Assembly (NCBI GenBank): GCA_016795485.1
Contig: JAEUHM010000040.1
Span: forward strand, 1 to 64,000
DNA from: Verrucomicrobiaceae bacterium
Lineage (GTDB): Bacteria; Verrucomicrobiota; Verrucomicrobiia; Verrucomicrobiales; Verrucomicrobiaceae
Length of the DNA: 64,000 bases
Direction of reading: 5' to 3'
Shown: piece by piece, positions 1-64,000 of the stretch
Layout of the letters: the number at the start of each line of letters is the position of its first letter
How positions within the stretch are numbered: position 1 is the first letter of the stretch
Made by a program: the position numbers and the translations under genes
The notes under the pieces: generated by a model
The model's database searches: none
What the model saw: only the letters and a program-made list of their open reading frames with translations
What the model was told of the DNA's origin: nothing

Positions 1-315
1 GGGTATTACCACCCCCAAGGCAGGTGATAACCACCCCAAAGGGTGGTCAACGGGGGCCTGAGGGCTGGTGATGACCACCCCTGGGGGTGGTCAACGGCAC
101 CCCCGGAGGTGGTGCCCGGGACCCCTGAAGGTGGTGAGCCGGAGCCTCCGAGGTCCCGCAAGGGTGCCCGAGGGGTGCCGCACGGGTGCTCAGGGGGTGC
201 GATGAACCACCTCCAGGGCATCGACTCACCACCCCAAAGGCTCCGACGAACCACCCCTGAGGGCGCGGCTCACCACCCCGAGAGGTGGTCCCAGATACCG
301 GAAAAGCACCCGAAA
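1..315. repeat. 22-bp tandem array of palindromic units
   Basis: Units start at exact 22-base steps (8, 30, 52, 74, 96, 118, 140, 162, 184, 206, 228, 250, 272, with a decayed copy at 294). The best units begin ACCACCCC, have a 3-base spacer, then GGGTGGT and a 4-base linker, so each unit is itself a hairpin. Copies at 30, 74, 228, 250 and 272 are well conserved; those at 140-205 have drifted. The array runs off the left edge of the window, so its full size is unknown. Reading frames are open on both strands because of composition, but 22 is not a multiple of 3 and the translation looks non-natural, so I treat it as non-coding. Function is unknown. Confidence 0.85.
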
Positions 316-363
316 CGAACCATGCACCCCGAGCTGCTCCACCCTGGAAGCACTCTCGATGAG

Positions 364-387
364 GCGGACAGCAGTGTCCGCGCTCCT
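364..387. repeat. Solo REP-like hairpin
   Basis: A perfect 7-bp stem, GCGGACA (364-370) and TGTCCGC (375-381), closes a 4-base loop and is followed by GCTCCT. The same sequence pattern forms both ends of the element at 50139-50227, so this looks like a single end of the same dispersed repeat family. It lies 30 bases before the short gene at 417. Confidence 0.6.
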
Positions 388-416
388 ATTTAACAATCTC
401 TAACCACCTCAAATCC

Positions 417-674
417 ATGCCCTTTGACCCTGCCCACCCCGCCAATGGCTCCTCGCTCTCCTCCCAGGTGATGCGGGATCAACTCAATGCCCTCAACGAC
501 GACATCCAGACCCGCGCTACGACGGATGAGCTGAATACCGCCATCCAGGGCACCAGCGCCAACACGAACCAAGTCTCCACGCTGAACATGAACGCTGATG
601 CTGCCTATGATCAAAATCAGATGCAGGCAGTGCTGCAAAAGCTGGATGAGGTGATCCTAGCGATGAGACGCTAG
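417..674 (+). CDS. Short conserved-looking hypothetical protein (85 aa)
   Basis: A small acidic, Asn/Gln/Thr-rich protein with no signal peptide or membrane segment. It starts MPFDPAHPANGS and is predicted largely helical: residues about 18-45 and 65-85 look amphipathic (QVMRDQLNALNDDIQ, AVLQKLDEVILAMRR), suggesting a small coiled-coil. I recall similar short proteins with an MxFDPxxPANxS start in Verrucomicrobiota, sometimes as several paralogues per genome, but no function is known to me. No good Shine-Dalgarno sequence precedes the ATG. Upstream lies the palindromic repeat array and downstream the 12-bp motif cluster. Confidence 0.6.
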   Translation: MPFDPAHPANGSSLSSQVMRDQLNALNDDIQTRATTDELNTAIQGTSANTNQVSTLNMNADAAYDQNQMQAVLQKLDEVILAMRR

Positions 675-690
675 CGGAACGGAAGTTTGG

Positions 691-812
691 TTGGCAACAG
701 AATGGGTGACAGCAGAATGGCTTCTTTGCTTGGGCCTGTTTGTTATTCTTTTGCCTTCATTCTGTTGCCAATGTCGCCGTTTTATTACGGGGGAGTGGAT
801 GGCAGGAGAATG
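691..812. repeat. Cluster of five inverted/direct 12-bp motifs
   Basis: The motif GGCAACAGAATG and close variants occur at 693-704 (+), 708-719 (+, GACAGCAGAATG), 745-755 (-, variant), 758-769 (-) and 801-812 (+, GGCAGGAGAATG). The outer pair gives a perfect 14-bp inverted repeat, TTGGCAACAGAATG (691-704) with its complement at 758-771, able to fold a cruciform or long RNA hairpin. It sits in the untranslated region between the 85-aa gene and the glycosyltransferase start at 831. It could be a dispersed palindromic repeat or a multi-site operator. Confidence 0.7.
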
Positions 813-830
813 TTTGTGGGAGGGGGGTAG

Positions 831-3002
831 GTGCGGTGGAAATCCCTTGGACTAGTGGGCTCCTTCCGCCAGTTTGGGCGCTCTGTGAACTTGCTTTCCC
901 GTGTCTCCGTCATCATCCCCACCCGCAACTGCCTCTCCCAGGTAGTGGATGGCTTGCCAATGATGCGGGAGTGGCTGCCGCACGTGGGTGAAGTCATCAT
1001 CGTGGACAGTGAGAGCTCTGATGGAACACGGGAGTTTCTGCATCAGCAGATCCAGGGGCCAAATGTGCGCTACATGGATCATCCACCGGGACTTTACCCT
1101 TCGTGGAATGCAGGCATCCAGGCTGCGTCTTGTGAGTTCGTCCATCTCTCGACTGCCGGAGATACCATTTCAGCTAGCGACCTTAGCGCTCTTGTTGAGG
1201 CGGCGGGAGATGCGGATGTGGTTTGTGCCGCGCCCCACTTTGTCAATCAAGCTGGTCAGCCGGTAGCAGGACCGCAGTGGCCGATTCACGAGTTGATCGA
1301 GAGGGGTGTGCACCGTGCGAGTGGTTTGTCTTTGCTGGCCATCGCCATGGAGTTCTGCCAAGTGCCGGTGCGCTTCAAAAGCTGGCTTGGAAGCTCAGCG
1401 AGCAATCTTTATCGCCGCGCTATCTTTGAATCGCGACAGTTCCCGACGGATGTCGGCCACTCGGGTGACATGATGTTTGGCCTGCGTTACGCCGCTGAGC
1501 TTTCGGCGGTGTTTGTCGCTGAGAAACGCGGGCGTTTCGTCTTGCATGAGAGCGCGGGAAGTCGCGCTGATCTGTTTGACGCTTTTGGAGCCGCTTATGC
1601 TGCTCAATACGAGCTGGGACGGGCCAAGCTGATCAGTCACATCAAGGCCAACGGCATCGAGGGGCTTGGGGAGTCGATCTGGCAAGCACTCGCCTTCGAT
1701 GCTGAAGTCGTTCGCAGTGCTTTTGCCAAAGAACGCCAGATCACCTACGAGGAACGGGCCAAGAAACAGGCTCTCCAAAGCAAAGGGAAGCCAGACTCGA
1801 CGAAACTGGCGCTGAAACACCTCGAAAAGCGCGCCGAGAAGGCCAACTGGCTCCAACGCTGGGCTTTGCAAAAGGAGATCGCCGAGCTCAAACGCACTTC
1901 GGCTTCTTCAAAAAGCACGTCGACACCTGTTTCGGCTCAAGTCGAAGGCGAACCGTTACAGAACGCCACCTGCATCGTCACGGCCGCTGAGATTAACGAG
2001 CGCCATGGCACTGGAGTTCTGCTGCAGCGGATCTTCCGCGACTCACCTGACTACATTCATGTCCGCAGCATGAACCTCTACGGCGGAGTCACCGGCGGCA
2101 GTCTCCGCATCGTGAGCCCTGATGCGGCTCCTGACCTGAAAAACAGCACGGTCAGTCGCATTCTGGCTGTTCCCTATTCACAGCGCGATGTGGAGAACGC
2201 CTTAGCCATTGCCGAATCAACCAAAGCGCCAATGATCGCTTGGCTGATGGATCACAACCTCGGCAATGGCGAGCATCAGATCCCTCCGGCACTCATGGGT
2301 AGGCTCCTTGATGCCTCACAACTTCGACTTGGGATCTCACCCGAGTTTTGCGCCCTCTATGAGCAGCTTTACGGACATCGGGTTCACTTTGTGCCGCCAG
2401 TCGTTGATTCAAGCCTGTGCCAGAAGAGCGTCCTGACGCCAACGATCACCGACGGCGCGCTCCTGGGAAATCTCTGGAGCCAAAGGTGGCTCGAGATGCT
2501 GGCTGAAGTGCTCAACGTGAAGGTCACATCGTACGGCCACAACTCACCCCAGTGGGTCAAGCACGATGCTCTGGCTCGGAATGTGACGATGCGCGGCTTT
2601 TTGCCCGAGAACGAACTGATTTCGGCCCTCCGTCAGCATCCATACGCCATCGTTCCCACAGGCACCCTCGACGAGCGCGACGATCTGCCTGAGATCGCGC
2701 GCTACAGCCTGCCTTCCCGCACGCTTTACCTCTCCGCCGTGGGCAACCTTCCCCTCATCGTGGTAGGGCACGAGGAGTCAGGGGTGGCTCGCTTTGTCCG
2801 TCGGCACGGGCTTGGCCTGGTCGTCCCCTACGATGAAACCGCTCTGAATGAGGCCGTGGCAGCCATTTCCAAGCCGGAAGCACAGGCTCAGTTCCGGCAA
2901 CGTGCAGCCGAGCTTGCCCCGCTGTGGGCTGAGGATGACATGAAAACCTGGCTCTGGACCTCGCTAAAGAAAGGCTCGCCTGCCGATCCACGCTGGGAGT
3001 AG
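831..3002 (+). CDS. Two-domain glycosyltransferase (GT2-like plus GT4-like)
   Basis: The start is GTG at 831 after a G-rich ribosome site (GGGAGGGGGG). Residues about 24-230 are a GT-A fold family 2 domain: the first strand VSVIIPTRN is followed by VIIVDSESSDGT, the usual nucleotide-sugar binding segment. A Lys/Ala-rich, probably coiled-coil linker spans about 300-375. The C-terminal part (about 380-723) resembles a GT-B glycosyltransferase, with a VTMRGFLPENEL segment and a late PLIVVGHEESG region. It is probably a cytoplasmic bifunctional enzyme of cell-surface glycan synthesis. It stands alone on the plus strand, near the large polysaccharide locus on the other strand. Acceptor and donor cannot be told. 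Confidence 0.75.
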   Translation: MRWKSLGLVGSFRQFGRSVNLLSRVSVIIPTRNCLSQVVDGLPMMREWLPHVGEVIIVDSESSDGTREFLHQQIQGPNVRYMDHPPGLYPSWNAGIQAASCEFVHLSTAGDTISASDLSALVEAAGDADVVCAAPHFVNQAGQPVAGPQWPIHELIERGVHRASGLSLLAIAMEFCQVPVRFKSWLGSSASNLYRRAIFESRQFPTDVGHSGDMMFGLRYAAELSAVFVAEKRGRFVLHESAGSRADLFDAFGAAYAAQYELGRAKLISHIKANGIEGLGESIWQALAFDAEVVRSAFAKERQITYEERAKKQALQSKGKPDSTKLALKHLEKRAEKANWLQRWALQKEIAELKRTSASSKSTSTPVSAQVEGEPLQNATCIVTAAEINERHGTGVLLQRIFRDSPDYIHVRSMNLYGGVTGGSLRIVSPDAAPDLKNSTVSRILAVPYSQRDVENALAIAESTKAPMIAWLMDHNLGNGEHQIPPALMGRLLDASQLRLGISPEFCALYEQLYGHRVHFVPPVVDSSLCQKSVLTPTITDGALLGNLWSQRWLEMLAEVLNVKVTSYGHNSPQWVKHDALARNVTMRGFLPENELISALRQHPYAIVPTGTLDERDDLPEIARYSLPSRTLYLSAVGNLPLIVVGHEESGVARFVRRHGLGLVVPYDETALNEAVAAISKPEAQAQFRQRAAELAPLWAEDDMKTWLWTSLKKGSPADPRWE

Positions 3003-3003
3003 G

Positions 3004-3049
3004 ACGCGCAAAACAAGCTGCACGTTGGGCCTCATTTCCCTTTGCGCGT
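3004..3049. repeat. Inverted repeat after the glycosyltransferase gene
   Basis: ACGCGCAAA (3004-3012) and TTTGCGCGT (3041-3049) form a perfect 9-bp stem with a 28-base loop, right after the stop codon at 3000-3002 and before purM. There is no T-run, so it is not a classic intrinsic terminator; it may stabilise mRNA or be chance. Confidence 0.4.
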
Positions 3050-3078
3050 GAGGCAGCGCACGCTAGGGAGTTTGGCCC

Positions 3079-4074
3079 ATGAGTTCTGGTCACACCTACA
3101 AGCAATCCGGCGTTGATATTCACGAAGCAGCCTCGCTGGTCGATGACATTGGAGTGCTGGTGAAGCGCACGCAGAGAAACCGCAAGCTAGCCAACCCCTT
3201 TGGTCTCTTTGCCGCTGCCTACGACCTCTCTGGATACAAGGCTCCCATCATTGTGACCGGATGTGACGGTGTGGGCACCAAGCTCGAACTGCTCTTGGAG
3301 CACGACTTGCTCGAAGTGGCAGGCAAAGACCTCGTGGCGATGAACGTGAATGACGTTCTGACCACCGGTGCCGATCCGATCATGTTCCTGGACTACGTGG
3401 GCATCCCGAAGATTCAGAAGAACCAGATCACCCGCATCATCGCTGGCATGACCGATTACCTTGAAGCCTGCGATTGCATCCTGGCTGGCGGTGAGACGGC
3501 TGAAATGCCCGGCATGGTGCCAGAGGGCATGGTGGAACTCAGCGGCTTTGCCATCGGTGCAGCGGAGAAAGGTGATCTTCTCGAGCCCGGCACCATCGAG
3601 TCTGGCGATATCCTCATCGGCTGGGCAAGCGCTGGCTTCCACGCGAACGGATTCAGCCTCGTGCGTCGTATTTTGACCAGCGAGAACGTCAAATTGAGTG
3701 CGGAGGAGATGACCAAGCTTCTGCTGCCCACCCTGCTCTATCACGAGCAACCCAAGGCACTAAAAACCGCCGGGATCAGGCCCAAAGCTATGGCCCACAT
3801 CACCGGCGGTGGCTTGCCCGAGAACCTCGGGCGTATGTTCTTGAAGCGTGGTCTCGGTGCGGCTCTACAAATCCCGTTCTGGGAAAACGATGTCGTCCAG
3901 AAAGTGCTGCGTCATGCCAATCCAGCAGACGCGTTTGATACCTTCAACATGGGCATCGGCTGGGTGGCTATTGTTTCGCCAAACGATGCTGCACGTGTGC
4001 TGGAGATTCCAGGCGCGGTGCAAATCGGCGAGATGAACTCCACGGCTGAGGTCAAAGTGGAGATCAAGGCCTAA
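3079..4074 (+). CDS. purM: Phosphoribosylformylglycinamidine cyclo-ligase
   Basis: AIR synthetase, fifth step of purine biosynthesis: ATP-dependent cyclisation of formylglycinamidine ribonucleotide to aminoimidazole ribonucleotide, in the cytosol. The 331 aa match the usual length. Family hallmarks are seen in order: YKQSGVDI near the N-terminus, CDGVGTKLEL, VAMNVNDVLTTGADP, ILAGGETAEMPGMV, the glycine-rich IGWASAGFHANGFSLVR and AHITGGGLPENL. It is monocistronic here. Its TAA stop (4072-4074) interlocks with the TAG of the convergent gene (4071-4073) through the shared CTAA, leaving no room for a terminator between them. Confidence 0.96.
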   Translation: MSSGHTYKQSGVDIHEAASLVDDIGVLVKRTQRNRKLANPFGLFAAAYDLSGYKAPIIVTGCDGVGTKLELLLEHDLLEVAGKDLVAMNVNDVLTTGADPIMFLDYVGIPKIQKNQITRIIAGMTDYLEACDCILAGGETAEMPGMVPEGMVELSGFAIGAAEKGDLLEPGTIESGDILIGWASAGFHANGFSLVRRILTSENVKLSAEEMTKLLLPTLLYHEQPKALKTAGIRPKAMAHITGGGLPENLGRMFLKRGLGAALQIPFWENDVVQKVLRHANPADAFDTFNMGIGWVAIVSPNDAARVLEIPGAVQIGEMNSTAEVKVEIKA

Positions 4075-6515
4075 GCAGGCGGGTTCTTCTCCAGAAACGC
4101 TCGCACTGACTGCCAAGCGCGGATGTAATCGCCAAGCTTTGCGTGGACCTTGGCGAACTCGTAGTCGAGATACTTCGGCACGCTTGTGCCAGTGTTGACT
4201 TTGGTAAGCGTAGCGAGCGCTTCACGATACTTCCCATTGTCCATCTGAGCTCTAAAGAGGGTCAAGCCACGACGAATGTCCGCAGGGTTACCCGCAAACT
4301 CGGTCTCCAATTGCTGCAAGGACGCATCAGAACTGGCTACTGCCTTTAATGGCAGCGGGAGCATCTCCATCGCAAGGTCGTAGGCCGCCTTAGCATCTCC
4401 GTTGTCTGCATAATAAGTGGCCGCCAGTTCCCAGCCGTCCTTCATCCACTGCAGTTGAGATTTGAGACCTTCCATCAACTTCACACGATCACCCGTTTCA
4501 TACCAGACGCGGAAAACATAGCGCCGCTCCTTCGGCTGCAGTTGCTCAAGGTTTGGATACTGCTCCAAGAGGTCATTCAATGCCTGAATGCGGTCATCCT
4601 GCACCGTGGCCCAGCTCATGTATTGCACCAACATCTGAGGTTCGTTAGCCAATGAACGTAACGCTGGTCGAAGCTCAGGATAGGCATGAGCCAAAGACAG
4701 CATCTGACCAAAGAACTGAGCACGGTAAAGCGCTGGTTGCCTTCTGATTGCTTCCCTCCACGCACTAATAGCGAGTGACGGTTGATGTACGAGCCAAACT
4801 TCCCCTTCCGAGTATGGGATGAGTGGCAATGATGGTTCCAAGAAACGTGCGATCGCAAAGTCAGCGGATGCTTCAGCAGGAGGAAGTCCGCTCTCAAGCA
4901 TGGTCGAGGCGCGCTCAAAGTAACAATCCCACTTCAGCGGGGAAGCAATCGCAGCTTTGTCAGACGCTGCCAGTGCAGCAGCGGCGTCTTTCCGATCAAG
5001 TGCATCCTGGGCTGCCGCCAACTGAGCCACGCTAGCCGTGTCGCCAAACACCAGAGTGCTCCCGGTCTCTGCAGAGATCCACAAAACGCCACAAACCATG
5101 CAGACTACCCCCGCAAGCCGGAATGGCATTACCGATGGCAGCCGTAGACTGTTCAGCCAGTGCACAGGCTGGATAGCCATGCCACCTAACACTGAAATAC
5201 AAAGCATAAATGGCAAGCTGTGCAGTACAGGGTTCACTAGGGAGTGCGCTAGCGCAAGTCCGGCGCCAATTGCAGCAGCCGTATGCATTCGCCGCTCTCC
5301 ACGCCTAACCTCAGCTTTCAGAGCGTCCGGAAGGCGACACCATCTCGCCAATAACAATGCGATGGTCGCCATCAGCCCAACGGCAAGATAGCCTGTCTCA
5401 GTGAGCATCCACAGCCAATCGCTTTCTGGATGCAGAAAGCGATCCCTCGTATCATGCATCTCATTCGTCAGAGCAAAGACCGGCTGAAAGTTGCCCATTC
5501 CCCAACCAAGAACCGGGCTTGAGCGCGCCATCATCAGCGCTTCACGAAAAACAGGCAGGCGTCCGTCATTTGCGATCACTCCTGACACCGTCTCTTGTTC
5601 CACCACAAATCGCTCCATTAGCTGGCGTCCAAAAATCATCAGCGCGGTTGTCACCACCAAGATGATCGAACCTGCGATCGATAGCCTTTGCATCATGCCC
5701 TGCCGGAAAGTTGATGTCATCAGCCACAAAATCACCGTCAGCACGAAAATGATCAAACCCGCCCTAGATCGGTTCACCAGCACGGCTCCTAACAGTGGCA
5801 CCATCGCCACTGCATAAATCATCCACGCCTTGTTTTGACGACGGTGAAGGTCATACGCCGCAGCAAGGGATGCGATCATTCCCAGGCTTACAAGACCAGC
5901 AAACACATTTCGGTTGGCTAAGGGCCCAAACTGAGGCGCCAACGGGTTATCCCAAAGTGCAGGTTCCCACCCAAGCATGCGGAAAGTCAACGCGAGCACC
6001 GCAAGCAAAGCAACCCCGCCTCCCATCACTCTCATGATCAGACGCTGGCTCGCGTAATCTGGCGCACGGCACAGCCACCACATCAGCCAAGCAACACTAA
6101 CAAAAAAACGCGAGATCGACTCAAGTGTGACCCAAGGTTGAGCCGTCCATGCTCGGCCCAGACTCAGACCGAAGTCTTTTTCAAGAGCCGACCACCACTC
6201 AGGTCTGCCTCCCCAAGGCAAAGGCAGCAACGGCAAGCACGCCAAGAGAAACACTCCCGCGAATAGCAGAGTCAGAGTCAGTGAAATGCCATGACGCGGT
6301 GGCGCGAGCACCAGCAGCAGACCGGCTGCAAGAGCCGTAATGCCCTGCTCCCAGCCCGTGTTGCCTGTGCCAACAAATGCAGGCAAAAGGGCCAGCACAG
6401 TCCCAAGGATCATCACCCACCGCGGTGCGTCTGGCACCTGTGGCAACGATTGAACCTCAGGCTCTGCTTCGTGGCCGCTGCCGTGGTGAGAACGTCTCTT
6501 TCTAGACCTGTGCAT
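4071..6515 (-). CDS. Wzy/O-antigen-ligase-type polymerase with TPR-like C-terminus
   Basis: A large inner-membrane protein (814 aa from the ATG at 6515). The first half has around a dozen hydrophobic segments and a Wzy_C-like region containing SRAGLIIFVLTVILW and a long periplasmic-type loop with WGMGNF. The second half (about 500-814) is soluble and helical with TPR-like repeats (DALDRKDAAAALAASDKAA). Members of this family polymerise or ligate undecaprenyl-linked glycan. I chose 6515 over an upstream in-frame start at 6632 because the longer version adds a Ser/Arg-rich stretch inside the preceding gene; with 6515 the overlap is 14 bases. It is the last gene of the long minus-strand locus. 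The TPR tail may recruit partners (inference). Confidence 0.8.
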   Translation of the reverse strand: MHRSRKRRSHHGSGHEAEPEVQSLPQVPDAPRWVMILGTVLALLPAFVGTGNTGWEQGITALAAGLLLVLAPPRHGISLTLTLLFAGVFLLACLPLLPLPWGGRPEWWSALEKDFGLSLGRAWTAQPWVTLESISRFFVSVAWLMWWLCRAPDYASQRLIMRVMGGGVALLAVLALTFRMLGWEPALWDNPLAPQFGPLANRNVFAGLVSLGMIASLAAAYDLHRRQNKAWMIYAVAMVPLLGAVLVNRSRAGLIIFVLTVILWLMTSTFRQGMMQRLSIAGSIILVVTTALMIFGRQLMERFVVEQETVSGVIANDGRLPVFREALMMARSSPVLGWGMGNFQPVFALTNEMHDTRDRFLHPESDWLWMLTETGYLAVGLMATIALLLARWCRLPDALKAEVRRGERRMHTAAAIGAGLALAHSLVNPVLHSLPFMLCISVLGGMAIQPVHWLNSLRLPSVMPFRLAGVVCMVCGVLWISAETGSTLVFGDTASVAQLAAAQDALDRKDAAAALAASDKAAIASPLKWDCYFERASTMLESGLPPAEASADFAIARFLEPSLPLIPYSEGEVWLVHQPSLAISAWREAIRRQPALYRAQFFGQMLSLAHAYPELRPALRSLANEPQMLVQYMSWATVQDDRIQALNDLLEQYPNLEQLQPKERRYVFRVWYETGDRVKLMEGLKSQLQWMKDGWELAATYYADNGDAKAAYDLAMEMLPLPLKAVASSDASLQQLETEFAGNPADIRRGLTLFRAQMDNGKYREALATLTKVNTGTSVPKYLDYEFAKVHAKLGDYIRAWQSVRAFLEKNPPA

Positions 6516-8010
6516 GATTGGTGGGCGGAGCGACCGCAGGCACGAGTGGTTGCGTTTTGCTGGACTCTTCCACCAAAGAATCGCGGTGGATGAGTTTGAT
6601 CCCCGGAAGTTCAGGCCAGCGTTCCAAAGCAATCGCTATTGCCTCAGACAGTGCCTCCAGATGACGTCGGGCGAGATTCTTGTCCGCATGCCGGTCCTTC
6701 ATGCCCGCAATCCATACCAGATCCTGACCAACCGGCACAGAAATAAATCGCCCGGCCAAAGGATCATCCCGACGGAAACCACAACGATCCAGAGCCTGAT
6801 GCAATATAGCGACAAACTCCTCCAAACTCGCGGCGCGTAATGCCTCCATGTCCAGTACGCGCGCATAAGCTCGCACGTATTCGAGGTCCCGCCGATTGCT
6901 GAGCGCATGGCGAATCTGAGAGCGGATGGTAGACCAGCTCTTGATGTAGCCCAGGTAACGGGCGGCGATCAAACCAATGACAGCAACAGCAGCACCAGCA
7001 ATCACCGTGGTCATGCCCCGTGTAAGCAAGATGGTGATGCCCCCCACGCTCAAAATCGCACAGGTGATGTAGAGCACGAGCAACGCCTGCTCGTTGGAGT
7101 AGCCGAGCAAAATCAGCCGGTGGTGAATGTGTTCCGCATCGGCCTTGAACAAGGGAACGCCACGGATCGCACGACGCATGATGGCAAACGACGTATCAAG
7201 AATGGGCACTCCAAGCGCAATCACGATCACCAGCAGTGCCGCGACAATGGTGCCTTTGTGGGAACTGGCCAAAGCAAGTGCCGCAATGAAAAAGCCGATG
7301 AGGTATGCACCGCCATCACCCAAGAAAATCTTCGCGGGAGGGAAGTTGAAGAAGAGAAAGCCAAGAATCGCGCCTGCCATCACGGCAGACATGATCACTA
7401 CGTCGGGCATTCCTGCAAAGTGGCCCACCACACCCAATGTCAGACACAGAAACAATCCAAATCCTCCTGCCAAACCATCCATTCCATCAATGAGATTGAT
7501 GATGTTTGGAATAGAGACGAGCCAGAAAAGCGTAACGGGCAATGAGAGCCACCCGAGAGCAAACTGATCGCCTCGCGTTGGATGCGTCAGCACATCGATG
7601 GAGTATCCCGCAGCAAACAGAATGCCCGCTGCGGCCAGTTGCCCCACCAACTTCACTCGCGCACCCAGAGGCTTGAGGTCATCCGCTAGGCCTATGCTGA
7701 AGATGATGCAGGTGGAGAGGATGATGGGCCACCAATTGTCGATAAATGGCTCACCATGACGCACCCCGAACGGCGCATAGATCAGCCCAGCAACCATCGT
7801 GATGAAAATGGGCAATCCCCCGAGCCTCGAAACGACTCGTCCATGTGCCTTGCGTCCGCCATCTGGACGATCTGTCCCGAGTTTTGTCTGCCGCCGCAAA
7901 AGCAGCCAAGTCAGCCCGGTACAAAGAGCAACCGACACGGCGAACACCGCGCACAAGTGTGCACTTGGGATGGGAATCTGAAATCCTAGCAGGCTTTTCA
8001 TCCTTTCCAT
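6502..8010 (-). CDS. WecA/TagO-type undecaprenyl-phosphate sugar-1-phosphate transferase
   Basis: Polyprenol-phosphate glycosyl-1-phosphate transferase (MraY/WecA/TagO superfamily), which starts glycan synthesis by moving a sugar-1-phosphate, commonly GlcNAc-1-P, from a UDP donor to undecaprenyl phosphate. Seen are about 10-11 membrane segments, the DD pair at 110-111, NLIDGMDGLAGG at 172-183, FLGDGG at 229-234 and a HIHHRL motif. A soluble extension of about 130 residues (from about 370) follows the membrane domain; its role is unclear. The start ATG lies one base after the preceding stop. This is the only initiating enzyme visible in the locus, so it probably primes the repeat unit. Confidence 0.88.
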   Translation of the reverse strand: MERMKSLLGFQIPIPSAHLCAVFAVSVALCTGLTWLLLRRQTKLGTDRPDGGRKAHGRVVSRLGGLPIFITMVAGLIYAPFGVRHGEPFIDNWWPIILSTCIIFSIGLADDLKPLGARVKLVGQLAAAGILFAAGYSIDVLTHPTRGDQFALGWLSLPVTLFWLVSIPNIINLIDGMDGLAGGFGLFLCLTLGVVGHFAGMPDVVIMSAVMAGAILGFLFFNFPPAKIFLGDGGAYLIGFFIAALALASSHKGTIVAALLVIVIALGVPILDTSFAIMRRAIRGVPLFKADAEHIHHRLILLGYSNEQALLVLYITCAILSVGGITILLTRGMTTVIAGAAVAVIGLIAARYLGYIKSWSTIRSQIRHALSNRRDLEYVRAYARVLDMEALRAASLEEFVAILHQALDRCGFRRDDPLAGRFISVPVGQDLVWIAGMKDRHADKNLARRHLEALSEAIAIALERWPELPGIKLIHRDSLVEESSKTQPLVPAVAPPTNHAQV

Positions 8011-8011
8011 T

Positions 8012-9214
8012 CTACTCAGAGATAGCCTCTACCAATGCAGGGCGCATTACTGCTACGCCGAAGCGCGCACCGTGCTCACGCAGCCGCTGACTGGTCACAC
8101 CTGGACCTCCCTCCACGCGCAGGAGCACCGTATAAACAAAAGCATCCGCATCACCGTGGCTCAGTTGGCACGCCAGACTCTCATCCGCCACTTCATCCAC
8201 CACATCACTCAAATGAGAGGGCCGCGGACACATCGAAACGAACGGAATGCCGAGGTTGAGAATATTATAAGCCTTGCATGGATGCACAATGCCCACAAAC
8301 GCCTCTCCCATGACCACCAAATGCATGTCTGCTGAAGAAAGGGAGCCCGAGAGCCTATCCATTGGCTGATAAGGCAGCACGGTGATATTGTTCAGCCCAT
8401 GCTCCTCTTTGAACCTTTTCACCTTCTGCTGCTCACTGCCGCCTCCGACGAAGAGAAACTGCACACGTACATCGTCTTTCAGCCGTAGTGTGCCTTCTAA
8501 CACCGTATCCAGCGGATGGCAGGGACTGTGGTTGCCGGAATACATGACCACAAACTTGTCTGTCAGCCCATGCGCCGCGCGGAACTCCTCTCTCGCCGCC
8601 ACATTATAGCGCACATGCTCATCATGAGACCACGGCGGCATGGAGCGGATGATCTCTTTCGGCACCCCTTTGGCCTCAATACGTTCCGCCATGTAGCGAT
8701 CCAAAGCAATGATCCGATGTGCTCGGCTGAAGGACCAGTTTTGCAGCAAAGTCAGCACGCGCTCCATCAGCCCGCCTGCTTTCAACCACCCAGCGGCTAC
8801 AGCTTCATCGGGATTCAGATCCATGACCCACGGCACTATTTTACCACCCTTCAGCGCCGTTATGATAGTGCCCAGAGTGGAGATCAGCGGCGGAGAAGTC
8901 AGGCATACCGTCACATCATGGCGCGGCATGATTAACAGGATGCGTGCAGCATTGAGCCAGAACACCCCAAAATCCAGGAAGCGCCTCCATTTGGCTTTCT
9001 TTCCTAGACCAGGTGTCCATATGCGGTGGATGTCGATGCCCAGCCACTCCTCCCTCACCGGGTAGCGCCGCTCTGGGTCATCATACCCTCTGGAGGACGC
9101 CACCACACTCACCTTATGACCCGCCTCCTTCAGCGCTAGCGCTAGGTCACTGAGATGCTGAGATGATGAGACGTGATCAGGATAGAAACACTGATTGATG
9201 AGCAGAACTCTCAT
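8012..9214 (-). CDS. Glycosyltransferase family 4
   Basis: GT-B fold retaining glycosyltransferase, WbuB-like. The N-terminal Rossmann half begins MRVLLINQCFYPDHVSSSQH with the typical early His/Ser loop, and the C-terminal half carries FVVMYSGNHSPCHPLDTVLEG and VLPYQPMDRLSGSLSSADMHLVV. The usual EPGF-like EX7E motif is not well preserved near GEAFVGIVHPCKAYNIL. I start at the ATG at 9214, eight bases after the preceding stop; a GTG at 9235 would overlap that gene and add seven residues. It probably adds a sugar to the lipid-linked intermediate on the cytoplasmic face. Confidence 0.85.
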   Translation of the reverse strand: MRVLLINQCFYPDHVSSSQHLSDLALALKEAGHKVSVVASSRGYDDPERRYPVREEWLGIDIHRIWTPGLGKKAKWRRFLDFGVFWLNAARILLIMPRHDVTVCLTSPPLISTLGTIITALKGGKIVPWVMDLNPDEAVAAGWLKAGGLMERVLTLLQNWSFSRAHRIIALDRYMAERIEAKGVPKEIIRSMPPWSHDEHVRYNVAAREEFRAAHGLTDKFVVMYSGNHSPCHPLDTVLEGTLRLKDDVRVQFLFVGGGSEQQKVKRFKEEHGLNNITVLPYQPMDRLSGSLSSADMHLVVMGEAFVGIVHPCKAYNILNLGIPFVSMCPRPSHLSDVVDEVADESLACQLSHGDADAFVYTVLLRVEGGPGVTSQRLREHGARFGVAVMRPALVEAISE

Positions 9215-9221
9215 GCTGGGC

Positions 9222-10211
9222 TCAGAGCGAGGCACGGCCCTGGGTCATCTCGTCGAATATCCAACGATACGTGATCTCCAGCCCATCTCGCAGCCTCGTG
9301 GATGGCTCCCAGTGGAACTCATTTTTTATTAGCGTGTTGTCACTGCTGCGGCCATTCACGCCTTTAGGCGCGCCAAGGTTGTAGGCTCGCTTCAGCTTAA
9401 TGCCCGCTATGTCCTCCGCTATGTCCACGAGTTGGTTGATGGATACCATCTCCGCGCTGCCGATGTTGATTGGCTCCACGTAGTCAGAGTTAGTCAGCAT
9501 CTGCGTCCCATACACGCAATCGTCAATATACATGAAGCTGCGAGTCTGATCTCCGGTGCCCCATATTTCGATGTTGTGAACGCCACTCAGCTTGGCTTGT
9601 GCCACCTTCCGACAGATGGCTGCTGGAGCTTTCTCACGACCACCGTCCCATGTACCATACGGCCCGTAGACATTGTGATAGCGCGCAGTTCGAGTTTTTA
9701 TCCCAAAATCCTCACGGAAGTGCCTGCACATGCGCTCGCTGAAGAGCTTCTCCCATCCGTAGCCATCCTCAGGCATGGCAGGATACGCATCGGCTTCCTT
9801 CAACGCAGGCACGTCGTATGTCTTCTGCTTGTCTGCATTGTAAACACAAGCCGAAGAAGCATAAAAGAATCGCTCCGTGCCCGCCTGCTTGGCCGCCATG
9901 AGCATGTGCGTGTTGATCAGCACGCTGAGCATACAGAGGGCCTTGTTGTTCTCAATGAAACCCATCCCTCCCATGTCAGCGGCTAGGTTGTAGACTGTGT
10001 GCGCTCCATCACAAGCCTTCTGACATGCCTCACGCCCCGCCAGATCAAGCTGGAGGTTCTCCACATCATCAAACTTCTGATACCACTCATTGAAGGGCTT
10101 CTGGTCCGCGGCGCGCAGCCGAGTAAAGCCTTGTTTGCGAAGATCGGCGATCAAGGCTCCTCCAATGAAACCTCCTGCGCCCGCGACAGAAATGAGCGTG
10201 TCCTTATTCAT
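9222..10211 (-). CDS. NAD-dependent epimerase, GDP-mannose 3,5-epimerase-like
   Basis: Extended short-chain dehydrogenase/reductase making a nucleotide sugar. The Rossmann motif GAGGFIG is at 11-17, YNLAADMGGMGFIENNK resembles GDP-mannose 3,5-epimerases, the serines and cysteine of ASSACVY are at 118-124, and Tyr151/Lys155 form the YxxxK pair. GDP-mannose 3,5-epimerase yields GDP-L-galactose/GDP-L-gulose; a related epimerase specificity is possible. The start ATG overlaps the stop of the preceding acyltransferase (ATGA at 10208-10211), implying translational coupling. Confidence 0.85.
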   Translation of the reverse strand: MNKDTLISVAGAGGFIGGALIADLRKQGFTRLRAADQKPFNEWYQKFDDVENLQLDLAGREACQKACDGAHTVYNLAADMGGMGFIENNKALCMLSVLINTHMLMAAKQAGTERFFYASSACVYNADKQKTYDVPALKEADAYPAMPEDGYGWEKLFSERMCRHFREDFGIKTRTARYHNVYGPYGTWDGGREKAPAAICRKVAQAKLSGVHNIEIWGTGDQTRSFMYIDDCVYGTQMLTNSDYVEPINIGSAEMVSINQLVDIAEDIAGIKLKRAYNLGAPKGVNGRSSDNTLIKNEFHWEPSTRLRDGLEITYRWIFDEMTQGRASL

Positions 10212-11200
10212 GCGTTTTTTAGCTGCTTATTCCCTGGCCTTACCAGTCGTTCAAGCCACCGGGTAGCCAACTTGAGGAAGGGGATTACAGCAAACGTGCC
10301 CAAGTAAAGCAACAGGATTTTGGCCACCCACGGCACCGCCAACGGCTGCACCCAAGGCCTCACTCCCTCGTGGACGAGGTACGTCTCCCATGAGTAAGCG
10401 GATAAAAAACCAATCCCTCCCGACAGCCATGCGCCCGGCTGCCAAGAGCCCACGCATCGGAACAGCACCAACACCAAGCCCAAGCACACCATCAGCGTCA
10501 CGGGTAAAAGCATCCGAGCACCGACCTGTAGAGCATGGCCACCCACAGTGGCCTCTCCATAACGCAGGCTAAAGTAGACACCTATTAGCACCAGCAGCGC
10601 ACCCAGCCCACCTTTGCTATTGCCCCTGAACTCCATCACAGCCCCCGCCAGCATGGCGCTCAGGAAGTGAGAAAAATATCCCAGCGTGCCCAGATCACTC
10701 CACACCACTTTTGTGCCCGAATCCACTCTTCCGTAGACCTTCCCAATCATCACCGCTGCCACCACTGAAAACACCATCGCAAGCCACAGCATCGCTCGTG
10801 CGGACAGATATCGTTTTACCAGGAATAGCACCGGATACAGTGGCACCACCGCTGCTACGAATCCAAACGCTGTCGGATATAGGAACGAATGCACCACGGT
10901 CCTCGGCTCAGTCCAACTCCAGTCCCTCAAATACAGCGTTACCATCACGATCCACACAGTAGGATACAACCTCCACAGCCGATCCACCATAAACGTCCCC
11001 AGGCCCTCTTCAGGCCGCCTCGTCAGACTTCCTGACAAGGTCCATCCCGCCACAAAGAAGAAGATCGTATTCCCCAACATCCCATCCGCCGCCATCCACG
11101 CACGCGGATACAACGGTTCCAGATGGCTATTAATGATCAGAAGTGCAGCTATTGCCTTCAGTATGTCGATGGCGAAACACTTTGCGCCCAGCCCACTCAT
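10208..11200 (-). CDS. Acyltransferase family 3 membrane protein
   Basis: Integral membrane O-acyltransferase (OafA/NolL-like), expected to acetylate or otherwise acylate a sugar of the glycan. About ten hydrophobic segments are seen. The N-terminal FAIDILKAIAALLIINSHLE holds the conserved His of the family, and FFFVAGWTLSGSLTRR is the typical third signature. At 330 aa it is a normal stand-alone length with no periplasmic SGNH domain. ATGA overlaps join it to both neighbours (11197-11200 and 10208-10211). Confidence 0.85.
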   Translation of the reverse strand: MSGLGAKCFAIDILKAIAALLIINSHLEPLYPRAWMAADGMLGNTIFFFVAGWTLSGSLTRRPEEGLGTFMVDRLWRLYPTVWIVMVTLYLRDWSWTEPRTVVHSFLYPTAFGFVAAVVPLYPVLFLVKRYLSARAMLWLAMVFSVVAAVMIGKVYGRVDSGTKVVWSDLGTLGYFSHFLSAMLAGAVMEFRGNSKGGLGALLVLIGVYFSLRYGEATVGGHALQVGARMLLPVTLMVCLGLVLVLFRCVGSWQPGAWLSGGIGFLSAYSWETYLVHEGVRPWVQPLAVPWVAKILLLYLGTFAVIPFLKLATRWLERLVRPGNKQLKNA

Positions 11201-11925
11201 GCAACGCGCCTCCTTTTGATCTTCAACACGTCCTGAAACATACGCCAGGAGTCACGCACCAAACTCACCTTGCCTCCAGCAACCTCATTCCAGTCGATCG
11301 GGACTTCTACAACCGAATGGCCCGCATCGACGAGGTTCACCAGCAAGTCGACATCGAAAGCAAAGCGTTCGATGAACAATCGTGGCTGTATCTGTTCAAA
11401 CACCCGCCTGCGAACTAGCTTGAGGCCGCACTGACTGTCGTAGACATCAATATCAAGCAGTTCAGAAACGATGGTGGCATAAACTCGCCCAATGAGATGT
11501 CGCTTGAGTTGGCGCTCGACCGACCGACCGAGCATTTTCACTCTGCTGGCAAAGACCCCACCCACTTCTGGACTTGATCCCGCCGCCACCTGAATCAGCC
11601 GGGCCGTTTCCTTAGCATTGCATGACCCGTCTGCATCTACGAACCCAACCCACTCAGCGGCTCCACTGTCTGACCACCCCGCATACACGGCACCACCTTT
11701 TCCGCGATTCGGCACAACTCTCTGAAGCGGCTGTAGGCACGGATGACTCGTGCGCAACTCGTCTACATATGCCTGCATTGCGTCTGCCTCCTCCACACCA
11801 GAGCCATCATCGACCAAGCGGACATCTACTGAGCCGATAGTCTCCATTTCGCTGCAAAGCTCAGGAAGAAAGCGTCTAATGCGCAAACTCTCGCGGAAAC
11901 AAGGAACAACGATAAGGGTGCTCAT
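11197..11925 (-). CDS. Glycosyltransferase family 2, dolichol-phosphate-mannose-synthase-like
   Basis: A GT-A enzyme with the fold start MSTLIVVPCFRES, the VRLVDDGSG segment and the acceptor motif GFVDADGSCNA; VYDSQCGLKLVRR is typical of DPM1/GtrB-like transferases that charge polyprenyl phosphate with a hexose. There are no C-terminal membrane helices. I chose the ATG at 11925, seven bases after the preceding stop; an upstream candidate at 11988 would put 21 low-quality residues inside that gene. It may supply a lipid-linked sugar for side-branch decoration by a GT-C enzyme (inference). Confidence 0.85.
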   Translation of the reverse strand: MSTLIVVPCFRESLRIRRFLPELCSEMETIGSVDVRLVDDGSGVEEADAMQAYVDELRTSHPCLQPLQRVVPNRGKGGAVYAGWSDSGAAEWVGFVDADGSCNAKETARLIQVAAGSSPEVGGVFASRVKMLGRSVERQLKRHLIGRVYATIVSELLDIDVYDSQCGLKLVRRRVFEQIQPRLFIERFAFDVDLLVNLVDAGHSVVEVPIDWNEVAGGKVSLVRDSWRMFQDVLKIKRRRVA

Positions 11926-11932
11926 AAGGCGA

Positions 11933-12697
11933 TCACTTGATGCCGAGCCTACGCTCAGCAAGACAGAGGGAGAGCATGAACTCCGCAATGACGCGCTGGA
12001 GGGTATAATAGATACCAGGCCACCCGTCTAAGATGGTGCGCTTCACCAGAAGAGTGTAGACGAGCGTCATCACCGGAGCAGGCAGAATCCACTTTCTCAG
12101 GCGATCCTGAATGCGCAACGAACTCCCGTCTGCAAGCATCAGCTTGGCTGCCTCCAGTTCTGCGTACTTGTACTGGGATGCAATCCATCGAGACAGAGGC
12201 TTGCGATCATCATGGTCAAATACACTCTTCAAATGTCCCGACTCGCCATTCAGTTTTAGCAACTGTGTATGACCGTCCTGCTCATAGCGACAAGACGCCT
12301 TTTTGAAAAGCAACGCACGGGGGGGATAAAGGCTCGCTGAGAGGGGGCGACCATGAATGAGGTAACGAAACGCGCCATACCATGCGACTGGGCCACCGGG
12401 AAGAGATTCACATTCGGTCTGAATCATGCCCGGCGTCACATAATCCGCATCCAGCGACAAGACCCACTCCGTATTGACTGCGTCTAGGCCAAAGTTCCAC
12501 TGCTTCGTGTGGTCATCGAAAGGGCGAACCATCCATCGCACATTGGGAAAACTTCGCGCGATGCGCTCTGTCTCGTCAGTGCTCCCGCTGTCAACAATGA
12601 CAACTTCACGCGCCCAGTGGAGCGCATTTAAACATCGCCCCAGATTTGGCTCTTCATTCCAAGTCAGGATAACAGGGGTAATGTCCGCTAACTTCAT
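11933..12697 (-). CDS. Glycosyltransferase family 2, WaaE/KdtX-like
   Basis: A GT-A domain starts ITPVILTWNEEPNLGRCL, followed by VVIVDSGSTDETERIA and LSLDADYV (the metal-binding DxD). DDHTKQWNFGLDAV matches the WaaE-type LPS core beta-1,4-glucosyltransferase pattern. The C-terminal part includes a short amphipathic or membrane-attached segment near LTLVYTLLVKRTIL-type residues. Translation is coupled to the preceding gene by an ATGA overlap at 12694-12697. A G7 run at 12319-12325 lies in the gene and is a possible slippage site, but the frame is intact. Confidence 0.85.
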   Translation of the reverse strand: MKLADITPVILTWNEEPNLGRCLNALHWAREVVIVDSGSTDETERIARSFPNVRWMVRPFDDHTKQWNFGLDAVNTEWVLSLDADYVTPGMIQTECESLPGGPVAWYGAFRYLIHGRPLSASLYPPRALLFKKASCRYEQDGHTQLLKLNGESGHLKSVFDHDDRKPLSRWIASQYKYAELEAAKLMLADGSSLRIQDRLRKWILPAPVMTLVYTLLVKRTILDGWPGIYYTLQRVIAEFMLSLCLAERRLGIK

Positions 12698-13830
12698 GAC
12701 TGAAAGGAGATACGCCGGTAAAGTTCGTCGAGACTCGCCCCCATGGTGTTTACGGAGAAACGCTCTTCTACAGCTTTGCGACCCGCCTCACCCAGTGAAG
12801 CTCTCGCTCCATCGTCTGCCAGCATCATGCAGATCTTCTCCGCGATCTCTGTGGCATCAAGGCTGCACTTCACGCACGCCCCGGCACTAGCCAACTCATC
12901 TGCCACAGCAACACCGCTGCTCAGGATGGATGGAACCCCGCGCATCATCGCTTCTACAGCGGCAATACCGAAGTTCTCTGAGTGAGAAGGCAGCACAAAG
13001 AGATGCGCCGTCTGAAAAATTGCTTCTTTAAGCGCGCCATCGACATGGCCAAGCCATGAAACACTCATTCCTTGCGCCAAGGCACGCATTTGATCCTCGT
13101 ATGAGGGGTCTCCTTTGCCAGCGATCAACAACATGGCTCGCGGATGCTTCAGTTGCACGATCTTCATGGCTTCGATCAAGCAGTCCAGTCCCTTTTTGGC
13201 ATCCAATCGCGAAAGGAAGAGGATGCGTTCACGACTTTCAATCTCTGGGAAGCGGAGGAAGAGCGAACGGACATCAACATCCACTTCTTGAGATGGAGCA
13301 GGCACTCCCAGCGGAATCACAGCGCCCTCCGCTAAAGCGCCATTCGCTTCGGCCTCGATCTGCTCCGCGCGGCTTGTGTAGTGCATTGCCGCAGCATGCT
13401 TCAAAATCGGACCTTCGAGCAACCAGGAGGACAACCTCTTCAGCAAGGGCCTCCGTTGTTTCATGCCGTAGTGATTGAGCACGCCCAGGGGCCTGAGAAC
13501 ATACGGAATCCTTCGCCAACGGGCAGCCCACGCGGCAGCTGTGCTACTGAATGAAAACAGTGCGTGGATATGCACCACATCGTAGGACTTAACATTTCTC
13601 CACAACCACCTCAGCATCGGAAAGGAGAACTTATAGAACTCAATCTGCTTCGGAAAGACAACTGTTGCCCCCAGCACCTGATCAGTTCGGCGGCCTGGGC
13701 CATCATCATCCGTCGTCGCTACATCCACCTGCACACCTCTCGCCCGCAAAGCCGCTGCCATGACCGGCAATGCCAAGCTTGGACCACCCTGAGAGGGTGA
13801 GAGTGACGGAATGACATGCAACACTCGCAT
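12694..13830 (-). CDS. Glycosyltransferase family 4
   Basis: A classic GT-B retaining glycosyltransferase of 378 aa. MRVLHVIPSLSPSQGGPSLAL is the N-terminal glycine-rich acceptor loop; RILFLSRLDAKKGLDCLIEA and the EX7E-like FVLPSHSENFGIAAVEAM form the nucleotide-sugar site. The ATG at 13830 is preferred to 13872 or 13854 because it lies ten bases after the upstream stop and matches family N-termini. It is probably cytoplasmic and builds the repeat unit. Confidence 0.92.
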   Translation of the reverse strand: MRVLHVIPSLSPSQGGPSLALPVMAAALRARGVQVDVATTDDDGPGRRTDQVLGATVVFPKQIEFYKFSFPMLRWLWRNVKSYDVVHIHALFSFSSTAAAWAARWRRIPYVLRPLGVLNHYGMKQRRPLLKRLSSWLLEGPILKHAAAMHYTSRAEQIEAEANGALAEGAVIPLGVPAPSQEVDVDVRSLFLRFPEIESRERILFLSRLDAKKGLDCLIEAMKIVQLKHPRAMLLIAGKGDPSYEDQMRALAQGMSVSWLGHVDGALKEAIFQTAHLFVLPSHSENFGIAAVEAMMRGVPSILSSGVAVADELASAGACVKCSLDATEIAEKICMMLADDGARASLGEAGRKAVEERFSVNTMGASLDELYRRISFQS

Positions 13831-13840
13831 CGGTCTTGTT

Positions 13841-15646
13841 CTAACGCACGCCATGGCGCCGCAGCCAAGCATCCAAAACGAAGACAGCCCACCGCTGATA
13901 CCAAGTAGGGCTCCGCAATCTCAATCGGCTCGTTGCTTCCGCAAATGGACCCGTCCAATGCTGCTTCAGCCACGACTCGAACGGAAACACGAAGCCTCGC
14001 TTGGGACGCTGAGCGACCCAGTCCGGAATCTCTGGCACCGCGTCCAAAAGCGCTGCCTTTCCAGGCCGTAAGCGTAGCGAGGGAGGCAGCCGATCAAGCT
14101 GCTGATGCAGGCGATGATCCACAAACGGCACTCGCAGTTCAAGGCTATGTGCCATGCTCATCACATCACTATCTTTGAGGAGTTGGTTACGCATGTAGAA
14201 GCGCAGTTCACAGTCTCCAACTGCCGAGCGCTGATCCTCCACCTCAATCTTGGGGAGCGGTAAGATAGGAAGATCAGCTGGGCTGCAACCCAAGTAAGAT
14301 GCCGCGATGCGGCGCGCATCTTGCGCTGAAAAAGTTGCTCTGAAGCACTGCCAAGCATCAAACAAAGTCCCCGGACTCCGCAAAAAGGAACCGATCCGCC
14401 GCACACGGGAGTCTCCAGGCAAAGTTTCTGCCAGCCAACCCAGCGAGTGACGAATCCCTGGTAGAAAGCGCATAGCCTTTCCCACCGCTGCGAGCCTCGG
14501 CACTTGCTCAAAGCTTTTGTATCCTCCGAACACTTCGTCTCCGCCAAGTCCAGAAATTACCACCTTCATTCCCTGCCTGCTTGCTGCCATGGAAACGAGA
14601 TACGTATTGAAGCCATCAATCGTTGGTTGGTCGATGCCTTCCAAGTAACCGCTGAAAGCTGCATCTGCCCCATTTGCATCCAGTTCGGTGTTATGATGAC
14701 GCGTGTTAAAGTGAGACGCGGTGCGCTGAGCCACAGGCCCCTCGTCGAGTTCCCTGTCGTCTACCGACACTGAAAAAGTCTCCAGATTGTTCCTCCCCAG
14801 CACTTTCGCCAAGGCCACAATAGCCGTGGAGTCGATTCCTCCGCTCAAGAACACTCCCACTGGAACATCGCTCACAAAATGGGCTTCCACCGCCTGAAGC
14901 AGCGACTCTCGGACATGCTTCCTGCACGTGACCGCGCTAAAACTTTCGTCATGCTGGTACGCAGATGCCTTGGTGTGGCGCTTCTTGATGAATCGGCCGT
15001 CTTTCCACATCAGGTAATGTCCGGCTTCAAGGCAGTGGCAATCTCTCAGCAGCGTGTGAGGCTCAGGTACACTCCCCATCTGGAAGTAGAGCAGCAGCGC
15101 ACCACTGTCGAGCTCACTGCTGGTCAGATTCGTTGCCTGAAGTGCCTTCAGTTCCGACGCAAAGGCCAGCCTGCCTCCTGCCACGCTATAGTACAGCGGC
15201 TTGATCCCCAATGGATCTCGGGCCAGAAAGCATCGGTTCTTCCTTTGATCCCAGATCGCAAACGCGTACATCCCCCGTAACCGATCCAGCATGGCCGTGC
15301 CATGCTTCACATAAAGCTGGAGCAAAACTTCAGTATCAGATTGGGTGCGAAAAACGATGCCGTCACGAGATAGCTCCTCACGCAACTCGCGAAAGTTGTA
15401 GATCTCACCATTGAAGACAATCTGCACGGCCCCAGCCTCAGCAGCCATCGGCTGGTTCGCGTCTGAGGTCAGATCCAAAATCGAAAGCCGCGTGTGCACT
15501 AGGGCAGCAGTTCCACTTGGATTGGCCCATGTTCCAACCGCATCCGGTCCGCGATGACGCAAAGCCACGGCGAGCCGCTTGAGTTGATCATTGAGCAACT
15601 CAGGATCGGCTCCGCCAGGAGTCAAAATGCCCGCTATCCCACACAT
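13841..15646 (-). CDS. Asparagine-synthase-like glutamine amidotransferase
   Basis: AsnB-type protein. Cys2 of MCGIAG is the Ntn glutaminase nucleophile, so the start must be 15646, not 15673. The N-terminal class-II amidotransferase domain (about 1-190) contains VFNGEIYNFRELR; the synthetase domain has the PP-loop FLSGGIDSTAI and VISGLGGDEVFGGY. The 601 aa length is standard. Sequence alone cannot separate true asparagine synthetase from the homologues in polysaccharide loci thought to amidate uronic acids (for example WbpS). The location between two glycosyltransferases, 10-19 bases apart, favours the latter. Confidence 0.85.
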   Translation of the reverse strand: MCGIAGILTPGGADPELLNDQLKRLAVALRHRGPDAVGTWANPSGTAALVHTRLSILDLTSDANQPMAAEAGAVQIVFNGEIYNFRELREELSRDGIVFRTQSDTEVLLQLYVKHGTAMLDRLRGMYAFAIWDQRKNRCFLARDPLGIKPLYYSVAGGRLAFASELKALQATNLTSSELDSGALLLYFQMGSVPEPHTLLRDCHCLEAGHYLMWKDGRFIKKRHTKASAYQHDESFSAVTCRKHVRESLLQAVEAHFVSDVPVGVFLSGGIDSTAIVALAKVLGRNNLETFSVSVDDRELDEGPVAQRTASHFNTRHHNTELDANGADAAFSGYLEGIDQPTIDGFNTYLVSMAASRQGMKVVISGLGGDEVFGGYKSFEQVPRLAAVGKAMRFLPGIRHSLGWLAETLPGDSRVRRIGSFLRSPGTLFDAWQCFRATFSAQDARRIAASYLGCSPADLPILPLPKIEVEDQRSAVGDCELRFYMRNQLLKDSDVMSMAHSLELRVPFVDHRLHQQLDRLPPSLRLRPGKAALLDAVPEIPDWVAQRPKRGFVFPFESWLKQHWTGPFAEATSRLRLRSPTWYQRWAVFVLDAWLRRHGVR

Positions 15647-15665
15647 GTCCTGATCTTCGGAGGAC

Positions 15666-17471
15666 TCAATCAATCACCGCACGCCCTCGCCATCTCGCCA
15701 GAGCATCATCAGCCGCCTGTAAAAAAGATGCGGCTCCTTCAACGCCTGCGTGTGGCACCTCGCGAATCGGGTTCGTGATTCCTAACCTATTTTTGAAGAC
15801 CTTCATCGCAGCATCGGTGGCAGTCCAGATGGGTGCAGCGCTCCGTTTTAAGGTGGTCAGCAGCCCCTTTGCCCACAGTTTGGCTATCAAACTGCCCCGC
15901 TCCAAGTCATGTTGAACGCCCCACCATGTCCACGCCTTGTTGCTGGCTGACCGCGCCTTCACCGCCCGTTTGGCAAACTTCGTGGTGAAATCTGCCATGA
16001 CCAGCAGGTCGGCTTGCTTCACACGCCGCAGAGCATCTGCCGCCAGCTCTGGGTTCCTTCCCAGCACCACATGCGTGTGGGCGATTCCTCGCAGCCCTGT
16101 TTCATCTGCTTGGGGATCATTCTCAACGTAGATGACGTCCAGGAAACAATGGCCACTAGCAGAGATACGGTTGAAATGGTCGACCAACTCCTGGGAGGAT
16201 CGGCGGCAAACAACGACAATCACCGGTGCACGTGGACTTTCATTCCACCAAGACAGGGAGTCATCGCCGCCCAAATCCAGAGCGGATCGTTCGCCAACGG
16301 CGGTGCCGAAGTCATCAGCCATGAGCCTACTCACCCGCTTGAAACCAAACTGCGCCACGACCGCCTCGCGCAAGGCGTGGGGCTGATGCCAAAGTGCACC
16401 GTCTGGCTCTCCTGATAAAATCTCGGCCAGTGTGTCGGCTATTTGCTCTGCATCATTTGGATCCACGAGTGGACTGAGCCTGCCTTTATCCAACGCATCC
16501 ACAGATCCGTCCACACAGCCGGCCAAAACTGGCTTTCCGCTCGCCATCGCTTCAAGAAACACGATTCCAAAGCCTTCCTTGCTGCTTGGCATGACAAACG
16601 CATCACACAGACGGTAGTGGTCGGCCAGTTCTGAGCCGGGAACGTGGCCGGCAACGATAACACGATCCTGTAAACCACGCGATGTGGCAGCCTCCCTGAT
16701 ACCTTCAAGGTCATCGCCGGTGCCGACGATGAGGTAGCGCACATTTGGCACTTTTTCTTTGAGCTTAGCCAGTGCCGCGAGGACCTGGCGATGTCCCTTG
16801 TAGTGCTCTGTTCTGGCCAGACGGCTCACGGTGAGCAAAACTTTGTGCTCAGGCTTCAATCCATAACGCTCAAGCAAGTAGGTGGGCTTCGGCCCGGGTT
16901 GGAAGCGCTCTGTGTCGAAAGTGTTCGGCACCACGGAGATGATCGCTGGATTCACTCCCAGTGCGTCGATCACGTGCTGCCGTGTGAAGTGACTGACGGC
17001 CGCAAGATGGTCTGCGGCCTTCAGCGAGTTTACTCGCAAACCGAGTTTCAGGTTCCAAGCTTCGATACCGTGGAGAATCCCCATGTAGGGAGTGCCTCTC
17101 AGCCAACGAATGAGACGCAGGGGTGGCAAGAAATGAATGTGTGTGGCAACAGAACAGCGTGCGCGCTCCTTCAGGCCCCAATAAAGGCCCATAGCCACAT
17201 AAGCCAGTGTCCGGAGCGGCCCTTTGAACCGTGCCGCCGAATGGAACTTCACGCCCAGGGCTCGCAGTTCGTCATTTTCAGGTGGGCAATCGTTCTTGGT
17301 GAAGACTCGGATTGTCTTGGCGGGAAACCCTTCACGCAGTGCCTTTACATAGACACGGCTGAATGCCTGGATGCCGCCGGACCCTTCACAGATGCCCGGC
17401 ACCCAGAGATGGATAGGCTTTTTGATGCTCAACATGCCGGAGGCGACAGGTTGATGATGGTATTCAGGCAT
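15666..17471 (-). CDS. Glycosyltransferase family 4 with C-terminal extension
   Basis: The GT-B domain (about 1-380) starts with IHLWVPGICEGSGGIQAFSR; donor-site features are VLLTVSRLARTEHYKGHRQVLAAL and AFVMPSSKEGFGIVFLEAM. A C-terminal extension of about 200 residues has an IVVVCRRSSQELVDHFNRI start that looks like a degenerate second glycosyltransferase-type domain. The ATG at 17471 has an AAGGTGG ribosome site ten bases upstream and lies 14 bases after the preceding stop. Substrates are unknown. Confidence 0.87.
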   Translation of the reverse strand: MPEYHHQPVASGMLSIKKPIHLWVPGICEGSGGIQAFSRVYVKALREGFPAKTIRVFTKNDCPPENDELRALGVKFHSAARFKGPLRTLAYVAMGLYWGLKERARCSVATHIHFLPPLRLIRWLRGTPYMGILHGIEAWNLKLGLRVNSLKAADHLAAVSHFTRQHVIDALGVNPAIISVVPNTFDTERFQPGPKPTYLLERYGLKPEHKVLLTVSRLARTEHYKGHRQVLAALAKLKEKVPNVRYLIVGTGDDLEGIREAATSRGLQDRVIVAGHVPGSELADHYRLCDAFVMPSSKEGFGIVFLEAMASGKPVLAGCVDGSVDALDKGRLSPLVDPNDAEQIADTLAEILSGEPDGALWHQPHALREAVVAQFGFKRVSRLMADDFGTAVGERSALDLGGDDSLSWWNESPRAPVIVVVCRRSSQELVDHFNRISASGHCFLDVIYVENDPQADETGLRGIAHTHVVLGRNPELAADALRRVKQADLLVMADFTTKFAKRAVKARSASNKAWTWWGVQHDLERGSLIAKLWAKGLLTTLKRSAAPIWTATDAAMKVFKNRLGITNPIREVPHAGVEGAASFLQAADDALARWRGRAVID

Positions 17472-17485
17472 GGGTTTCGTCCACC

Positions 17486-18391
17486 TTATCGCTTATAAGT
17501 GCTTTCCATGAGCACCCTCACCTCATCCGCAGGAATAACATGCTGAGGTTTCCATCTGAGCATGAACCAGCGGAGGACCTTGGGACCTGGAATCGTGCGC
17601 CGATAACTGAGATGATTCACCAAGTGAGCTGGCGTTGTGCTCAAGCCGTCCGCTAGCCCATCCACCCAACCTCTGGCTAGACAGGAAAAAAGTCGCCTCA
17701 TCACGGCCCAGGCACCCAGCGGCCAGAGCCAGACCGGAAACCGTAGAAAAGGGAACAGCACTGTGTTGCGGAAAACTCCAGCGCTTAGCTCGGCACTGAT
17801 ATGCTCGGGTGGAATCTTGTCATGCACCACCCGGAGCAACGGGTCCATAAACACCTGCCCGCCCTCTGCAAGCAAACGTAATCCCATGTCCACTTCCTCC
17901 ATGCAATAGCCAATTGGCAACGGTACAAAACCACCCGTTCGTTGCACCCAACTGCGGCGGAACACACAACCGCATCCGCTCGGTATCGCTACCTTTTGGA
18001 TCATCGTTTCCTTCTTCTCCTGATCATTGCTCGCCGCGCTGAACATCGCTGCTTCGGGAAAGCGTGCGATGAGTGCTTTCAGCCTGCCGAAGTAGCCGCC
18101 AGTCTCAGGGTAAGAGTCTTCATCGAAATTGGCTACCCACTCGTTAGCAGCAGCTTCCACTAAAGCGTTGCGAGAACCGCCTGGACCCAGAAGTTTGTCA
18201 GAGCAGAGGATCTTAACCGCAGGAAAAGCTGCCCGCACTTGGCGGACGATTTCCTCCGCACCACCATCCACATGCACGATCAACTCGTCGGGTGGAGGAT
18301 CGCAGGCAAGAATCGCAGACAGCGACTTGCTCAACGTGTCAAAGCGCGTGTGCGCGGGCACAATGGCGGAGATGGGGGGCAGATCAGGCAA
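17486..18391 (-). CDS. Glycosyltransferase family 2 (TTG start)
   Basis: A GT-A domain with ISAIVPAHTRFDTLSKSL, DELIVHVDGGAEE and WVANFDEDSYP as DxD-type motif; the later YCMEEVDMGLRLLAEGG is the usual catalytic-base region (ED motif). The C-terminal part has a hydrophobic segment (PFLRFPVWLWPLGAWAVM), so it is probably membrane-associated. The only start compatible with a full first strand is TTG at 18391, with the preceding gene's stop in the same frame just upstream; a GTG at codon 11 would cut the first beta strand. Confidence 0.82.
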   Translation of the reverse strand: MPDLPPISAIVPAHTRFDTLSKSLSAILACDPPPDELIVHVDGGAEEIVRQVRAAFPAVKILCSDKLLGPGGSRNALVEAAANEWVANFDEDSYPETGGYFGRLKALIARFPEAAMFSAASNDQEKKETMIQKVAIPSGCGCVFRRSWVQRTGGFVPLPIGYCMEEVDMGLRLLAEGGQVFMDPLLRVVHDKIPPEHISAELSAGVFRNTVLFPFLRFPVWLWPLGAWAVMRRLFSCLARGWVDGLADGLSTTPAHLVNHLSYRRTIPGPKVLRWFMLRWKPQHVIPADEVRVLMESTYKR

Positions 18392-18403
18392 AAGCTCGCG
18401 TGA

Positions 18404-19864
18404 TTAGTGGGTGCGGGACATGACTGGGGCACTTTGGCTTCCAGTGCCCATCGGATGGTTCGCCAGACGGCTGCCTCGCTGAAGCTTGGAGGCACCGGAG
18501 TTCTCCAACAACGGAATACAGGCAAATCCAGTCAGCGCACAAATCAAAAAGTTGGCGGTGTGATTGTAAATCACCGACATGATCAAATAAGGTGCGCAGA
18601 TCAAAACAGACGCCAACGACAACGCTCGCACTACTCCGAGCTTGGATTCACGATAAGCTTTCCAACCGATCCACACCAACAGCAACCGGAGACCATACCA
18701 ACAAGCAAATCCGATCGGCCCCAGCTCAACCATGACTTGTCCGAGCTCGATGTCATAGCTGCGATTCTCTTCAACACCCAGGTGCAACCGGCGCTTGATG
18801 GCTTGGGTCGCCGGATGCACGGTTCCAATCCCAAGGCCAGTGATCCCTCCGTCTTTCAGAGCGCGCTGTATGGCATCCAGCGGGAACTCAATCACGCGCG
18901 TATACATCGTCTCTTCTGATGACTGATAGCGCGTGGACCAATGGGCCCATGCATCTTTGAAGACAAAGAGACCTGCTGCGGCTGCCAACAACACCCCGCC
19001 GACGAGCAAAGTCAGGAAGTTTTTTGAGCTTCCCAACCTGCCAGAAAACGCCGCGACCACGAAACCGGCACAGATGAAGCCGAGCGCGACAACGGATGCG
19101 CGAGAGCCACCCATCAGCGCGTTTCCAGCCAACAACGGTAGGTTCACAAACAATAAGGCCCAACGCAGTTTGATCTCCTCTAGCGAAAGCAACACCAGCG
19201 TTAAGGTGGTAAAAAAGATAACAAATGTGGTGTGGCCGGTGAGGTACGAAAATGTCCCCGTGATCCGTGCGCGATCACCCACACCGAAGCCAGTCGCGCC
19301 CGTCTCAGCCATTCCACTGGCGAACGTGTTGATCACCGAGAAGCGATCTGACTTGTACTGAAGGAAGCCCAGAATACAGATCGGGATCGCGATCAAAGCA
19401 TACCAAGTGAGTTGTTTCACTAGCTCCTCCCTGGTGCGAAAGAGATAAGGCATGATGAAGATCAGCGGGATGTAGAAGAAATAAATCTTCAAGCCATACA
19501 AGGCTAGGATCGGATGCCCCGTGCCTGGATTGAGCGCGCTCAGAGCAACGACCAAACACAAGCCGATGACCACCCCTGTGGGAATGCGCATCCGATAGGT
19601 TTTTAACTCGGGGTCTGGGCTGAAAAAAAACTTCAGATAGGCACCGATCAGAAAGATGTCCTTGAGGAAGTAGACCATCTCCTGGCCCTGCGGCAGCACC
19701 CACTTGCGGATGGCGCCTTCGATGAGCACCGCGACACAAGCCACTTTGATGGCAGCTCTCCAGTAGGCGAAACTCCATCCAATAATGATCACCGCAGCGA
19801 GTCCACCGACCGTGAGCATTACCGGAAGGGTTAGCGTTAATCCAAGCATCAGTGGTTCGGTCAT
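18404..19864 (-). CDS. O-antigen polymerase/ligase-like membrane protein
   Basis: An integral membrane protein of 486 aa with about 11-12 hydrophobic segments and the Wzy_C/WaaL-type pattern: a cytoplasmic-type segment followed by a large loop carrying GGSRASVVALGFICAGF and GLGIGTVHPATQ. It is probably the polymerase of the repeat unit, or a ligase. It is the second such gene in the locus (the other is at 4071-6515), so one may polymerise and the other ligate. The ATG at 19864 is preferred to a GTG at 19885 because it avoids overlap; GGAGG lies upstream. A T8/A8 run at 19623-19630 encodes Phe residues. Confidence 0.78.
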   Translation of the reverse strand: MTEPLMLGLTLTLPVMLTVGGLAAVIIIGWSFAYWRAAIKVACVAVLIEGAIRKWVLPQGQEMVYFLKDIFLIGAYLKFFFSPDPELKTYRMRIPTGVVIGLCLVVALSALNPGTGHPILALYGLKIYFFYIPLIFIMPYLFRTREELVKQLTWYALIAIPICILGFLQYKSDRFSVINTFASGMAETGATGFGVGDRARITGTFSYLTGHTTFVIFFTTLTLVLLSLEEIKLRWALLFVNLPLLAGNALMGGSRASVVALGFICAGFVVAAFSGRLGSSKNFLTLLVGGVLLAAAAGLFVFKDAWAHWSTRYQSSEETMYTRVIEFPLDAIQRALKDGGITGLGIGTVHPATQAIKRRLHLGVEENRSYDIELGQVMVELGPIGFACWYGLRLLLVWIGWKAYRESKLGVVRALSLASVLICAPYLIMSVIYNHTANFLICALTGFACIPLLENSGASKLQRGSRLANHPMGTGSQSAPVMSRTH

Positions 19865-19869
19865 GGTGC

Positions 19870-20454
19870 TCACAGTTTCCTCCACGCCGTAAACAATGCA
19901 AGGTGTGCCACGGGGGAGTAATCCAGGTCCACAGCACGGCGGTTTGGCTTGATCTGGGCCGGATTGCCGATCACCACCGCCCCTGGCGGCACGTCAACGG
20001 CAACGACTGCTCCTGCTCCGACCACGGCACCTCTGCCAATAGTCACTCCTGGCAAAAGAATCGCATCCGTGGCGATCCACGCATAGTCTTCGATGCAAAT
20101 CGGCTTGGAGAATGAAGTCCAACGTAGATCCGTGACGTCGTGACTTGCCGTCAGGAGTTTCGCGCCATCATTGATACACACCCGGTTACCGATTCTGACG
20201 TCAGCGTGCACCGCAATGACGGCGCGCCCGATAAAGGTTTCATCTCCCACGGAGAGTTTGCTTAGCTTTCCAGTGATCAGTTCCGGCTCTGAGAAATAGG
20301 TCAATCTACCAACCCGTGCACCACGGCGAGCGATCTCCCGCTGCCCTAGCAGTTGGGGTAAAAGCAAGATGCGCTTGGCCCAAGCCCGAACCCACTCCGC
20401 ACTTCCGAGTGAAGGGCGGTCGCGCATGGACCAAAGGTGAGCCATGGTGCTCAT
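19870..20454 (-). CDS. WcaF-like hexapeptide-repeat acetyltransferase
   Basis: A left-handed beta-helix acyltransferase using acetyl-CoA to O-acetylate a glycan intermediate. Hexapeptide repeats run from about 60 to 175 (IGRAVIAVHADVRIGNRVCI and VTIGRGAVVGAGAVVAVDVP); the loop LLTASHDVTD holds the expected catalytic His, and PPGAVVIGNPAQ is the family C-terminal signature. The start ATG overlaps the stop of the preceding gene (ATGA, 20451-20454). Confidence 0.9.
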   Translation of the reverse strand: MSTMAHLWSMRDRPSLGSAEWVRAWAKRILLLPQLLGQREIARRGARVGRLTYFSEPELITGKLSKLSVGDETFIGRAVIAVHADVRIGNRVCINDGAKLLTASHDVTDLRWTSFSKPICIEDYAWIATDAILLPGVTIGRGAVVGAGAVVAVDVPPGAVVIGNPAQIKPNRRAVDLDYSPVAHLALFTAWRKL

Positions 20455-21467
20455 TCCGACGATATTTGTGCAACCAAGCTCCCGGCAAGCTGCTCTGCAA
20501 AACTGCGGGCGCTGACTGCTTGGGAGTGTCCTTGGTACCAGCCGTGAAGGCGCTCCGTCATGCCTTGAAGGTCGTTGTCCTTCATTCCGTCGACAAGGTA
20601 ATGCGTTCCAGCACGCAGCCCTTCATCCTCTGCCTGAAGGCCGCGGCATGAATACACGACGATGCCGTGTGCGGCATGGGCGGCAAAGATGCCAGACTTG
20701 CCAAGGTAGCCAGGATAGTAGTCCACAAGAGCCCACATGTTGTCCGTGAGTAACTGCTCGGCCTCTTCTACGCTCACAATGCCAAGTTGCGTCACCTCTT
20801 TGGGTAGCGTCTTTGCTCTCCCGGCCACCAAGGTTTCTGTTGGGCCAAGCTTCTCATTGAGATTCATCCAGGTTCTCCAGAAGAGCGAGCCTTTCTCAAA
20901 TGCAGGCGGCTGAAAAAGCACCAGCTTGCGATTGCGATCCGCTATGGGCTTGATTTGCGCACTCTCTCCGAAGTTGGAGAACACGGGCATCGCCCCGACT
21001 TGGCCTCGGTGCCTTGGAGCGAGTTCTTCCAGTTGTGAACGGTAGGCCGCCCGATTGGTGCGGACGGCTGCCGAGGCGTTTGCGAGGCGTGTGATCAGCG
21101 CTCGCTGAAATCGCCCCACCCAGAACGCCTTGCTTGTCATCGGTCCTGTGGCGGAAAGTTCATGGAACATCGTGACCACGCGCATGCCCGTCTGACTCAG
21201 ACGCTCCAGTGCTGCCACAAATGAAAACGGCACGCCATGCTTTTGGTAGCCATAGGCGGAGTAGTGCACTAGCACCGCGTCCATATCCCGAGCGGCAGTA
21301 AAGATGAGATCACCAGCTTCGGCTGTGTTGCAGACCAAGTGACCTACCGCCACGTAGTTGGACTCCACTCCCAACTCAGCCTGCATCCGGCGACCGAGCA
21401 CGGTGGCAAAATCCCCTACCCCGCAAAGGGCAGGTGGCAGTTGAGGCACGACTTGAAGCACTCTCAT
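20451..21467 (-). CDS. Putative GT-B glycosyltransferase
   Basis: 338 aa starting MRVLQVVPQLPPALCGVGDFA, the N-terminal half of family-4-like enzymes, with VTMFHELSA typical of the acceptor domain. The C-terminal half is divergent: EQLLTDNMWALVDYYPGYLGKSGIFAAHAAHGI stands where the donor site should be, and no clear EX7E motif is seen. It may be a divergent glycosyltransferase or an inactive partner. ATGA overlaps join it to both neighbours. Confidence 0.65.
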   Translation of the reverse strand: MRVLQVVPQLPPALCGVGDFATVLGRRMQAELGVESNYVAVGHLVCNTAEAGDLIFTAARDMDAVLVHYSAYGYQKHGVPFSFVAALERLSQTGMRVVTMFHELSATGPMTSKAFWVGRFQRALITRLANASAAVRTNRAAYRSQLEELAPRHRGQVGAMPVFSNFGESAQIKPIADRNRKLVLFQPPAFEKGSLFWRTWMNLNEKLGPTETLVAGRAKTLPKEVTQLGIVSVEEAEQLLTDNMWALVDYYPGYLGKSGIFAAHAAHGIVVYSCRGLQAEDEGLRAGTHYLVDGMKDNDLQGMTERLHGWYQGHSQAVSARSFAEQLAGSLVAQISSE

Positions 21468-22654
21468 GCCAACATGGTCCGGTAAAGTTCCCGCACTTGG
21501 TTGCGATATGATCCAGGGGTGAACTGACCCGCAAAGGCAGCCGCCTTGGCACCATCTTCACGCACTCGGGTGCGATTTGTCGCGTAGTGCGCCAGTCGTT
21601 TGGCTATTGCTTCCGAGTCATGAGCCGGTACCCGCCATGAGGGATCTGGCACCGGCACACCGCAATGGTCTGTGACGATCACTGGCAGGCCCGATGACAT
21701 CGCCTCAAGCGCCACGAAGCCAAAACTATCTCCCAGTGAGGGCATGACCAGCACGTCGTGTTCAGCGTACAATCCGCGCAGTTCACCTTTGGACTGATAG
21801 GGGCGAAATCTTGCTTCAGCAGGCAAGCTGGAGACCATCTCAGACGAGAGCGCTCCTACTAGCGAGAGAGCGACGTCTTTCCCCAGTGCCTTGGTGGCTT
21901 CTAAAAGGTAAGGAACGCCCTTCCGCAGCGAGATTGCCCCTGCATACAGCACTTTGAGCGGCCCAGTCGACTCCACCGCGCGCATGGTGCTGGCGATGGA
22001 CCAGTAAGCATGATCCACCCACAGCGGAATGACGGTGAGCTTGTCCTCAGGGAGGCCCTTTTGTTTCAGTATCTTCGCCTGGATGTCAGAGCAGCAAAGA
22101 ATGTGCGTGGCATAGGCCATTTCCTGTTCCTTGCGAAAGGACATCGCGGTGGAGTTCCGCTGATTCTGCAATTTCATGCCAAACTTTGAGGCGGCTTTCT
22201 CTGCTTCACCTGCGAGAAACTCATCGGGAATCCCTGCTACCTCTAAAAGGCTCTTTTTGCCCGTGGCTCGGCACGCCTTGAGGCTGGCCGCCGCACAGGT
22301 CTCCGCGCCTACGAAGAGACTGGCTTTGCTCTTGGCCAACTGTCTGGCCATCATGTCATCAAACCAGCCATTGGTGTGGAAGTGTTCCGATCTGCGCCAA
22401 GGCAACAGCTTCTTGAACAAACGCTGCACCACTACGGGCCAGGGATACTCTTTCACCCTGTCCCAAGGCAGCATCTGATAGCCCAAGGGCTTAGCTGACG
22501 GTACGTTTACCACCCGACTGAGAGCACGGCCCCAGGATTTGGGACCGTCCATTGTAGAGCACCATAGGCGCTCAAGTTCACCAAGTTCGTGGGCTGCCAG
22601 CGCCAACTGGAAGATCTCATGAACACCTGCATATCCGAGTATGATCTGATTCAT
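21464..22654 (-). CDS. Glycosyltransferase family 4
   Basis: The donor half is clear: LKVLYAGAISLRKGVPYLLEA, then DVLVMPSLGDSFGFVALEAMSSG with the EX7E-type motif, and PVIVTDHCGVP. The N-terminal half starts MNQIILGYAGVHEIFQLALA. I start at the ATG at 22654, which overlaps the upstream stop as ATGA, rather than at 22744 where 30 non-family residues would be added inside the methyltransferase gene. The 396 aa length is normal for the family. Confidence 0.9.
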   Translation of the reverse strand: MNQIILGYAGVHEIFQLALAAHELGELERLWCSTMDGPKSWGRALSRVVNVPSAKPLGYQMLPWDRVKEYPWPVVVQRLFKKLLPWRRSEHFHTNGWFDDMMARQLAKSKASLFVGAETCAAASLKACRATGKKSLLEVAGIPDEFLAGEAEKAASKFGMKLQNQRNSTAMSFRKEQEMAYATHILCCSDIQAKILKQKGLPEDKLTVIPLWVDHAYWSIASTMRAVESTGPLKVLYAGAISLRKGVPYLLEATKALGKDVALSLVGALSSEMVSSLPAEARFRPYQSKGELRGLYAEHDVLVMPSLGDSFGFVALEAMSSGLPVIVTDHCGVPVPDPSWRVPAHDSEAIAKRLAHYATNRTRVREDGAKAAAFAGQFTPGSYRNQVRELYRTMLA

Positions 22655-23448
22655 TGCTTCAATGCCACGAAAACTCCCGTGGATGCTGAAGGAGGTAGAT
22701 AGGTTAATGGGTCCACCAGTTTGAACCCTTTGCCCTCCAGCCATTGACTGGCTGTGCGGGCTTCTTTACTGGCATCCAGCACCACGGCTTTCACCGCGCC
22801 GGACTCGATGAGCCTCTCTGCTCCTCTTAAAACTTGTGGTTCATGTCCTTCGACATCCACCTTGATGACGAGGCGGTTCTGCCCGCTCAACACATCATCC
22901 AGTGGCATGGCTTTGACCTTCACCGTGCTACCACCTAGGTGATAGTCATTCCGGTGGCTCACCTCGGCGAACACATGGGACACTGCACCGTCACAGAACT
23001 CCAACTCACCCGCCTTGTCTGAAATCGCCATGCAACGCGCATCGACACCATGCACCGCCGCATTAGCCTGCAGTCGCTTGTAAGTCTCCGGATTCGCTTC
23101 AAAGGCGATTACCTTCACTCCCGGCAACCGTGCCAATGAGCAGCAAAACACCCCGATGTTGGCACCCACGTCCACAAAGGTATCTCCGGCTTGGACGAGG
23201 TGACTCAGCGTCATGAGCAGCGACACTTCATCGCGCCACAGACTGCTGTGCTTCACCAGTCGATCCGCCCGCAGGTAGCCGTTTTCCCGGAGTGCGTTGA
23301 CCTTCAGTCGGGTGCCAAAGAGCTGCACCTCATGGTCGCCCGTGCCATAGAGACATTGGGTGACCAGTCGCCGCAGCCAAGGCTGCTTGATAAAGAGCTT
23401 GTCCAAAAGGTACGCCCGCGCCCTTAGGATCTGATGGCTCAGACTCAT
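22651..23448 (-). CDS. FkbM-family methyltransferase
   Basis: A class I SAM-dependent O-methyltransferase. Motif I is TFVDVGANIGVFCC (about 91-104), followed by VIAFEANPETYKRL and the FkbM-type LVIKVDVEGHEPQVLRGAERL. Members in polysaccharide loci methylate sugar hydroxyls; the target here is unknown. ATGA overlaps join it to the glycosyltransferases on both sides (22651-22654 and 23445-23448). Confidence 0.9.
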   Translation of the reverse strand: MSLSHQILRARAYLLDKLFIKQPWLRRLVTQCLYGTGDHEVQLFGTRLKVNALRENGYLRADRLVKHSSLWRDEVSLLMTLSHLVQAGDTFVDVGANIGVFCCSLARLPGVKVIAFEANPETYKRLQANAAVHGVDARCMAISDKAGELEFCDGAVSHVFAEVSHRNDYHLGGSTVKVKAMPLDDVLSGQNRLVIKVDVEGHEPQVLRGAERLIESGAVKAVVLDASKEARTASQWLEGKGFKLVDPLTYLPPSASTGVFVALKQ

Positions 23449-24569
23449 GCGGCGCGTTTCAGCCCCTCCATGGCCTTCATTAGTCCCTGGCGATCTTCTT
23501 CAAAACCCCAGCGTTGGATCTTTTCCAGACTTCTCGCTCCAGCTTGCTGCCGGACGTGCTCATCCTCCAGATAGGGCTTCAACACCCGCGCCAAATCTGC
23601 CGCATCGGTGGCGTGGAAGCTGCCGCCGTTGTCAGGCCCAACCAAATCTGCCGCACTGCCCACCGCATGGCTGGCCAGCACTGGTTTTCCGGCATTCATG
23701 ACCTCATTCACCACCAGCCCCCACGGCTCAAAAGTGGACGGGATCACGAACACATCACACATGTCGTAGTAAGCGGGCAGTTCCGTTTGGTTCTTGAAGC
23801 CAACGAACCGCGCGCGCCCTGGCATCACACGCTCAGCCAGGGCTGTGAGCTCCGGCTTGAGTTCTCCATCACCCACCAGCACCAGAGCCGCGCGGGAGTT
23901 TAGCCTGCCCATGGCTTCAATCAGCGTGGCAGCATTCTTTTTGGCGATCAACTTCCCACAAAACAGCACCACGGGCAGCCCCGGCTCTAGCTGTAGGGAC
24001 TCACGGAGCGCTTCACGGCCGGGCCTTGCCTCCGCAGCACGTGCTTGGAAAAAGGCATTGTCCACGGCATACGGCACCGAATAGATGCGCTCAGCGGGCA
24101 CCCCGTAAGCGCGATACATCTGAGCGTTGAGCGAGCCCACGGCCAAAAAGGCCGCTGCCCGACGAAAACGCCGGGAGTAGACTTGCCGGTGCATCCAACG
24201 GCGGATTGGGCCGCCACGTACGCAGCCCAGGAACGTCTCTCCGCGCACCAGCAAAGGCAGTCGACGCCTTGCGGCCACCTTCCAGGCCACGGCCGCATAC
24301 GGGTGACTCCAGCCATGTACCCAAATGGCATCCGCAGGCTGTTGCATCAGTTGCTCCTCCCACTTGGCTTCCTCTAACGTTACCGAGTCATAACCATCCA
24401 AGAGAGGAACGTCCCACTTCACCGTCGTGCCAAACTCGCGATCATGGTAAGCGCTTCCCGTTGCGCCCGATCCATACGCCACCGTGATGCAAAGCCCCCC
24501 CGCTACCAGGTGCCGGATGAGCGGGCTCTGGTATTGAATGGGATGGCTGAGACAGTACAGCATGTGCAT
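23445..24569 (-). CDS. Glycosyltransferase family 4
   Basis: GT-B fold, 374 aa. The N-terminus MHMLYCLSHPIQYQSPLIRH is typical of one family-4 clade; the donor site is LPVVLFCGKLIAKKNAATLIEAM and DVFVIPSTFEPWGLVVNEVMN (EX7E-type). A GGAG ribosome site lies 8 bases before the ATG. It is the first intact gene after the frameshifted acyltransferase, separated by 69 bases, the largest gap in the locus. A C7 run at 24495-24501 lies close to the 5' end. Confidence 0.92.
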   Translation of the reverse strand: MHMLYCLSHPIQYQSPLIRHLVAGGLCITVAYGSGATGSAYHDREFGTTVKWDVPLLDGYDSVTLEEAKWEEQLMQQPADAIWVHGWSHPYAAVAWKVAARRRLPLLVRGETFLGCVRGGPIRRWMHRQVYSRRFRRAAAFLAVGSLNAQMYRAYGVPAERIYSVPYAVDNAFFQARAAEARPGREALRESLQLEPGLPVVLFCGKLIAKKNAATLIEAMGRLNSRAALVLVGDGELKPELTALAERVMPGRARFVGFKNQTELPAYYDMCDVFVIPSTFEPWGLVVNEVMNAGKPVLASHAVGSAADLVGPDNGGSFHATDAADLARVLKPYLEDEHVRQQAGARSLEKIQRWGFEEDRQGLMKAMEGLKRAA

Positions 24570-24638
24570 GACGGCAACTCCGGGAAGTCGTAGATCAGAG
24601 AGGGCTCACCCTCATACCCAAACAGCCATGATCAAGGG

Positions 24639-25693
24639 TCAATTTGTAACGATCCCCTCTTTTAGCCACTGACGCACCCACCTGCGGGCAGGCCGCTCCA
24701 GCTTCTGGTAGGACAAGAAAGAAACGCCTAACAGCAACGCAATCTCCACCGCTGCCCAGATCACCCTCAGGCCGAGCGGCAGGCCCATCACTCGTGGGCG
24801 AATCTGATAGTAAGTGATGAGCATGATCGGCCCCTGCCACAGATACATTGAATAAGACAAGTCACCGAGCCAACGCATGACCCGGCCATCCAACCAAGTG
24901 CGTCCAGCTCCCACCAGGCCCCAGATCAACAATGGAAACATCATCATCGGCCACACCGCAGACCATCCGGCCCAAGCGGCCATCGAACGTAGCACCACAA
25001 ACCCAAGCGCAGACACTAGAGCCACCACACCGCCTACAGCCATGGGGGGGGTATAACTGCTCCAATCGAGAAGCCGATGAGTCCTCGTCCGAGGCTGCCC
25101 CATCCGGTGGTGTCACTACTCAACGCCAATCGGCAGGCCACCAAAATAACGATAGCTCCCCAAGCCAGCACAGGCCGTGGCCGAACATAGCGATGCAACA
25201 GCAATGCTGGAATGATTCCCAAAGCATAGCAGAACATCTCCACACTGAGAGACCAAGCGGGCAGATTGACACTGAGGCAGAACAGTCCGGGCCAGTTTTG
25301 GAGTAAGAGAACATTGGTCACGATCACTTGGGCAGACAAGTAGGCTGGCCATTTGCCGAGCCATAGACTTCCCAAGCAGTAGATCGCCAGTGCGGCCAGG
25401 GTGGTGACCAAGTAGAGCGGAAGGATGCGAGCGATCCTGGCAACGGCATACGATCTCCAAGACTCGGCACTGCTAAACTTCAACTTACCAGCATACACAT
25501 GAGCCATGACCAAACCGCTCAACATAAAAAACAAATCCACCGCCAAATCATGCCACTCCAGCCAAAGTGCACCCTTCGAGACACCTGGCAGGAGATCCTG
25601 ATACCGATTGTGCGCCAAAAACACCACCAAAGCAGCAATGCCTCGCAACCCAGTCAGACCTGGAAGGTCTTGTTGGCCTTCATGAGACTTCAA
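24639..25693 (-). pseudogene. Acyltransferase family 3, split by a frameshift in a C8 tract
   Basis: The first 219 codons (25693 down to 25034) encode the N-terminal part: LTGLRGIAALVVFLAHNR with the conserved His, FFMLSGLVMAHVY, and NLPAWSLSVEMFCYALG. The C-terminal membrane helices continue in another frame (25103 down to 24639; MRWLGDLSYSMYLWQGPI, then LSYQKLERPARRWV), the usual end of this family. The break is at eight Cs on the coding strand (G8 at 25044-25051). One more C (or two fewer) joins them into a 351-aa protein of normal length. It may be phase-variable, a pseudogene or a sequencing error. The start overlaps the preceding stop (ATGA, 25690-25693). Confidence 0.85.
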
Positions 25694-26595
25694 ATGCTTT
25701 GTGGCAGGTTTGGGGGACCGAGGCTTACCCGAGTTCCAACCCAGATGCCTTTAAGATAGGGTAGGAGGAGTGTCAGCCATTCACCCGAAGCAAGATTTTG
25801 CCGATTCCACACTAACCGCCTCAAACACCTCCATAGTGTCATTAATCGAGCACTCCACGATGCGTGCGTTCGTACATCGGTGTAAATAGAGTTGCGAACA
25901 AAGTCCGTTACATAAGGTGCTGGTTTCGCATTTCTTGACCCACCGGTAGAATAAACAAGGTGTATCACACCAGCAGCAGGAAGATAATCGATGCTCCCGA
26001 CACCATGTCGCACTCGGAAGCAAAACTCGAACTCTTCTCCCCAGGCATTTCCGACATAGTTTTGGTCGAACCCGCCAACCCGCCTGATAGCTTCACTGCG
26101 ATAAGCACTATTCCCTCCAGCAGCGTAGACAGCCTTAAAACCAAAATCGAGGTCGAATGCCATTGAGCGGAGAGTCAATAGTCGATTAAGTTCAGACTCA
26201 CTCACCTCAGGGCGGGATCGCAACTTCTGGCTAGGCAGGAGCACTGGACCAGTAGCCGCCATGGCGTTTGGATCTTCGAAGTGACGGACGTAAACGCCCA
26301 ATATGCCCATCCAGGGCTCCACATCGTCCTCTGAGAACACAATCAGTTCTCCGGACGCGTTTTTTACGCCGAGATTTCGAGCGCGCGTGGTCTGGCGAAA
26401 GTCGACATGAAAATAGCGAAGAGGCACATGTGAGTTGACTGCGAGGCTTTCGAGCTCAGCGTTCTTCTCATCGCTCTGATCCACGATGATCAACTCAAAA
26501 TCGCGATAAGGCTCCTGCTCAAGAAAGTAGCGCACCACATTGGCCAGCGGGCCAGCGCGATTCAACGTGGGGATGATGACACTTACGTAAGGCAT
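25690..26595 (-). CDS. Glycosyltransferase family 2
   Basis: A GT-A domain with MPYVSVIIPTLNRAGPL, FELIIVDQSDEKN, TTRARNLGVKNASGELIVF and SEDDVEP as metal-binding motif; GNAWGEEFEFCFRVRHG is the catalytic-base region. At 301 aa it is the normal length without added domains. It lies 24 bases after the methyltransferase gene and overlaps the frameshifted acyltransferase by ATGA. Probably cytoplasmic; sugar specificity unknown. Confidence 0.9.
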   Translation of the reverse strand: MPYVSVIIPTLNRAGPLANVVRYFLEQEPYRDFELIIVDQSDEKNAELESLAVNSHVPLRYFHVDFRQTTRARNLGVKNASGELIVFSEDDVEPWMGILGVYVRHFEDPNAMAATGPVLLPSQKLRSRPEVSESELNRLLTLRSMAFDLDFGFKAVYAAGGNSAYRSEAIRRVGGFDQNYVGNAWGEEFEFCFRVRHGVGSIDYLPAAGVIHLVYSTGGSRNAKPAPYVTDFVRNSIYTDVRTHASWSARLMTLWRCLRRLVWNRQNLASGEWLTLLLPYLKGIWVGTRVSLGPPNLPQSI

Positions 26596-26619
26596 GAGGC
26601 AGACTCAGCTTGCGTGCCG

Positions 26620-27255
26620 CTACAGACCCAATTTACGGAGTACTCTGGCCACCTGATACTTCCACCAAGGCAACTTCACTGCCGGACAAACCCGGGCGGC
26701 CTGCTTCACCAACTGAGCTGGGCCTCCTGGCCTAACACACACGTAAACAGCGGTTTCACAGGTGTCATTCCGCGCACACAAATGAGCGAAGTCTGAGGAG
26801 TCTAGCGTGCAATGATGTGTCTCCGCCTCATTCCCTCCCCAAGCGCCCTGCGGATAGTCAAATCTAGGCGTGGTGGCGATAAGCACCGGGGCCTTGGCGA
26901 GAAAATCCTTCACCAACTGCTGCGCTTCTTCTCTGGGAAAGTGCTCAAGGACATCCGCGCAAATGATGAGGTCATACTCACCGAGTTTGGGCAGAACTTC
27001 CCGCACATCGCCCATATTGATGGAGGAATAGGCATAGCTCCAAACCGGGTTCTCATAAGCCGGGAAGACTTCCACTCCATCAATCACCGTCTTCCAAGTC
27101 TCTGGCTTGATGCGCTCATGGGTGACATCCAAAAACTGCCGGAGCATGAAGCCATACGCACCCATGCCCACACCAATGTCGAGAACGCGGACGGGTTTGA
27201 CAGCGGTTGCGTAGTGCAACACGACGGGCATGTGCCAGGGACTGCTAATGGGCAT
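26620..27255 (-). CDS. Class I SAM-dependent methyltransferase
   Basis: A Methyltransf_11/12-like fold: motif I VRVLDIGVGMGAYG (about 22-35), then YDLIICADVLEHFPREEA, the usual post-motif segment. FLAKAPVLIATTPRFDYPQGAWGGNEAETHHC resembles proteins that modify small substrates in glycan loci. The C-terminus is basic and amphipathic. No clear Shine-Dalgarno sequence is seen; the gene lies 21 bases after the flippase gene. Confidence 0.82.
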   Translation of the reverse strand: MPISSPWHMPVVLHYATAVKPVRVLDIGVGMGAYGFMLRQFLDVTHERIKPETWKTVIDGVEVFPAYENPVWSYAYSSINMGDVREVLPKLGEYDLIICADVLEHFPREEAQQLVKDFLAKAPVLIATTPRFDYPQGAWGGNEAETHHCTLDSSDFAHLCARNDTCETAVYVCVRPGGPAQLVKQAARVCPAVKLPWWKYQVARVLRKLGL

Positions 27256-27276
27256 GATGATGGTGTGGTTGAAGCT

Positions 27277-28554
27277 TCAAGTCTCCGCCAAACGAAAGGC
27301 GCGGTAGCCACGCACTCCAAGGTAAAGGTACCAGCAAAGAGGCGGCACGGCCGACAGAGCCGAGAAAACAAGAATGCCGGAGACAGTGCCGAGCGGCAAG
27401 TGAAAGGCCATGCCTACCTGTGCCCCAATTGTCAGTGGGATGGATACCCAGTTGTCAGCTATCCACTGGCGTGAAGAAACGATGATCCAAACAAGCGAGG
27501 TGAGCCCACCTGCAGCCAGACTTACCATCATGAGCAACAACTCTTCTCGCAGCCCTTCGTAGGTAGGCCCAAGCAACCACAACGCCCACGGTGCCAGAAG
27601 TGTGGCCCCAAAGATCACCAACACCGAATAGACGAGGTAGCCGCCTACGGCTTTGAAAACCTTAGACCGTAGTTCCGCCGTCGAACGGCACCGGGCTACG
27701 GCGGGTGCAACGACTTGGTTGATCACCACGCCAGCTAGAGTGAAGAGCACCGCAAACCTCATAAGTGCACCAAGACTGGCCACCGCGATCTCTTGGCCGC
27801 CTAGACCAAGAATCCACGTGGTGATCTGGCCTTGGAAGCCATGAAACAAGGCCGGAAGAGTCAACGAGCGCACGACACCGGAAACAGCAAGCTGATGGTC
27901 AGAGGATGGAGGCACAGAAACTTCCACCAAGGACGCAGAGACGTGAGCGACTCTGCGAGTGAAGAATATCTGCGAAAAAGCCGTGCCAGCCGCCGCAACC
28001 AAAGCCACACAAGCTGAAGGAAGGGCGACAAGTGCACTCACTCCAAAGCGAACAAGCGCCGCTCCGAGTTCAGCCGTTTGTACGGGACGAAATCGTTGAT
28101 GCAACCTGAGCGCACCAGCATTGACCAGACCGAGGGGCACAATCCGCAAGCACGTGAGCATGGTGAGAAGTAGCGCAGCAGCATACCAGCCTGAGGCACC
28201 ATTGTGCACCAAGAGCCACCAACCCGCAGGAAACCCAACGACCACCGCAATGACGGCGAGCGATTTCCGCTTGTCCAACACAGCGTTGTAGACGCTGCCA
28301 AGCTGCCGTGGGTCCTGCCACACCGCACCTCCCACTGAAATAAACGCGACACTCAAACCGAGATCTGACATCACTGACAAGCTTGCTTGGATTGAGCTGG
28401 CGAGAGTGAACAGAGCATACTCGCTAGGCGGCAACACCCTCACAAGAAGCCAACCGGTGATCGCATTGATCACCTGAACCAACAATTGCAATCCAGCAAT
28501 GCCGCCAAGGACTACGGTCCATTTGCGCCACCACTGAAGATTCACCGCAGCCAT
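27277..28554 (-). CDS. Wzx-like polysaccharide flippase
   Basis: An integral membrane protein of the MATE/Wzx superfamily (425 aa, about 12-14 hydrophobic segments) that would flip lipid-linked repeat units across the inner membrane. The start, LQLLVQVINAITGWLLVRVLPPSEYALFTLASSI, is the PST-family N-terminus. It is the only flippase in the window, which together with the two Wzy-like proteins supports a Wzx/Wzy-dependent route. Three bases separate it from the aminotransferase gene. Confidence 0.82.
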   Translation of the reverse strand: MAAVNLQWWRKWTVVLGGIAGLQLLVQVINAITGWLLVRVLPPSEYALFTLASSIQASLSVMSDLGLSVAFISVGGAVWQDPRQLGSVYNAVLDKRKSLAVIAVVVGFPAGWWLLVHNGASGWYAAALLLTMLTCLRIVPLGLVNAGALRLHQRFRPVQTAELGAALVRFGVSALVALPSACVALVAAAGTAFSQIFFTRRVAHVSASLVEVSVPPSSDHQLAVSGVVRSLTLPALFHGFQGQITTWILGLGGQEIAVASLGALMRFAVLFTLAGVVINQVVAPAVARCRSTAELRSKVFKAVGGYLVYSVLVIFGATLLAPWALWLLGPTYEGLREELLLMMVSLAAGGLTSLVWIIVSSRQWIADNWVSIPLTIGAQVGMAFHLPLGTVSGILVFSALSAVPPLCWYLYLGVRGYRAFRLAET

Positions 28555-28557
28555 GTT

Positions 28558-29670
28558 TCAGGCCAACTCTTGGCAGGCTGAGTGAAGGGCTTGGATGACT
28601 TCGTCCTGGGCTTCTGGGGTCAGGTGTGGGCCATTGGGGAGACTGAGCACGGTCTCAGCAAGTTTTTCTGCCACTGGCAGGCTGCCAGCAGCGATGCCTG
28701 CCTCCGCGTAAGCCTCTGAAAGATGCGGCGGCACAGGATAATGAATCATGGTGCCCACTCCTGCCTCCGTGAGCCGAGTTTGCAGAGCTGTGCGGCGCGG
28801 ATGACGCACCACGTAGAGGTGCCAGGCAGGTGCAGCGTCTGGATGCGTCTGCGGCAGCATGAGGTGCGGCAAATCCGCAAGTGACTGCGTGTAGCGCTGA
28901 GCAACGCGGCTGCGGCGCTCATTCCACTCATCCAAATGCCGCAGTTTGACTCGGAGCCAAGCGGCTTGGATCTCATCCAGACGGGAGTTGATGCCCTTGA
29001 CCTCGTTTTGATACTTCAGGCGCGATCCGTAATTGCGCAAAACACGGATGCGGTCGGCAAGCTGGTCGTCATCAGTGGTAACAGCTCCTCCATCGCCAAA
29101 AGCACCGAGGTTTTTCCCCGGATAAAAACTATGGCCCGCAGCATGGCTGAGCGCGCCAGTCCGCACTCCTTTGTAACGGGCTCCGTGGCCTTGGGCATTG
29201 TCCTCAAGCACGCGGAGTCCATACCGGGAAGCGATCTGCATGACTGGATTCATGTCTGTGGGCCTGCCGTAAAGATGCACCACCATGATGGCCTTGGTGC
29301 GTGGGGTGATGGCGGCTTCAAGTAGTGTAGGGGCCAGATTGAAGGTCTGCTCATCTGGCTCCACTGGGACAGGAGTGGCGCCGGCGTAAGAGACGGCCAG
29401 CCAGGAAGCGATGTAGGTGTTGGACGGGACGATGACCTCATCTCCGATACCGATGTCCATGGCCCGGAGAATGAGATGCAGCGCATCCAGCCCATTCGCG
29501 ACTCCGATGCAGTGCCGCGTGCCGCACCAAGCAGAGTATTCGTGCTCAAACGCCTCGACTTCCCCTCCAAGCAGGTAGCGACCCGAGTCCATGACCCGAT
29601 GGTAAGCCGCATCCAGCTCAGAGCGCAGTTCCTGATAGGCAGGGAGGAGTTCGAGGAAAGGAACTGGCAT
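28558..29670 (-). CDS. DegT/DnrJ/EryC1/StrS sugar aminotransferase
   Basis: A PLP-dependent nucleotide-sugar aminotransferase making an amino sugar (FdtB/WecE-like). Lys186 in [15 protein letters not shown] is the Schiff-base lysine; [10 protein letters not shown] (155-164) carries the PLP-ring Asp and Gln; [12 protein letters not shown] and [13 protein letters not shown] form the N-terminal PLP-phosphate region. The 370 aa length is standard. An AGGG ribosome site lies close before the ATG, 18 bases after the carbamoyltransferase gene. Confidence 0.93.
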
Positions 29671-29688
29671 TCCCTGGGGGGCGGTGGA

Positions 29689-31464
29689 CTATCTTCTCAC
29701 CATCCAACTTCCGAGCACGAGCACGTCCATCTTGGTGCGGAGGAAGCACTCCAGCGCCTCACGGGGATGGCAGACGACGGGTTCGTTCTCGTTGAAGCTG
29801 GTGTTGAGCACGATGGGCACACCCGTGAGCTTCTGGAACTCCTGAATGAGCATGTAGTAGAGGGGATTGGTATCCTGATGGACGGTCTGGAGCCGACCTG
29901 AGCCGTCGACATGCGTGGTAGCCTTCAAGACCTCGCGCTTCTCCGGCCTGACCTGAAAGACCTGCATCATGAAGGGAACATCCGCCTCTTCCTCAAACCA
30001 CTCTAGCACGTGCTCACGCAGGATGGACGGTGCGAACGGGCGGAAGGACTCACGCCGCTTGATCTTGCTATTGAGGATGTCCTTCATGTCCGCGCGGCGT
30101 GGATCACCCAGGATGCTGCGATTCCCAAGCGCGCGGGGCCCCCACTCCAGCCGACCTTGAAACCAGCCGATGACTTTGCCTTCACTGATGGCTTGTGCCG
30201 TGGCGCGGCAAAGGTTGTCCAGCTTCTGGAACTCGGTGACGGTGCACTTCTCTTCCTTGAGCCGATCTTCTTCCTCATCCAACAGCGCGGCAAACTCTGC
30301 ATCCTCAAAGTGGGGCCCATAGTAGGCGTGGGCCATGTGAAAACGGCTGGAAGTTGCGTTTGCTGTAGTTTGCGATGGCTTGCTGTGGTGTGCGATGGTT
30401 TGATCAACCACCAAGGCGGCTCCGATGGCACCGCCGGCATCTCCCGCAGCACTCTGGATGTAGACGTTTTTGAATGGTGAGCAACGGCGCACTTTGCCGT
30501 TAGCAACGGAGTTCATGGCGCAACCACCCGAGAGCGTGAGGTTATCGCAACCGTAGCGCTTATGCAGATGGGCCAGCATGTGGAAGAAGGCTTCCTCGTA
30601 CATGGCCTGCACACTGCGAGCGAGATCGCGATGCTTTTGCTCCAGTGGCTCATCTTTCTTCCGTGCCGGACCTAGCAGCGCCTCCAGGCCTTCAGAAAAC
30701 AGCGTGCCCACCTCTGGCGAGCCATTGTCCCACACATAGGGCACTTTCTCCCGGTGATGACGGAAGCAGTCGAGATTGAGCTCAAAGCTGCCGTCATTGT
30801 TGAGCAGAACGATCTGGCGCATCTTGTCGAGAAGCGTGGGCTCGCCATACGGCGCGAGGCCCATGACCTTGTATTCATCTCCGTAATGAGGGAAGCCAAG
30901 ATACTGGGTGAGTGCGCTGTAAAACATACCAAGCGAGTGCGGAAAAAACACCCGCCCATCAATGCTCATCTGGCCGTCTACCCCCATGCCCCAAGCAGCA
31001 GATGCAAAGTCGCCAAAACCATCCACACTGAGATTGACCGCGTCTTTGAACGGTGAGCAGAGGTAACTGGACGCGATGTGCGCCAGATGATGCTCCACAT
31101 GATGCACTTGTGCATTGAGCGGCTCCTCTGGAAACGCTTCCCCAAGTGCCTGCTGAAGGCTGCGGGTCTTCCCGAGCTTCTTGAGCCGTTCCATCACTAG
31201 CTTCAGACTTGGGCGCTGCTTGAGAATGAACTTCAAGCGCTTGAGGTGGTTAACCCGTGGATTGAGGTTAATCGCCACGTGCTGCAACTCGCTGAAGCGA
31301 ATGCCTGCTTCTTTGAGGCAAAACTTGATCGACTCCGTAGGCAGGCCTGCCCAGTGCTTGATGCGGCGGATGCGCTCCTCCTCGATGGCAGCCACAAGTT
31401 TACCATCCTGAATGATGGCCGCCGATGAGTCGCCGTGATAGGCGTTGATACCAAGGATAATCAT
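29689..31464 (-). CDS. Carbamoyltransferase (NodU/CmcH family)
   Basis: It transfers a carbamoyl group from carbamoyl phosphate to a hydroxyl, here probably on a sugar. Seen are the ASKHA-like N-terminus MIILGINAYHGDSSAAII, the metal/active-site motif HHVEHHLAHIASSY, NLSVDGFGDFAS and LTLSGGCAMNSVANGK, and the YrdC-like C-terminal half with WGPRALGNRSILGDPR and VLNTSFNENEP. The length, 591 aa, is typical. It is the first gene of the minus-strand glycan locus, so the promoter should lie in 31465-31640, but no clear sigma-70 boxes could be assigned. Confidence 0.93.
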   Translation of the reverse strand: MIILGINAYHGDSSAAIIQDGKLVAAIEEERIRRIKHWAGLPTESIKFCLKEAGIRFSELQHVAINLNPRVNHLKRLKFILKQRPSLKLVMERLKKLGKTRSLQQALGEAFPEEPLNAQVHHVEHHLAHIASSYLCSPFKDAVNLSVDGFGDFASAAWGMGVDGQMSIDGRVFFPHSLGMFYSALTQYLGFPHYGDEYKVMGLAPYGEPTLLDKMRQIVLLNNDGSFELNLDCFRHHREKVPYVWDNGSPEVGTLFSEGLEALLGPARKKDEPLEQKHRDLARSVQAMYEEAFFHMLAHLHKRYGCDNLTLSGGCAMNSVANGKVRRCSPFKNVYIQSAAGDAGGAIGAALVVDQTIAHHSKPSQTTANATSSRFHMAHAYYGPHFEDAEFAALLDEEEDRLKEEKCTVTEFQKLDNLCRATAQAISEGKVIGWFQGRLEWGPRALGNRSILGDPRRADMKDILNSKIKRRESFRPFAPSILREHVLEWFEEEADVPFMMQVFQVRPEKREVLKATTHVDGSGRLQTVHQDTNPLYYMLIQEFQKLTGVPIVLNTSFNENEPVVCHPREALECFLRTKMDVLVLGSWMVRR

Positions 31465-31640
31465 ATCTCTGCCAGAAATGCGGACACGCTGCCGCCCTTG
31501 GTTATCGCAAGGTTTTGCTCACCAATCATGTCGTTAAAGGTCAAGCCGCCGAGTCTAGCATGACCACTAGGGGCTAAAAGCCTAAACTGGGCCGCCACGG
31601 AAAGATTCCAGATGGCTTGACAACAGGATCGGGAGCGTTC

Positions 31641-31907
31641 TCAGCGCGCAACAAGGCCAAGCAAAAAGATAACAAACAACACTGCGGCTACCCACCACCA
31701 GAACATGGAACCAGCGGTCGCTTTGCCACGATCCTGCCGGAGATACTTGTCGTAGTCGAAGTCGTCATCCGGTAAATCAAGCCCGTCATAGATGGCGTCA
31801 TCTTCATTCCAGCCAGAACGCTCGCACGCACCACAATCCGGGCATGCCACCGACTTGGCGGGCACAAACTCCCCGCACACGGGGCATTCACCTGGAGGCT
31901 TGAACAT
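31641..31907 (-). CDS. Small zinc-ribbon membrane protein
   Basis: 88 aa. Two CxxC pairs (CPVCG at 8-12 and CPDCG at 22-26) form a zinc ribbon, followed by an acidic stretch (DDAIYDGLDLPDDDFDYDKY) and one C-terminal membrane helix (about 68-86). It looks like a tail-anchored membrane protein with a cytoplasmic metal-binding head. Function unknown. It is divergent from the MetE-like gene 84 bases away. Confidence 0.75.
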   Translation of the reverse strand: MFKPPGECPVCGEFVPAKSVACPDCGACERSGWNEDDAIYDGLDLPDDDFDYDKYLRQDRGKATAGSMFWWWVAAVLFVIFLLGLVAR

Positions 31908-31965
31908 GAATGTATGATGAAAGCGCTCACTTTGTTTGTCGATTCAGATTTCAACGCTGAAACCG

Positions 31966-31996
31966 TGGAGTCATGTCGTTAGCATGGAGTCATGTC
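31966..31996 (+). promoter_or_regulatory. Duplicated ribosome-binding/start sequence
   Basis: TGGAGTCATGTC occurs twice, at 31966-31977 and 31985-31996, exactly 19 bases apart. The second copy holds the GGAG site and ATG of the MetE-like gene; the first offers a GGAG and ATG (31973) in another frame that would give a 28-residue peptide ending inside the gene. Confidence 0.6.
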
Positions 31997-32990
31997 ACGC
32001 ATTCTCACCACCACCGTTGGATCTTACCCCGTCCCAGAATGGCTGTCCGCCCTGCCTAGCGAACAAGCTGTGATCGATGCCACACGCGTCGTATTCAATC
32101 TCCAGCGTCAGGCAGGCATCGACCTGCCCACCGATGGCGAGCTATACCGCTTTGATGTCAATCACCCTGACACCAATGGCATGATTGAGTACTTCGTCAG
32201 CAAGCTCGGTGGTATTGACTCCAAAGTGAGCCGCGCTGACGGTGTGGCGTTCCGAGCCAAGAAAGAAATGGGCTTCCGCAGCAAGCCAGCCGCCGTGGTC
32301 CGCAGTGCCATCGACGAAGGCTGGTTGGATCTACAAACCGACTGTGCTCGGGCAGCAAAAGTCGCTGGAGGCGACTTCAAGTTCACCCTCACCAGCCCCT
32401 ACATGCTAGCCCGCACGCTGCTGGACCTGCACTACAAAGACATGGAGGCGCTGACCCTGGCCATCGCTGACGCACTGGCGGCCCAAGTGGGTGAACTGGA
32501 CTGCGCCTGTGTGCAAGTAGACGAGGCAAACATCCCCGGCAACCCGTCAGATGGCCCACTTGCCGCAAACGCCATCAACCGCATCCTGGACGCCTGTAAG
32601 GTGCAGACCGCCGTGCATTTCTGCTTTGGAAACTACGGCGGACAGACCATTCAAAGCGGTGGATGGAAGCCGCTGCTGGAGTTCTTGAATGCACTGCACA
32701 CGGATCACCTCGTCTTAGAACTCGCGCATCGTCCCGAGGACGATCTGGATGCCCTGAAGGAGCTAGATCCCAAGATTGGCGTGGGTTTAGGCGTGGTGGA
32801 CATCAAGGTGAACCACATCGAAACCGCAGATCAGATCGCCAAGCGGATCGAAAAAGCAGCAGCCAAGCTCGGTGCCGAGCGCGTGAAATACATTCACCCT
32901 GACTGCGGCTTCTGGATGCTCAAGCGCTCGATCGCCGACCGAAAAATTGAAGCCTTGAGCAAAGGGCGCGATTTGTTTGAGGGGCGTTGA
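31992..32990 (+). CDS. Cobalamin-independent methionine synthase-like protein (short MetE)
   Basis: Resembles the C-terminal catalytic barrel of MetE, without the N-terminal domain (332 aa against about 750). Zinc-ligand candidates are His209 and Cys211 (VHFCFGNYGG), Glu243 and Cys305 (HPDCGFWML); TVGSYPVP is the usual start of the barrel. Short proteins of this type have been shown in some bacteria to use methylcobalamin or other methyl donors (core-MetE); others act in different methyl transfers. The start is within the second copy of a duplicated GGAGTCATG. Confidence 0.82.
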   Translation: MSRILTTTVGSYPVPEWLSALPSEQAVIDATRVVFNLQRQAGIDLPTDGELYRFDVNHPDTNGMIEYFVSKLGGIDSKVSRADGVAFRAKKEMGFRSKPAAVVRSAIDEGWLDLQTDCARAAKVAGGDFKFTLTSPYMLARTLLDLHYKDMEALTLAIADALAAQVGELDCACVQVDEANIPGNPSDGPLAANAINRILDACKVQTAVHFCFGNYGGQTIQSGGWKPLLEFLNALHTDHLVLELAHRPEDDLDALKELDPKIGVGLGVVDIKVNHIETADQIAKRIEKAAAKLGAERVKYIHPDCGFWMLKRSIADRKIEALSKGRDLFEGR

Positions 32991-32998
32991 GCCCGCTT

Positions 32999-33268
32999 CT
33001 ACTCCACATCACCAAACCCAGTAGCCACTAAGTTCTCGATGGCGGCCATGGCAGCGTCTGAGTCTGGGCCTTGCACAGAGACCTTGATCTTCTCTCCTTT
33101 GGCAGCGGCCAGCATCATGAGCCCCATGATGCTCTTGCCATTGACCTGCTCGTCGTCTTTCTCTACCCACACCTCAGATTTGAAGGTGCTGGTGAGCTTC
33201 ACAAACTGTGCGGCAGGCCTGGCGTGCATGCCGTTCTTGTTGATGATGGTAAGTTCCTTTTCGAGCAT
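32999..33268 (-). CDS. ptsH: HPr phosphocarrier protein
   Basis: 89 aa, HPr family. His15 in GMHARPAA is the EI-dependent phosphorylation site, and Ser46 in NGKSIMGLM is the HprK target; both are conserved. It lies 25 bases after hprK on the same strand, so the two are probably co-transcribed. No EI or EII gene is seen in the window. In bacteria with such partial systems HPr and HprK are thought to be regulatory rather than sugar-transporting. Confidence 0.95.
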   Translation of the reverse strand: MLEKELTIINKNGMHARPAAQFVKLTSTFKSEVWVEKDDEQVNGKSIMGLMMLAAAKGEKIKVSVQGPDSDAAMAAIENLVATGFGDVE

Positions 33269-33293
33269 GGGGTCGGGTTCTAGCCAGGCGGGT

Positions 33294-34262
33294 CTAACCT
33301 AATTGATCATCAGCCATCTTTTTCAAGAGCCTTTGATTGAAGTCTCCTGCGCTATCATAGCCAAAAGCGCGCAGTTTGTGGTGGAGGGCAGCGATTTCGA
33401 TCAATCCGGCCACGTCTCGGCCTTTTTCGACCGGAATATCGATCCGGGCGACCGGGAGGCCTAGGACGTCCTCGTAAATGATCTCCGCCCCCACACGCTC
33501 TAGATCCTCAGGCCGGGCTCCGTCGATCAGTTTAATCACCAAATCCAAGCGTTTGCTAAGGCGCACACTGCCAACCCCAAAAAGCCGGGATACGTTTAGC
33601 AAACCAAGCCCGCGGACCTCAATCATGCTGCGAGTGATCTCTGGAGCGGTGCCAATGACCTCCCGCTCTTCGTTCAATCGCAACCGCACGGCGTCATCTG
33701 CCACCAGACTTGCTCCGCGCTGTAGCAACCCGATGACGCTCTCGCTCTTGCCCACTCCACTCTGGCCAGTGATGAGCACTCCAATGCCCTGCACGTCTAC
33801 CATGCAGCCGTGAACCGTCGTGGTTGGCGAGAAAGCCCAGTCCAGCTTGAGAGTAGCTAAGTTGATGAACTTCATGGTCACCATGCTGGTCTGGAACACA
33901 GAGATCTTGGCTGCGTTCGCCACTTCTACTAAGTCAGGCGGCACGATACGACCACGAGCCACAACGATGCACGGTATCTCTGTGGCACACAATTGCTCAT
34001 AGCGCGTCCGCCGCGTCTTGGGATCAAGTTCATCCACATACGAGAGCTCAGAGTTGCCCAGCACCTGCACCCGCTTGTAGGCGAAGTATTCAAAGAATCC
34101 CGCCAGGGCCAAGCCTGGGCGATTGGTGGAAGGTTCCTGAATCTTCCGTTGCATGCCCACATCACTGCCAATGAGCTTGAGCTTGAGAGCGTCTTTGTCG
34201 TGGTCATAAAACTGCCCCACGGTGATCGCGGTGACCTTTTTGACTTTGTGAGGAACATTCAT
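33294..34262 (-). CDS. hprK: HPr kinase/phosphorylase
   Basis: A bifunctional enzyme that phosphorylates Ser46 of HPr with ATP and removes it by phosphorolysis. The N-terminal domain precedes a C-terminal kinase domain: His151 before the strand (VHGCMVDVQGIG), the P-loop GQSGVGKS at 166-173, and the family signature LEVRGLGLLNV-type segment (IEVRGLGLLNVSRLFG). The ATG at 34262 gives 322 aa, the normal size; the start at 34325 would add 21 unrelated residues. Paired with ptsH downstream. Confidence 0.95.
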   Translation of the reverse strand: MNVPHKVKKVTAITVGQFYDHDKDALKLKLIGSDVGMQRKIQEPSTNRPGLALAGFFEYFAYKRVQVLGNSELSYVDELDPKTRRTRYEQLCATEIPCIVVARGRIVPPDLVEVANAAKISVFQTSMVTMKFINLATLKLDWAFSPTTTVHGCMVDVQGIGVLITGQSGVGKSESVIGLLQRGASLVADDAVRLRLNEEREVIGTAPEITRSMIEVRGLGLLNVSRLFGVGSVRLSKRLDLVIKLIDGARPEDLERVGAEIIYEDVLGLPVARIDIPVEKGRDVAGLIEIAALHHKLRAFGYDSAGDFNQRLLKKMADDQLG

Positions 34263-34372
34263 GGATAGCGCGCACCCTAGCGCGATGCTTTTGCCTAACC
34301 ACCGAATAGTGATCCGAGGTTGCACGAGAATGAAGTCTCACCCACTCTGAGCGCGCCCCTCCCTCGGGTCAC

Positions 34373-36193
34373 ATGTCCAGTCCCTCACCCATCGCCACTG
34401 CCGAAACGCGATCCACTTATCATGTCCTCATCTGGACAGGAGTGCTGGTATTGGCGCTGATTCAGGTATTTGTCTCCTTCCGCGGCCTGGACAGTGCAGC
34501 GGGCATGGATCAAGCGCAGATCGCGCGGGAACTGGCACGCGGAAATGGTTTCAGCACCCGCTTCATCCGCCCCATGGCACTCCAGCAAGCCACCTCTGCC
34601 GGGAAGCAGCCAAACTTTTCCCTGCTGCCAGATACGAGCCAGCCTCCGGTCCAACCGCTGCTCTGGGCACCAGCATTTAAGGCCATGCAGAGCAAATGGT
34701 CGTTCGAGGACAAGAAGCGTACTTATCCACTGGATCGTGTCATCGCGTGTTTTGGCGTGACGTGGCTGCTGATCTCGCTCGTGCTCATACACGGCATCGC
34801 CAAGCGCCTGTTTGATCTCAACATCGCGGCATTCACCGTACTGACGCTCGCCTTATGTCATCCACTATGGCAAATGGCCGTCGGCGGCAGTTCCAGAGCG
34901 CTCTTGATGTTGCTTGTGGTGCTCTTTTTCCATCGTTTCCAAGAAGCACTGCGGCGCGATCACACCGGTGAGCGGATCGGAGCGGCACTTGTCTTCCAAC
35001 TCATCGTGCTCGGTGGCATCATCGCGCTCACTCACTGGATGGGAGTCTGGCTCGTGGCCGGATTGGTAGTGGCGTGGTGGTTTTGTCTTCCAAGCTCACG
35101 CGCGGGAGCCTATGTGCTCCTTGTTTTAATCATCGGCTGCATCAGCAGTTGGGGCGCACGCAATCTCATGGTGGGAGGTGATCCCATGGGCATGTTCAAG
35201 GCCAACTTGCTCAGCATTCTCACTCCGCTGCCCGCTGCCGTTCATCTGCGTGATCTCTCCGGCACTCTTCCATCTGCCTTTTTTGGGACGCTCATCAATC
35301 GCATCAATCACAACTTTGCTGACTTGCTGAGCAATCTTTATCTACTGCTGATGGGCAGTCTGCCAGCCATGCTCGCCGTCGTCTCATTGGTGCACCGATT
35401 TCGCAATCCCGTCGTCAACAGCATGAGAAACGCTGTATTCATCACTTGGGCTGCGGTAATTGTCGGCTCGGTGATTCTGGGTGGTCAGACGGACAAAATC
35501 GGCGATGAGCAGATCCACACCGCGCTCGTGCCATTGCTCACTGCTTTCGGACTAGCCACTCTCGCAGTGCTTTGGGCACGTCTGCGCACCGACCGCCGCA
35601 CAGTGTGGACCGACTTCGGGTACGCGTTCGTCATCGTCTTCATCTCCGCATGGCCCATGGCCAGCGGGTTGTACTACGGCATCGTGGAGGGTCTCTTCGC
35701 CAAAGACAAACTGATCAATTGGCCGCCTTACATGCCAGATGCCACTGGACTGCTCAACAAACTGGTCAATGAAGACGAACTCGTCGTCACGGATCAACCC
35801 TGGGCCGTGGCTTGGTATGCTGACCGCACCGCCATTTGGCTCCCCAAGACAAAAGAACAGTTCCAAGTCCTCAAAAAAGAAGCCGCTGCCCAGCAACGCC
35901 CCATTGTCGGCATGTTGCTATCACCGATGTCCACCCTGGACGAGCATGTGCACACCGCATTTACCGGGAACTACGCTCCCTGGGCCGATGTGATCCTCCG
36001 CAGCCCTGTGTTAGGCCTTGGGGTTGACTTGGGGGAGAACATGAAGGACGCGCAACTCTTCCGCAGACCCATCCCCCTCGGAGGCATGACCTTGCCGGAC
36101 GGCAGACTCGTTCCCCTCCTCACTTATTTCAGTGACGAGGATCGCTCCGCCCGCATCAGCCCGCCATCCGCAAAGAAAAACTCAGGCAAATAG
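34373..36193 (+). CDS. GT-C-like multi-pass membrane protein
   Basis: 606 aa with about ten membrane helices. The first periplasmic-type loop, GMDQAQIARELARGNGFST, matches the Asp-containing loop of ArnT/GT39-type polyprenyl-phosphate-sugar transferases. After the membrane part comes a soluble C-terminal domain (about 440-606) with LVVTDQPWAVAWYADRTAIWLP. It may glycosylate a lipid or protein on the periplasmic side using a lipid-linked sugar, perhaps one made by the DPM1-like enzyme at 11197 (inference). Its 3' end overlaps the convergent DUF1501 gene by 12 bases. Confidence 0.65.
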   Translation: MSSPSPIATAETRSTYHVLIWTGVLVLALIQVFVSFRGLDSAAGMDQAQIARELARGNGFSTRFIRPMALQQATSAGKQPNFSLLPDTSQPPVQPLLWAPAFKAMQSKWSFEDKKRTYPLDRVIACFGVTWLLISLVLIHGIAKRLFDLNIAAFTVLTLALCHPLWQMAVGGSSRALLMLLVVLFFHRFQEALRRDHTGERIGAALVFQLIVLGGIIALTHWMGVWLVAGLVVAWWFCLPSSRAGAYVLLVLIIGCISSWGARNLMVGGDPMGMFKANLLSILTPLPAAVHLRDLSGTLPSAFFGTLINRINHNFADLLSNLYLLLMGSLPAMLAVVSLVHRFRNPVVNSMRNAVFITWAAVIVGSVILGGQTDKIGDEQIHTALVPLLTAFGLATLAVLWARLRTDRRTVWTDFGYAFVIVFISAWPMASGLYYGIVEGLFAKDKLINWPPYMPDATGLLNKLVNEDELVVTDQPWAVAWYADRTAIWLPKTKEQFQVLKKEAAAQQRPIVGMLLSPMSTLDEHVHTAFTGNYAPWADVILRSPVLGLGVDLGENMKDAQLFRRPIPLGGMTLPDGRLVPLLTYFSDEDRSARISPPSAKKNSGK

Positions 36194-37555
36194 CTCGCGA
36201 ATCGCTTCGACACCGCGATCTACCACTGGGAACGGTCTTCCCTGCGGCCCTGGGATCTCGACTTCAAGGTCAATGCCCAGCGCTTCGTAAATCGTAGCCA
36301 CGACGTTGCCAGGATTCACCGGACGTTCCGCCGGGTAACCGCCAATCTCATCGCTCTTGCCAATCGCACGGCCGCCCTGCACACCACCGCCCGCAAAGCC
36401 GATCGTCCAACACTGCGGCCAGTGATCCCGACCACCCGCTGGGTTTACTTTGGGCGTGCGGCCAAACTCCGCCAGATTCGTCACGAGTGTCTTCTCCAGC
36501 ATTCCGCGTTGATGAAGGTCCTCGATCAGCGCGCTGTAGCCCTGGTCATACATCGGTGCCACCTGATCGCGCATTCCTTCGATGCTGGTGAAAGGCTTAC
36601 TGCCGTGAATGTCCCAAGTGATCTCACCGAACACCGTGATGAAGCTATTCACCGTCACAAAACGCACGCCACGCTCCACCAGACGGCGAGCCAGCAGGCA
36701 GCATTGGCCAAAGCGATTCATCCCATAGCGCTCCCGCACCTTCTGCGGCTCCTGACTCAGGTCAAAGGCCTCCCGCGCATTCGCACTGGTCATGAGCCGA
36801 TAGGCATCCGCAAAGTTTTGATCCATCAACTGCGCGCTCTCGCTCGCCTCAAAGTTCTTCACCGCACTGTCCACCAGTTGCCGCAGGCTCTTCCGCCGCT
36901 CCAGCCGCACCTCGGTGATCTCTTTGGGCGGCAAAAGGTCCGGCACCTTGAAATCCTTAGCGCTCGGGTCTGCATTCAGCACAAACGGATCATAAGTCTT
37001 GCCCAAGAAGCCCGCATCCTGCCCGTGAGGCATGTTTCCGCCAGTCGGCCCCATCGGCTCTGGCAGGATCACGTGAGCAGGCATATCCCCACGACGACCT
37101 TTGAGAAACTCCAGCGCACAGCCCACGTGCGGCGTGTTGATGCCGCCGGTAAAGAGACGCCCCGTCTGCATCATCTGATGCCCCGTGTCATGCACTGCCG
37201 CCCCCGTGTGGTAACAACTGCGCACCAGACTGAACTTGTCCGCCATCTTCGCCATCTGCGGGAAGATTTCCGTGATCTGGAAGTCCCCCTTCGTGCTGAT
37301 CGGCTTAAACGGGCCTCGAATCTCCCTCGGTGCGTCCGGCTTCGGGTCCCAAGTGTCCATCTGGCTCGGTGCACCCAAATTGAAGATCATGATGCAAGCC
37401 TTGCCATCATCATTCTTCATTGCGCCAGCCTTCTGCATCGCATGAAGCTGTGGCAACGACAAACCCAGTGCCCCCAGCGTACCGATTTGAAGAAAATCGC
37501 GCCGAGACACACCATCACAGGTGGTTATGGAACCCTTGCCGGAAATCTTGAACAT
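36182..37555 (-). CDS. DUF1501 protein with Tat signal
   Basis: 457 aa from the ATG at 37555; upstream in-frame starts add non-conserved sequence. The N-terminus SRRDFLQIGTLGALGLSLPQ is a twin-arginine signal (Arg18-Arg19), so it is exported folded. The body has DUF1501/sulfatase-like features: IFNLGAPSQMDTWDPKP, VRSCYHTGAAVHDTGHQ and TNLAEFGRTPKVN. In Planctomycetota and Verrucomicrobiota these genes usually sit next to a cytochrome-bearing DUF1549/DUF1553 gene; none is adjacent here. The biochemical role is unproven. Confidence 0.9.
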   Translation of the reverse strand: MFKISGKGSITTCDGVSRRDFLQIGTLGALGLSLPQLHAMQKAGAMKNDDGKACIMIFNLGAPSQMDTWDPKPDAPREIRGPFKPISTKGDFQITEIFPQMAKMADKFSLVRSCYHTGAAVHDTGHQMMQTGRLFTGGINTPHVGCALEFLKGRRGDMPAHVILPEPMGPTGGNMPHGQDAGFLGKTYDPFVLNADPSAKDFKVPDLLPPKEITEVRLERRKSLRQLVDSAVKNFEASESAQLMDQNFADAYRLMTSANAREAFDLSQEPQKVRERYGMNRFGQCCLLARRLVERGVRFVTVNSFITVFGEITWDIHGSKPFTSIEGMRDQVAPMYDQGYSALIEDLHQRGMLEKTLVTNLAEFGRTPKVNPAGGRDHWPQCWTIGFAGGGVQGGRAIGKSDEIGGYPAERPVNPGNVVATIYEALGIDLEVEIPGPQGRPFPVVDRGVEAIRELFA

Positions 37556-37820
37556 GACAGGTGAGAATACGCACACCCTATCACAAATCTGACGCAACCG
37601 ACATGGAGAATAACGCCCGGAGGGATGGGTGGGGGATTGGTCACGATGGCCGCCTCCAAAGCAATCCAGCAAAGGGATGAAAAGTATTTCGGTTGGTTTT
37701 GGCGACTCATTGACGGACAAGGAAGAGTGAGTGCAGTCCTGAGTTCCCAGCCTGGCTATGACCGCTATGCTTGGTCGGAGCCAATAAATTAGCGCAAGCA
37801 TTGGGATCACTTTCACAGAC

Positions 37821-39107
37821 CTACCTCAAGCTCTTGCGGTGCGTTTCTTCTGTCAGCAGCACGGAGATGACAGTGATGAGTCCCATGAGGATGAGGTAGA
37901 TGGCTACGGGCGTGGGGGAGCCGCCGCTATCTTTGAGAAGTCGTGCCGCGATGAGTGGGGCGAGCCCACCCGCGAGTGGGGAGGCTAGCTGGTAGCCCAG
38001 GGAGGCCCCGGTGTAGCGGACTCGGGTGCCAAACAACTCCGAAAAGAAGGCTGCCTGCGGCCCATACATGGCCGAATGGCCCAATAGACCAATTACAACC
38101 GCCAGCATCACCAGTGCGGGGCTTTTGGTGTCCACGAGTTGGAAAAAAGGCAGGGCAAACAGGATCAAGAACATCGCTCCACCCAAATACACGGGCTTAC
38201 GACCAACACGGTCAGACAAGGCACCGAACCAAGGAATGGCGATCAACTGCACGGCCGAGCCCGCCATCACCGCGCGCAAAAACACCGACTGGTCTAGGCC
38301 CAGCTGCTTCGTGCCGTAGCTCAGCACCATCACTGTGAAGATGTAGAAGAACGCATTCTCAGCAAAGCGTGCGCCCATGGCCAAAAGCACGTTCTTGGGA
38401 TGCGCACGCAGCGTCTCCAAAATGGGCACGGGAGCAGGAGCCTTCTCCTCTCTGAACACAGGGCTCTCTGAAATGTTGAGCCGGATGAACGCTCCTACGG
38501 CTAACAACAGAATACCGAGCAAAAAGGGCACGCGCCAGCCCCAACTCAGAAACGATTCCTCGCTCATGGACGATGAAACGGCAAAGAACACCGCATTGGC
38601 CAACAAAAGCCCCACCGGAACGCCTGCCTGCACCCAACTGGCATGATACCCTCGCTTCTCCCCACTGCCGTGCTCTACCGCCATCAACACCGCACCGCCC
38701 CACTCGCCACCCACACCAAAGCCTTGGATGAATCGCAGCAGAACCAACAACAACGGGGCCGCCACTCCCGCTGTGTGATACGTGGGCAGTAGTCCGATGA
38801 GAAACGTCGCCACACCCATGAGCGCTAGCGTGGTCACTAGCATGGATTTGCGCCCAAGTTTGTCGCCAAAATGACCAAACACGATGCCTCCCACGGGTCG
38901 GGCAAAGAACCCCACCGCATACGTGCCAAACGAAGCCATCGTGGCCAAGGATGGCTCCACGGTGGGGAAGAACAATTGGTTGAACACCAGCGCGGTGGCT
39001 GTCCCATACAAAAAGAAGTCATACCACTCGATGGTGGTGCCAATGAAGCTGGCCAGCACGACACGGCGGACTTCAGCTTCAGAACTGACTTGATTGGGGG
39101 CGGACAT
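37821..39107 (-). CDS. MFS transporter, metabolite:H+ symporter (MHS) family
   Basis: 428 aa with 12 predicted membrane helices. The start region SFIGTTIEWYDFFLYGTA and the loop FARPVGGIVFGHFGDKLGRKS are diagnostic of the MHS group (ShiA, ProP, KgtP, CitA relatives); GFGVGGEWGGAVLMAVEH is also typical. It is probably a proton-driven importer of an organic acid or osmolyte; substrate unknown. The ATG at 39107 is chosen over 39200, which would add a non-family leader. Divergent from the LamG-like gene. Confidence 0.9.
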   Translation of the reverse strand: MSAPNQVSSEAEVRRVVLASFIGTTIEWYDFFLYGTATALVFNQLFFPTVEPSLATMASFGTYAVGFFARPVGGIVFGHFGDKLGRKSMLVTTLALMGVATFLIGLLPTYHTAGVAAPLLLVLLRFIQGFGVGGEWGGAVLMAVEHGSGEKRGYHASWVQAGVPVGLLLANAVFFAVSSSMSEESFLSWGWRVPFLLGILLLAVGAFIRLNISESPVFREEKAPAPVPILETLRAHPKNVLLAMGARFAENAFFYIFTVMVLSYGTKQLGLDQSVFLRAVMAGSAVQLIAIPWFGALSDRVGRKPVYLGGAMFLILFALPFFQLVDTKSPALVMLAVVIGLLGHSAMYGPQAAFFSELFGTRVRYTGASLGYQLASPLAGGLAPLIAARLLKDSGGSPTPVAIYLILMGLITVISVLLTEETHRKSLR

Positions 39108-39202
39108 GCGGGCGAGTTTGATGAAGGCAAAAGACAAACGCAAGCCCTGAGCGCGGGTGAATGGAAAACTCATACCGCAAAGCTCGTATGCTGACCACAA
39201 CC

Positions 39203-40042
39203 ATGAAAGCTTCTGCCCTGATCCTCTGCCTGTTCATCCCCCTGCCCTCGCTCTCTGCCCAGGAGTCGCTAAAGCAGTCCCTGGTGTTTCACGCCTCGTT
39301 CGACAAGTCGATGGATGCGGACTACAGCACAGGCGCCAAGGCGTGTCTGAGCAAGCAGGGCGGCAAGTTGCTACCATGCGTTCCGAACGAGGAAGTGAAA
39401 CTCACGACCACAGGAGGCAAGTTTGGCGGCTGTCTGCACTTCCCCAAGAAAGGCGTGACTCGGCCACAGTTCAGCGGCGTCAACATACTGGGCTACAATG
39501 ACAAACAATGGAGCGTTACGGTCTCCACCTGGCTAAAGCTCACGCCTGATGAAGATTTGGAACCCGGCTACTGCGACCCGGTCCAGATCGTGGGCAACGA
39601 CACCAAGAAAGGCTTCATTTTCCTGGAGTGGTCCAAGAACGAGACGCCTCGCTTCTTCCGTTTTGCCATCCGTCCATTGGTTGAGATCTGGAATCCGACG
39701 AATGTGCAATGGGACGAGATCGCGTTCGACAAGCGCCCCATGGTCCAGATCGCCAACGCTCCATTCATGCGCGAGAAGTGGACTCACGTCGTCTTCACTC
39801 TCTCCGACATCAATCACAAGACCGGGAAGCCAGAAGGAAGCTTGTATCTGAATGGAGACGTGGCTGGCAAGATTCAGAACTGGGACCTGACGTTCGGATG
39901 GGACCCTGCAAGTGCCGCGCTCGTGCTCGGCGCTTCGTATGTGGGCCACATCGATGACCTCGCCGTCTTCAATCGCGCACTCAACGCTGACGAAGTGCGC
40001 GCACTGCACCAACTAGCGGGCGGAGTTTCCGCCCTGAAATAG
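39203..40042 (+). CDS. Secreted LamG/concanavalin-A-like protein
   Basis: An N-terminal signal peptide (KASALILCLFIPLPSLSAQ) is followed by a jelly-roll domain: LVFHASFDKSMDADYS opens a LamG/laminin-G-3 fold, VTVSTWLKLTPDE and THVVFTLSDINHKTG are central strands, and GHIDDLAVFNRALNADEVRALH is the family closing signature. Probably a periplasmic or secreted carbohydrate-binding protein. ATGs at 39161 and 39188 are also possible; 39203 leaves the best signal peptide. A short hairpin (CGCCTG/CAGGCG, 40043-40062) follows the stop, without a T-run. Confidence 0.8.
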   Translation: MKASALILCLFIPLPSLSAQESLKQSLVFHASFDKSMDADYSTGAKACLSKQGGKLLPCVPNEEVKLTTTGGKFGGCLHFPKKGVTRPQFSGVNILGYNDKQWSVTVSTWLKLTPDEDLEPGYCDPVQIVGNDTKKGFIFLEWSKNETPRFFRFAIRPLVEIWNPTNVQWDEIAFDKRPMVQIANAPFMREKWTHVVFTLSDINHKTGKPEGSLYLNGDVAGKIQNWDLTFGWDPASAALVLGASYVGHIDDLAVFNRALNADEVRALHQLAGGVSALK

Positions 40043-40113
40043 CGCCTGGGCATCAGCAGGCGAACTCCTTGCCCGTGAGCAATGTTTTGCCATGATCAGC
40101 GGCTACTATCGTC

Positions 40114-41112
40114 ATGCCAAAGCCATTGATTGCCATCACCATGGGCGACCCCGCCGGAGTAGGTCCGGAAGTATGCCTGCAACTTCTCGCTAACAGTGAA
40201 GTAAGCGCCATCGCCACACCGGTCATCTTCGGCGATGCACGCCTACTGGCTCGTTGCGCTCGTCAGACCGGACTACCCCCACCCAAACGCATTGTCAGTG
40301 AGATCGACTGGCCAGAGTGCCACAGCACCCTCGCCGAGCCTGCGGTTTTGGACCTATTTGGCTTCGATGCGGAGGGCTTTACGCCAGGAACTGTCAGTGC
40401 ACGCACGGGTTCAGCAGCTTATCGCTACGTGGAAAAGAGCATCGAGGCCGCACTCGCACGCCAAGTGGCAGCCGTGGCCACCGCACCGATGAACAAGGAA
40501 GCGCTGCGAGCGGCGGGAATCATGTATCCGGGCCACACGGAGATCTTTGCGGATAAAACAGGTGCCGAACGCGCCTGCATGTTCCAGTTCAGCGATGAGG
40601 TCCGCGCCAGTTTCGTCACCGTGCACTGTGGTTACCATGAAGTGCCTAGCTTACTCACCAAAGAACGTATTCTGGATGTGATCGAACTCACCGCGAACGC
40701 CATGCAGCGCATCCGTGGCCGTGCGCCCAAGATTGCCGTCCTTGGGCTCAATCCACACGCCGGCGAGCATGGTCTGTTCGGCAATCGCGAGGAGGAGAAC
40801 ATCATCATTCCTGCCATTGAAGTCGCTCGCGAGCGCGGCATCACCATCGAGGGGCCGCTGCCGCCGGATACGGCCTTTCTACAAGCCAAACGGCGCGCCA
40901 CAGATGCCTTCATCTGCATGTATCACGACCAAGGTCACATACCGCTCAAGGCGCTCGCCTTTGATACGGCCGTGAACACGACACTCGGCTTGCCGATCAT
41001 CCGAACAAGCGTGGATCACGGCACAGCCTGTGACATCGCATGGCAGGGCAAGGCCACCAGCAGCAGCCTTGTGGAAGCAGTGAAGTTGGCCGTGAAACTT
41101 GCCAGCGACTAA
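40114..41112 (+). CDS. pdxA: 4-hydroxythreonine-4-phosphate dehydrogenase
   Basis: It oxidises 4-phosphohydroxy-L-threonine in the DXP-dependent pyridoxal-phosphate pathway. The 332 aa have the family start PLIAITMGDPAGVGPEV, then TAPMNKEAL, GHTEIFADKT and the metal-binding MYHDQGHIPLKAL; TVGLPI-like LGLPIIRTSVDHGTA follows. Its stop interlocks with that of the convergent fusion gene (CTAA at 41109-41112), leaving no terminator between them. PLP from this pathway serves the aminotransferases at 28558 and 41109 among others. Confidence 0.95.
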   Translation: MPKPLIAITMGDPAGVGPEVCLQLLANSEVSAIATPVIFGDARLLARCARQTGLPPPKRIVSEIDWPECHSTLAEPAVLDLFGFDAEGFTPGTVSARTGSAAYRYVEKSIEAALARQVAAVATAPMNKEALRAAGIMYPGHTEIFADKTGAERACMFQFSDEVRASFVTVHCGYHEVPSLLTKERILDVIELTANAMQRIRGRAPKIAVLGLNPHAGEHGLFGNREEENIIIPAIEVARERGITIEGPLPPDTAFLQAKRRATDAFICMYHDQGHIPLKALAFDTAVNTTLGLPIIRTSVDHGTACDIAWQGKATSSSLVEAVKLAVKLASD

Positions 41113-43463
41113 ACAAGACGCGCAAAGCCCTGCTGGACCGCGCCGACACCAGCAACCTCAAGCAAGCGGCCATCGGCTTGGACTTTGGACACCTCTTGAA
41201 GTGTCTCGTCCAGCGCACCTAACATGCGACTGACGTTCTCTTCACGATGGGGCCACATGACATAGAGCTGACTCGACATCAGGTGCTGACGCTGAAGCAT
41301 TCCACGGATCATCAAGGTCTTGGCCGCTGCCGTCTGATCACCCAGTTGAAACGCAAGTGAGGGCGCAGATGGCATGGAGCCGATCTTGAGCGAGAGAGAT
41401 GGATAACGCTCGGCAACGGCACACAATCCCGCCTGCAACCTCTCGCCGAGGCTCCACACATGATTCTGCACACCTTCTCGCTGCATTTTGCTGATGCAAG
41501 CCATGGATGCGGCAGTGCCGACACCGTCTGTCCAGTAACTGCTGGAGATAAAGCTGCTGTTGGAGGCATCCATGATGTCTGCACGGCCAATGATGGCTCC
41601 ACTGGGATAGCCATTGCTCATGGCTTTGGCATAAACCGCCAGATCAGGCACCACTTCGACCTTGGGTGCTGCTCCGGGAAATCCGAATCGCCATCCGCTT
41701 GTGACTTCATCCAAAACGAAGACAGCACCCGCCGCACGGCAGGCTTCTGCCACACGGCGAACAAAACCATCATGCGGAAGCTCGGAGCGCATGGGCTCCA
41801 TGACCACCGCCGCGAGCCTTCCTTCCATTTTCGTGAGCGCCGCCTGGAAGGAATCGAAGTCGTTGTAACGAAATGGCACCGCCGTGCCAGCGAGTTCACG
41901 AGGAACGCCCAAGGGTTGCAGTCCCGGAAGCAAGTGGCCGTCAAGCGCGGCATCATCGCCTAGATTAGCTGCGAGATACCAATCGCTCCAACCATGATAG
42001 CCGCAGAACGCAACGCCACTGCGCCCCGTAGCGGCACGGGCGATCCGAACCGCAAGGCCAAGCGCCTCTCCTCCGCCTCTCGCATAGCGCACTTTCCCAG
42101 CCCAAGGATGCAGTTCCAAGAGCTTGTCGGCCAATTGCACCTCTTCTGGAGAGGCTAAGGTGCAGTAGCTACCGAGATTGACTCGACGATGCACCGCAGC
42201 ATTCACCTCCGCATCCGCATGACCTAACAAGATGGCACCGACTCCACCCGTGAAGTCGGTGTAGCGACGATCATCGAGATCCCACACGTCAGCTCCTTTG
42301 CAGCGCGAGAAATACGAAGGCCACGTCTGCGGATCAAAAAGGTGCGCGCGCTTGGAAAGCAAGCCCGTGCCACAGGAGATCTTGCTCTTGGCTTCCTCCC
42401 AGAGCTTGGGGCCGGCACCCGATGATTTAGGCCGCAGCAGACGCAAAGCATTCTCACGGAAGATGTCTTCAAGGTCTGAAGCATTCATTCCCGTGTCCTC
42501 GCAGGCCTCCCGGAGGCACAAAAGCGACTCAATGCCGACAAGCGTGTAGTTGCCAAACACGGTGAGCTTCTCAGTAGCTGGATCATCGGCATAGATCCAA
42601 GTGAAACCATCTCCTTGAGTGACGCAGGAGCCGCGGAGTTCACTCACCATGTAGTCACTGCCCCAGAGGACACGTCTCGGCCCAAGAATCTCCAAAGCAG
42701 CTCGCATCGCGCCCGTCTGAGTCACTGCCGAAGTGTCCACCACGGCGTTGTCCAAATCGACAAGGGCTTGCAGACCTTCCCTGGCATGTCGGTAGTTGAA
42801 CGACCTCGCCACGTGAGCGAGAACCAACTGACAGCGAGGATACTTGAGGCAAAGACGTCTTATGGCCTCGACGTTCCGTGGGTCTGTGATCCCATCGGCC
42901 AACATGATGTGTAGCACCATGATGCCAGACACATCGTGGCAGGCCTCCCACATCCACTCGGGAGCGAAGGACTCAATTTCCGCATCTCGAGTGTCAGGGA
43001 CGTCCGCATACAACCGGTAAGGCTTGATGCCCACGAACACGTCCGTGGCCAGCAATCGCCTGACCTCGTTAGGATCATCCGCTGGAGACACAAGCACCAG
43101 CGCCCTGGAGTTGGATTTCGGGTCTACTTGGGACGCCACCCAAGCATTCTCGCCCACTCGATCATTGCCCGCGCTCGGATAACCAAAGAACAAGCCCTCT
43201 ACTTCACGTCCCGGCATCCAGAGAGACATCGCTTTCTGAAAATCAGCCATCCCATAGCCCCTATTCTCATCAAGAAACACGGGACGCTTTCCTTCAGCAA
43301 AGTGGGCGCTGTGAAAGAGATGCGTGTGAACGTCAAACACCTTCTGGGGAACAAATCCATCCAGGGCACGAGTAAGCAGTCGCTTGTCAGCATCAGTGAG
43401 TTCAGAAACGAGGCGCATCGCGTGACCATCGAAAGCACTCGCCACTTGTCCACTGCGATACAT
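41109..43463 (-). CDS. Amidohydrolase / class III aminotransferase fusion
   Basis: 784 aa with two enzyme domains. Residues about 30-340 are an amidohydrolase-2 TIM barrel: His46/His48 in VFDVHTHLF, later His in MVLHIMLADG and VLAHVARSF, and the metal Asp in WGSDYMVSE. Residues about 360-784 are a class III PLP aminotransferase resembling glutamate-1-semialdehyde aminomutase: VWDLDDRRYTDFTGGVGAILLGH, FVLDEVTSGWRFG and the Schiff-base Lys613 in YAKAMSNGYPSGAII. The order suggests that hydrolysis or decarboxylation and amino transfer act in turn on one substrate. The substrate is unknown; the neighbours give no help. Confidence 0.85.
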   Translation of the reverse strand: MYRSGQVASAFDGHAMRLVSELTDADKRLLTRALDGFVPQKVFDVHTHLFHSAHFAEGKRPVFLDENRGYGMADFQKAMSLWMPGREVEGLFFGYPSAGNDRVGENAWVASQVDPKSNSRALVLVSPADDPNEVRRLLATDVFVGIKPYRLYADVPDTRDAEIESFAPEWMWEACHDVSGIMVLHIMLADGITDPRNVEAIRRLCLKYPRCQLVLAHVARSFNYRHAREGLQALVDLDNAVVDTSAVTQTGAMRAALEILGPRRVLWGSDYMVSELRGSCVTQGDGFTWIYADDPATEKLTVFGNYTLVGIESLLCLREACEDTGMNASDLEDIFRENALRLLRPKSSGAGPKLWEEAKSKISCGTGLLSKRAHLFDPQTWPSYFSRCKGADVWDLDDRRYTDFTGGVGAILLGHADAEVNAAVHRRVNLGSYCTLASPEEVQLADKLLELHPWAGKVRYARGGGEALGLAVRIARAATGRSGVAFCGYHGWSDWYLAANLGDDAALDGHLLPGLQPLGVPRELAGTAVPFRYNDFDSFQAALTKMEGRLAAVVMEPMRSELPHDGFVRRVAEACRAAGAVFVLDEVTSGWRFGFPGAAPKVEVVPDLAVYAKAMSNGYPSGAIIGRADIMDASNSSFISSSYWTDGVGTAASMACISKMQREGVQNHVWSLGERLQAGLCAVAERYPSLSLKIGSMPSAPSLAFQLGDQTAAAKTLMIRGMLQRQHLMSSQLYVMWPHREENVSRMLGALDETLQEVSKVQADGRLLEVAGVGAVQQGFARLV

Positions 43464-43831
43464 AGTGAACGCATGTTCGGCTACCTGCCCGGCCCCAGCT
43501 TATGTTGTGCAAATGCAGCTGCCCTGGAGCTTGAACGACTAAACAGAATCTCGGATTGCTCGTTTACTCCCTAGACGCATCGGACGACTGGACGAGAGAT
43601 TAGAAGGGGCGCCACTTCATTCGCTTCTGGACCTTGCGGCGCGACGAAGTGACTTAGCGCCCCCTCCAAGGAGCACTCCCGCTGAACCGTAACCGCGATC
43701 TTCTCCGCAGCATGACTGTTGCAGGCATCGAGTGCTGCGGTTGTGATTGTTGCTGAGGCAGCATTCTGATTTCACGTCTTTTTCACACAACTCGCATCAT
43801 CTTTTCACTGAGATGAAGAAGGTGTGGGGTG
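43464..43831. other. Intergenic region with a hairpin between divergent genes
   Basis: 368 bases separate the minus-strand fusion gene from the plus-strand ferritin-like gene, so both promoters should lie here. No confident -35/-10 pair was found. An imperfect hairpin occupies 43606-43663: GGGGCGC with GCGCCCC as outer stem, and CACTTC with GAAGTG as inner stem. Confidence 0.55.
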
Positions 43832-44647
43832 ATGAAGAATCACCCTATGCCCATGAATCTGGCGAAGTGGATTCACCACTTCGGAGTCGCGAATCGCCGC
43901 AACCGAATCGAACCTGCTTGGAATGCACCGCTGGCGATGGCGGATGAGAAAAGAAAGGCTCTTGCGGCTACCCTGGCTGAATATCAACTGGGGGACGGCG
44001 GTGGGCCTTGCAAACTGATCGCGCGAGATGCCGAGCGGCTTCGAGCAAGCGATGATGAAGTGAAAGAGGTGATCGATCTGTGGTTCAAAGAGGAAGCGGA
44101 GCACTCTCGGCTGCTGGGTGGTGCGGTGAGGAGGCTACAGGGCGAGTTTGTAACGGACACGTTCGCCTTTCGGCTCTTCAAGCTCTGTCGGCGTGCCTTG
44201 GGCGCACAGTATGAGATGCTGGTCTTGCTTCTCGTGGAGATCATCAGCACGGCGTATTACCACGTGATTTGCCGCCACTGTGACGACAGCCCCATAGCTC
44301 ACATGTGCCTGTTGATTTTGCGGGACGAGGGCGGGCACGTGACATTCCACCGGGAGCGGCTTAGTTCGCTCTACCCGACTGGGGTGTCTCGGGCCTGGAA
44401 AGCCCAGTTTTGGGCACTGGGAGTGGCTTGTGCGGTCTTCCTGTGGCTGGGCCATGGCAAATGGCTGCGGACCATCGGTGCCCAGCGCACTGAGTTCTTT
44501 GATCTCGTGACGCGCGGCTTAAATAGATTCATCAATCGCCTCAGGCTGGCCGCCGAACGGCAGCCCAGCACTCAGGCGGACGGGCATGAGAGAGATTGGC
44601 GCGCCGGATATGCTGCACATTCCACTGTGGCGATTCCAACTCGCTAA
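43832..44647 (+). CDS. Ferritin-like di-iron domain protein
   Basis: 271 aa. Helical four-bundle signatures are WFKEEAEHSRLLGG (ExxH-type), YEMLVLLLVEIISTAYYHV and LRDEGGHVTFHRERL, giving Glu/His ligands for a carboxylate-bridged di-iron site. Helices near the C-terminus (AQFWALGVACAVFLWLG) are hydrophobic, perhaps a membrane anchor. The reaction is unknown; the family includes oxidases and hydroxylases. An AGAAGG site precedes the ATG at 43832. The last 107 bases overlap the convergent mnmM-like gene, so the final 35 residues may be a non-conserved extension. Confidence 0.7.
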   Translation: MKNHPMPMNLAKWIHHFGVANRRNRIEPAWNAPLAMADEKRKALAATLAEYQLGDGGGPCKLIARDAERLRASDDEVKEVIDLWFKEEAEHSRLLGGAVRRLQGEFVTDTFAFRLFKLCRRALGAQYEMLVLLLVEIISTAYYHVICRHCDDSPIAHMCLLILRDEGGHVTFHRERLSSLYPTGVSRAWKAQFWALGVACAVFLWLGHGKWLRTIGAQRTEFFDLVTRGLNRFINRLRLAAERQPSTQADGHERDWRAGYAAHSTVAIPTR

Positions 44648-45122
44648 TGTGGGCCGCCACAGCACTAGCTTCCTCCCAGCCGCCCTCATGTCCGGGGTAG
44701 GTCACGACCACCAGCACGCCTCCGGGCGCTAGCAAATCCTCCGCCTGCCGGAGTGCTTCCAGCGTGGTTTGTGAGCGGGTGATGCGAGTGCGATCTCCTC
44801 CTGGGAGGTAGCCAAGGTTAAAAATGATAGCGGCGTAAGCACCCATCGGCAGCACTTGGCTCATTTCTTCATGGCCGCGATGATACAAGGTGCAGCGAGA
44901 CAGCACCCCAGCCTCCTGCAAGCGCTCACTCGTGGAGTCCAACGCTGCGGATTGGACATCAAAGGCATGGACCTTGCCATGCTCGCCCACGAGCTTGGCA
45001 AGGAAGAGCGTATCGTAGCCATTGCCTGCGGTGGCATCCACCACGCTATCTCCCTCCGTCACACAGCCACGGAGGAAGTAGTGACTCCACTCCACAGCGC
45101 CTGGCACACGGATGGGTTTCAC
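44541..45122 (-). CDS. YtqB/MnmM-like tRNA methyltransferase
   Basis: 193 aa, the PF06962 family once called putative rRNA methylase. Seen are the SAM motif DATAGNGYDTLFLA, HAFDVQSAALDST and the characteristic IIFNLGYLPGGDRTRITRSQTT. Family members such as B. subtilis MnmM methylate the 5-aminomethyl-2-thiouridine wobble base of tRNA to mnm5s2U. The start overlaps hisI by ATGA, so the two are coupled. The 3' end overlaps the convergent ferritin-like gene by 107 bases. Confidence 0.9.
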   Translation of the reverse strand: MKPIRVPGAVEWSHYFLRGCVTEGDSVVDATAGNGYDTLFLAKLVGEHGKVHAFDVQSAALDSTSERLQEAGVLSRCTLYHRGHEEMSQVLPMGAYAAIIFNLGYLPGGDRTRITRSQTTLEALRQAEDLLAPGGVLVVVTYPGHEGGWEEASAVAAHISELESPQWNVQHIRRANLSHARPPECWAAVRRPA

Positions 45123-45535
45123 GCAGTCGCTAGCGGGAAGTGCTCGCCCTGGCTGGCTCGAAGTTCAGCTCCGACCGGCACGCGTCTATAGAAGCAGGAA
45201 GGAGAGCCGGTGTGGCAGCAGCCACCGCCTCGTTGCTCTACTTTTAAGACGATGGCGTCTTGATCACAATCCGTCCGCATCTCCACCACGCGCTGAATCT
45301 GGCCGCTGGTCTTGCCTTTGTGCCAGATCTCTTTCCGTGAACGACTCCAATAAACCGCCTCGCCGATCTCCAGCGTCATGCGGAGTGTCTCACGATTCAT
45401 GTAAGCCATCATCAGCACTTGATGATTGTGCGCATCAACGGTGATGACGGGTATGAGTCCGTTTTCGTCAAACTTCGGCGCAAAGGCGAGGCCTTGCTCG
45501 AGTTGCTGCTTGTCTGTCCGGGGCGCGAAATCCAT
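45119..45535 (-). CDS. hisI: Phosphoribosyl-AMP cyclohydrolase
   Basis: It hydrolyses phosphoribosyl-AMP in the third step of histidine synthesis. The 138 aa carry the zinc/metal-binding motifs of the family: SRSRKEIWHKGKTSGQ, MRTDCDQDAIVLKV and GGGCCHTGSPSCFYR. There is no fused PRA-PH (HisE) domain. It is followed by mnmM with an ATGA overlap. Histidine genes are scattered here, hisH being at 57498. Confidence 0.96.
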   Translation of the reverse strand: MDFAPRTDKQQLEQGLAFAPKFDENGLIPVITVDAHNHQVLMMAYMNRETLRMTLEIGEAVYWSRSRKEIWHKGKTSGQIQRVVEMRTDCDQDAIVLKVEQRGGGCCHTGSPSCFYRRVPVGAELRASQGEHFPLATA

Positions 45536-45656
45536 TGCTAGGGCTTTGATGTTTGATGGGTCGGTTCTATAACCCAGAGGGAGGTGCGCGCAAAACTTCT
45601 TTCCTCATCCGAGGCTTGCAGTAACATGGCCCCCACCTTTTACCTCTCACTCCATC

Positions 45657-46133
45657 GTGCGAAGAGCGATTTATCCAGGGAGCTTCGATCCCATCACCAA
45701 CGGTCATCTCGACGTGCTTGAGCGCGCCGTGGGTCTCTTTGATGAGTTGGTGGTGGCGGTGGCACAGGACAACGCCAAGCAGTCCCTTTTCACGGTGGAA
45801 GAGCGGGTAAAGCTGATCCAAGGCGCTACCGAGAAGCTGGATCGCATCCGAGTCGTGTCATTTCATGGATTGCTCGTGGAGTTCGCCGCCAAAGAGAACG
45901 CGGTGGCCCTTGTGCGAGGTCTACGAGCTGTTTCGGACTTCGAGTTTGAGTTTCAGTTGGCGCTGATGAATCGGAAGCTCTCTCCGGCACTGGAAACAGT
46001 ATTTTTGATGCCACGGGAAGAGTTGACTTACATCTCGTCTCGTCTGGTGAAGGAAATCGCTCGGTTGGGAGGCGATATTAGCCAATTTGTGCCAAAGAAT
46101 GTCGCGGCAGCCTTGCGCGAGCGCCTTGGGTGA
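45657..46133 (+). CDS. coaD: Phosphopantetheine adenylyltransferase
   Basis: It transfers AMP from ATP to 4'-phosphopantetheine, the fourth step of coenzyme A synthesis. The 158 aa have [17 protein letters not shown] with the T/HxGH nucleotidyltransferase motif, [16 protein letters not shown] and the C-terminal [15 protein letters not shown] (ISSTxxR-type). The start is GTG at 45657, with no strong Shine-Dalgarno sequence. It heads a coaD-DUF177-rpmF group closed by a terminator. Confidence 0.96.
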
Positions 46134-46159
46134 GGCAAAAAGACGCTGTTCATCGCTCC

Positions 46160-46657
46160 ATGGCTCATCATCCACTCCAGATTGATTTGCGGTCGCTCCC
46201 TGATGAGGGGATCGACATCTCCGGCAGCCTGCCTGCCAGTTTTTTCGGCCTCAAGCCAGACGACATCGTCCAGGCAACGGGGCCACTGGCTTATGAACTC
46301 CATGTGGAGCGCGATGACCAGGATTTGATCGTCTACGGCACCCTGGAAGCACCCTTTGCCCTCACTTGTGGGCGTTGCGTGGAGAGTTTTCCCTACCAAG
46401 TGTCCATGGAATCCTACCAGACGGAGTTGGAAATACCTTCTGATACATCGACGATGGACTTGACAGAGGCACTGAGGGAAGACATGCTGCTTGCCCTTCC
46501 AAGCTACCCGCGTTGTGAAGACGGCAACGTCGAATCGCGTGAGTGTCCCGCCCAAGGCCGGTTCCAGAGCGAGTCAGATGATGATGCGCCGTCCCAGCCC
46601 GAGGGCCAGGGCCAGGCAGTTTGGGATGTTCTCGACAAGCTGCCAAAACCTCGATAG
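46160..46657 (+). CDS. DUF177 (YceD-like) protein
   Basis: The conserved gene that precedes rpmF in many bacteria. The 165 aa from the ATG at 46160 begin with IDLRSLPDEGIDISGSL, and the two cysteines of LTCGRCVESF match the family CxxC; ECPAQG near the end may complete a metal site. YceD relatives are implicated in 23S rRNA stability or processing. A GTG at 46130 overlapping the coaD stop (GTGA) is an alternative start that adds ten residues. Confidence 0.88.
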   Translation: MAHHPLQIDLRSLPDEGIDISGSLPASFFGLKPDDIVQATGPLAYELHVERDDQDLIVYGTLEAPFALTCGRCVESFPYQVSMESYQTELEIPSDTSTMDLTEALREDMLLALPSYPRCEDGNVESRECPAQGRFQSESDDDAPSQPEGQGQAVWDVLDKLPKPR

Positions 46658-46682
46658 TCCCACCTTTTAACCTCTAACCGTC

Positions 46683-46871
46683 ATGGCCAACCCCAAGCGT
46701 AGAAAATCCCTGAGCAAGCAGAAGATGCGCCGTGGCGCCAAGCGCTGGCGTGCTCCTCTCCTGAAAACCTGTCCTGAGTGCGGCACTCCCGTTCCAGGCC
46801 ATGTCGCCTGCCCTTCTTGCGGCTACTACAGAGATCGCCAAGTGCTCGACGTCAAAGTCGCCGCCGAGTAA
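46683..46871 (+). CDS. rpmF: 50S ribosomal protein L32
   Basis: 62 aa with MANPKRRKSLSKQKMRRG and a four-cysteine zinc ribbon (CPECG and CPSCGYY), the C+ form of L32. Just downstream of DUF177 (26 bases), the usual linkage. plsX, which often follows rpmF, is not present; an intrinsic terminator follows instead. Confidence 0.97.
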   Translation: MANPKRRKSLSKQKMRRGAKRWRAPLLKTCPECGTPVPGHVACPSCGYYRDRQVLDVKVAAE

Positions 46872-46890
46872 TCTGCAAAGAACCATTTCA

Positions 46891-46932
46891 AAAACCCGGG
46901 CCGCCTCCGTGCTGCCCGGGTTTTGTTGTTTT
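46891..46932 (+). terminator. Rho-independent terminator after rpmF
   Basis: AAAACCCGGGC (46891-46901) pairs perfectly with GCCCGGGTTTT (46914-46924), with a 12-base loop, and is followed by TTTTGTTGTTTT. It ends the coaD-DUF177-rpmF unit. Confidence 0.9.
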
Positions 46933-47003
46933 AGCTGGGAACTCAGCATCTGTTACATAATCCGCCGTGGCATGGTGCCAAAGAACAGTTAGTTTTCAGT
47001 TCC

Positions 47004-47696
47004 ATGTTCCCGCCAACGCCTTGGACACTGATCGCCGCCGCCACTCTCAATGGGGACTCTGCTAGCCGTCAGGCGCTGGAGAAAATGTGTGCCATCTACC
47101 GTCCGGCTGTATTCGATTTCCTCAGTCGAAAGCTCAGCGGGTCCCCAGAGGCCGAGGATTTGACTCAGGAGTTCTTTGTCCACCTACTGGAGTCACGGCT
47201 CTGGCAGCGGGCAGATCACGAGAAGGGAAGATTTCGTAACTTTTTGCTAGGGGCTGTCATGCGGGTGGTCAGCAATGACTGGCGGCAGCGCTCCGCGCAA
47301 AAGCGTGGTTCAGGAGCGAATGCCACCAGCCTGGAAGACCTGCCAGAGCCTGCGGCACCCTCCGTGGATGACACCCTTCTGTTTGATCGGGCCTGGGCAC
47401 AGGCCATGCTCGACGCTGCTTTGATCCGAATCGAGTCCGAGTGGACCGACCCGGAAGAGTTTGCCGTATTGCAGCGATTTCTACCCGGCGGCGAGGAAAC
47501 TCCAGCCTACGCCCAAGCGGCCGAGTCGATGCACTGCTCGCTTGGCGCCTTCAAAAGTAAGGTCCTACGCCTCAGACAACGCTACCGTGAATGCATTGAA
47601 TCCGAGATCGTCCGCACGGTGAGCCGACCTGAAGACGTGGCGGCAGAACTTGCTCACCTCCAACGTGTCTTGATGGACCCGGAGCACCCGCTTTGA
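47004..47696 (+). CDS. ECF RNA polymerase sigma factor
   Basis: 230 aa. The region-2-like helix AEDLTQEFFVHLLESRLWQR and RNFLLGAVMRVVSNDWRQR are typical of sigma factors common in Planctomycetota and Verrucomicrobiota that often sit beside a Ser/Thr kinase. Region 4 is about 140-210 (YAQAAESMHCSLGAFKSKVLRLRQRYRE). It lies alone: no kinase or anti-sigma gene is adjacent, and the next gene is convergent. Its partner must lie elsewhere, or it acts without one. Confidence 0.88.
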   Translation: MFPPTPWTLIAAATLNGDSASRQALEKMCAIYRPAVFDFLSRKLSGSPEAEDLTQEFFVHLLESRLWQRADHEKGRFRNFLLGAVMRVVSNDWRQRSAQKRGSGANATSLEDLPEPAAPSVDDTLLFDRAWAQAMLDAALIRIESEWTDPEEFAVLQRFLPGGEETPAYAQAAESMHCSLGAFKSKVLRLRQRYRECIESEIVRTVSRPEDVAAELAHLQRVLMDPEHPL

Positions 47697-47724
47697 GTCA
47701 GAACGAGCAGTTCCGGCTCGCCCC

Positions 47725-48537
47725 TCAGGCTTTGCGAAACACCGTGATGACGTCTTTGTAGAGACCAGCTTGATGAGTGGTTCCTTCGTCTTGCCACTCC
47801 GTAAAGGATGCATCCACTTGCAAGCCGGCCTGCTTCAGCGTCTCAAGGAAGCTTTCATGAGTCACGTTACTGCGCCACCCGCCGAGTGCACCACCCACAC
47901 TGCCGTGGTGGATCACGCCGATCGCTCCAGGCGCAAGCACGCGCTTGAACTCAGCCGCGTAAGCCTGTAGCTCCGTCAGATTGATGTGGACGAACACATC
48001 AAAACTCCACAACGCATCGACACTGGCGTCCGGGATGTCCTTGAGATCCGACCCAGAGCCAACCATGAAGCTAGCCTTCGTTTCAGCGGCGAACTTCTTC
48101 CGGCAGACTTCAATGCAGGACGCGGAGATATCCACAGCAGTGAACTTTTGACTCCGAGTAATGAGCGCTCCTGTCCAACGACCACCTCCTGGCCCAATCT
48201 CCAGCACTTTTACCCCAGAAGGGATGTAGCGCTCCAACACGCACTTCATCACCGAAGCCTTCCATTCTGGAGAGGGAGTCCATTCATCGCCACCCGCACC
48301 CCAGTCCCAAGCTTCCCAGATGGCTTTGTTGAGGGCTTTGCTATTCATGCCCGGAATACCAGTCCGACGGCGGATACTGTCCATGGCACCGAAGAACTTA
48401 CCCGCCACCGTGCTGGCAGCATAGTAGCCACCCAGACAAGCACACCAAACCGGACCGTTTTCCTTCAATACCAACAGGCCGATACGGATCTTGTCTTTGA
48501 GACCCAAATGCTTGCGGTTTTCTACGATGTCTTTCAT
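47725..48537 (-). CDS. Class I SAM-dependent methyltransferase
   Basis: 270 aa. SAM motif I is VKVLEIGPGGGRWTGAL, followed by FTAVDISASCIEVCRK and LWSFDVFVHINLTELQAYAAEFKRVL. An N-terminal region of about 95 residues precedes the domain. The substrate is unknown; it resembles proteins of small-molecule or glycan methylation. Upstream, 48538-48863 holds no gene that I can support. Confidence 0.82.
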   Translation of the reverse strand: MKDIVENRKHLGLKDKIRIGLLVLKENGPVWCACLGGYYAASTVAGKFFGAMDSIRRRTGIPGMNSKALNKAIWEAWDWGAGGDEWTPSPEWKASVMKCVLERYIPSGVKVLEIGPGGGRWTGALITRSQKFTAVDISASCIEVCRKKFAAETKASFMVGSGSDLKDIPDASVDALWSFDVFVHINLTELQAYAAEFKRVLAPGAIGVIHHGSVGGALGGWRSNVTHESFLETLKQAGLQVDASFTEWQDEGTTHQAGLYKDVITVFRKA

Positions 48538-48863
48538 TCGTGGGAGATGTCAGGTGGCTGATGATGTTTTGTTCCCAATCCAACGTGGGTAGCCCCCGCA
48601 AGTCTGGTTTCAACAAGGACGAAACACAGCACTAAGCAGCGTTTCGTCGCCCGCCATCAGAGAAGAAAAAGCAGCCAGTCTCAACCACTTTGAGCAACAA
48701 GTTTGCCCCTGAGTCTGGTTCTGGTGGTTAAAGGTCTTTCCCCAGAGCCGATTGCATTGCCACAATCCGTAGAACCTGTGCACATCTAGATCGCCAGAAC
48801 TTTGTTCCTATCGCTTTTGGAACTCGACGAGTCTGCGGGTAAACCTCACACTGTGGCCCATTA
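48538..48863. other. Non-coding region between divergent genes
   Basis: 326 bases with no supportable gene, RNA or strong repeat. It should contain promoters for the methyltransferase (-) and the CxxCH protein (+), but no confident boxes were found. Confidence 0.5.
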
Positions 48864-51800
48864 ATGAAACCCCTCGCATTCAGCTTGGCCATCGGCCTGA
48901 CAATAGTCCTCTCTGGCACGCACGCTCGCGAACTAGAAGGCACCTATCTGCCGACGAACACTCCCTGCCCTACCCCGGAGGAGGCTCGTGCAAAAATGAC
49001 CGTGCCAGAAGGCTATGAGGTTCGCTGTTTTGCGCACGAGCCGATGCTGCAAAACCCGGTGGCCATGACTTGGGACGCCCGCGGCAGGCTCTGGGTCGTG
49101 GAAGCTTACGAGTATCCTGAGGGCTCCGAGCATCCTGCCCCTTTCGGCACTGACGCCAAGCATGACCGCTATCAGCCTATGCCAAACATGGGAGCAAAGA
49201 TTCCCCGTGACCGCGTGATCATTCTTGAAGACACAGACAACAACGGCGAGGCGGACAAGCGCACGGTGTTCGTCGAGGGACTCAATCTCGCCTCAGCTAT
49301 CCTCTGTGGCGACAACGGCATCTATGTGGGCCAACAGCCGCATCTGATTCACTTCCTGGATGCGGACCAAGATGACAAACCGGAGCAATGGCGAGTGGTG
49401 TTGACCGGATTTGGACGCGAAGATACTCACGAGCTAGTGAACAGCTTCTGCTGGGGTCCCGATGGATGGCTCTACATGACACATGGCGTCTTCACTCACA
49501 GCAAAGTGAGACGACCAGGACAGCCGGAGAACGAGGGGTTCAAGTTTGATGCGGGCATCGGACGCTGCCGTCCGCTGAACCGCGGAAAGGAAGCACCCTG
49601 GGAGTTCGAGGTCTTTGCCGATGGCACCAGCAATCCCTGGGGATGCGACTATGACGAGCGCGGAAACTTCTTCGTCAGCGCCTGCGTGATCGACCACTTT
49701 TTCCACATGGCACCCGGCGGCATTTATGTGCGTCAGGGTGGTGCGCCGGAGAATCCTTACGCGTATGAGCAGCTCCCTAGCATCGTGAAGCACAAACACT
49801 TCCGTGCGGCGTATGCTGGCGTGCAAATCTACCAAGGCGGCGTGTATCCTAAGGACACCTGGGGCCATGCGTTCATCGGCAACATCCATGACAACGCCAT
49901 CCATGAAGAAATCATCACGCCCGTCGGTGCCAGCTTCAAGTGTGAGCCTCGCCGCGACTTCCTCCGCGCCAACGACGGCTGGTTCCGCCCCGTAAGCACC
50001 CAAACCGGCCCAGATGGCAATCTCTGGATCATGGACTGGTGCGATAAGTATCCTTGCTATCAGAACGCCAAAGCAAATCCCGATGGAGTGGATCGGAGTT
50101 ATGGGAGGATTTGGCGGGTGGTTCACGTGGGCGACGAAAGGAGTGCGGACACTCCTGTCCACAAAGAGCGTCTGCGCGCATCGAACAAGTCAGGAGACGC
50201 TCAAGCGGGCAAGAGTGCCCGCGCTCCTGTCGCATCGCGCCCGAAAAGTGACATGAACCTCTCCAAACTCACCACCGAGCAGCTTGTGAAGCAGCTGGAG
50301 AACCCGAACAACTGGATGCGGCGAATGGCGCGGAGGTTGCTGGTGGAGAGAAATGATCTTGAAACGACCAAGGTTGCTGTCTCGAAGGTCTCGGACAATG
50401 CGCCACCACCAATCAAACTAGAGTGTCTTTATACGATGCATGGACTTGGCGCTGCCAATGGGTCCTTACTCAGCAAGCTACTGATGAATCCAGACCCGGC
50501 GATGAGGGCCTGGGCAGCAAGGCTAACTGGCGAGTCGTGGCGATCCAAATTCCTTCTGTTGCCTACTGTGGCTCAAAAGTCTCAACATCTGAGTGCAGAA
50601 TCTACCAACGGAGAGGACTTTAAGCATGCGTTAGGTCGACTTCGGGCTCTATCGCGTGATTTGGATCCCAGTGTTCGCCATGCCGCAGCTGTTGCCATTC
50701 GCCAATGGAGCGCTGGGTGCCTCACAGTGAACAAGCCAACCTTACTGATCCAAAACCCAAAGTATGGCTGGCCAATCCTTGGAGACCTTTTCTTCACCTT
50801 AGCAAGGGACGAGTGGCAAGTGGGCGCCACTCCAGCTGCTATCTGCCTGTTCAATGAAAAGGATCATGATCCCGGCAAGCCAGTGAAGAGAGCACCTCCT
50901 GACGCCTTGACCCGATTTGCCGCTTGGCAGGCCATGCAACCCATCCTCTCCGCGCAAGGTCCAAGCGGCCGAAACTTGTTTGATTTCTCGGACGGTGCAG
51001 GAAGCGTCACGCATCGTGACGTCCAAGTGAAGGCGTGCCGATATTTTGCTGAGACGGGTAGCCCTGAGACTATGGGTAAGCTGATTCGATCATTGAGCGG
51101 CGGATGGGGAGTGGTGGACCTCGGTGCCTGCCTTGAAGCGCTTCTGAAAGGACAAGAGGCCAGAGTCACTGTTCCTCAAGGGGATTTGACAACGGTGCTT
51201 GCCAAATGGAGCGCTGCCGAAGACCAGAAGGTTCGATCCGCCGCAAAGAAGCTCTGCATCCTGTGGAACCAACCTCAGGGCGCAGAGTTCTTGCGCGCCA
51301 TCGTCTTCGACAAAAGCCTTCAGACGTCTTCTCGCATTGAAGCTCTACAATTGAGCCAGAGAGTTTCCAAGGATTTGCTCAAGGAAGCTGTCTCAATGGT
51401 TTTGTTCGACGAACTGACTGACTCTCCAGAACTGGCTCTTGCTGCTGTTAGACTTTTGCCATCCTTCCCGAAGGAAGCTAATGTGATGCCATGGGTAGAA
51501 GAGCACTGGCGGACTTTGGATCTACCGTTGCGCCATGCATTAGCAGAGGCTGTAGCATCCCGAGAAGACTGGCGACTTGCCTTTCTCACAGCCATTTCCG
51601 AGAAACGTATTCCCGCAGAGGGCATACCGCAGACCATTGTCCGCAGTTTTTTGTCATCGAACGACGAAAGGATTCACCACTTGGCAGTGAAAGTCTTCGG
51701 TACCTATAGAGACTCCTCCAACGACGTCAAAGCCATCATCGAAGCCAAGCGCAAAGCCTGCATTGAAGGTGAACCTGATCTGGCCGCTGGAAAGCTACTG

Positions 51801-52670
51801 TTCACCACGACTTGCGCGGTTTGCCATGTCTTTCACGGCGGCGGGCAGAAGGTCGGACCTGACCTTATCGGCAGTGGTCGATCCAATTTAGATGCCCTGT
51901 TGGCCAACGTCATCGATCCCAACCAGATCATTGGCAACGGCTATGAAAACATCATTATCAGCACCAAGGACAACCGCATGCTGATGGGCCGCATCACGGA
52001 GGACACGCCATCGCATGTGAAGCTGCTCGCCATCGGAGGAGCTGAACAAGTGGTGCCGCGCGATCAGATCGCCAAGCTCGAGAACACCAAGCAGTCGCTG
52101 ATGCCAATGGGCTTCGGCGGATTGCCGGACGATCAGTTTCGCAATCTCATCTGGTACATCCTCGCCCCACCGGAAGAGGGCCCGCTCACTCCCGAGAAGA
52201 AGAAACTCCTCAGCACCAGCATCGACGCCGCACCAGAGAAGCCCAAGAGTCCGTGGCGAAACATCGACTGGGAGAGCGTGAGCCTTTGGAATCCAGCTTG
52301 GAAAGTCAACGCGCCAGACTTCGAGCGCACGCCATTGATCTTGGCCGACTACCATGGCCAGAAGAACGTGCTGCTGATGCATCCGTTCCCGGATAAGAAG
52401 ACGCCAGCCTCACTTGAGTTCAAAGGCATGGCCAAGTCGAAGTTGAAGTTCAGCGTGGCAGCGGATGATCGCGGAGACTGGATGCTCAAAGTGCTGGTGA
52501 ACGGTCAGCCTGCCAAAGAACTCATCGTCGACCATGAAAAACCCCGGTGGAAAGAGGTGGTCGTCGATCTCTCATCTCACGCAGGTAAAGAAGTCACCGT
52601 GCGCCTCGAAGGCCATGCCAATGGCTGGGCTTGGGAGTTTGGCTACTGGAGTGGAGTGAAGTGGGAGTAA
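48864..52670 (+). CDS. PVC-type CxxCH heme-binding dehydrogenase-like protein
   Basis: 1268 aa. A signal peptide (about 1-23) leads to a beta-propeller, membrane-bound-dehydrogenase-type domain (about 45-420) with PNTPCPTPEEARAKM-like start, YEVRCFAHEPMLQNP and WGPDGWLYMTHGV. A helical HEAT-like region spans about 460-950, with NWMRRMARRLLVERNDLE. The heme site CAVCH is at 984-988 (TTCAVCHVFHGGGQKVGPDL), followed by a beta-rich C-terminus with carbohydrate-binding-like folds. Such proteins are a hallmark of this phylum group; the reactions are unproven. A REPIN-like repeat is inserted in frame at 50139-50227. Confidence 0.9.
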   Translation: MKPLAFSLAIGLTIVLSGTHARELEGTYLPTNTPCPTPEEARAKMTVPEGYEVRCFAHEPMLQNPVAMTWDARGRLWVVEAYEYPEGSEHPAPFGTDAKHDRYQPMPNMGAKIPRDRVIILEDTDNNGEADKRTVFVEGLNLASAILCGDNGIYVGQQPHLIHFLDADQDDKPEQWRVVLTGFGREDTHELVNSFCWGPDGWLYMTHGVFTHSKVRRPGQPENEGFKFDAGIGRCRPLNRGKEAPWEFEVFADGTSNPWGCDYDERGNFFVSACVIDHFFHMAPGGIYVRQGGAPENPYAYEQLPSIVKHKHFRAAYAGVQIYQGGVYPKDTWGHAFIGNIHDNAIHEEIITPVGASFKCEPRRDFLRANDGWFRPVSTQTGPDGNLWIMDWCDKYPCYQNAKANPDGVDRSYGRIWRVVHVGDERSADTPVHKERLRASNKSGDAQAGKSARAPVASRPKSDMNLSKLTTEQLVKQLENPNNWMRRMARRLLVERNDLETTKVAVSKVSDNAPPPIKLECLYTMHGLGAANGSLLSKLLMNPDPAMRAWAARLTGESWRSKFLLLPTVAQKSQHLSAESTNGEDFKHALGRLRALSRDLDPSVRHAAAVAIRQWSAGCLTVNKPTLLIQNPKYGWPILGDLFFTLARDEWQVGATPAAICLFNEKDHDPGKPVKRAPPDALTRFAAWQAMQPILSAQGPSGRNLFDFSDGAGSVTHRDVQVKACRYFAETGSPETMGKLIRSLSGGWGVVDLGACLEALLKGQEARVTVPQGDLTTVLAKWSAAEDQKVRSAAKKLCILWNQPQGAEFLRAIVFDKSLQTSSRIEALQLSQRVSKDLLKEAVSMVLFDELTDSPELALAAVRLLPSFPKEANVMPWVEEHWRTLDLPLRHALAEAVASREDWRLAFLTAISEKRIPAEGIPQTIVRSFLSSNDERIHHLAVKVFGTYRDSSNDVKAIIEAKRKACIEGEPDLAAGKLLFTTTCAVCHVFHGGGQKVGPDLIGSGRSNLDALLANVIDPNQIIGNGYENIIISTKDNRMLMGRITEDTPSHVKLLAIGGAEQVVPRDQIAKLENTKQSLMPMGFGGLPDDQFRNLIWYILAPPEEGPLTPEKKKLLSTSIDAAPEKPKSPWRNIDWESVSLWNPAWKVNAPDFERTPLILADYHGQKNVLLMHPFPDKKTPASLEFKGMAKSKLKFSVAADDRGDWMLKVLVNGQPAKELIVDHEKPRWKEVVVDLSSHAGKEVTVRLEGHANGWAWEFGYWSGVKWE
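50139..50227 (+). repeat. REPIN-like element inside the CxxCH gene
   Basis: Two hairpins in opposite orientation bound this segment: AGGAGTGCGGACA...TGTCC at 50139-50160 and GCGGGCA...TGCCCGCGCTCCT at 50205-50227. The outer 13 bases match as an inverted repeat at 11 positions. It is read in frame and encodes a Ser/Ala/Arg/Lys-rich linker (about residues 426-455) between the propeller and the HEAT-like region. The same end motif occurs alone at 364-387. Confidence 0.75.
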
Positions 52671-52673
52671 CCT

Positions 52674-54569
52674 TCATTCCGCTTCAGCGACCGGTAAGGT
52701 GAACTGGAACGATGCTCCGCCTTCATTCGATACGAGCAACAAGTCACCTCCGAGTTCACGGGCGAGTCGCTTGCAGAGTGCTAGGCCAAGTCCGACTCCA
52801 GGAGCACTGTGTGCTGCTTCAGTCGCGGACTTCTCAAATGGCCGAAACAGTTTCTTCAACTGACCAGTCGCGATGCCAGGACCGAAATCACGCACCTCGA
52901 TCACGACGCGTTGGTGCTCGCGCTTGGCATGAAGTTCCACTTTTGGCTGTGTGCTAGCTGCGGCGGCGTATTTGCACGCATTGTCGACTAAATTGAAGAC
53001 GATTTGCTCAACGGCGAGCCCATCCAACTCCAAGTCAGTCTCAGCAGCATCCGCCGCGATGCTCATTTCAACTTCAAGAGCACATTGAGCCGCACGCTGC
53101 CTCAATCGAGGCTCAATGCGATTCAACAATTGCCCCAACTTGACGCGTTCCTTTCTAGCTGCGGCACGCCCGCGCTCGATTCGAGAGTAGGAGAGCACAT
53201 TCTCCACCAAATGGGTCAATCGTGTCGACTCCTCGCACAGGGTAGTCAGGTATTCTTTCCGTCTCGCCGCATCAGGCACCATGTCATCGGCTAACATCTC
53301 AGAGTAGAGCTGAAAAGTTGTGAGTGGTGTGCGCAACTCATGGGTGACGGCTGAAACGAACGCGCCACGTCGTTCACTCAGTTGAATGGCGCGATGGAGC
53401 AGCAAGGCCACCGCCAATGCGGCCAGCACAAAGCACGCCCAAGCAATGAGCAGGGAGTTGATGAGCGGCGAGTCCGCTACGGAAGCCACTTCTACGGGCC
53501 CGGTGATCAAGCGCACAGGCAGCGTCACCAGAGAAGCTGCGTCCAAACCCACTTCAGTAGTCGGAACGAGTTTCGCCTGAGGCAGCAAATCTTTGATGGT
53601 GTCCAAAAGACTCGCTTTGAGCCGAGGCCAATCCAACCAGAGGCCCTGAACACGACTCGCTCCATCCAAAACCGCAGTTCGTGTGAGCAAGAGTTCATCG
53701 CCAAACCAGCGTGGCTGCAAATCAGACGGAGCAGGCACAGGTTTGGGCGGTGCAGTTGCCACATCCGCTTTCTTTGATCTCTCGAGGGTCGCCGTAGACA
53801 TCCCAGCCGATGCTACAGGAGCCGCAGGTGCAGCAGCAGGCGCCGGGGTGGCCTTCCGAGGCAGGGCTTTATCCAATACGAGGTTTTTGCCACCGACGTT
53901 GGAGATCTTGAGCCGCTGATTGAACTCTACAGCATTTGCAGTCGTTTGACGTGAAACAGACAACGTATCGCTCGCCTGATCTACAGGTAATGCAGCAGGG
54001 GCAGGTTTCACGGCCGCCTTTGGTTCAGAAGGAGTCTCAGCAGTGCCTGGGAGCAACGGGTGACGTTGCAATAGCATGTTAAGCTCGCTGAGTTTGCGGG
54101 TGGCATTCTGCATCTGGGGGCTGATCGCATACCAGTTGTTGGCTAACGTCAGATCCTTGCCAGTTGGCACTTGTGGACTCACGCACATCAGGCCGGAAGC
54201 CTGGCGCGTTACTTCAAAATGCAGATTCACATACGCAGGCAAGTCGCCCAACAGAGGCGATGGTGTCAGCGCGGCTCCAGCGGGCAAGGCGGTCTGACTG
54301 GCATTGGAAAACAAGTCTGCGGGCGAGTAGAACGCGGAATAGTGCCGTGGAGGCCGAGCGTTCTCCCTGACCAGAAGGGTGCTCACCATGGAATCCATTC
54401 TCCAGAGCGAGAGTCGCAACTTCTCCTGTAGCTGAGCATCTCTTGCCGCTGCTGTGTTCTGCTTCTCCATCTCCAACGTCCGTAGCGTCACCCAGCCAAG
54501 CGCTGCAACAAACAGCCCAACACATAGCGCAAACAAAAGCCACCGAAACACTGGACGTTGCATGCTCAT
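52674..54569 (-). CDS. Sensor histidine kinase
   Basis: 631 aa. The first membrane helix is about 10-30; a long periplasmic-type region includes a Pro/Ala-rich linker (about 180-285); the second helix is about 370-391. The HisKA box is SAVTHELRTPLTTFQLYSEML with phospho-acceptor His410. The HATPase_c domain shows FNLVDNACKYA (N box), VIEVRDFGPGIA (G1) and GVGLGLALCKRLARELGG. It overlaps the response regulator by ATGA. The signal is unknown; the extracellular part is unusually large and low-complexity. Confidence 0.93.
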   Translation of the reverse strand: MSMQRPVFRWLLFALCVGLFVAALGWVTLRTLEMEKQNTAAARDAQLQEKLRLSLWRMDSMVSTLLVRENARPPRHYSAFYSPADLFSNASQTALPAGAALTPSPLLGDLPAYVNLHFEVTRQASGLMCVSPQVPTGKDLTLANNWYAISPQMQNATRKLSELNMLLQRHPLLPGTAETPSEPKAAVKPAPAALPVDQASDTLSVSRQTTANAVEFNQRLKISNVGGKNLVLDKALPRKATPAPAAAPAAPVASAGMSTATLERSKKADVATAPPKPVPAPSDLQPRWFGDELLLTRTAVLDGASRVQGLWLDWPRLKASLLDTIKDLLPQAKLVPTTEVGLDAASLVTLPVRLITGPVEVASVADSPLINSLLIAWACFVLAALAVALLLHRAIQLSERRGAFVSAVTHELRTPLTTFQLYSEMLADDMVPDAARRKEYLTTLCEESTRLTHLVENVLSYSRIERGRAAARKERVKLGQLLNRIEPRLRQRAAQCALEVEMSIAADAAETDLELDGLAVEQIVFNLVDNACKYAAAASTQPKVELHAKREHQRVVIEVRDFGPGIATGQLKKLFRPFEKSATEAAHSAPGVGLGLALCKRLARELGGDLLLVSNEGGASFQFTLPVAEAE

Positions 54570-55264
54570 GCGGTGGATGTGCGTGCGAGCATGTAGCCCT
54601 TGCCACGAACGGTGATCAGAATGCGCGGGGCTGAAGCATCATCCCGCATCTTCGACCGCAGATTCGCAAGGTGCATGTCGATGGTTCGTGTCTCAGTGTG
54701 TTGGGGCTCGATCCGCCACACTCGGCGTAAGAGTTCCTCCCGTGAAATGGCCCGGTCTGGATTGGCCACGAGGTATTGAATCAACTGCGCCTCGCGCTCT
54801 GACAACTCAGTGCGAGCACCATCGATAAAACGCAACTCCATGCGCGAGAAGTCAACTTTGCCATGGCCAAAATCGAGCGTCTTCACGGGAGGAGGCCGCT
54901 CAGGATTCCTCCGCAACACGGCTTCTACCCGCGCTAGCAGTTCACGCACACTGAATGGCTTTACGACATAGTCATCGGCGCCCAACTTGAGTCCGCGCAC
55001 ACGATCTGCCTCCTCGCCACGCGCCGAAAGCATGATCACCGGTGTCCCTGGGCGCTGGGTGCGGAGAGCGGTCAATATTTCGAATCCATTGTAGTTGGGC
55101 AGCACCACGTCCAACAGCATGAGATCAAAAGTGGCGCGTTGAGCCATCTCCAGCCCTGCCTTTCCCTCGCCAGCCTCCAGAACTTCGTATCCAGCGAAAC
55201 GCAACGCATCCACCACGCCGCGGCGGATGGCGCTGTCGTCTTCAATGACCAGAATCGTGTTCAT
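54566..55264 (-). CDS. OmpR/PhoB-type response regulator
   Basis: 232 aa from the ATG at 55264; a start at 55312 would add a leader that is not conserved. The receiver domain MNTILVIEDDSAIRRG has phospho-acceptor Asp52 (LMLLDVVLPNYNG), LSARGEEADRV and VVKPFSVREL with the conserved Lys. The winged-helix output domain has LSEREAQLIQYLVANP and MHLANLRSKMRDD. It forms a two-component pair with the histidine kinase encoded downstream. Confidence 0.95.
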   Translation of the reverse strand: MNTILVIEDDSAIRRGVVDALRFAGYEVLEAGEGKAGLEMAQRATFDLMLLDVVLPNYNGFEILTALRTQRPGTPVIMLSARGEEADRVRGLKLGADDYVVKPFSVRELLARVEAVLRRNPERPPPVKTLDFGHGKVDFSRMELRFIDGARTELSEREAQLIQYLVANPDRAISREELLRRVWRIEPQHTETRTIDMHLANLRSKMRDDASAPRILITVRGKGYMLARTSTA

Positions 55265-55316
55265 GAGCGGTTGGCGGGGAAGGTACGAGCAAGGACAGCA
55301 AATTGCCAGCATCAGC

Positions 55317-56465
55317 TTAACGGAAGGTGATCTTGGCCCGAGTAGTAGCTTGTTCCCGAATGGCGCTGGCCATGGCAGTATCGAGTGTATCTACGTTCCC
55401 GGACTCCTTGAGTTTGTCTGCCACATACTTTCGGCGAGCCTCGTTGAGCTCTTGAATACGGGCCTGGATCTTCAGACGCTCTTCGTGCTTCTTGTCCACA
55501 AAAGCCTGCCGCTCCTCCGGCTTCAATTTGCGCATTTCCTCAGGCAACTCATCTGACTTAACGTCTTCCAGCTTCATTTTGGCGCGCTTCGTCGCATCCA
55601 CGAGGTCCCAGCCCGTATTGCTATAGTTGGCAGATGCCTTGGAGATGGCGCGCTGCACCATTGAACCTGCCGCTGGTGCCATTGCAGCATTTTTGTCCTG
55701 TGCTGCCTGGTTAGCGAGACCGTCATTTCCTTTGGCCCCATAGATGATGTAGGTGTTGTTCAGTTCGATGCTGAGTTGGCTGATTTCTTTATCCTGAGGC
55801 GCATCCACATGAACCACGGCTTTGTCTTGATTGATGTTCAAGTGCTTACCCTCCGCTAAAGCAGCGCCCTTACGCCAACCAGTGTTGACACCTACCGTTT
55901 CATCACCGCAGTGGACGGTGTTAACGACGATGCCCTTCTGGATGGAGAGCCGGCAAGATTCATCTGGATTAACAGGCCCTTGCGAAAATGGCTCATTACC
56001 GGCCACAAAGATGGATTTGTATGTGTTGGGCGAGCTATCCCAGCTCAGCTTGTCCAGCGCTTCACGAATCACGGCACCGCAGTATTCATCGCCCCCGTTC
56101 GTGGTGAGCTTGAAGAGCTCTTCGGACACCTTGTCCAGATCACGGGTGAGTGGCAGCACTTGGCGGACGTAGTTAGAGCCAGCACTGAGGCGTGCGTTGC
56201 CGTATTCGTAGAGGGCGACTTGGACGACAGGTACTTTGTCACCTTGCTTGGCACCATTGAACTCATTGACCAGCTTCCAGAGCTGCGTTTTGGCCTGCTC
56301 GATGAGTCCATCCATGCTGTTACTGGTATCTAGTAGCAGCGCGATTTGGACCAGTGATTCACCGTCTGCGGGTGCGTCTTTGGTGGGCTCGTGGGCGGAG
56401 AGATTGCCTGCCAAAGCGAGAGCCAGCAGACATTGACGAAGATAAGATAAGGTTTGTGCTTTCAT
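55317..56465 (-). CDS. Secreted von Willebrand factor type A protein
   Basis: 382 aa with an N-terminal signal peptide (LRQCLLALALAGNLSA), then a VWA domain with the metal-binding MIDAS motif DTSNS (46-50) and later Thr/Asp positions (TTNGGDEYCGAV). The C-terminal third (about 280-382) is charged and helical (EERQAFVDKKHEERLKIQARI), probably coiled-coil. Probably periplasmic or exported, binding a ligand or partner protein. It is upstream of the two-component pair on the same strand, 52 bases before it, so it may feed or be controlled by that system (inference). Confidence 0.85.
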   Translation of the reverse strand: MKAQTLSYLRQCLLALALAGNLSAHEPTKDAPADGESLVQIALLLDTSNSMDGLIEQAKTQLWKLVNEFNGAKQGDKVPVVQVALYEYGNARLSAGSNYVRQVLPLTRDLDKVSEELFKLTTNGGDEYCGAVIREALDKLSWDSSPNTYKSIFVAGNEPFSQGPVNPDESCRLSIQKGIVVNTVHCGDETVGVNTGWRKGAALAEGKHLNINQDKAVVHVDAPQDKEISQLSIELNNTYIIYGAKGNDGLANQAAQDKNAAMAPAAGSMVQRAISKASANYSNTGWDLVDATKRAKMKLEDVKSDELPEEMRKLKPEERQAFVDKKHEERLKIQARIQELNEARRKYVADKLKESGNVDTLDTAMASAIREQATTRAKITFR

Positions 56466-56583
56466 GGCGCTCACAGCCTCTACGCAACATCAGCTTCAGT
56501 CTGTAAATGCTCTGTAAATAGCCACCACCCAGGCACTTCCCTTCCCACTTGCGTCTCATTCTGCCCACAGTTAGTAGGGGCGA

Positions 56584-57501
56584 ATGCGTACTCTCCGGTG
56601 TCTCTTGTGGCTCTGCACCTCTCTGCTGATAACAGGCTGTCTACACAGTGAAGTGCCCTCGGCCAAGCCTGTGGGCTGCGTCTGGCGCGTCGAGAGTCCC
56701 ACAAATCACATTTACCTCTGCGGCACCATTCATCTGCTGCGTTCTGCGGACTACCCGCTGGCCGCAAGTTATGAAGAAGCTTACAAGGACAGCCAGCGGC
56801 TTATGTTTGAACTGCCACCCGGCTCTGGGACGGGCCTCGCGTCAATCATGACCGAAGCTGCCCGCACGACGGACGGAAAGACTCTGTTCGATATGGTAGA
56901 CGCTGAGACGGCTAAAGCATTCCGAGGCTGGGCTGAGAAGCGTGGGATCAATGCAGATGGTCTTTCTCCTTTCAAACCATGGTTCGCCGCCATCACCATC
57001 GCCGCAGCGGAGTATCAGGCAGCAGGCGCGGAGGCAAATCGCGGCGTGGACACCTTCTTTGAGCAAAAGGCCGCACGTGATGGCAAGCCCGGCTCGGGTT
57101 TGGAGACGGTCAAGAGCCAGATCGACCTCTTTGCCAATCTCACCAACGAGCAGCAGGCCGAGTTGCTGAAGCAAACTCTCGCCGAAGTAGAGAAGCTTGG
57201 TGATATGTTTGATGAAATGGTGACCTCTTGGAAAAAGGGCGATGTCGATTCTCTGACGAAGATGCTCTTTGATGAGGCAGAGAAACATCCTGAGCTAATG
57301 GAAGTCTTCATTCACAAGCGCAATCAGGCTTGGATTCCAGCCCTGGAGGCCGCACTTGCCGGAAAAGAGCGCATCATGGTTCTAGTAGGCAGTGGGCATT
57401 TGGGCGGAGAGGGCGGTGTGGTCAAACTCCTGGAAAAGAAGGGCTACAAGGTGAACCAGCTCGGCGTTACCGTTGGACAGCAGGCCCCGCGCGGGCAATG
57501 A
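56584..57501 (+). CDS. TraB/GumN-family lipoprotein
   Basis: 305 aa. The N-terminus has a lipobox (LLITGC, Cys19), so it is probably lipid-anchored in the envelope. The TraB/GumN fold is shown by HIYLCGTIHLLRSADYPL and the late VLVGSGHLGGEGGVVKLLEKKGYKV. Members resemble metallo-proteases of the TIKI type and are found near envelope loci; the enzymatic role is unproven here. Its stop overlaps the start of hisH (ATGA, 57498-57501). It diverges from the VWA gene. Confidence 0.9.
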   Translation: MRTLRCLLWLCTSLLITGCLHSEVPSAKPVGCVWRVESPTNHIYLCGTIHLLRSADYPLAASYEEAYKDSQRLMFELPPGSGTGLASIMTEAARTTDGKTLFDMVDAETAKAFRGWAEKRGINADGLSPFKPWFAAITIAAAEYQAAGAEANRGVDTFFEQKAARDGKPGSGLETVKSQIDLFANLTNEQQAELLKQTLAEVEKLGDMFDEMVTSWKKGDVDSLTKMLFDEAEKHPELMEVFIHKRNQAWIPALEAALAGKERIMVLVGSGHLGGEGGVVKLLEKKGYKVNQLGVTVGQQAPRGQ

Positions 57502-58130
57502 GTTCGGGACGAATGAAACTAGGTGTGCTGGACTATGGCGCGGGGAACCTCCGCAGTGTGCTCAATGCGTTCAAGGAGATCGACCACCCCGCGATCTTGG
57601 TGCGCAAGCCGGAGGACTTTACCCAGATCGATGTGCTCGTTTTTCCTGGTCAGGGTGCGTTTGGCGACAGCGTCCGCATTTTGAAGCAAAATGAGCTCTG
57701 GGAGCCTCTGAAGGCTTGGCTGGCAGCCGAAAAGCCTTACCTCGGCATCTGCCTAGGCTACCAACTGCTATTTGAAAGCAGCGAGGAATCTCCAGGAGTG
57801 GCGGGCTTGTCTGTGGCCAAGGGCGTCGTCAGGAAGTTTGCCCCCTCCCATGGTCTCAAAATCCCGCACATGGGCTGGAATCAAGCGCGCTGGGCAGACC
57901 GGGCCATCAGACTCCTACCGGGCCTTCCTGTGCCCACTCACGTGTATTTTGTGCACTCTTATTACCCCGACGTGCAAGATCCAGCACTCGCAGCCTGCAC
58001 CACGGACTACGGTGGCACTTTCACTTCCGGCATCATCAAGCCCGGCCTGGTCGCGGTGCAGTTTCACCCGGAGAAAAGCCAGTCCACCGGACTGCGACTG
58101 CTCCGAAATGCTCTCGCGACATTTGCCTGA
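57498..58130 (+). CDS. hisH: Imidazole glycerol phosphate synthase, glutaminase subunit
   Basis: A class I glutamine amidotransferase that supplies ammonia to HisF in histidine synthesis. The nucleophile Cys is in LGICLGYQLLF, with His and Glu in AVQFHPEKSQ; LGVLDYGAGNLRSVL is the start of the domain. The upstream in-frame start at 57330 must be wrong because it lies in the TraB-like gene. Either ATG at 57498 (coupled by ATGA) or at 57513 is possible. The hisF partner is not in the window. Confidence 0.95.
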   Translation: MSSGRMKLGVLDYGAGNLRSVLNAFKEIDHPAILVRKPEDFTQIDVLVFPGQGAFGDSVRILKQNELWEPLKAWLAAEKPYLGICLGYQLLFESSEESPGVAGLSVAKGVVRKFAPSHGLKIPHMGWNQARWADRAIRLLPGLPVPTHVYFVHSYYPDVQDPALAACTTDYGGTFTSGIIKPGLVAVQFHPEKSQSTGLRLLRNALATFA

Positions 58131-58175
58131 GCCTCTGACGCAACTTTGGCCCAGAGTGGACGTTAAAAGGTGACC

Positions 58176-58925
58176 ATGAACCGCCCATTTTTTGCCTCCA
58201 GCCTGCTTTCCCTCATCGCGGCCTGGATGCTGCTGCCAAATCACATCCTGGCGCAAACTCAGACCCAGCAAGCCACCACCAACACGGGTCCGATGCTGGT
58301 CTATCGGCTGACCTTTGAGGCCGCTGGTGAAAGTATCAACTACCGCCCCTTCACAGGAGGCTACTACATCGCTCCCATCACGGGTGGTCCCGGCAGCCTC
58401 ATCCTTCAGCGGGTCGCCGGCAACACGAAGCTCTACTACACCTATGAGAACTTCGGCGAGTTGTTCCTCGCCATGAAGAACACCAATCGCAAGGCCGTCA
58501 TTTCTGCCACTGCGGCCAACGATGTCTCCGCCACCACTTTTTACGCCATCGGAGACGCCAACGAGAAAGTCACCGTCTCCACGGCCTCGCTAGAAGGCAG
58601 CACGTTCGTCGCTAGTGAGCTCAAGGGCTATGCAGTCTCTGCCGACAGTGAGCGCGATCTGCCTTACGCTAGCAGCAATGCATCCGACATCGGAGTGGCA
58701 GGTGCCTCCTACCTCACCGCTCGGCTGGACAGCGCTTTCTCAGAGCGTGCCAAAGACCAGAGCGCCACCCTGTCTGCCACCGTGGATGAAGTCTTGGAGC
58801 TTCTGACCGATCAGGGATACACCGATGGCAATCCTACCGGCACTGGCACAGGGACGGGAACGGGAACCGGCACTGGAACCGCTACCGGTCCTGGCACAGG
58901 CGGAGGTGGTGGCACTACAAGGTAA
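58176..58925 (+). CDS. Secreted hypothetical protein with Gly-Thr tail
   Basis: 249 aa. AAAAGG lies five bases before the ATG at 58176. A signal peptide (SSLLSLIAAWMLLPNHILA) precedes a beta-rich domain with MLVYRLTFEAAGESINY and YYIAPITGGPGSLIL. The C-terminus is a low-complexity Gly-Thr tract encoded by ACNGGN-type hexamers (58840-58905) ending in a poly-Gly run. No known domain recognised. Tail may be a cell-wall or matrix tether (inference). Confidence 0.65.
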   Translation: MNRPFFASSLLSLIAAWMLLPNHILAQTQTQQATTNTGPMLVYRLTFEAAGESINYRPFTGGYYIAPITGGPGSLILQRVAGNTKLYYTYENFGELFLAMKNTNRKAVISATAANDVSATTFYAIGDANEKVTVSTASLEGSTFVASELKGYAVSADSERDLPYASSNASDIGVAGASYLTARLDSAFSERAKDQSATLSATVDEVLELLTDQGYTDGNPTGTGTGTGTGTGTGTATGPGTGGGGGTTR

Positions 58926-58990
58926 CGCACTGGCGAACTGATTCCGCTTCCCTGACGGCAATCACCTTCGTAAAGACTCTTGAGTTCTTT

Positions 58991-59881
58991 ATGAAGATTG
59001 GGATCACAGGGGCCACTGGCCTCATCGGAAATGCAGTGGGTCGCCTCGCGGCCGAGTCAGGACATAGCCTCATTGCCTATTCACGCGATCCGAAACGCTC
59101 CTCCTTACCTTGGGCTGCTGAGACGCGTGCTGTCGACGTGCGTGCTGACCAACCTCTGGACCTCAGCGGACTGGATACGATCATTCACCTCGCCGGAGAG
59201 ACGATTTTGGGTTTTTGGACGAAGGCAAAGATGCAGCGCATTCGCGATACCCGCGTTGATCTCACCCGCAAGATCGCCCGGACGATCACCTCCATGCCAC
59301 AGCCGCCTAAGGCACTGCTTTGCGCTTCTGGCACTGGATTCTATGGCGATCGGGGAGACGAACTTCTGGATGAATCTGCTTCCGCCGGCAGTGACTACTT
59401 AGCATCTGTCTGCATCGACTGGGAGGCCGCTGCTCGCGAGGCAGAGCAAGTAAGATGCCGCGTGGTCCATTTGCGAACAGGGCTGGTCTTTGCGCGTGAA
59501 GGTGGAGCTTGGCCGCTCATGAAAAAGGCGTTCTCTCTCGGAGCGGGAGGCAATCTAGGTGATGGCAAACAATGGATGCCGTGGATACACCTGGAAGATG
59601 AAGCCCGGCTCATTCTATGGGCTGCTGAGCACGAAATGATCCGTGGACCCGTCAACCTCGCAGCCCCTGAAGCGCTTCGGAACGCCGACTTCACTCGTGC
59701 CCTGGCTAAGCACCTCAAACGCCCAGCCTTCATGCACGCACCACGTTTTGCCCTCAAGTTAGCGCTCCGTGAACTGGCAGATGCCCTCACGGCCAGTCAG
59801 CATGCGACTCCAGCCAAAGCATTGGCCGGAGGTTTCCAATTCCGGCATCCAGATTTGAAGACGGCCCTCACGGCTCTCTGA
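58991..59881 (+). CDS. TIGR01777-family NAD(P)-dependent epimerase/dehydratase-like protein
   Basis: 296 aa, atypical SDR (YfcH type). The Rossmann motif is ITGATGLIG at 4-12; IIHLAGETILGFWTKAKMQRI is the family signature; LCASGTGFYGDRGDELLDES stands at the active-site region where the usual Tyr-x-x-x-Lys is absent. A C-terminal DUF1731-like tail ends GFQFRHPDLKTAL. Substrate unknown; often linked to envelope or cofactor metabolism. Confidence 0.9.
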   Translation: MKIGITGATGLIGNAVGRLAAESGHSLIAYSRDPKRSSLPWAAETRAVDVRADQPLDLSGLDTIIHLAGETILGFWTKAKMQRIRDTRVDLTRKIARTITSMPQPPKALLCASGTGFYGDRGDELLDESASAGSDYLASVCIDWEAAAREAEQVRCRVVHLRTGLVFAREGGAWPLMKKAFSLGAGGNLGDGKQWMPWIHLEDEARLILWAAEHEMIRGPVNLAAPEALRNADFTRALAKHLKRPAFMHAPRFALKLALRELADALTASQHATPAKALAGGFQFRHPDLKTALTAL

Positions 59882-59998
59882 AATCAGTTGGATTGACATG
59901 TAACTGCGCATCGCCTCGGCATTGCGTTAGAACAAACGGGCCGCTCTCATCCACCAATCCGCTCTTCAGCAAGGAGGCACGGCAGCAAACAGCCTACT

Positions 59999-61474
59999 TC
60001 ACGGGGCCTCCACCCGCACCCACAGGTGCCCAATCGCACGTTCTCCCCTTGCATTGGTGTGCTCAACACTCACCACGTAGTCGCCAGCCTTGCTAAACCG
60101 ATGTTCCGTCACCGCATAGCCATCTTTGGCCAGTGGCTTGGCATTGCCGTCGGACTTCACCGACACCCGAGGCGAGCCATCACCGAAATCCCATGTCTCA
60201 CCTCCTTCATCGCGAAATGTCCGCACCTTGAACGTTACTGGCTGGCCGGGCTTGATCCCCGTGGTTGGCCAGAAAGTGGGGTGAATCGTCGGCGGGATGT
60301 TTTTGTCATCGCTTCCAATCACCTGTACCACCGCAAAGTCATAGCTCACGTGGCCAGCTTCATCAGTCACCTTCAAAATCTCGCTGTAGCTTCCAGGTTG
60401 GCTGTAGGTGCGCGTCCATGAGGGCTGACTGTATTTACCACCATCGGTGAAAGTCCATTCATAGCTGGCAATCTTCCCTGCCGCTGCCCACGACTTACTG
60501 CCGTCTAAAATAATGCTCTCACCCGCGCGGATGAAGTGATGCGGTCGTGCCACCGCGATGACTGCGGGCTTTTTCTCGTTCACATAAGCTTCCCACGCAA
60601 ACGCGTAGGCCTCTTGCGTGCCCCATTTGCCTGAAGGTTGGCGGCTCTTGATGCCGAAATGCAGATGCGTCCAGCCTCCGCTCGCTCCTTCCTTGCCGAG
60701 GATGCCGATCTTCTGCCCCATTTTCACTTTGGTACCGAGTTGGATCGCCCCGTCAATGGTATGCAGATGACTGTAACGATAATACCAGCCTCGTCCATCT
60801 AGCAGATACACCACATCATACCGCGGACGCACCGGAGTGAGTGAGTAGCCATCCAAAATCTTGTCCGCCACACTTACCACCAGTCCGTCAGTGGCCGCGA
60901 TGACCTCCGTGAGTCCCTCGCATCCGCCGAAGTCGAGATCATTGTGGTAGTAGATCTTCTTTCTGTCCGGTTTGTCGCCACCATCGACATAAGTAGGCTC
61001 GTTGGAGAACTGAGTCATCGTGGCAAACCAACGTTGCTTCAGCGGATAAACAAAAGTGCCCGGCTCAATCCATGGCGAGCCCATGGGCCACAGCCGCAGG
61101 CGAGCATCCTTCTCCAGTCCCCATGAATCCTCGCCACTGTTCGCATTGTAACCTCGCGTGATCGGGCAGTCGATCTGCACGCCACCCACCTCTTGCGGCA
61201 AGTGGTAGTTCGCACTCTTCAGCACCGCCTTTTCACCGTTCACCTCCACCGTCACTCGCCCCTCCCTCACCGCCTTGGCCATCGAGTCCGTCTTTTCGTC
61301 CAGCGCGACCAATTTCACCTTAGCCACCGATCCATCCGCCAGTGTCACCTCCACGTCCTCGCCCACCATCAAGTCCACCGCCCGCAACGTCGGCTGCTGT
61401 GTTCGCACAGGCTGCTCCGCAATAACGAAACGAGCACTAAACAGGACCGCGATGACAAAAACGAGTCGATTCAT
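59999..61474 (-). CDS. M23 metallopeptidase with PKD-like domains
   Basis: 491 aa with a signal peptide (RLVFVIAVLFSARFVIA). The LytM/M23 domain (about 170-310) holds HNDLDFGG and THLHFGI, the zinc and catalytic motifs (HxxxD and HxH), expected to cut peptidoglycan cross-bridges; the site appears intact. Two PKD-like beta-sandwich domains follow (WTFTDGGKYSQPSWTRTY and WDFGDGSPRVSV). Probably periplasmic or secreted. Confidence 0.88.
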   Translation of the reverse strand: MNRLVFVIAVLFSARFVIAEQPVRTQQPTLRAVDLMVGEDVEVTLADGSVAKVKLVALDEKTDSMAKAVREGRVTVEVNGEKAVLKSANYHLPQEVGGVQIDCPITRGYNANSGEDSWGLEKDARLRLWPMGSPWIEPGTFVYPLKQRWFATMTQFSNEPTYVDGGDKPDRKKIYYHNDLDFGGCEGLTEVIAATDGLVVSVADKILDGYSLTPVRPRYDVVYLLDGRGWYYRYSHLHTIDGAIQLGTKVKMGQKIGILGKEGASGGWTHLHFGIKSRQPSGKWGTQEAYAFAWEAYVNEKKPAVIAVARPHHFIRAGESIILDGSKSWAAAGKIASYEWTFTDGGKYSQPSWTRTYSQPGSYSEILKVTDEAGHVSYDFAVVQVIGSDDKNIPPTIHPTFWPTTGIKPGQPVTFKVRTFRDEGGETWDFGDGSPRVSVKSDGNAKPLAKDGYAVTEHRFSKAGDYVVSVEHTNARGERAIGHLWVRVEAP

Positions 61475-61530
61475 GAGATAAAGAGATCGCTCGGCACCAA
61501 CAGCGTCTTGCGAGGTGCTTCGGTCTGAGC

Positions 61531-62655
61531 CTAATCTGTTGGATCAGCCACAAGCTTCACCGAGTGAGCCTCAGCCATCGTAGGAACCTCGACCTTGCCT
61601 TGCAGATGCCGAATCACGCTTTCAGGCACCGATGCATTTCGTTCTTTGTTCTGCTTCAGGAGAGTGCTCAGAGGCGGCTCCAGATAAACGATGTCCACTC
61701 GCGCCCCATAATCGGCAAACAAGTCAATCCAACGCTTCCGAAGTTGCGCCGTGATGCTTGTTGCATTGAAGGCGAAATCACGACTCGCACGCAGATGCTC
61801 CCGGCACTTCTCCCTCGCCGTCTGAATGACCGTGCCTTGATTATCCGTTGCGTCGACATCGAGTTCTTCACGAACTGCATCGAGCGACACCACCGGAAGG
61901 TCGGGACGCTCCCGTGCTAGCCAAGTATCCTTTCCTGCACCCGGCAACCCGCTCATCATCGCCACCGTGCAGCGATAGTCTTCATGCGGCGTGTAGTGAA
62001 GGCTTGTCAGCTCATCGCGATAAAATAGGAATCGCGCTTGGTCATTAGCGAACGGATATCCAGTCAGAAAGCATCCGTGATCGGCCGCAGTGTCACGCCA
62101 CATATGAAGCATGTCTTCCGGCCTAGACATCTCCTTGCTTGTTCGCCCACGAGTGTCGGCAAGCGCAAAGAGATAGAGCAATTGATTGGACAACAACCAC
62201 GAAAGCCTAATCACCTCCCGCTCTGGATTGCCCGACTCCAGAAGGTAAGGCGGACGCCCATGGTAACGCACGAGATTGACGATGTGTTCCCTGGTGGCCA
62301 ACTCACACTTCAACTCCCGCAGCACCTCACGAGCGAGCGAGGCACCGACAATCGAGTGCTTCGGTGACCGTGTGCGCCCAGTCTCTGGATCAAGCACCGT
62401 CGTCTCAGGCTTTCCAGCATCATGCAGCAGCGCCACGAAGAGCAGCACCACCTGCTCTTCCCGACTCAGTTCGCCGTAGGCATCGAGTCGCGTCACTTCA
62501 TTAAAAACCATCGTTGTGTGAGTCCACACATCCCCTTCGGCATGCCATTCCGCGTCCTGCATGCACGTTCGCATCGGTGCCGCCCAGAACTGCCCGCTGG
62601 CCCACTTCAAGATTTCCGCATCTGCGGCCTTCAACATGTCAACCCATGTCCTCAT
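61531..62655 (-). CDS. HD-Pnk: HD phosphoesterase / 5'-OH polynucleotide kinase
   Basis: 374 aa. The N-terminal HD domain has His46, His78-Asp79 ([11 protein letters not shown]) and Asp167 (FALADTRGR); the C-terminal P-loop kinase has [12 protein letters not shown] (about 235-246). The same arrangement is known in Runella HD-Pnk, which heals RNA ends: the HD domain removes 2',3'-cyclic or 3'-phosphate and the kinase phosphorylates 5'-OH. The start ATG at 62655 overlaps the ligase stop (ATGA); a TTG at 62661 is an unlikely alternative. With the ligase it forms an RNA-repair cassette. Confidence 0.88.
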
Positions 62656-63392
62656 GACCAAATATCTGCATCGGGCGCGAGTTGATTAGGCACCATCTGC
62701 TGATGCTGCCAGTGCTCGCTCTGTTTTACCTTCTCCACAAACTCCGGGCGCACAATCTTTGCCCTGCCAGTGGCTTTCCCATCGCATTCAACACGCAAGT
62801 AAAGTCCCTCCATCCGCGAGTCGACACGACCAGTGAGCGGATTCTCAAACTGAGCCCCGAACTTGGATTCCCCAATCAACTCTAGCAGTTGCTCATGCTT
62901 GGCCTTGCCCTGATGCACCACGGGCACTGTGTGTATCCCCGTGCCATCCAGCATCGCTAAACGCCGCTCAATTGACAGAAAGCAAGACTCCGACTTATCG
63001 TAGATATCAAACTCAAAAAAGTAATGCGGTAGCGAGGTGTAATGCACGCTGTGTTTCGCATACAACCACTCGCCGAACAAAATAAAGCGATCCTCCAGCA
63101 TAAGCTCCAGCAGCGGTCGCTTCACGGCTGTCCATTGTTTGAAGAGATCATATTGAGGATGCATTCCCTCCGTGATCTCATGCCCGCGACACTGCAACAC
63201 CATCCGTCCCGTGCTCAGGAAGTGCATCCCCACATTCGTTCCATCGAGTTTTTCCTCCACCACGAGCGATGCGTCCGCAATGAACGCCGCCGAGTCCCTA
63301 GCATTCATGTGGCGATCATCATCCGTGCCCTTCGAACCAAAAAGGTGCGGGGTGCGTGGGTATTTGATGAAACTGTCTGTTGAAGCGCCCAT
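62652..63392 (-). CDS. ATP-dependent RNA ligase
   Basis: 246 aa. Nucleotidyltransferase motif I is [10 protein letters not shown], with Lys48 as the AMP-accepting lysine; motif III-like [16 protein letters not shown], motif [10 protein letters not shown] and motif V AKIVRPEF follow. The small size suggests an Rnl-type RNA ligase without extra domains. It is directly upstream of HD-Pnk, so broken tRNA or other RNA ends would be healed and sealed in sequence. The upstream region is pyrimidine-rich with no clear Shine-Dalgarno. Confidence 0.88.
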
Positions 63393-63521
63393 AGAAGAAA
63401 AAGGGGCAATTGGAACGAATGGCGCGAGTAAAGATTAGATCGCAGAAGATTCTTTTGCGGAAAAGTCCCCGCCGCTTGGGTGGTGAAACAACTCAGTGGG
63501 GTGATTCGAGAGCAAGACTGG

Positions 63522-63905
63522 TCACTTCCCGGGCTCAAACCTCAGCACAACGGTGCCATAATCGAGCACTCGGACACCATCTGGCAACGTTTGGCGATAC
63601 TGTGAGGGAATCTGATAATGCTTGGAACGCATGTCAGGGTCGCCAGTTGGCCTAACGCGGATCAACAGTCCTGCTTTTTTCATTCGTTGGAGGTGCCTGC
63701 CCATTTGATCGGGGTGACAACCGAGCTTCTTGGCCAACTGAATCACTGGCGGATAACTCCCATCGGCCAACTCCTTGAGCACCGCGAACCGCATCGGATC
63801 AGCCATCGCCATGATCGCCGCCAGCGGTGAGACACCCGGCTGGGAGGGTTGAGAGGCCTGGGGAGCAGAGGCTGCGGGCGAAATATCGGCAGAGTCGGCA
63901 TTCAT
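63522..63905 (-). CDS. Small winged-helix regulator (ArsR-like)
   Basis: 127 aa from the ATG at 63905. The N-terminus is Ser/Pro/Ala-rich (about 1-30). The helix-turn-helix region is IMAMADPMRFAVLKELADG, then VIQLAKKLGCHPDQMGRHLQRMKKAGLL (recognition helix), then a wing. It lies upstream of the RNA-repair pair on the same strand, 129 bases before the ligase start, and may control it (inference). No metal-binding cysteines are seen. Confidence 0.75.
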   Translation of the reverse strand: MNADSADISPAASAPQASQPSQPGVSPLAAIMAMADPMRFAVLKELADGSYPPVIQLAKKLGCHPDQMGRHLQRMKKAGLLIRVRPTGDPDMRSKHYQIPSQYRQTLPDGVRVLDYGTVVLRFEPGK

Positions 63906-64000
63906 AGCGTCATTGTGGCAGCCCAGCCCCAGGCGAGTCAATGCCCCAGTGCCATCACACCCCACCCCAAAGGCCTCGATGCCAGAGCCTAGACTCGGGT

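Follow-up and report, generated by a model that had tools for sequence, protein, structure and literature searches.

Tandem arrays of 21- or 22-bp period and an associated family of ArsR-like winged-helix genes in the Verrucomicrobiae

Results

A 22-bp tandem array at a contig end

The stretch of DNA analyzed here (the window) comprises the initial 64 kb of contig C46 in a 6.5-Mb Verrucomicrobiaceae genome assembled in 61 contigs. Four features, two at each end, are central to the analysis:

1 to 293, no strand assigned: focal 22-bp array, with 13 complete units at 8 to 293 and an incomplete one cut off by the contig edge
417 to 674, plus strand: 85-aa gene (MPFDPAHPANGSS...), about 125 bp past the focal array, a candidate target gene
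63522 to 63905, minus strand: gene for a 127-aa ArsR-like winged-helix protein, a member of the array-linked clade described below
63957 to 64000, no strand assigned: 22-bp array immediately upstream of the winged-helix gene, starting at about 63957 and continuing beyond the window to about C46:64220

An earlier reading made from the sequence alone had described 13 copies at an exact spacing of 22 bp between positions 8 and 293, and this was borne out: the lag-22 match fraction of the array is 0.59, above all 500 dinucleotide shuffles (0.285 +/- 0.027, maximum 0.362). The array is intergenic, and the small gene that had been placed just after it is the 85-aa open reading frame. The same reading had set aside two common kinds of repeat, rightly in both cases. 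The diverged 22-bp units are contiguous, without the spacers of a CRISPR, and no Cas gene appears in the neighbor lists; a coding repeat is ruled out because 22 is not divisible by 3 and the arrays keep no consistent frame or strand.

The claim that each unit is near-palindromic did not hold. Only the units at 30, 74 and 272 (3 of 13) reach at least six of seven complementary arm positions, and arms match their own partners in 53 of 91 pairs, compared with 54.9 +/- 5.0 after the arms are shuffled among units (p = 0.68). Among 150 units of the array family there is no arm-to-arm covariation, and mutual information lies within half-units rather than between arms. Arm independence in these two analyses rules out hairpin or cruciform units, and the slipped hairpins proposed earlier are likewise unsupported, with no general RNA fold signal. 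The distance from GG to the next CC core is exactly 14 nucleotides in 196 of 212 stretches, and the half-units behave like words of a shared vocabulary, present in both orientations.

Related arrays in the same genome and in relatives

By BLAST, the focal array is one of at least seven related arrays that form a single sequence family in this genome, the others found being at the end of contig C3, in C20, and at C14:361k, C46:64k, C46:184k and C46:256k. The C3 end carries a copy of the focal array with one extra unit together with the flanking 85-aa gene, a block duplication at 93% identity, whereas C20 contains an intact copy, 80% identical to the focal array, inside the contig. Base 1 of the window is the end of C46 and cuts the focal array off; the C20 copy runs approximately three to four units further. 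C3 and C46 stop at the same base, and by inspection their terminal 139 bases (window 1 to 139) are identical, so the assembly break lies in the repeat. Several arrays of the focal family sit between convergent genes. Three focal-type arrays share about 80 bp of flank (CCAAAAGACGGCC..GGCCGTGAAAGATGAC) on one side (L063:7380-7470, L067:6691-6758 and L064:6396-6456), and the C20 array adjoins a RAYT-like Y1 (REP-type) transposase gene (L063:7529-8167) with REP-like palindromes on its flanks.

The description of the focal array as conserved at its ends and drifted in the middle is accurate, but each drifted unit has its conserved counterpart in the copies at the C3 end and in C20. The unit order is therefore old, the array having been duplicated as a whole block, and since the other copies share that order, the suggested expansion in more than one round is not supported for the focal array.

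With a sequence model spanning three successive units, we found clear 22-bp arrays in four relatives (G009, G013, G017 and G028) and in G048, which belongs to a different family of the order; in G016 the matches were weaker, and parsing of the units confirmed them. Absence from relatives or an assembly artefact had been named as grounds for discarding the array. Instead, six further genomes of the order have arrays of this type, and this recurrence, along with the intact copy inside C20, rules out an artefact. Flanking genes are common to several array loci across genera or families.

A winged-helix gene family with upstream arrays

Four 22-bp arrays (C46:64k, C46:184k, and those on contigs C6 of G009 and C30 of G048) lie directly upstream of members of one ArsR-like winged-helix family, and the genes at C46:64k and C46:184k are paralogs. 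The gene at C46:64k is the one at 63522 to 63905 in the window; an RNA ligase gene (window 62652 to 63392) adjoins it, and the C46:184k array has an Eco57I-like methylase on its far side. AlphaFold2 confidently predicts a winged helix for the 127-aa protein (mean pLDDT 83, with low values in its N-terminal tail), and Foldseek and profile searches lead to ArsR-type regulators (SrnR, NolR, HlyU and SmtB), the nearest PDB chains by Foldseek being SrnR, NolR and SmtB. TubR is absent among the Foldseek matches listed for this model. Pfam HTH_5 or HTH_20 scores above cut-off for the family, and no NCBIfam family, including those for ArsR, reaches its cut-off for the protein. Members consist of a single winged-helix domain of 99 to 150 aa. 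No neighboring gene is common to the 24 winged-helix loci compared, nor do these show a defense island, shared element ends, an integrase or a partner NTPase; the unit thus appears to be one gene and its array, and a conserved partner gene or defense island was rejected for these loci.

Two close relatives of these genes that lack arrays matching the 22-bp HMM, in MAG H5_VER2 (L120) and at G048:C57 (L116), have 42- to 44-bp arrays upstream instead. At E <= 1e-15, family members occur in 20 of 384 searched genomes of the class Verrucomicrobiae. Pooling the class search with matches in seven related genomes gave 57 genes, all scored uniformly for an array (lag match of at least 0.55 over 120 bp). 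We divided them post hoc, by C-terminal motif and score, into 45 family members and 12 controls (six with a C-terminal LGCC motif and six generic HTH matches), a split that the tree supported afterwards. An upstream array is present in 41 of the 45 family members and in none of the 12 controls (maximum lag match 0.46), and none of the 57 downstream stretches contains one (maximum 0.53). Many of the 45 members come from few genomes and are not independent; better evidence is the clade structure and class-wide spread. A tree of 51 proteins places the array-linked members in one clade (support 100/99) with a single array loss (L153).

Of the 41 arrays, 36 have a best period that is divisible by 21 (42 in 28, 21 in six and 63 in two), and one has a best period of 41; the four 22-bp-type members have best periods of 43, 44, 44 and 65. 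The best-matching array stretch ends a median of 126 bp before the profile match. Arrays of different family members have little sequence in common, and similarity of protein and of array are correlated only among close relatives, co-divergence beyond these being weak (Mantel p = 0.06). The cores TCCGA, CGATT and CGGAG recur over the 41 arrays, with scores that are inflated by related arrays. Dyad symmetry is not enriched in the array units of other family members, which rules out a dyad operator in all arrays.

Other arrays, the 85-aa gene and its cassettes

An 864-kb sample of the genome contains 14 strong tandem arrays, of which 12 have a period that is a multiple of 21 or 22, or approximately one per 72 kb; at this density, any one 700-bp stretch would contain an array by chance with a probability of about 1%. 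Beyond the focal family, the arrays of the genome group into further sequence families. The array of the winged-helix gene at C3:75k has two same-sequence arrays elsewhere in the genome, and that of the gene at C15:97k has one, located before a cassette of two genes, here X-MPFDP.

The 85-aa gene has 24 matches in this genome, and a 97.6% identical copy lies beside the C3 array. None of the Pfam, NCBIfam and PHROG families scores above its cut-off for this gene. Many of its copies stand second in a cassette (loci L232 to L251), behind a gene, X, that is itself preceded by a 21-, 42- or 44-bp array; X is an uncharacterized gene of 240 to 340 aa (MALWSNGTLW...) without a Pfam family. In other genomes the pairing of cassette and array is less frequent, with a strong upstream repeat in 12 of 24 cases, not all of 21/22 period. 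A REP-like dispersed element (GGCGGACAGCAGTGTCCGCGCTCC..., window 363 to 391) has many matches in the genome, some near relatives of the 85-aa gene. Arrays of similar period precede X-MPFDP cassettes that have no adjacent winged-helix gene, as well as other genes, so phased arrays are not exclusive to winged-helix genes. Two XRE-type HTH genes (L233:210-602 and C46:91284-91607) adjoin arrays of other sequence families, and other HTH families may therefore pair with arrays too.

Discussion

Proposed phased binding sites for a winged-helix protein

On balance, we favor the explanation that a small ArsR-like winged-helix protein binds the array, whose units would serve as its helically phased sites. 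Phasing, the clade-wide link to one gene family, the recurrent cores and the lack of a general RNA signal together point to a protein-DNA array. Each unit would bind one protein or dimer, and successive units would face almost the same side of the helix and so allow cooperative binding. An array at the protein's own gene would then provide strong autoregulation, and arrays elsewhere, such as the focal one before the 85-aa gene, would be further, secondary targets of the same protein. The sequence-only reading had guessed at a dimeric protein with roughly one site per two helical turns, a suggestion that gains support from the 21/22-bp phasing and the winged-helix link, with binding itself inferred. 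The protein of 63522 to 63905 is the best candidate for a binder of the 22-bp arrays; the focal array may be bound by it or by its C46:184k paralog, since the focal array and those upstream of the two winged-helix genes belong to the same array family.

Several observations count against binding sites of this kind. The units of other family members are not dyads, which is unusual for the operator of an ArsR dimer. Similar arrays also stand before other genes, among them X-MPFDP cassettes with no adjacent winged-helix gene, and protein similarity goes with array similarity only among close relatives. The main difficulty is one of distribution. Strong matches to a model of the 22-bp-type protein (A3) occur in three of the seven array-bearing genomes and in none of 46 others searched (hypergeometric p ~0.0015), but G013, G017 and G028 have 22-bp arrays and no close copy of the protein was found in them. 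Some arrays thus lack the presumed binder or use another; protein loss, incomplete assemblies or a different binder are possible reasons.

Comparison with known systems

No description of such arrays was found among open-access papers. In its working, the proposed arrangement would be most like TubR-tubC or Rep-iteron systems, in which an autoregulated winged-helix protein acts on iterated upstream sites. TubR-tubC, of type III plasmid partition (PMC5016525), is matched here by the winged-helix protein (ArsR-type by AlphaFold2 and Foldseek) and by direct repeats upstream of the gene in 41 of 45 members. Unlike that system, the flanks of 24 loci hold no TubZ-like GTPase, other partner or conserved operon, and the arrays are on chromosomal contigs, many per genome, with sequences that differ between paralogs. 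The iterons of plasmids R6K and pPS10 are 22-bp direct repeats, as are the arrays here, and are bound by winged-helix Rep proteins with a cooperativity that depends on helical phase (PMC4980987). However, Rep has two winged-helix domains and starts plasmid replication, whereas the 127-aa protein, like the rest of its family, has a single winged helix and there are no replication genes nearby. Membership in either the TubRC partition systems or the iteron replicons fails, because no partner gene lies beside the 24 loci and only one winged helix is present.

The protein resembles ArsR/SmtB regulators in fold and sequence profile. It differs in falling below the cut-off of every NCBIfam ArsR family, in having long phased arrays upstream where control ArsR genes of the same genomes have none, and in array units that are not enriched for dyads, as a short dyad-symmetric operator would require. 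Like REP/BIME elements, the arrays are intergenic and repeated over the genome, with one copy beside a RAYT-like gene; unlike them, they are strict, long tandem arrays in which palindromy is not maintained.

Alternative explanations

The arrays could instead be chromosome-organizing or centromere-like sites, which winged-helix proteins would coat and then bridge or position, with gene regulation secondary. The number of arrays per genome (12 phased in 864 kb), the wide separation of same-sequence arrays, the placement of several focal-family arrays between convergent genes and the parallel with TubR on tubC repeats are all consistent with such a role; we nonetheless consider it unlikely, as the 24 winged-helix loci have neither a partner NTPase nor a conserved neighbor.

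It is rather improbable that the arrays are spreading, expanding repeat DNA without a host function, with the winged-helix genes part of a mobile or selfish unit. Fast turnover of array sequence between members, the block duplication at the C3 end (93% identity) and the REP-type transposase gene beside the C20 array would fit such DNA. Yet the period stays at 21/22 while the sequence diverges, some loci are common to different genera and families, the 41 of 45 association is with one clade across the whole class, and no shared element ends or integrase were seen at the winged-helix loci.

It is very improbable that the array works at the RNA level, as the long hairpin of a transcribed leader. 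In favor, 22-bp-type arrays surpass dinucleotide shuffles in folding, and at the four winged-helix loci of this type the sense strand is the better-folding one. Against it, arm covariation is absent, any unit order folds equally well, fold energies equal those of a period-preserving null, the sense strand is the more stable in 20 of 41 arrays (p = 1.0) and no Rfam family matches near a gathering score; with no general signal over the 41 arrays, a structured RNA is rejected.

Implications

The arrays are probably landing strips for regulators that have so far gone undescribed. Binding of phased sites by winged-helix proteins would explain why a strict helical phase is kept while the array sequence changes. 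More tentatively, there may be a class-wide system of many distinct pairs, each of a winged-helix protein and a phased, satellite-like array, with several pairs per chromosome and secondary arrays for each. Such a system would correspond, in bacteria, to satellite DNA with binding proteins of its own, organizing the chromosome or controlling dispersed gene cassettes. Phased binding sites would turn the unexplained intergenic tandem repeats of Verrucomicrobiae into a testable regulator-array system, and the several distinct pairs in each genome could reveal a code of protein-DNA recognition.
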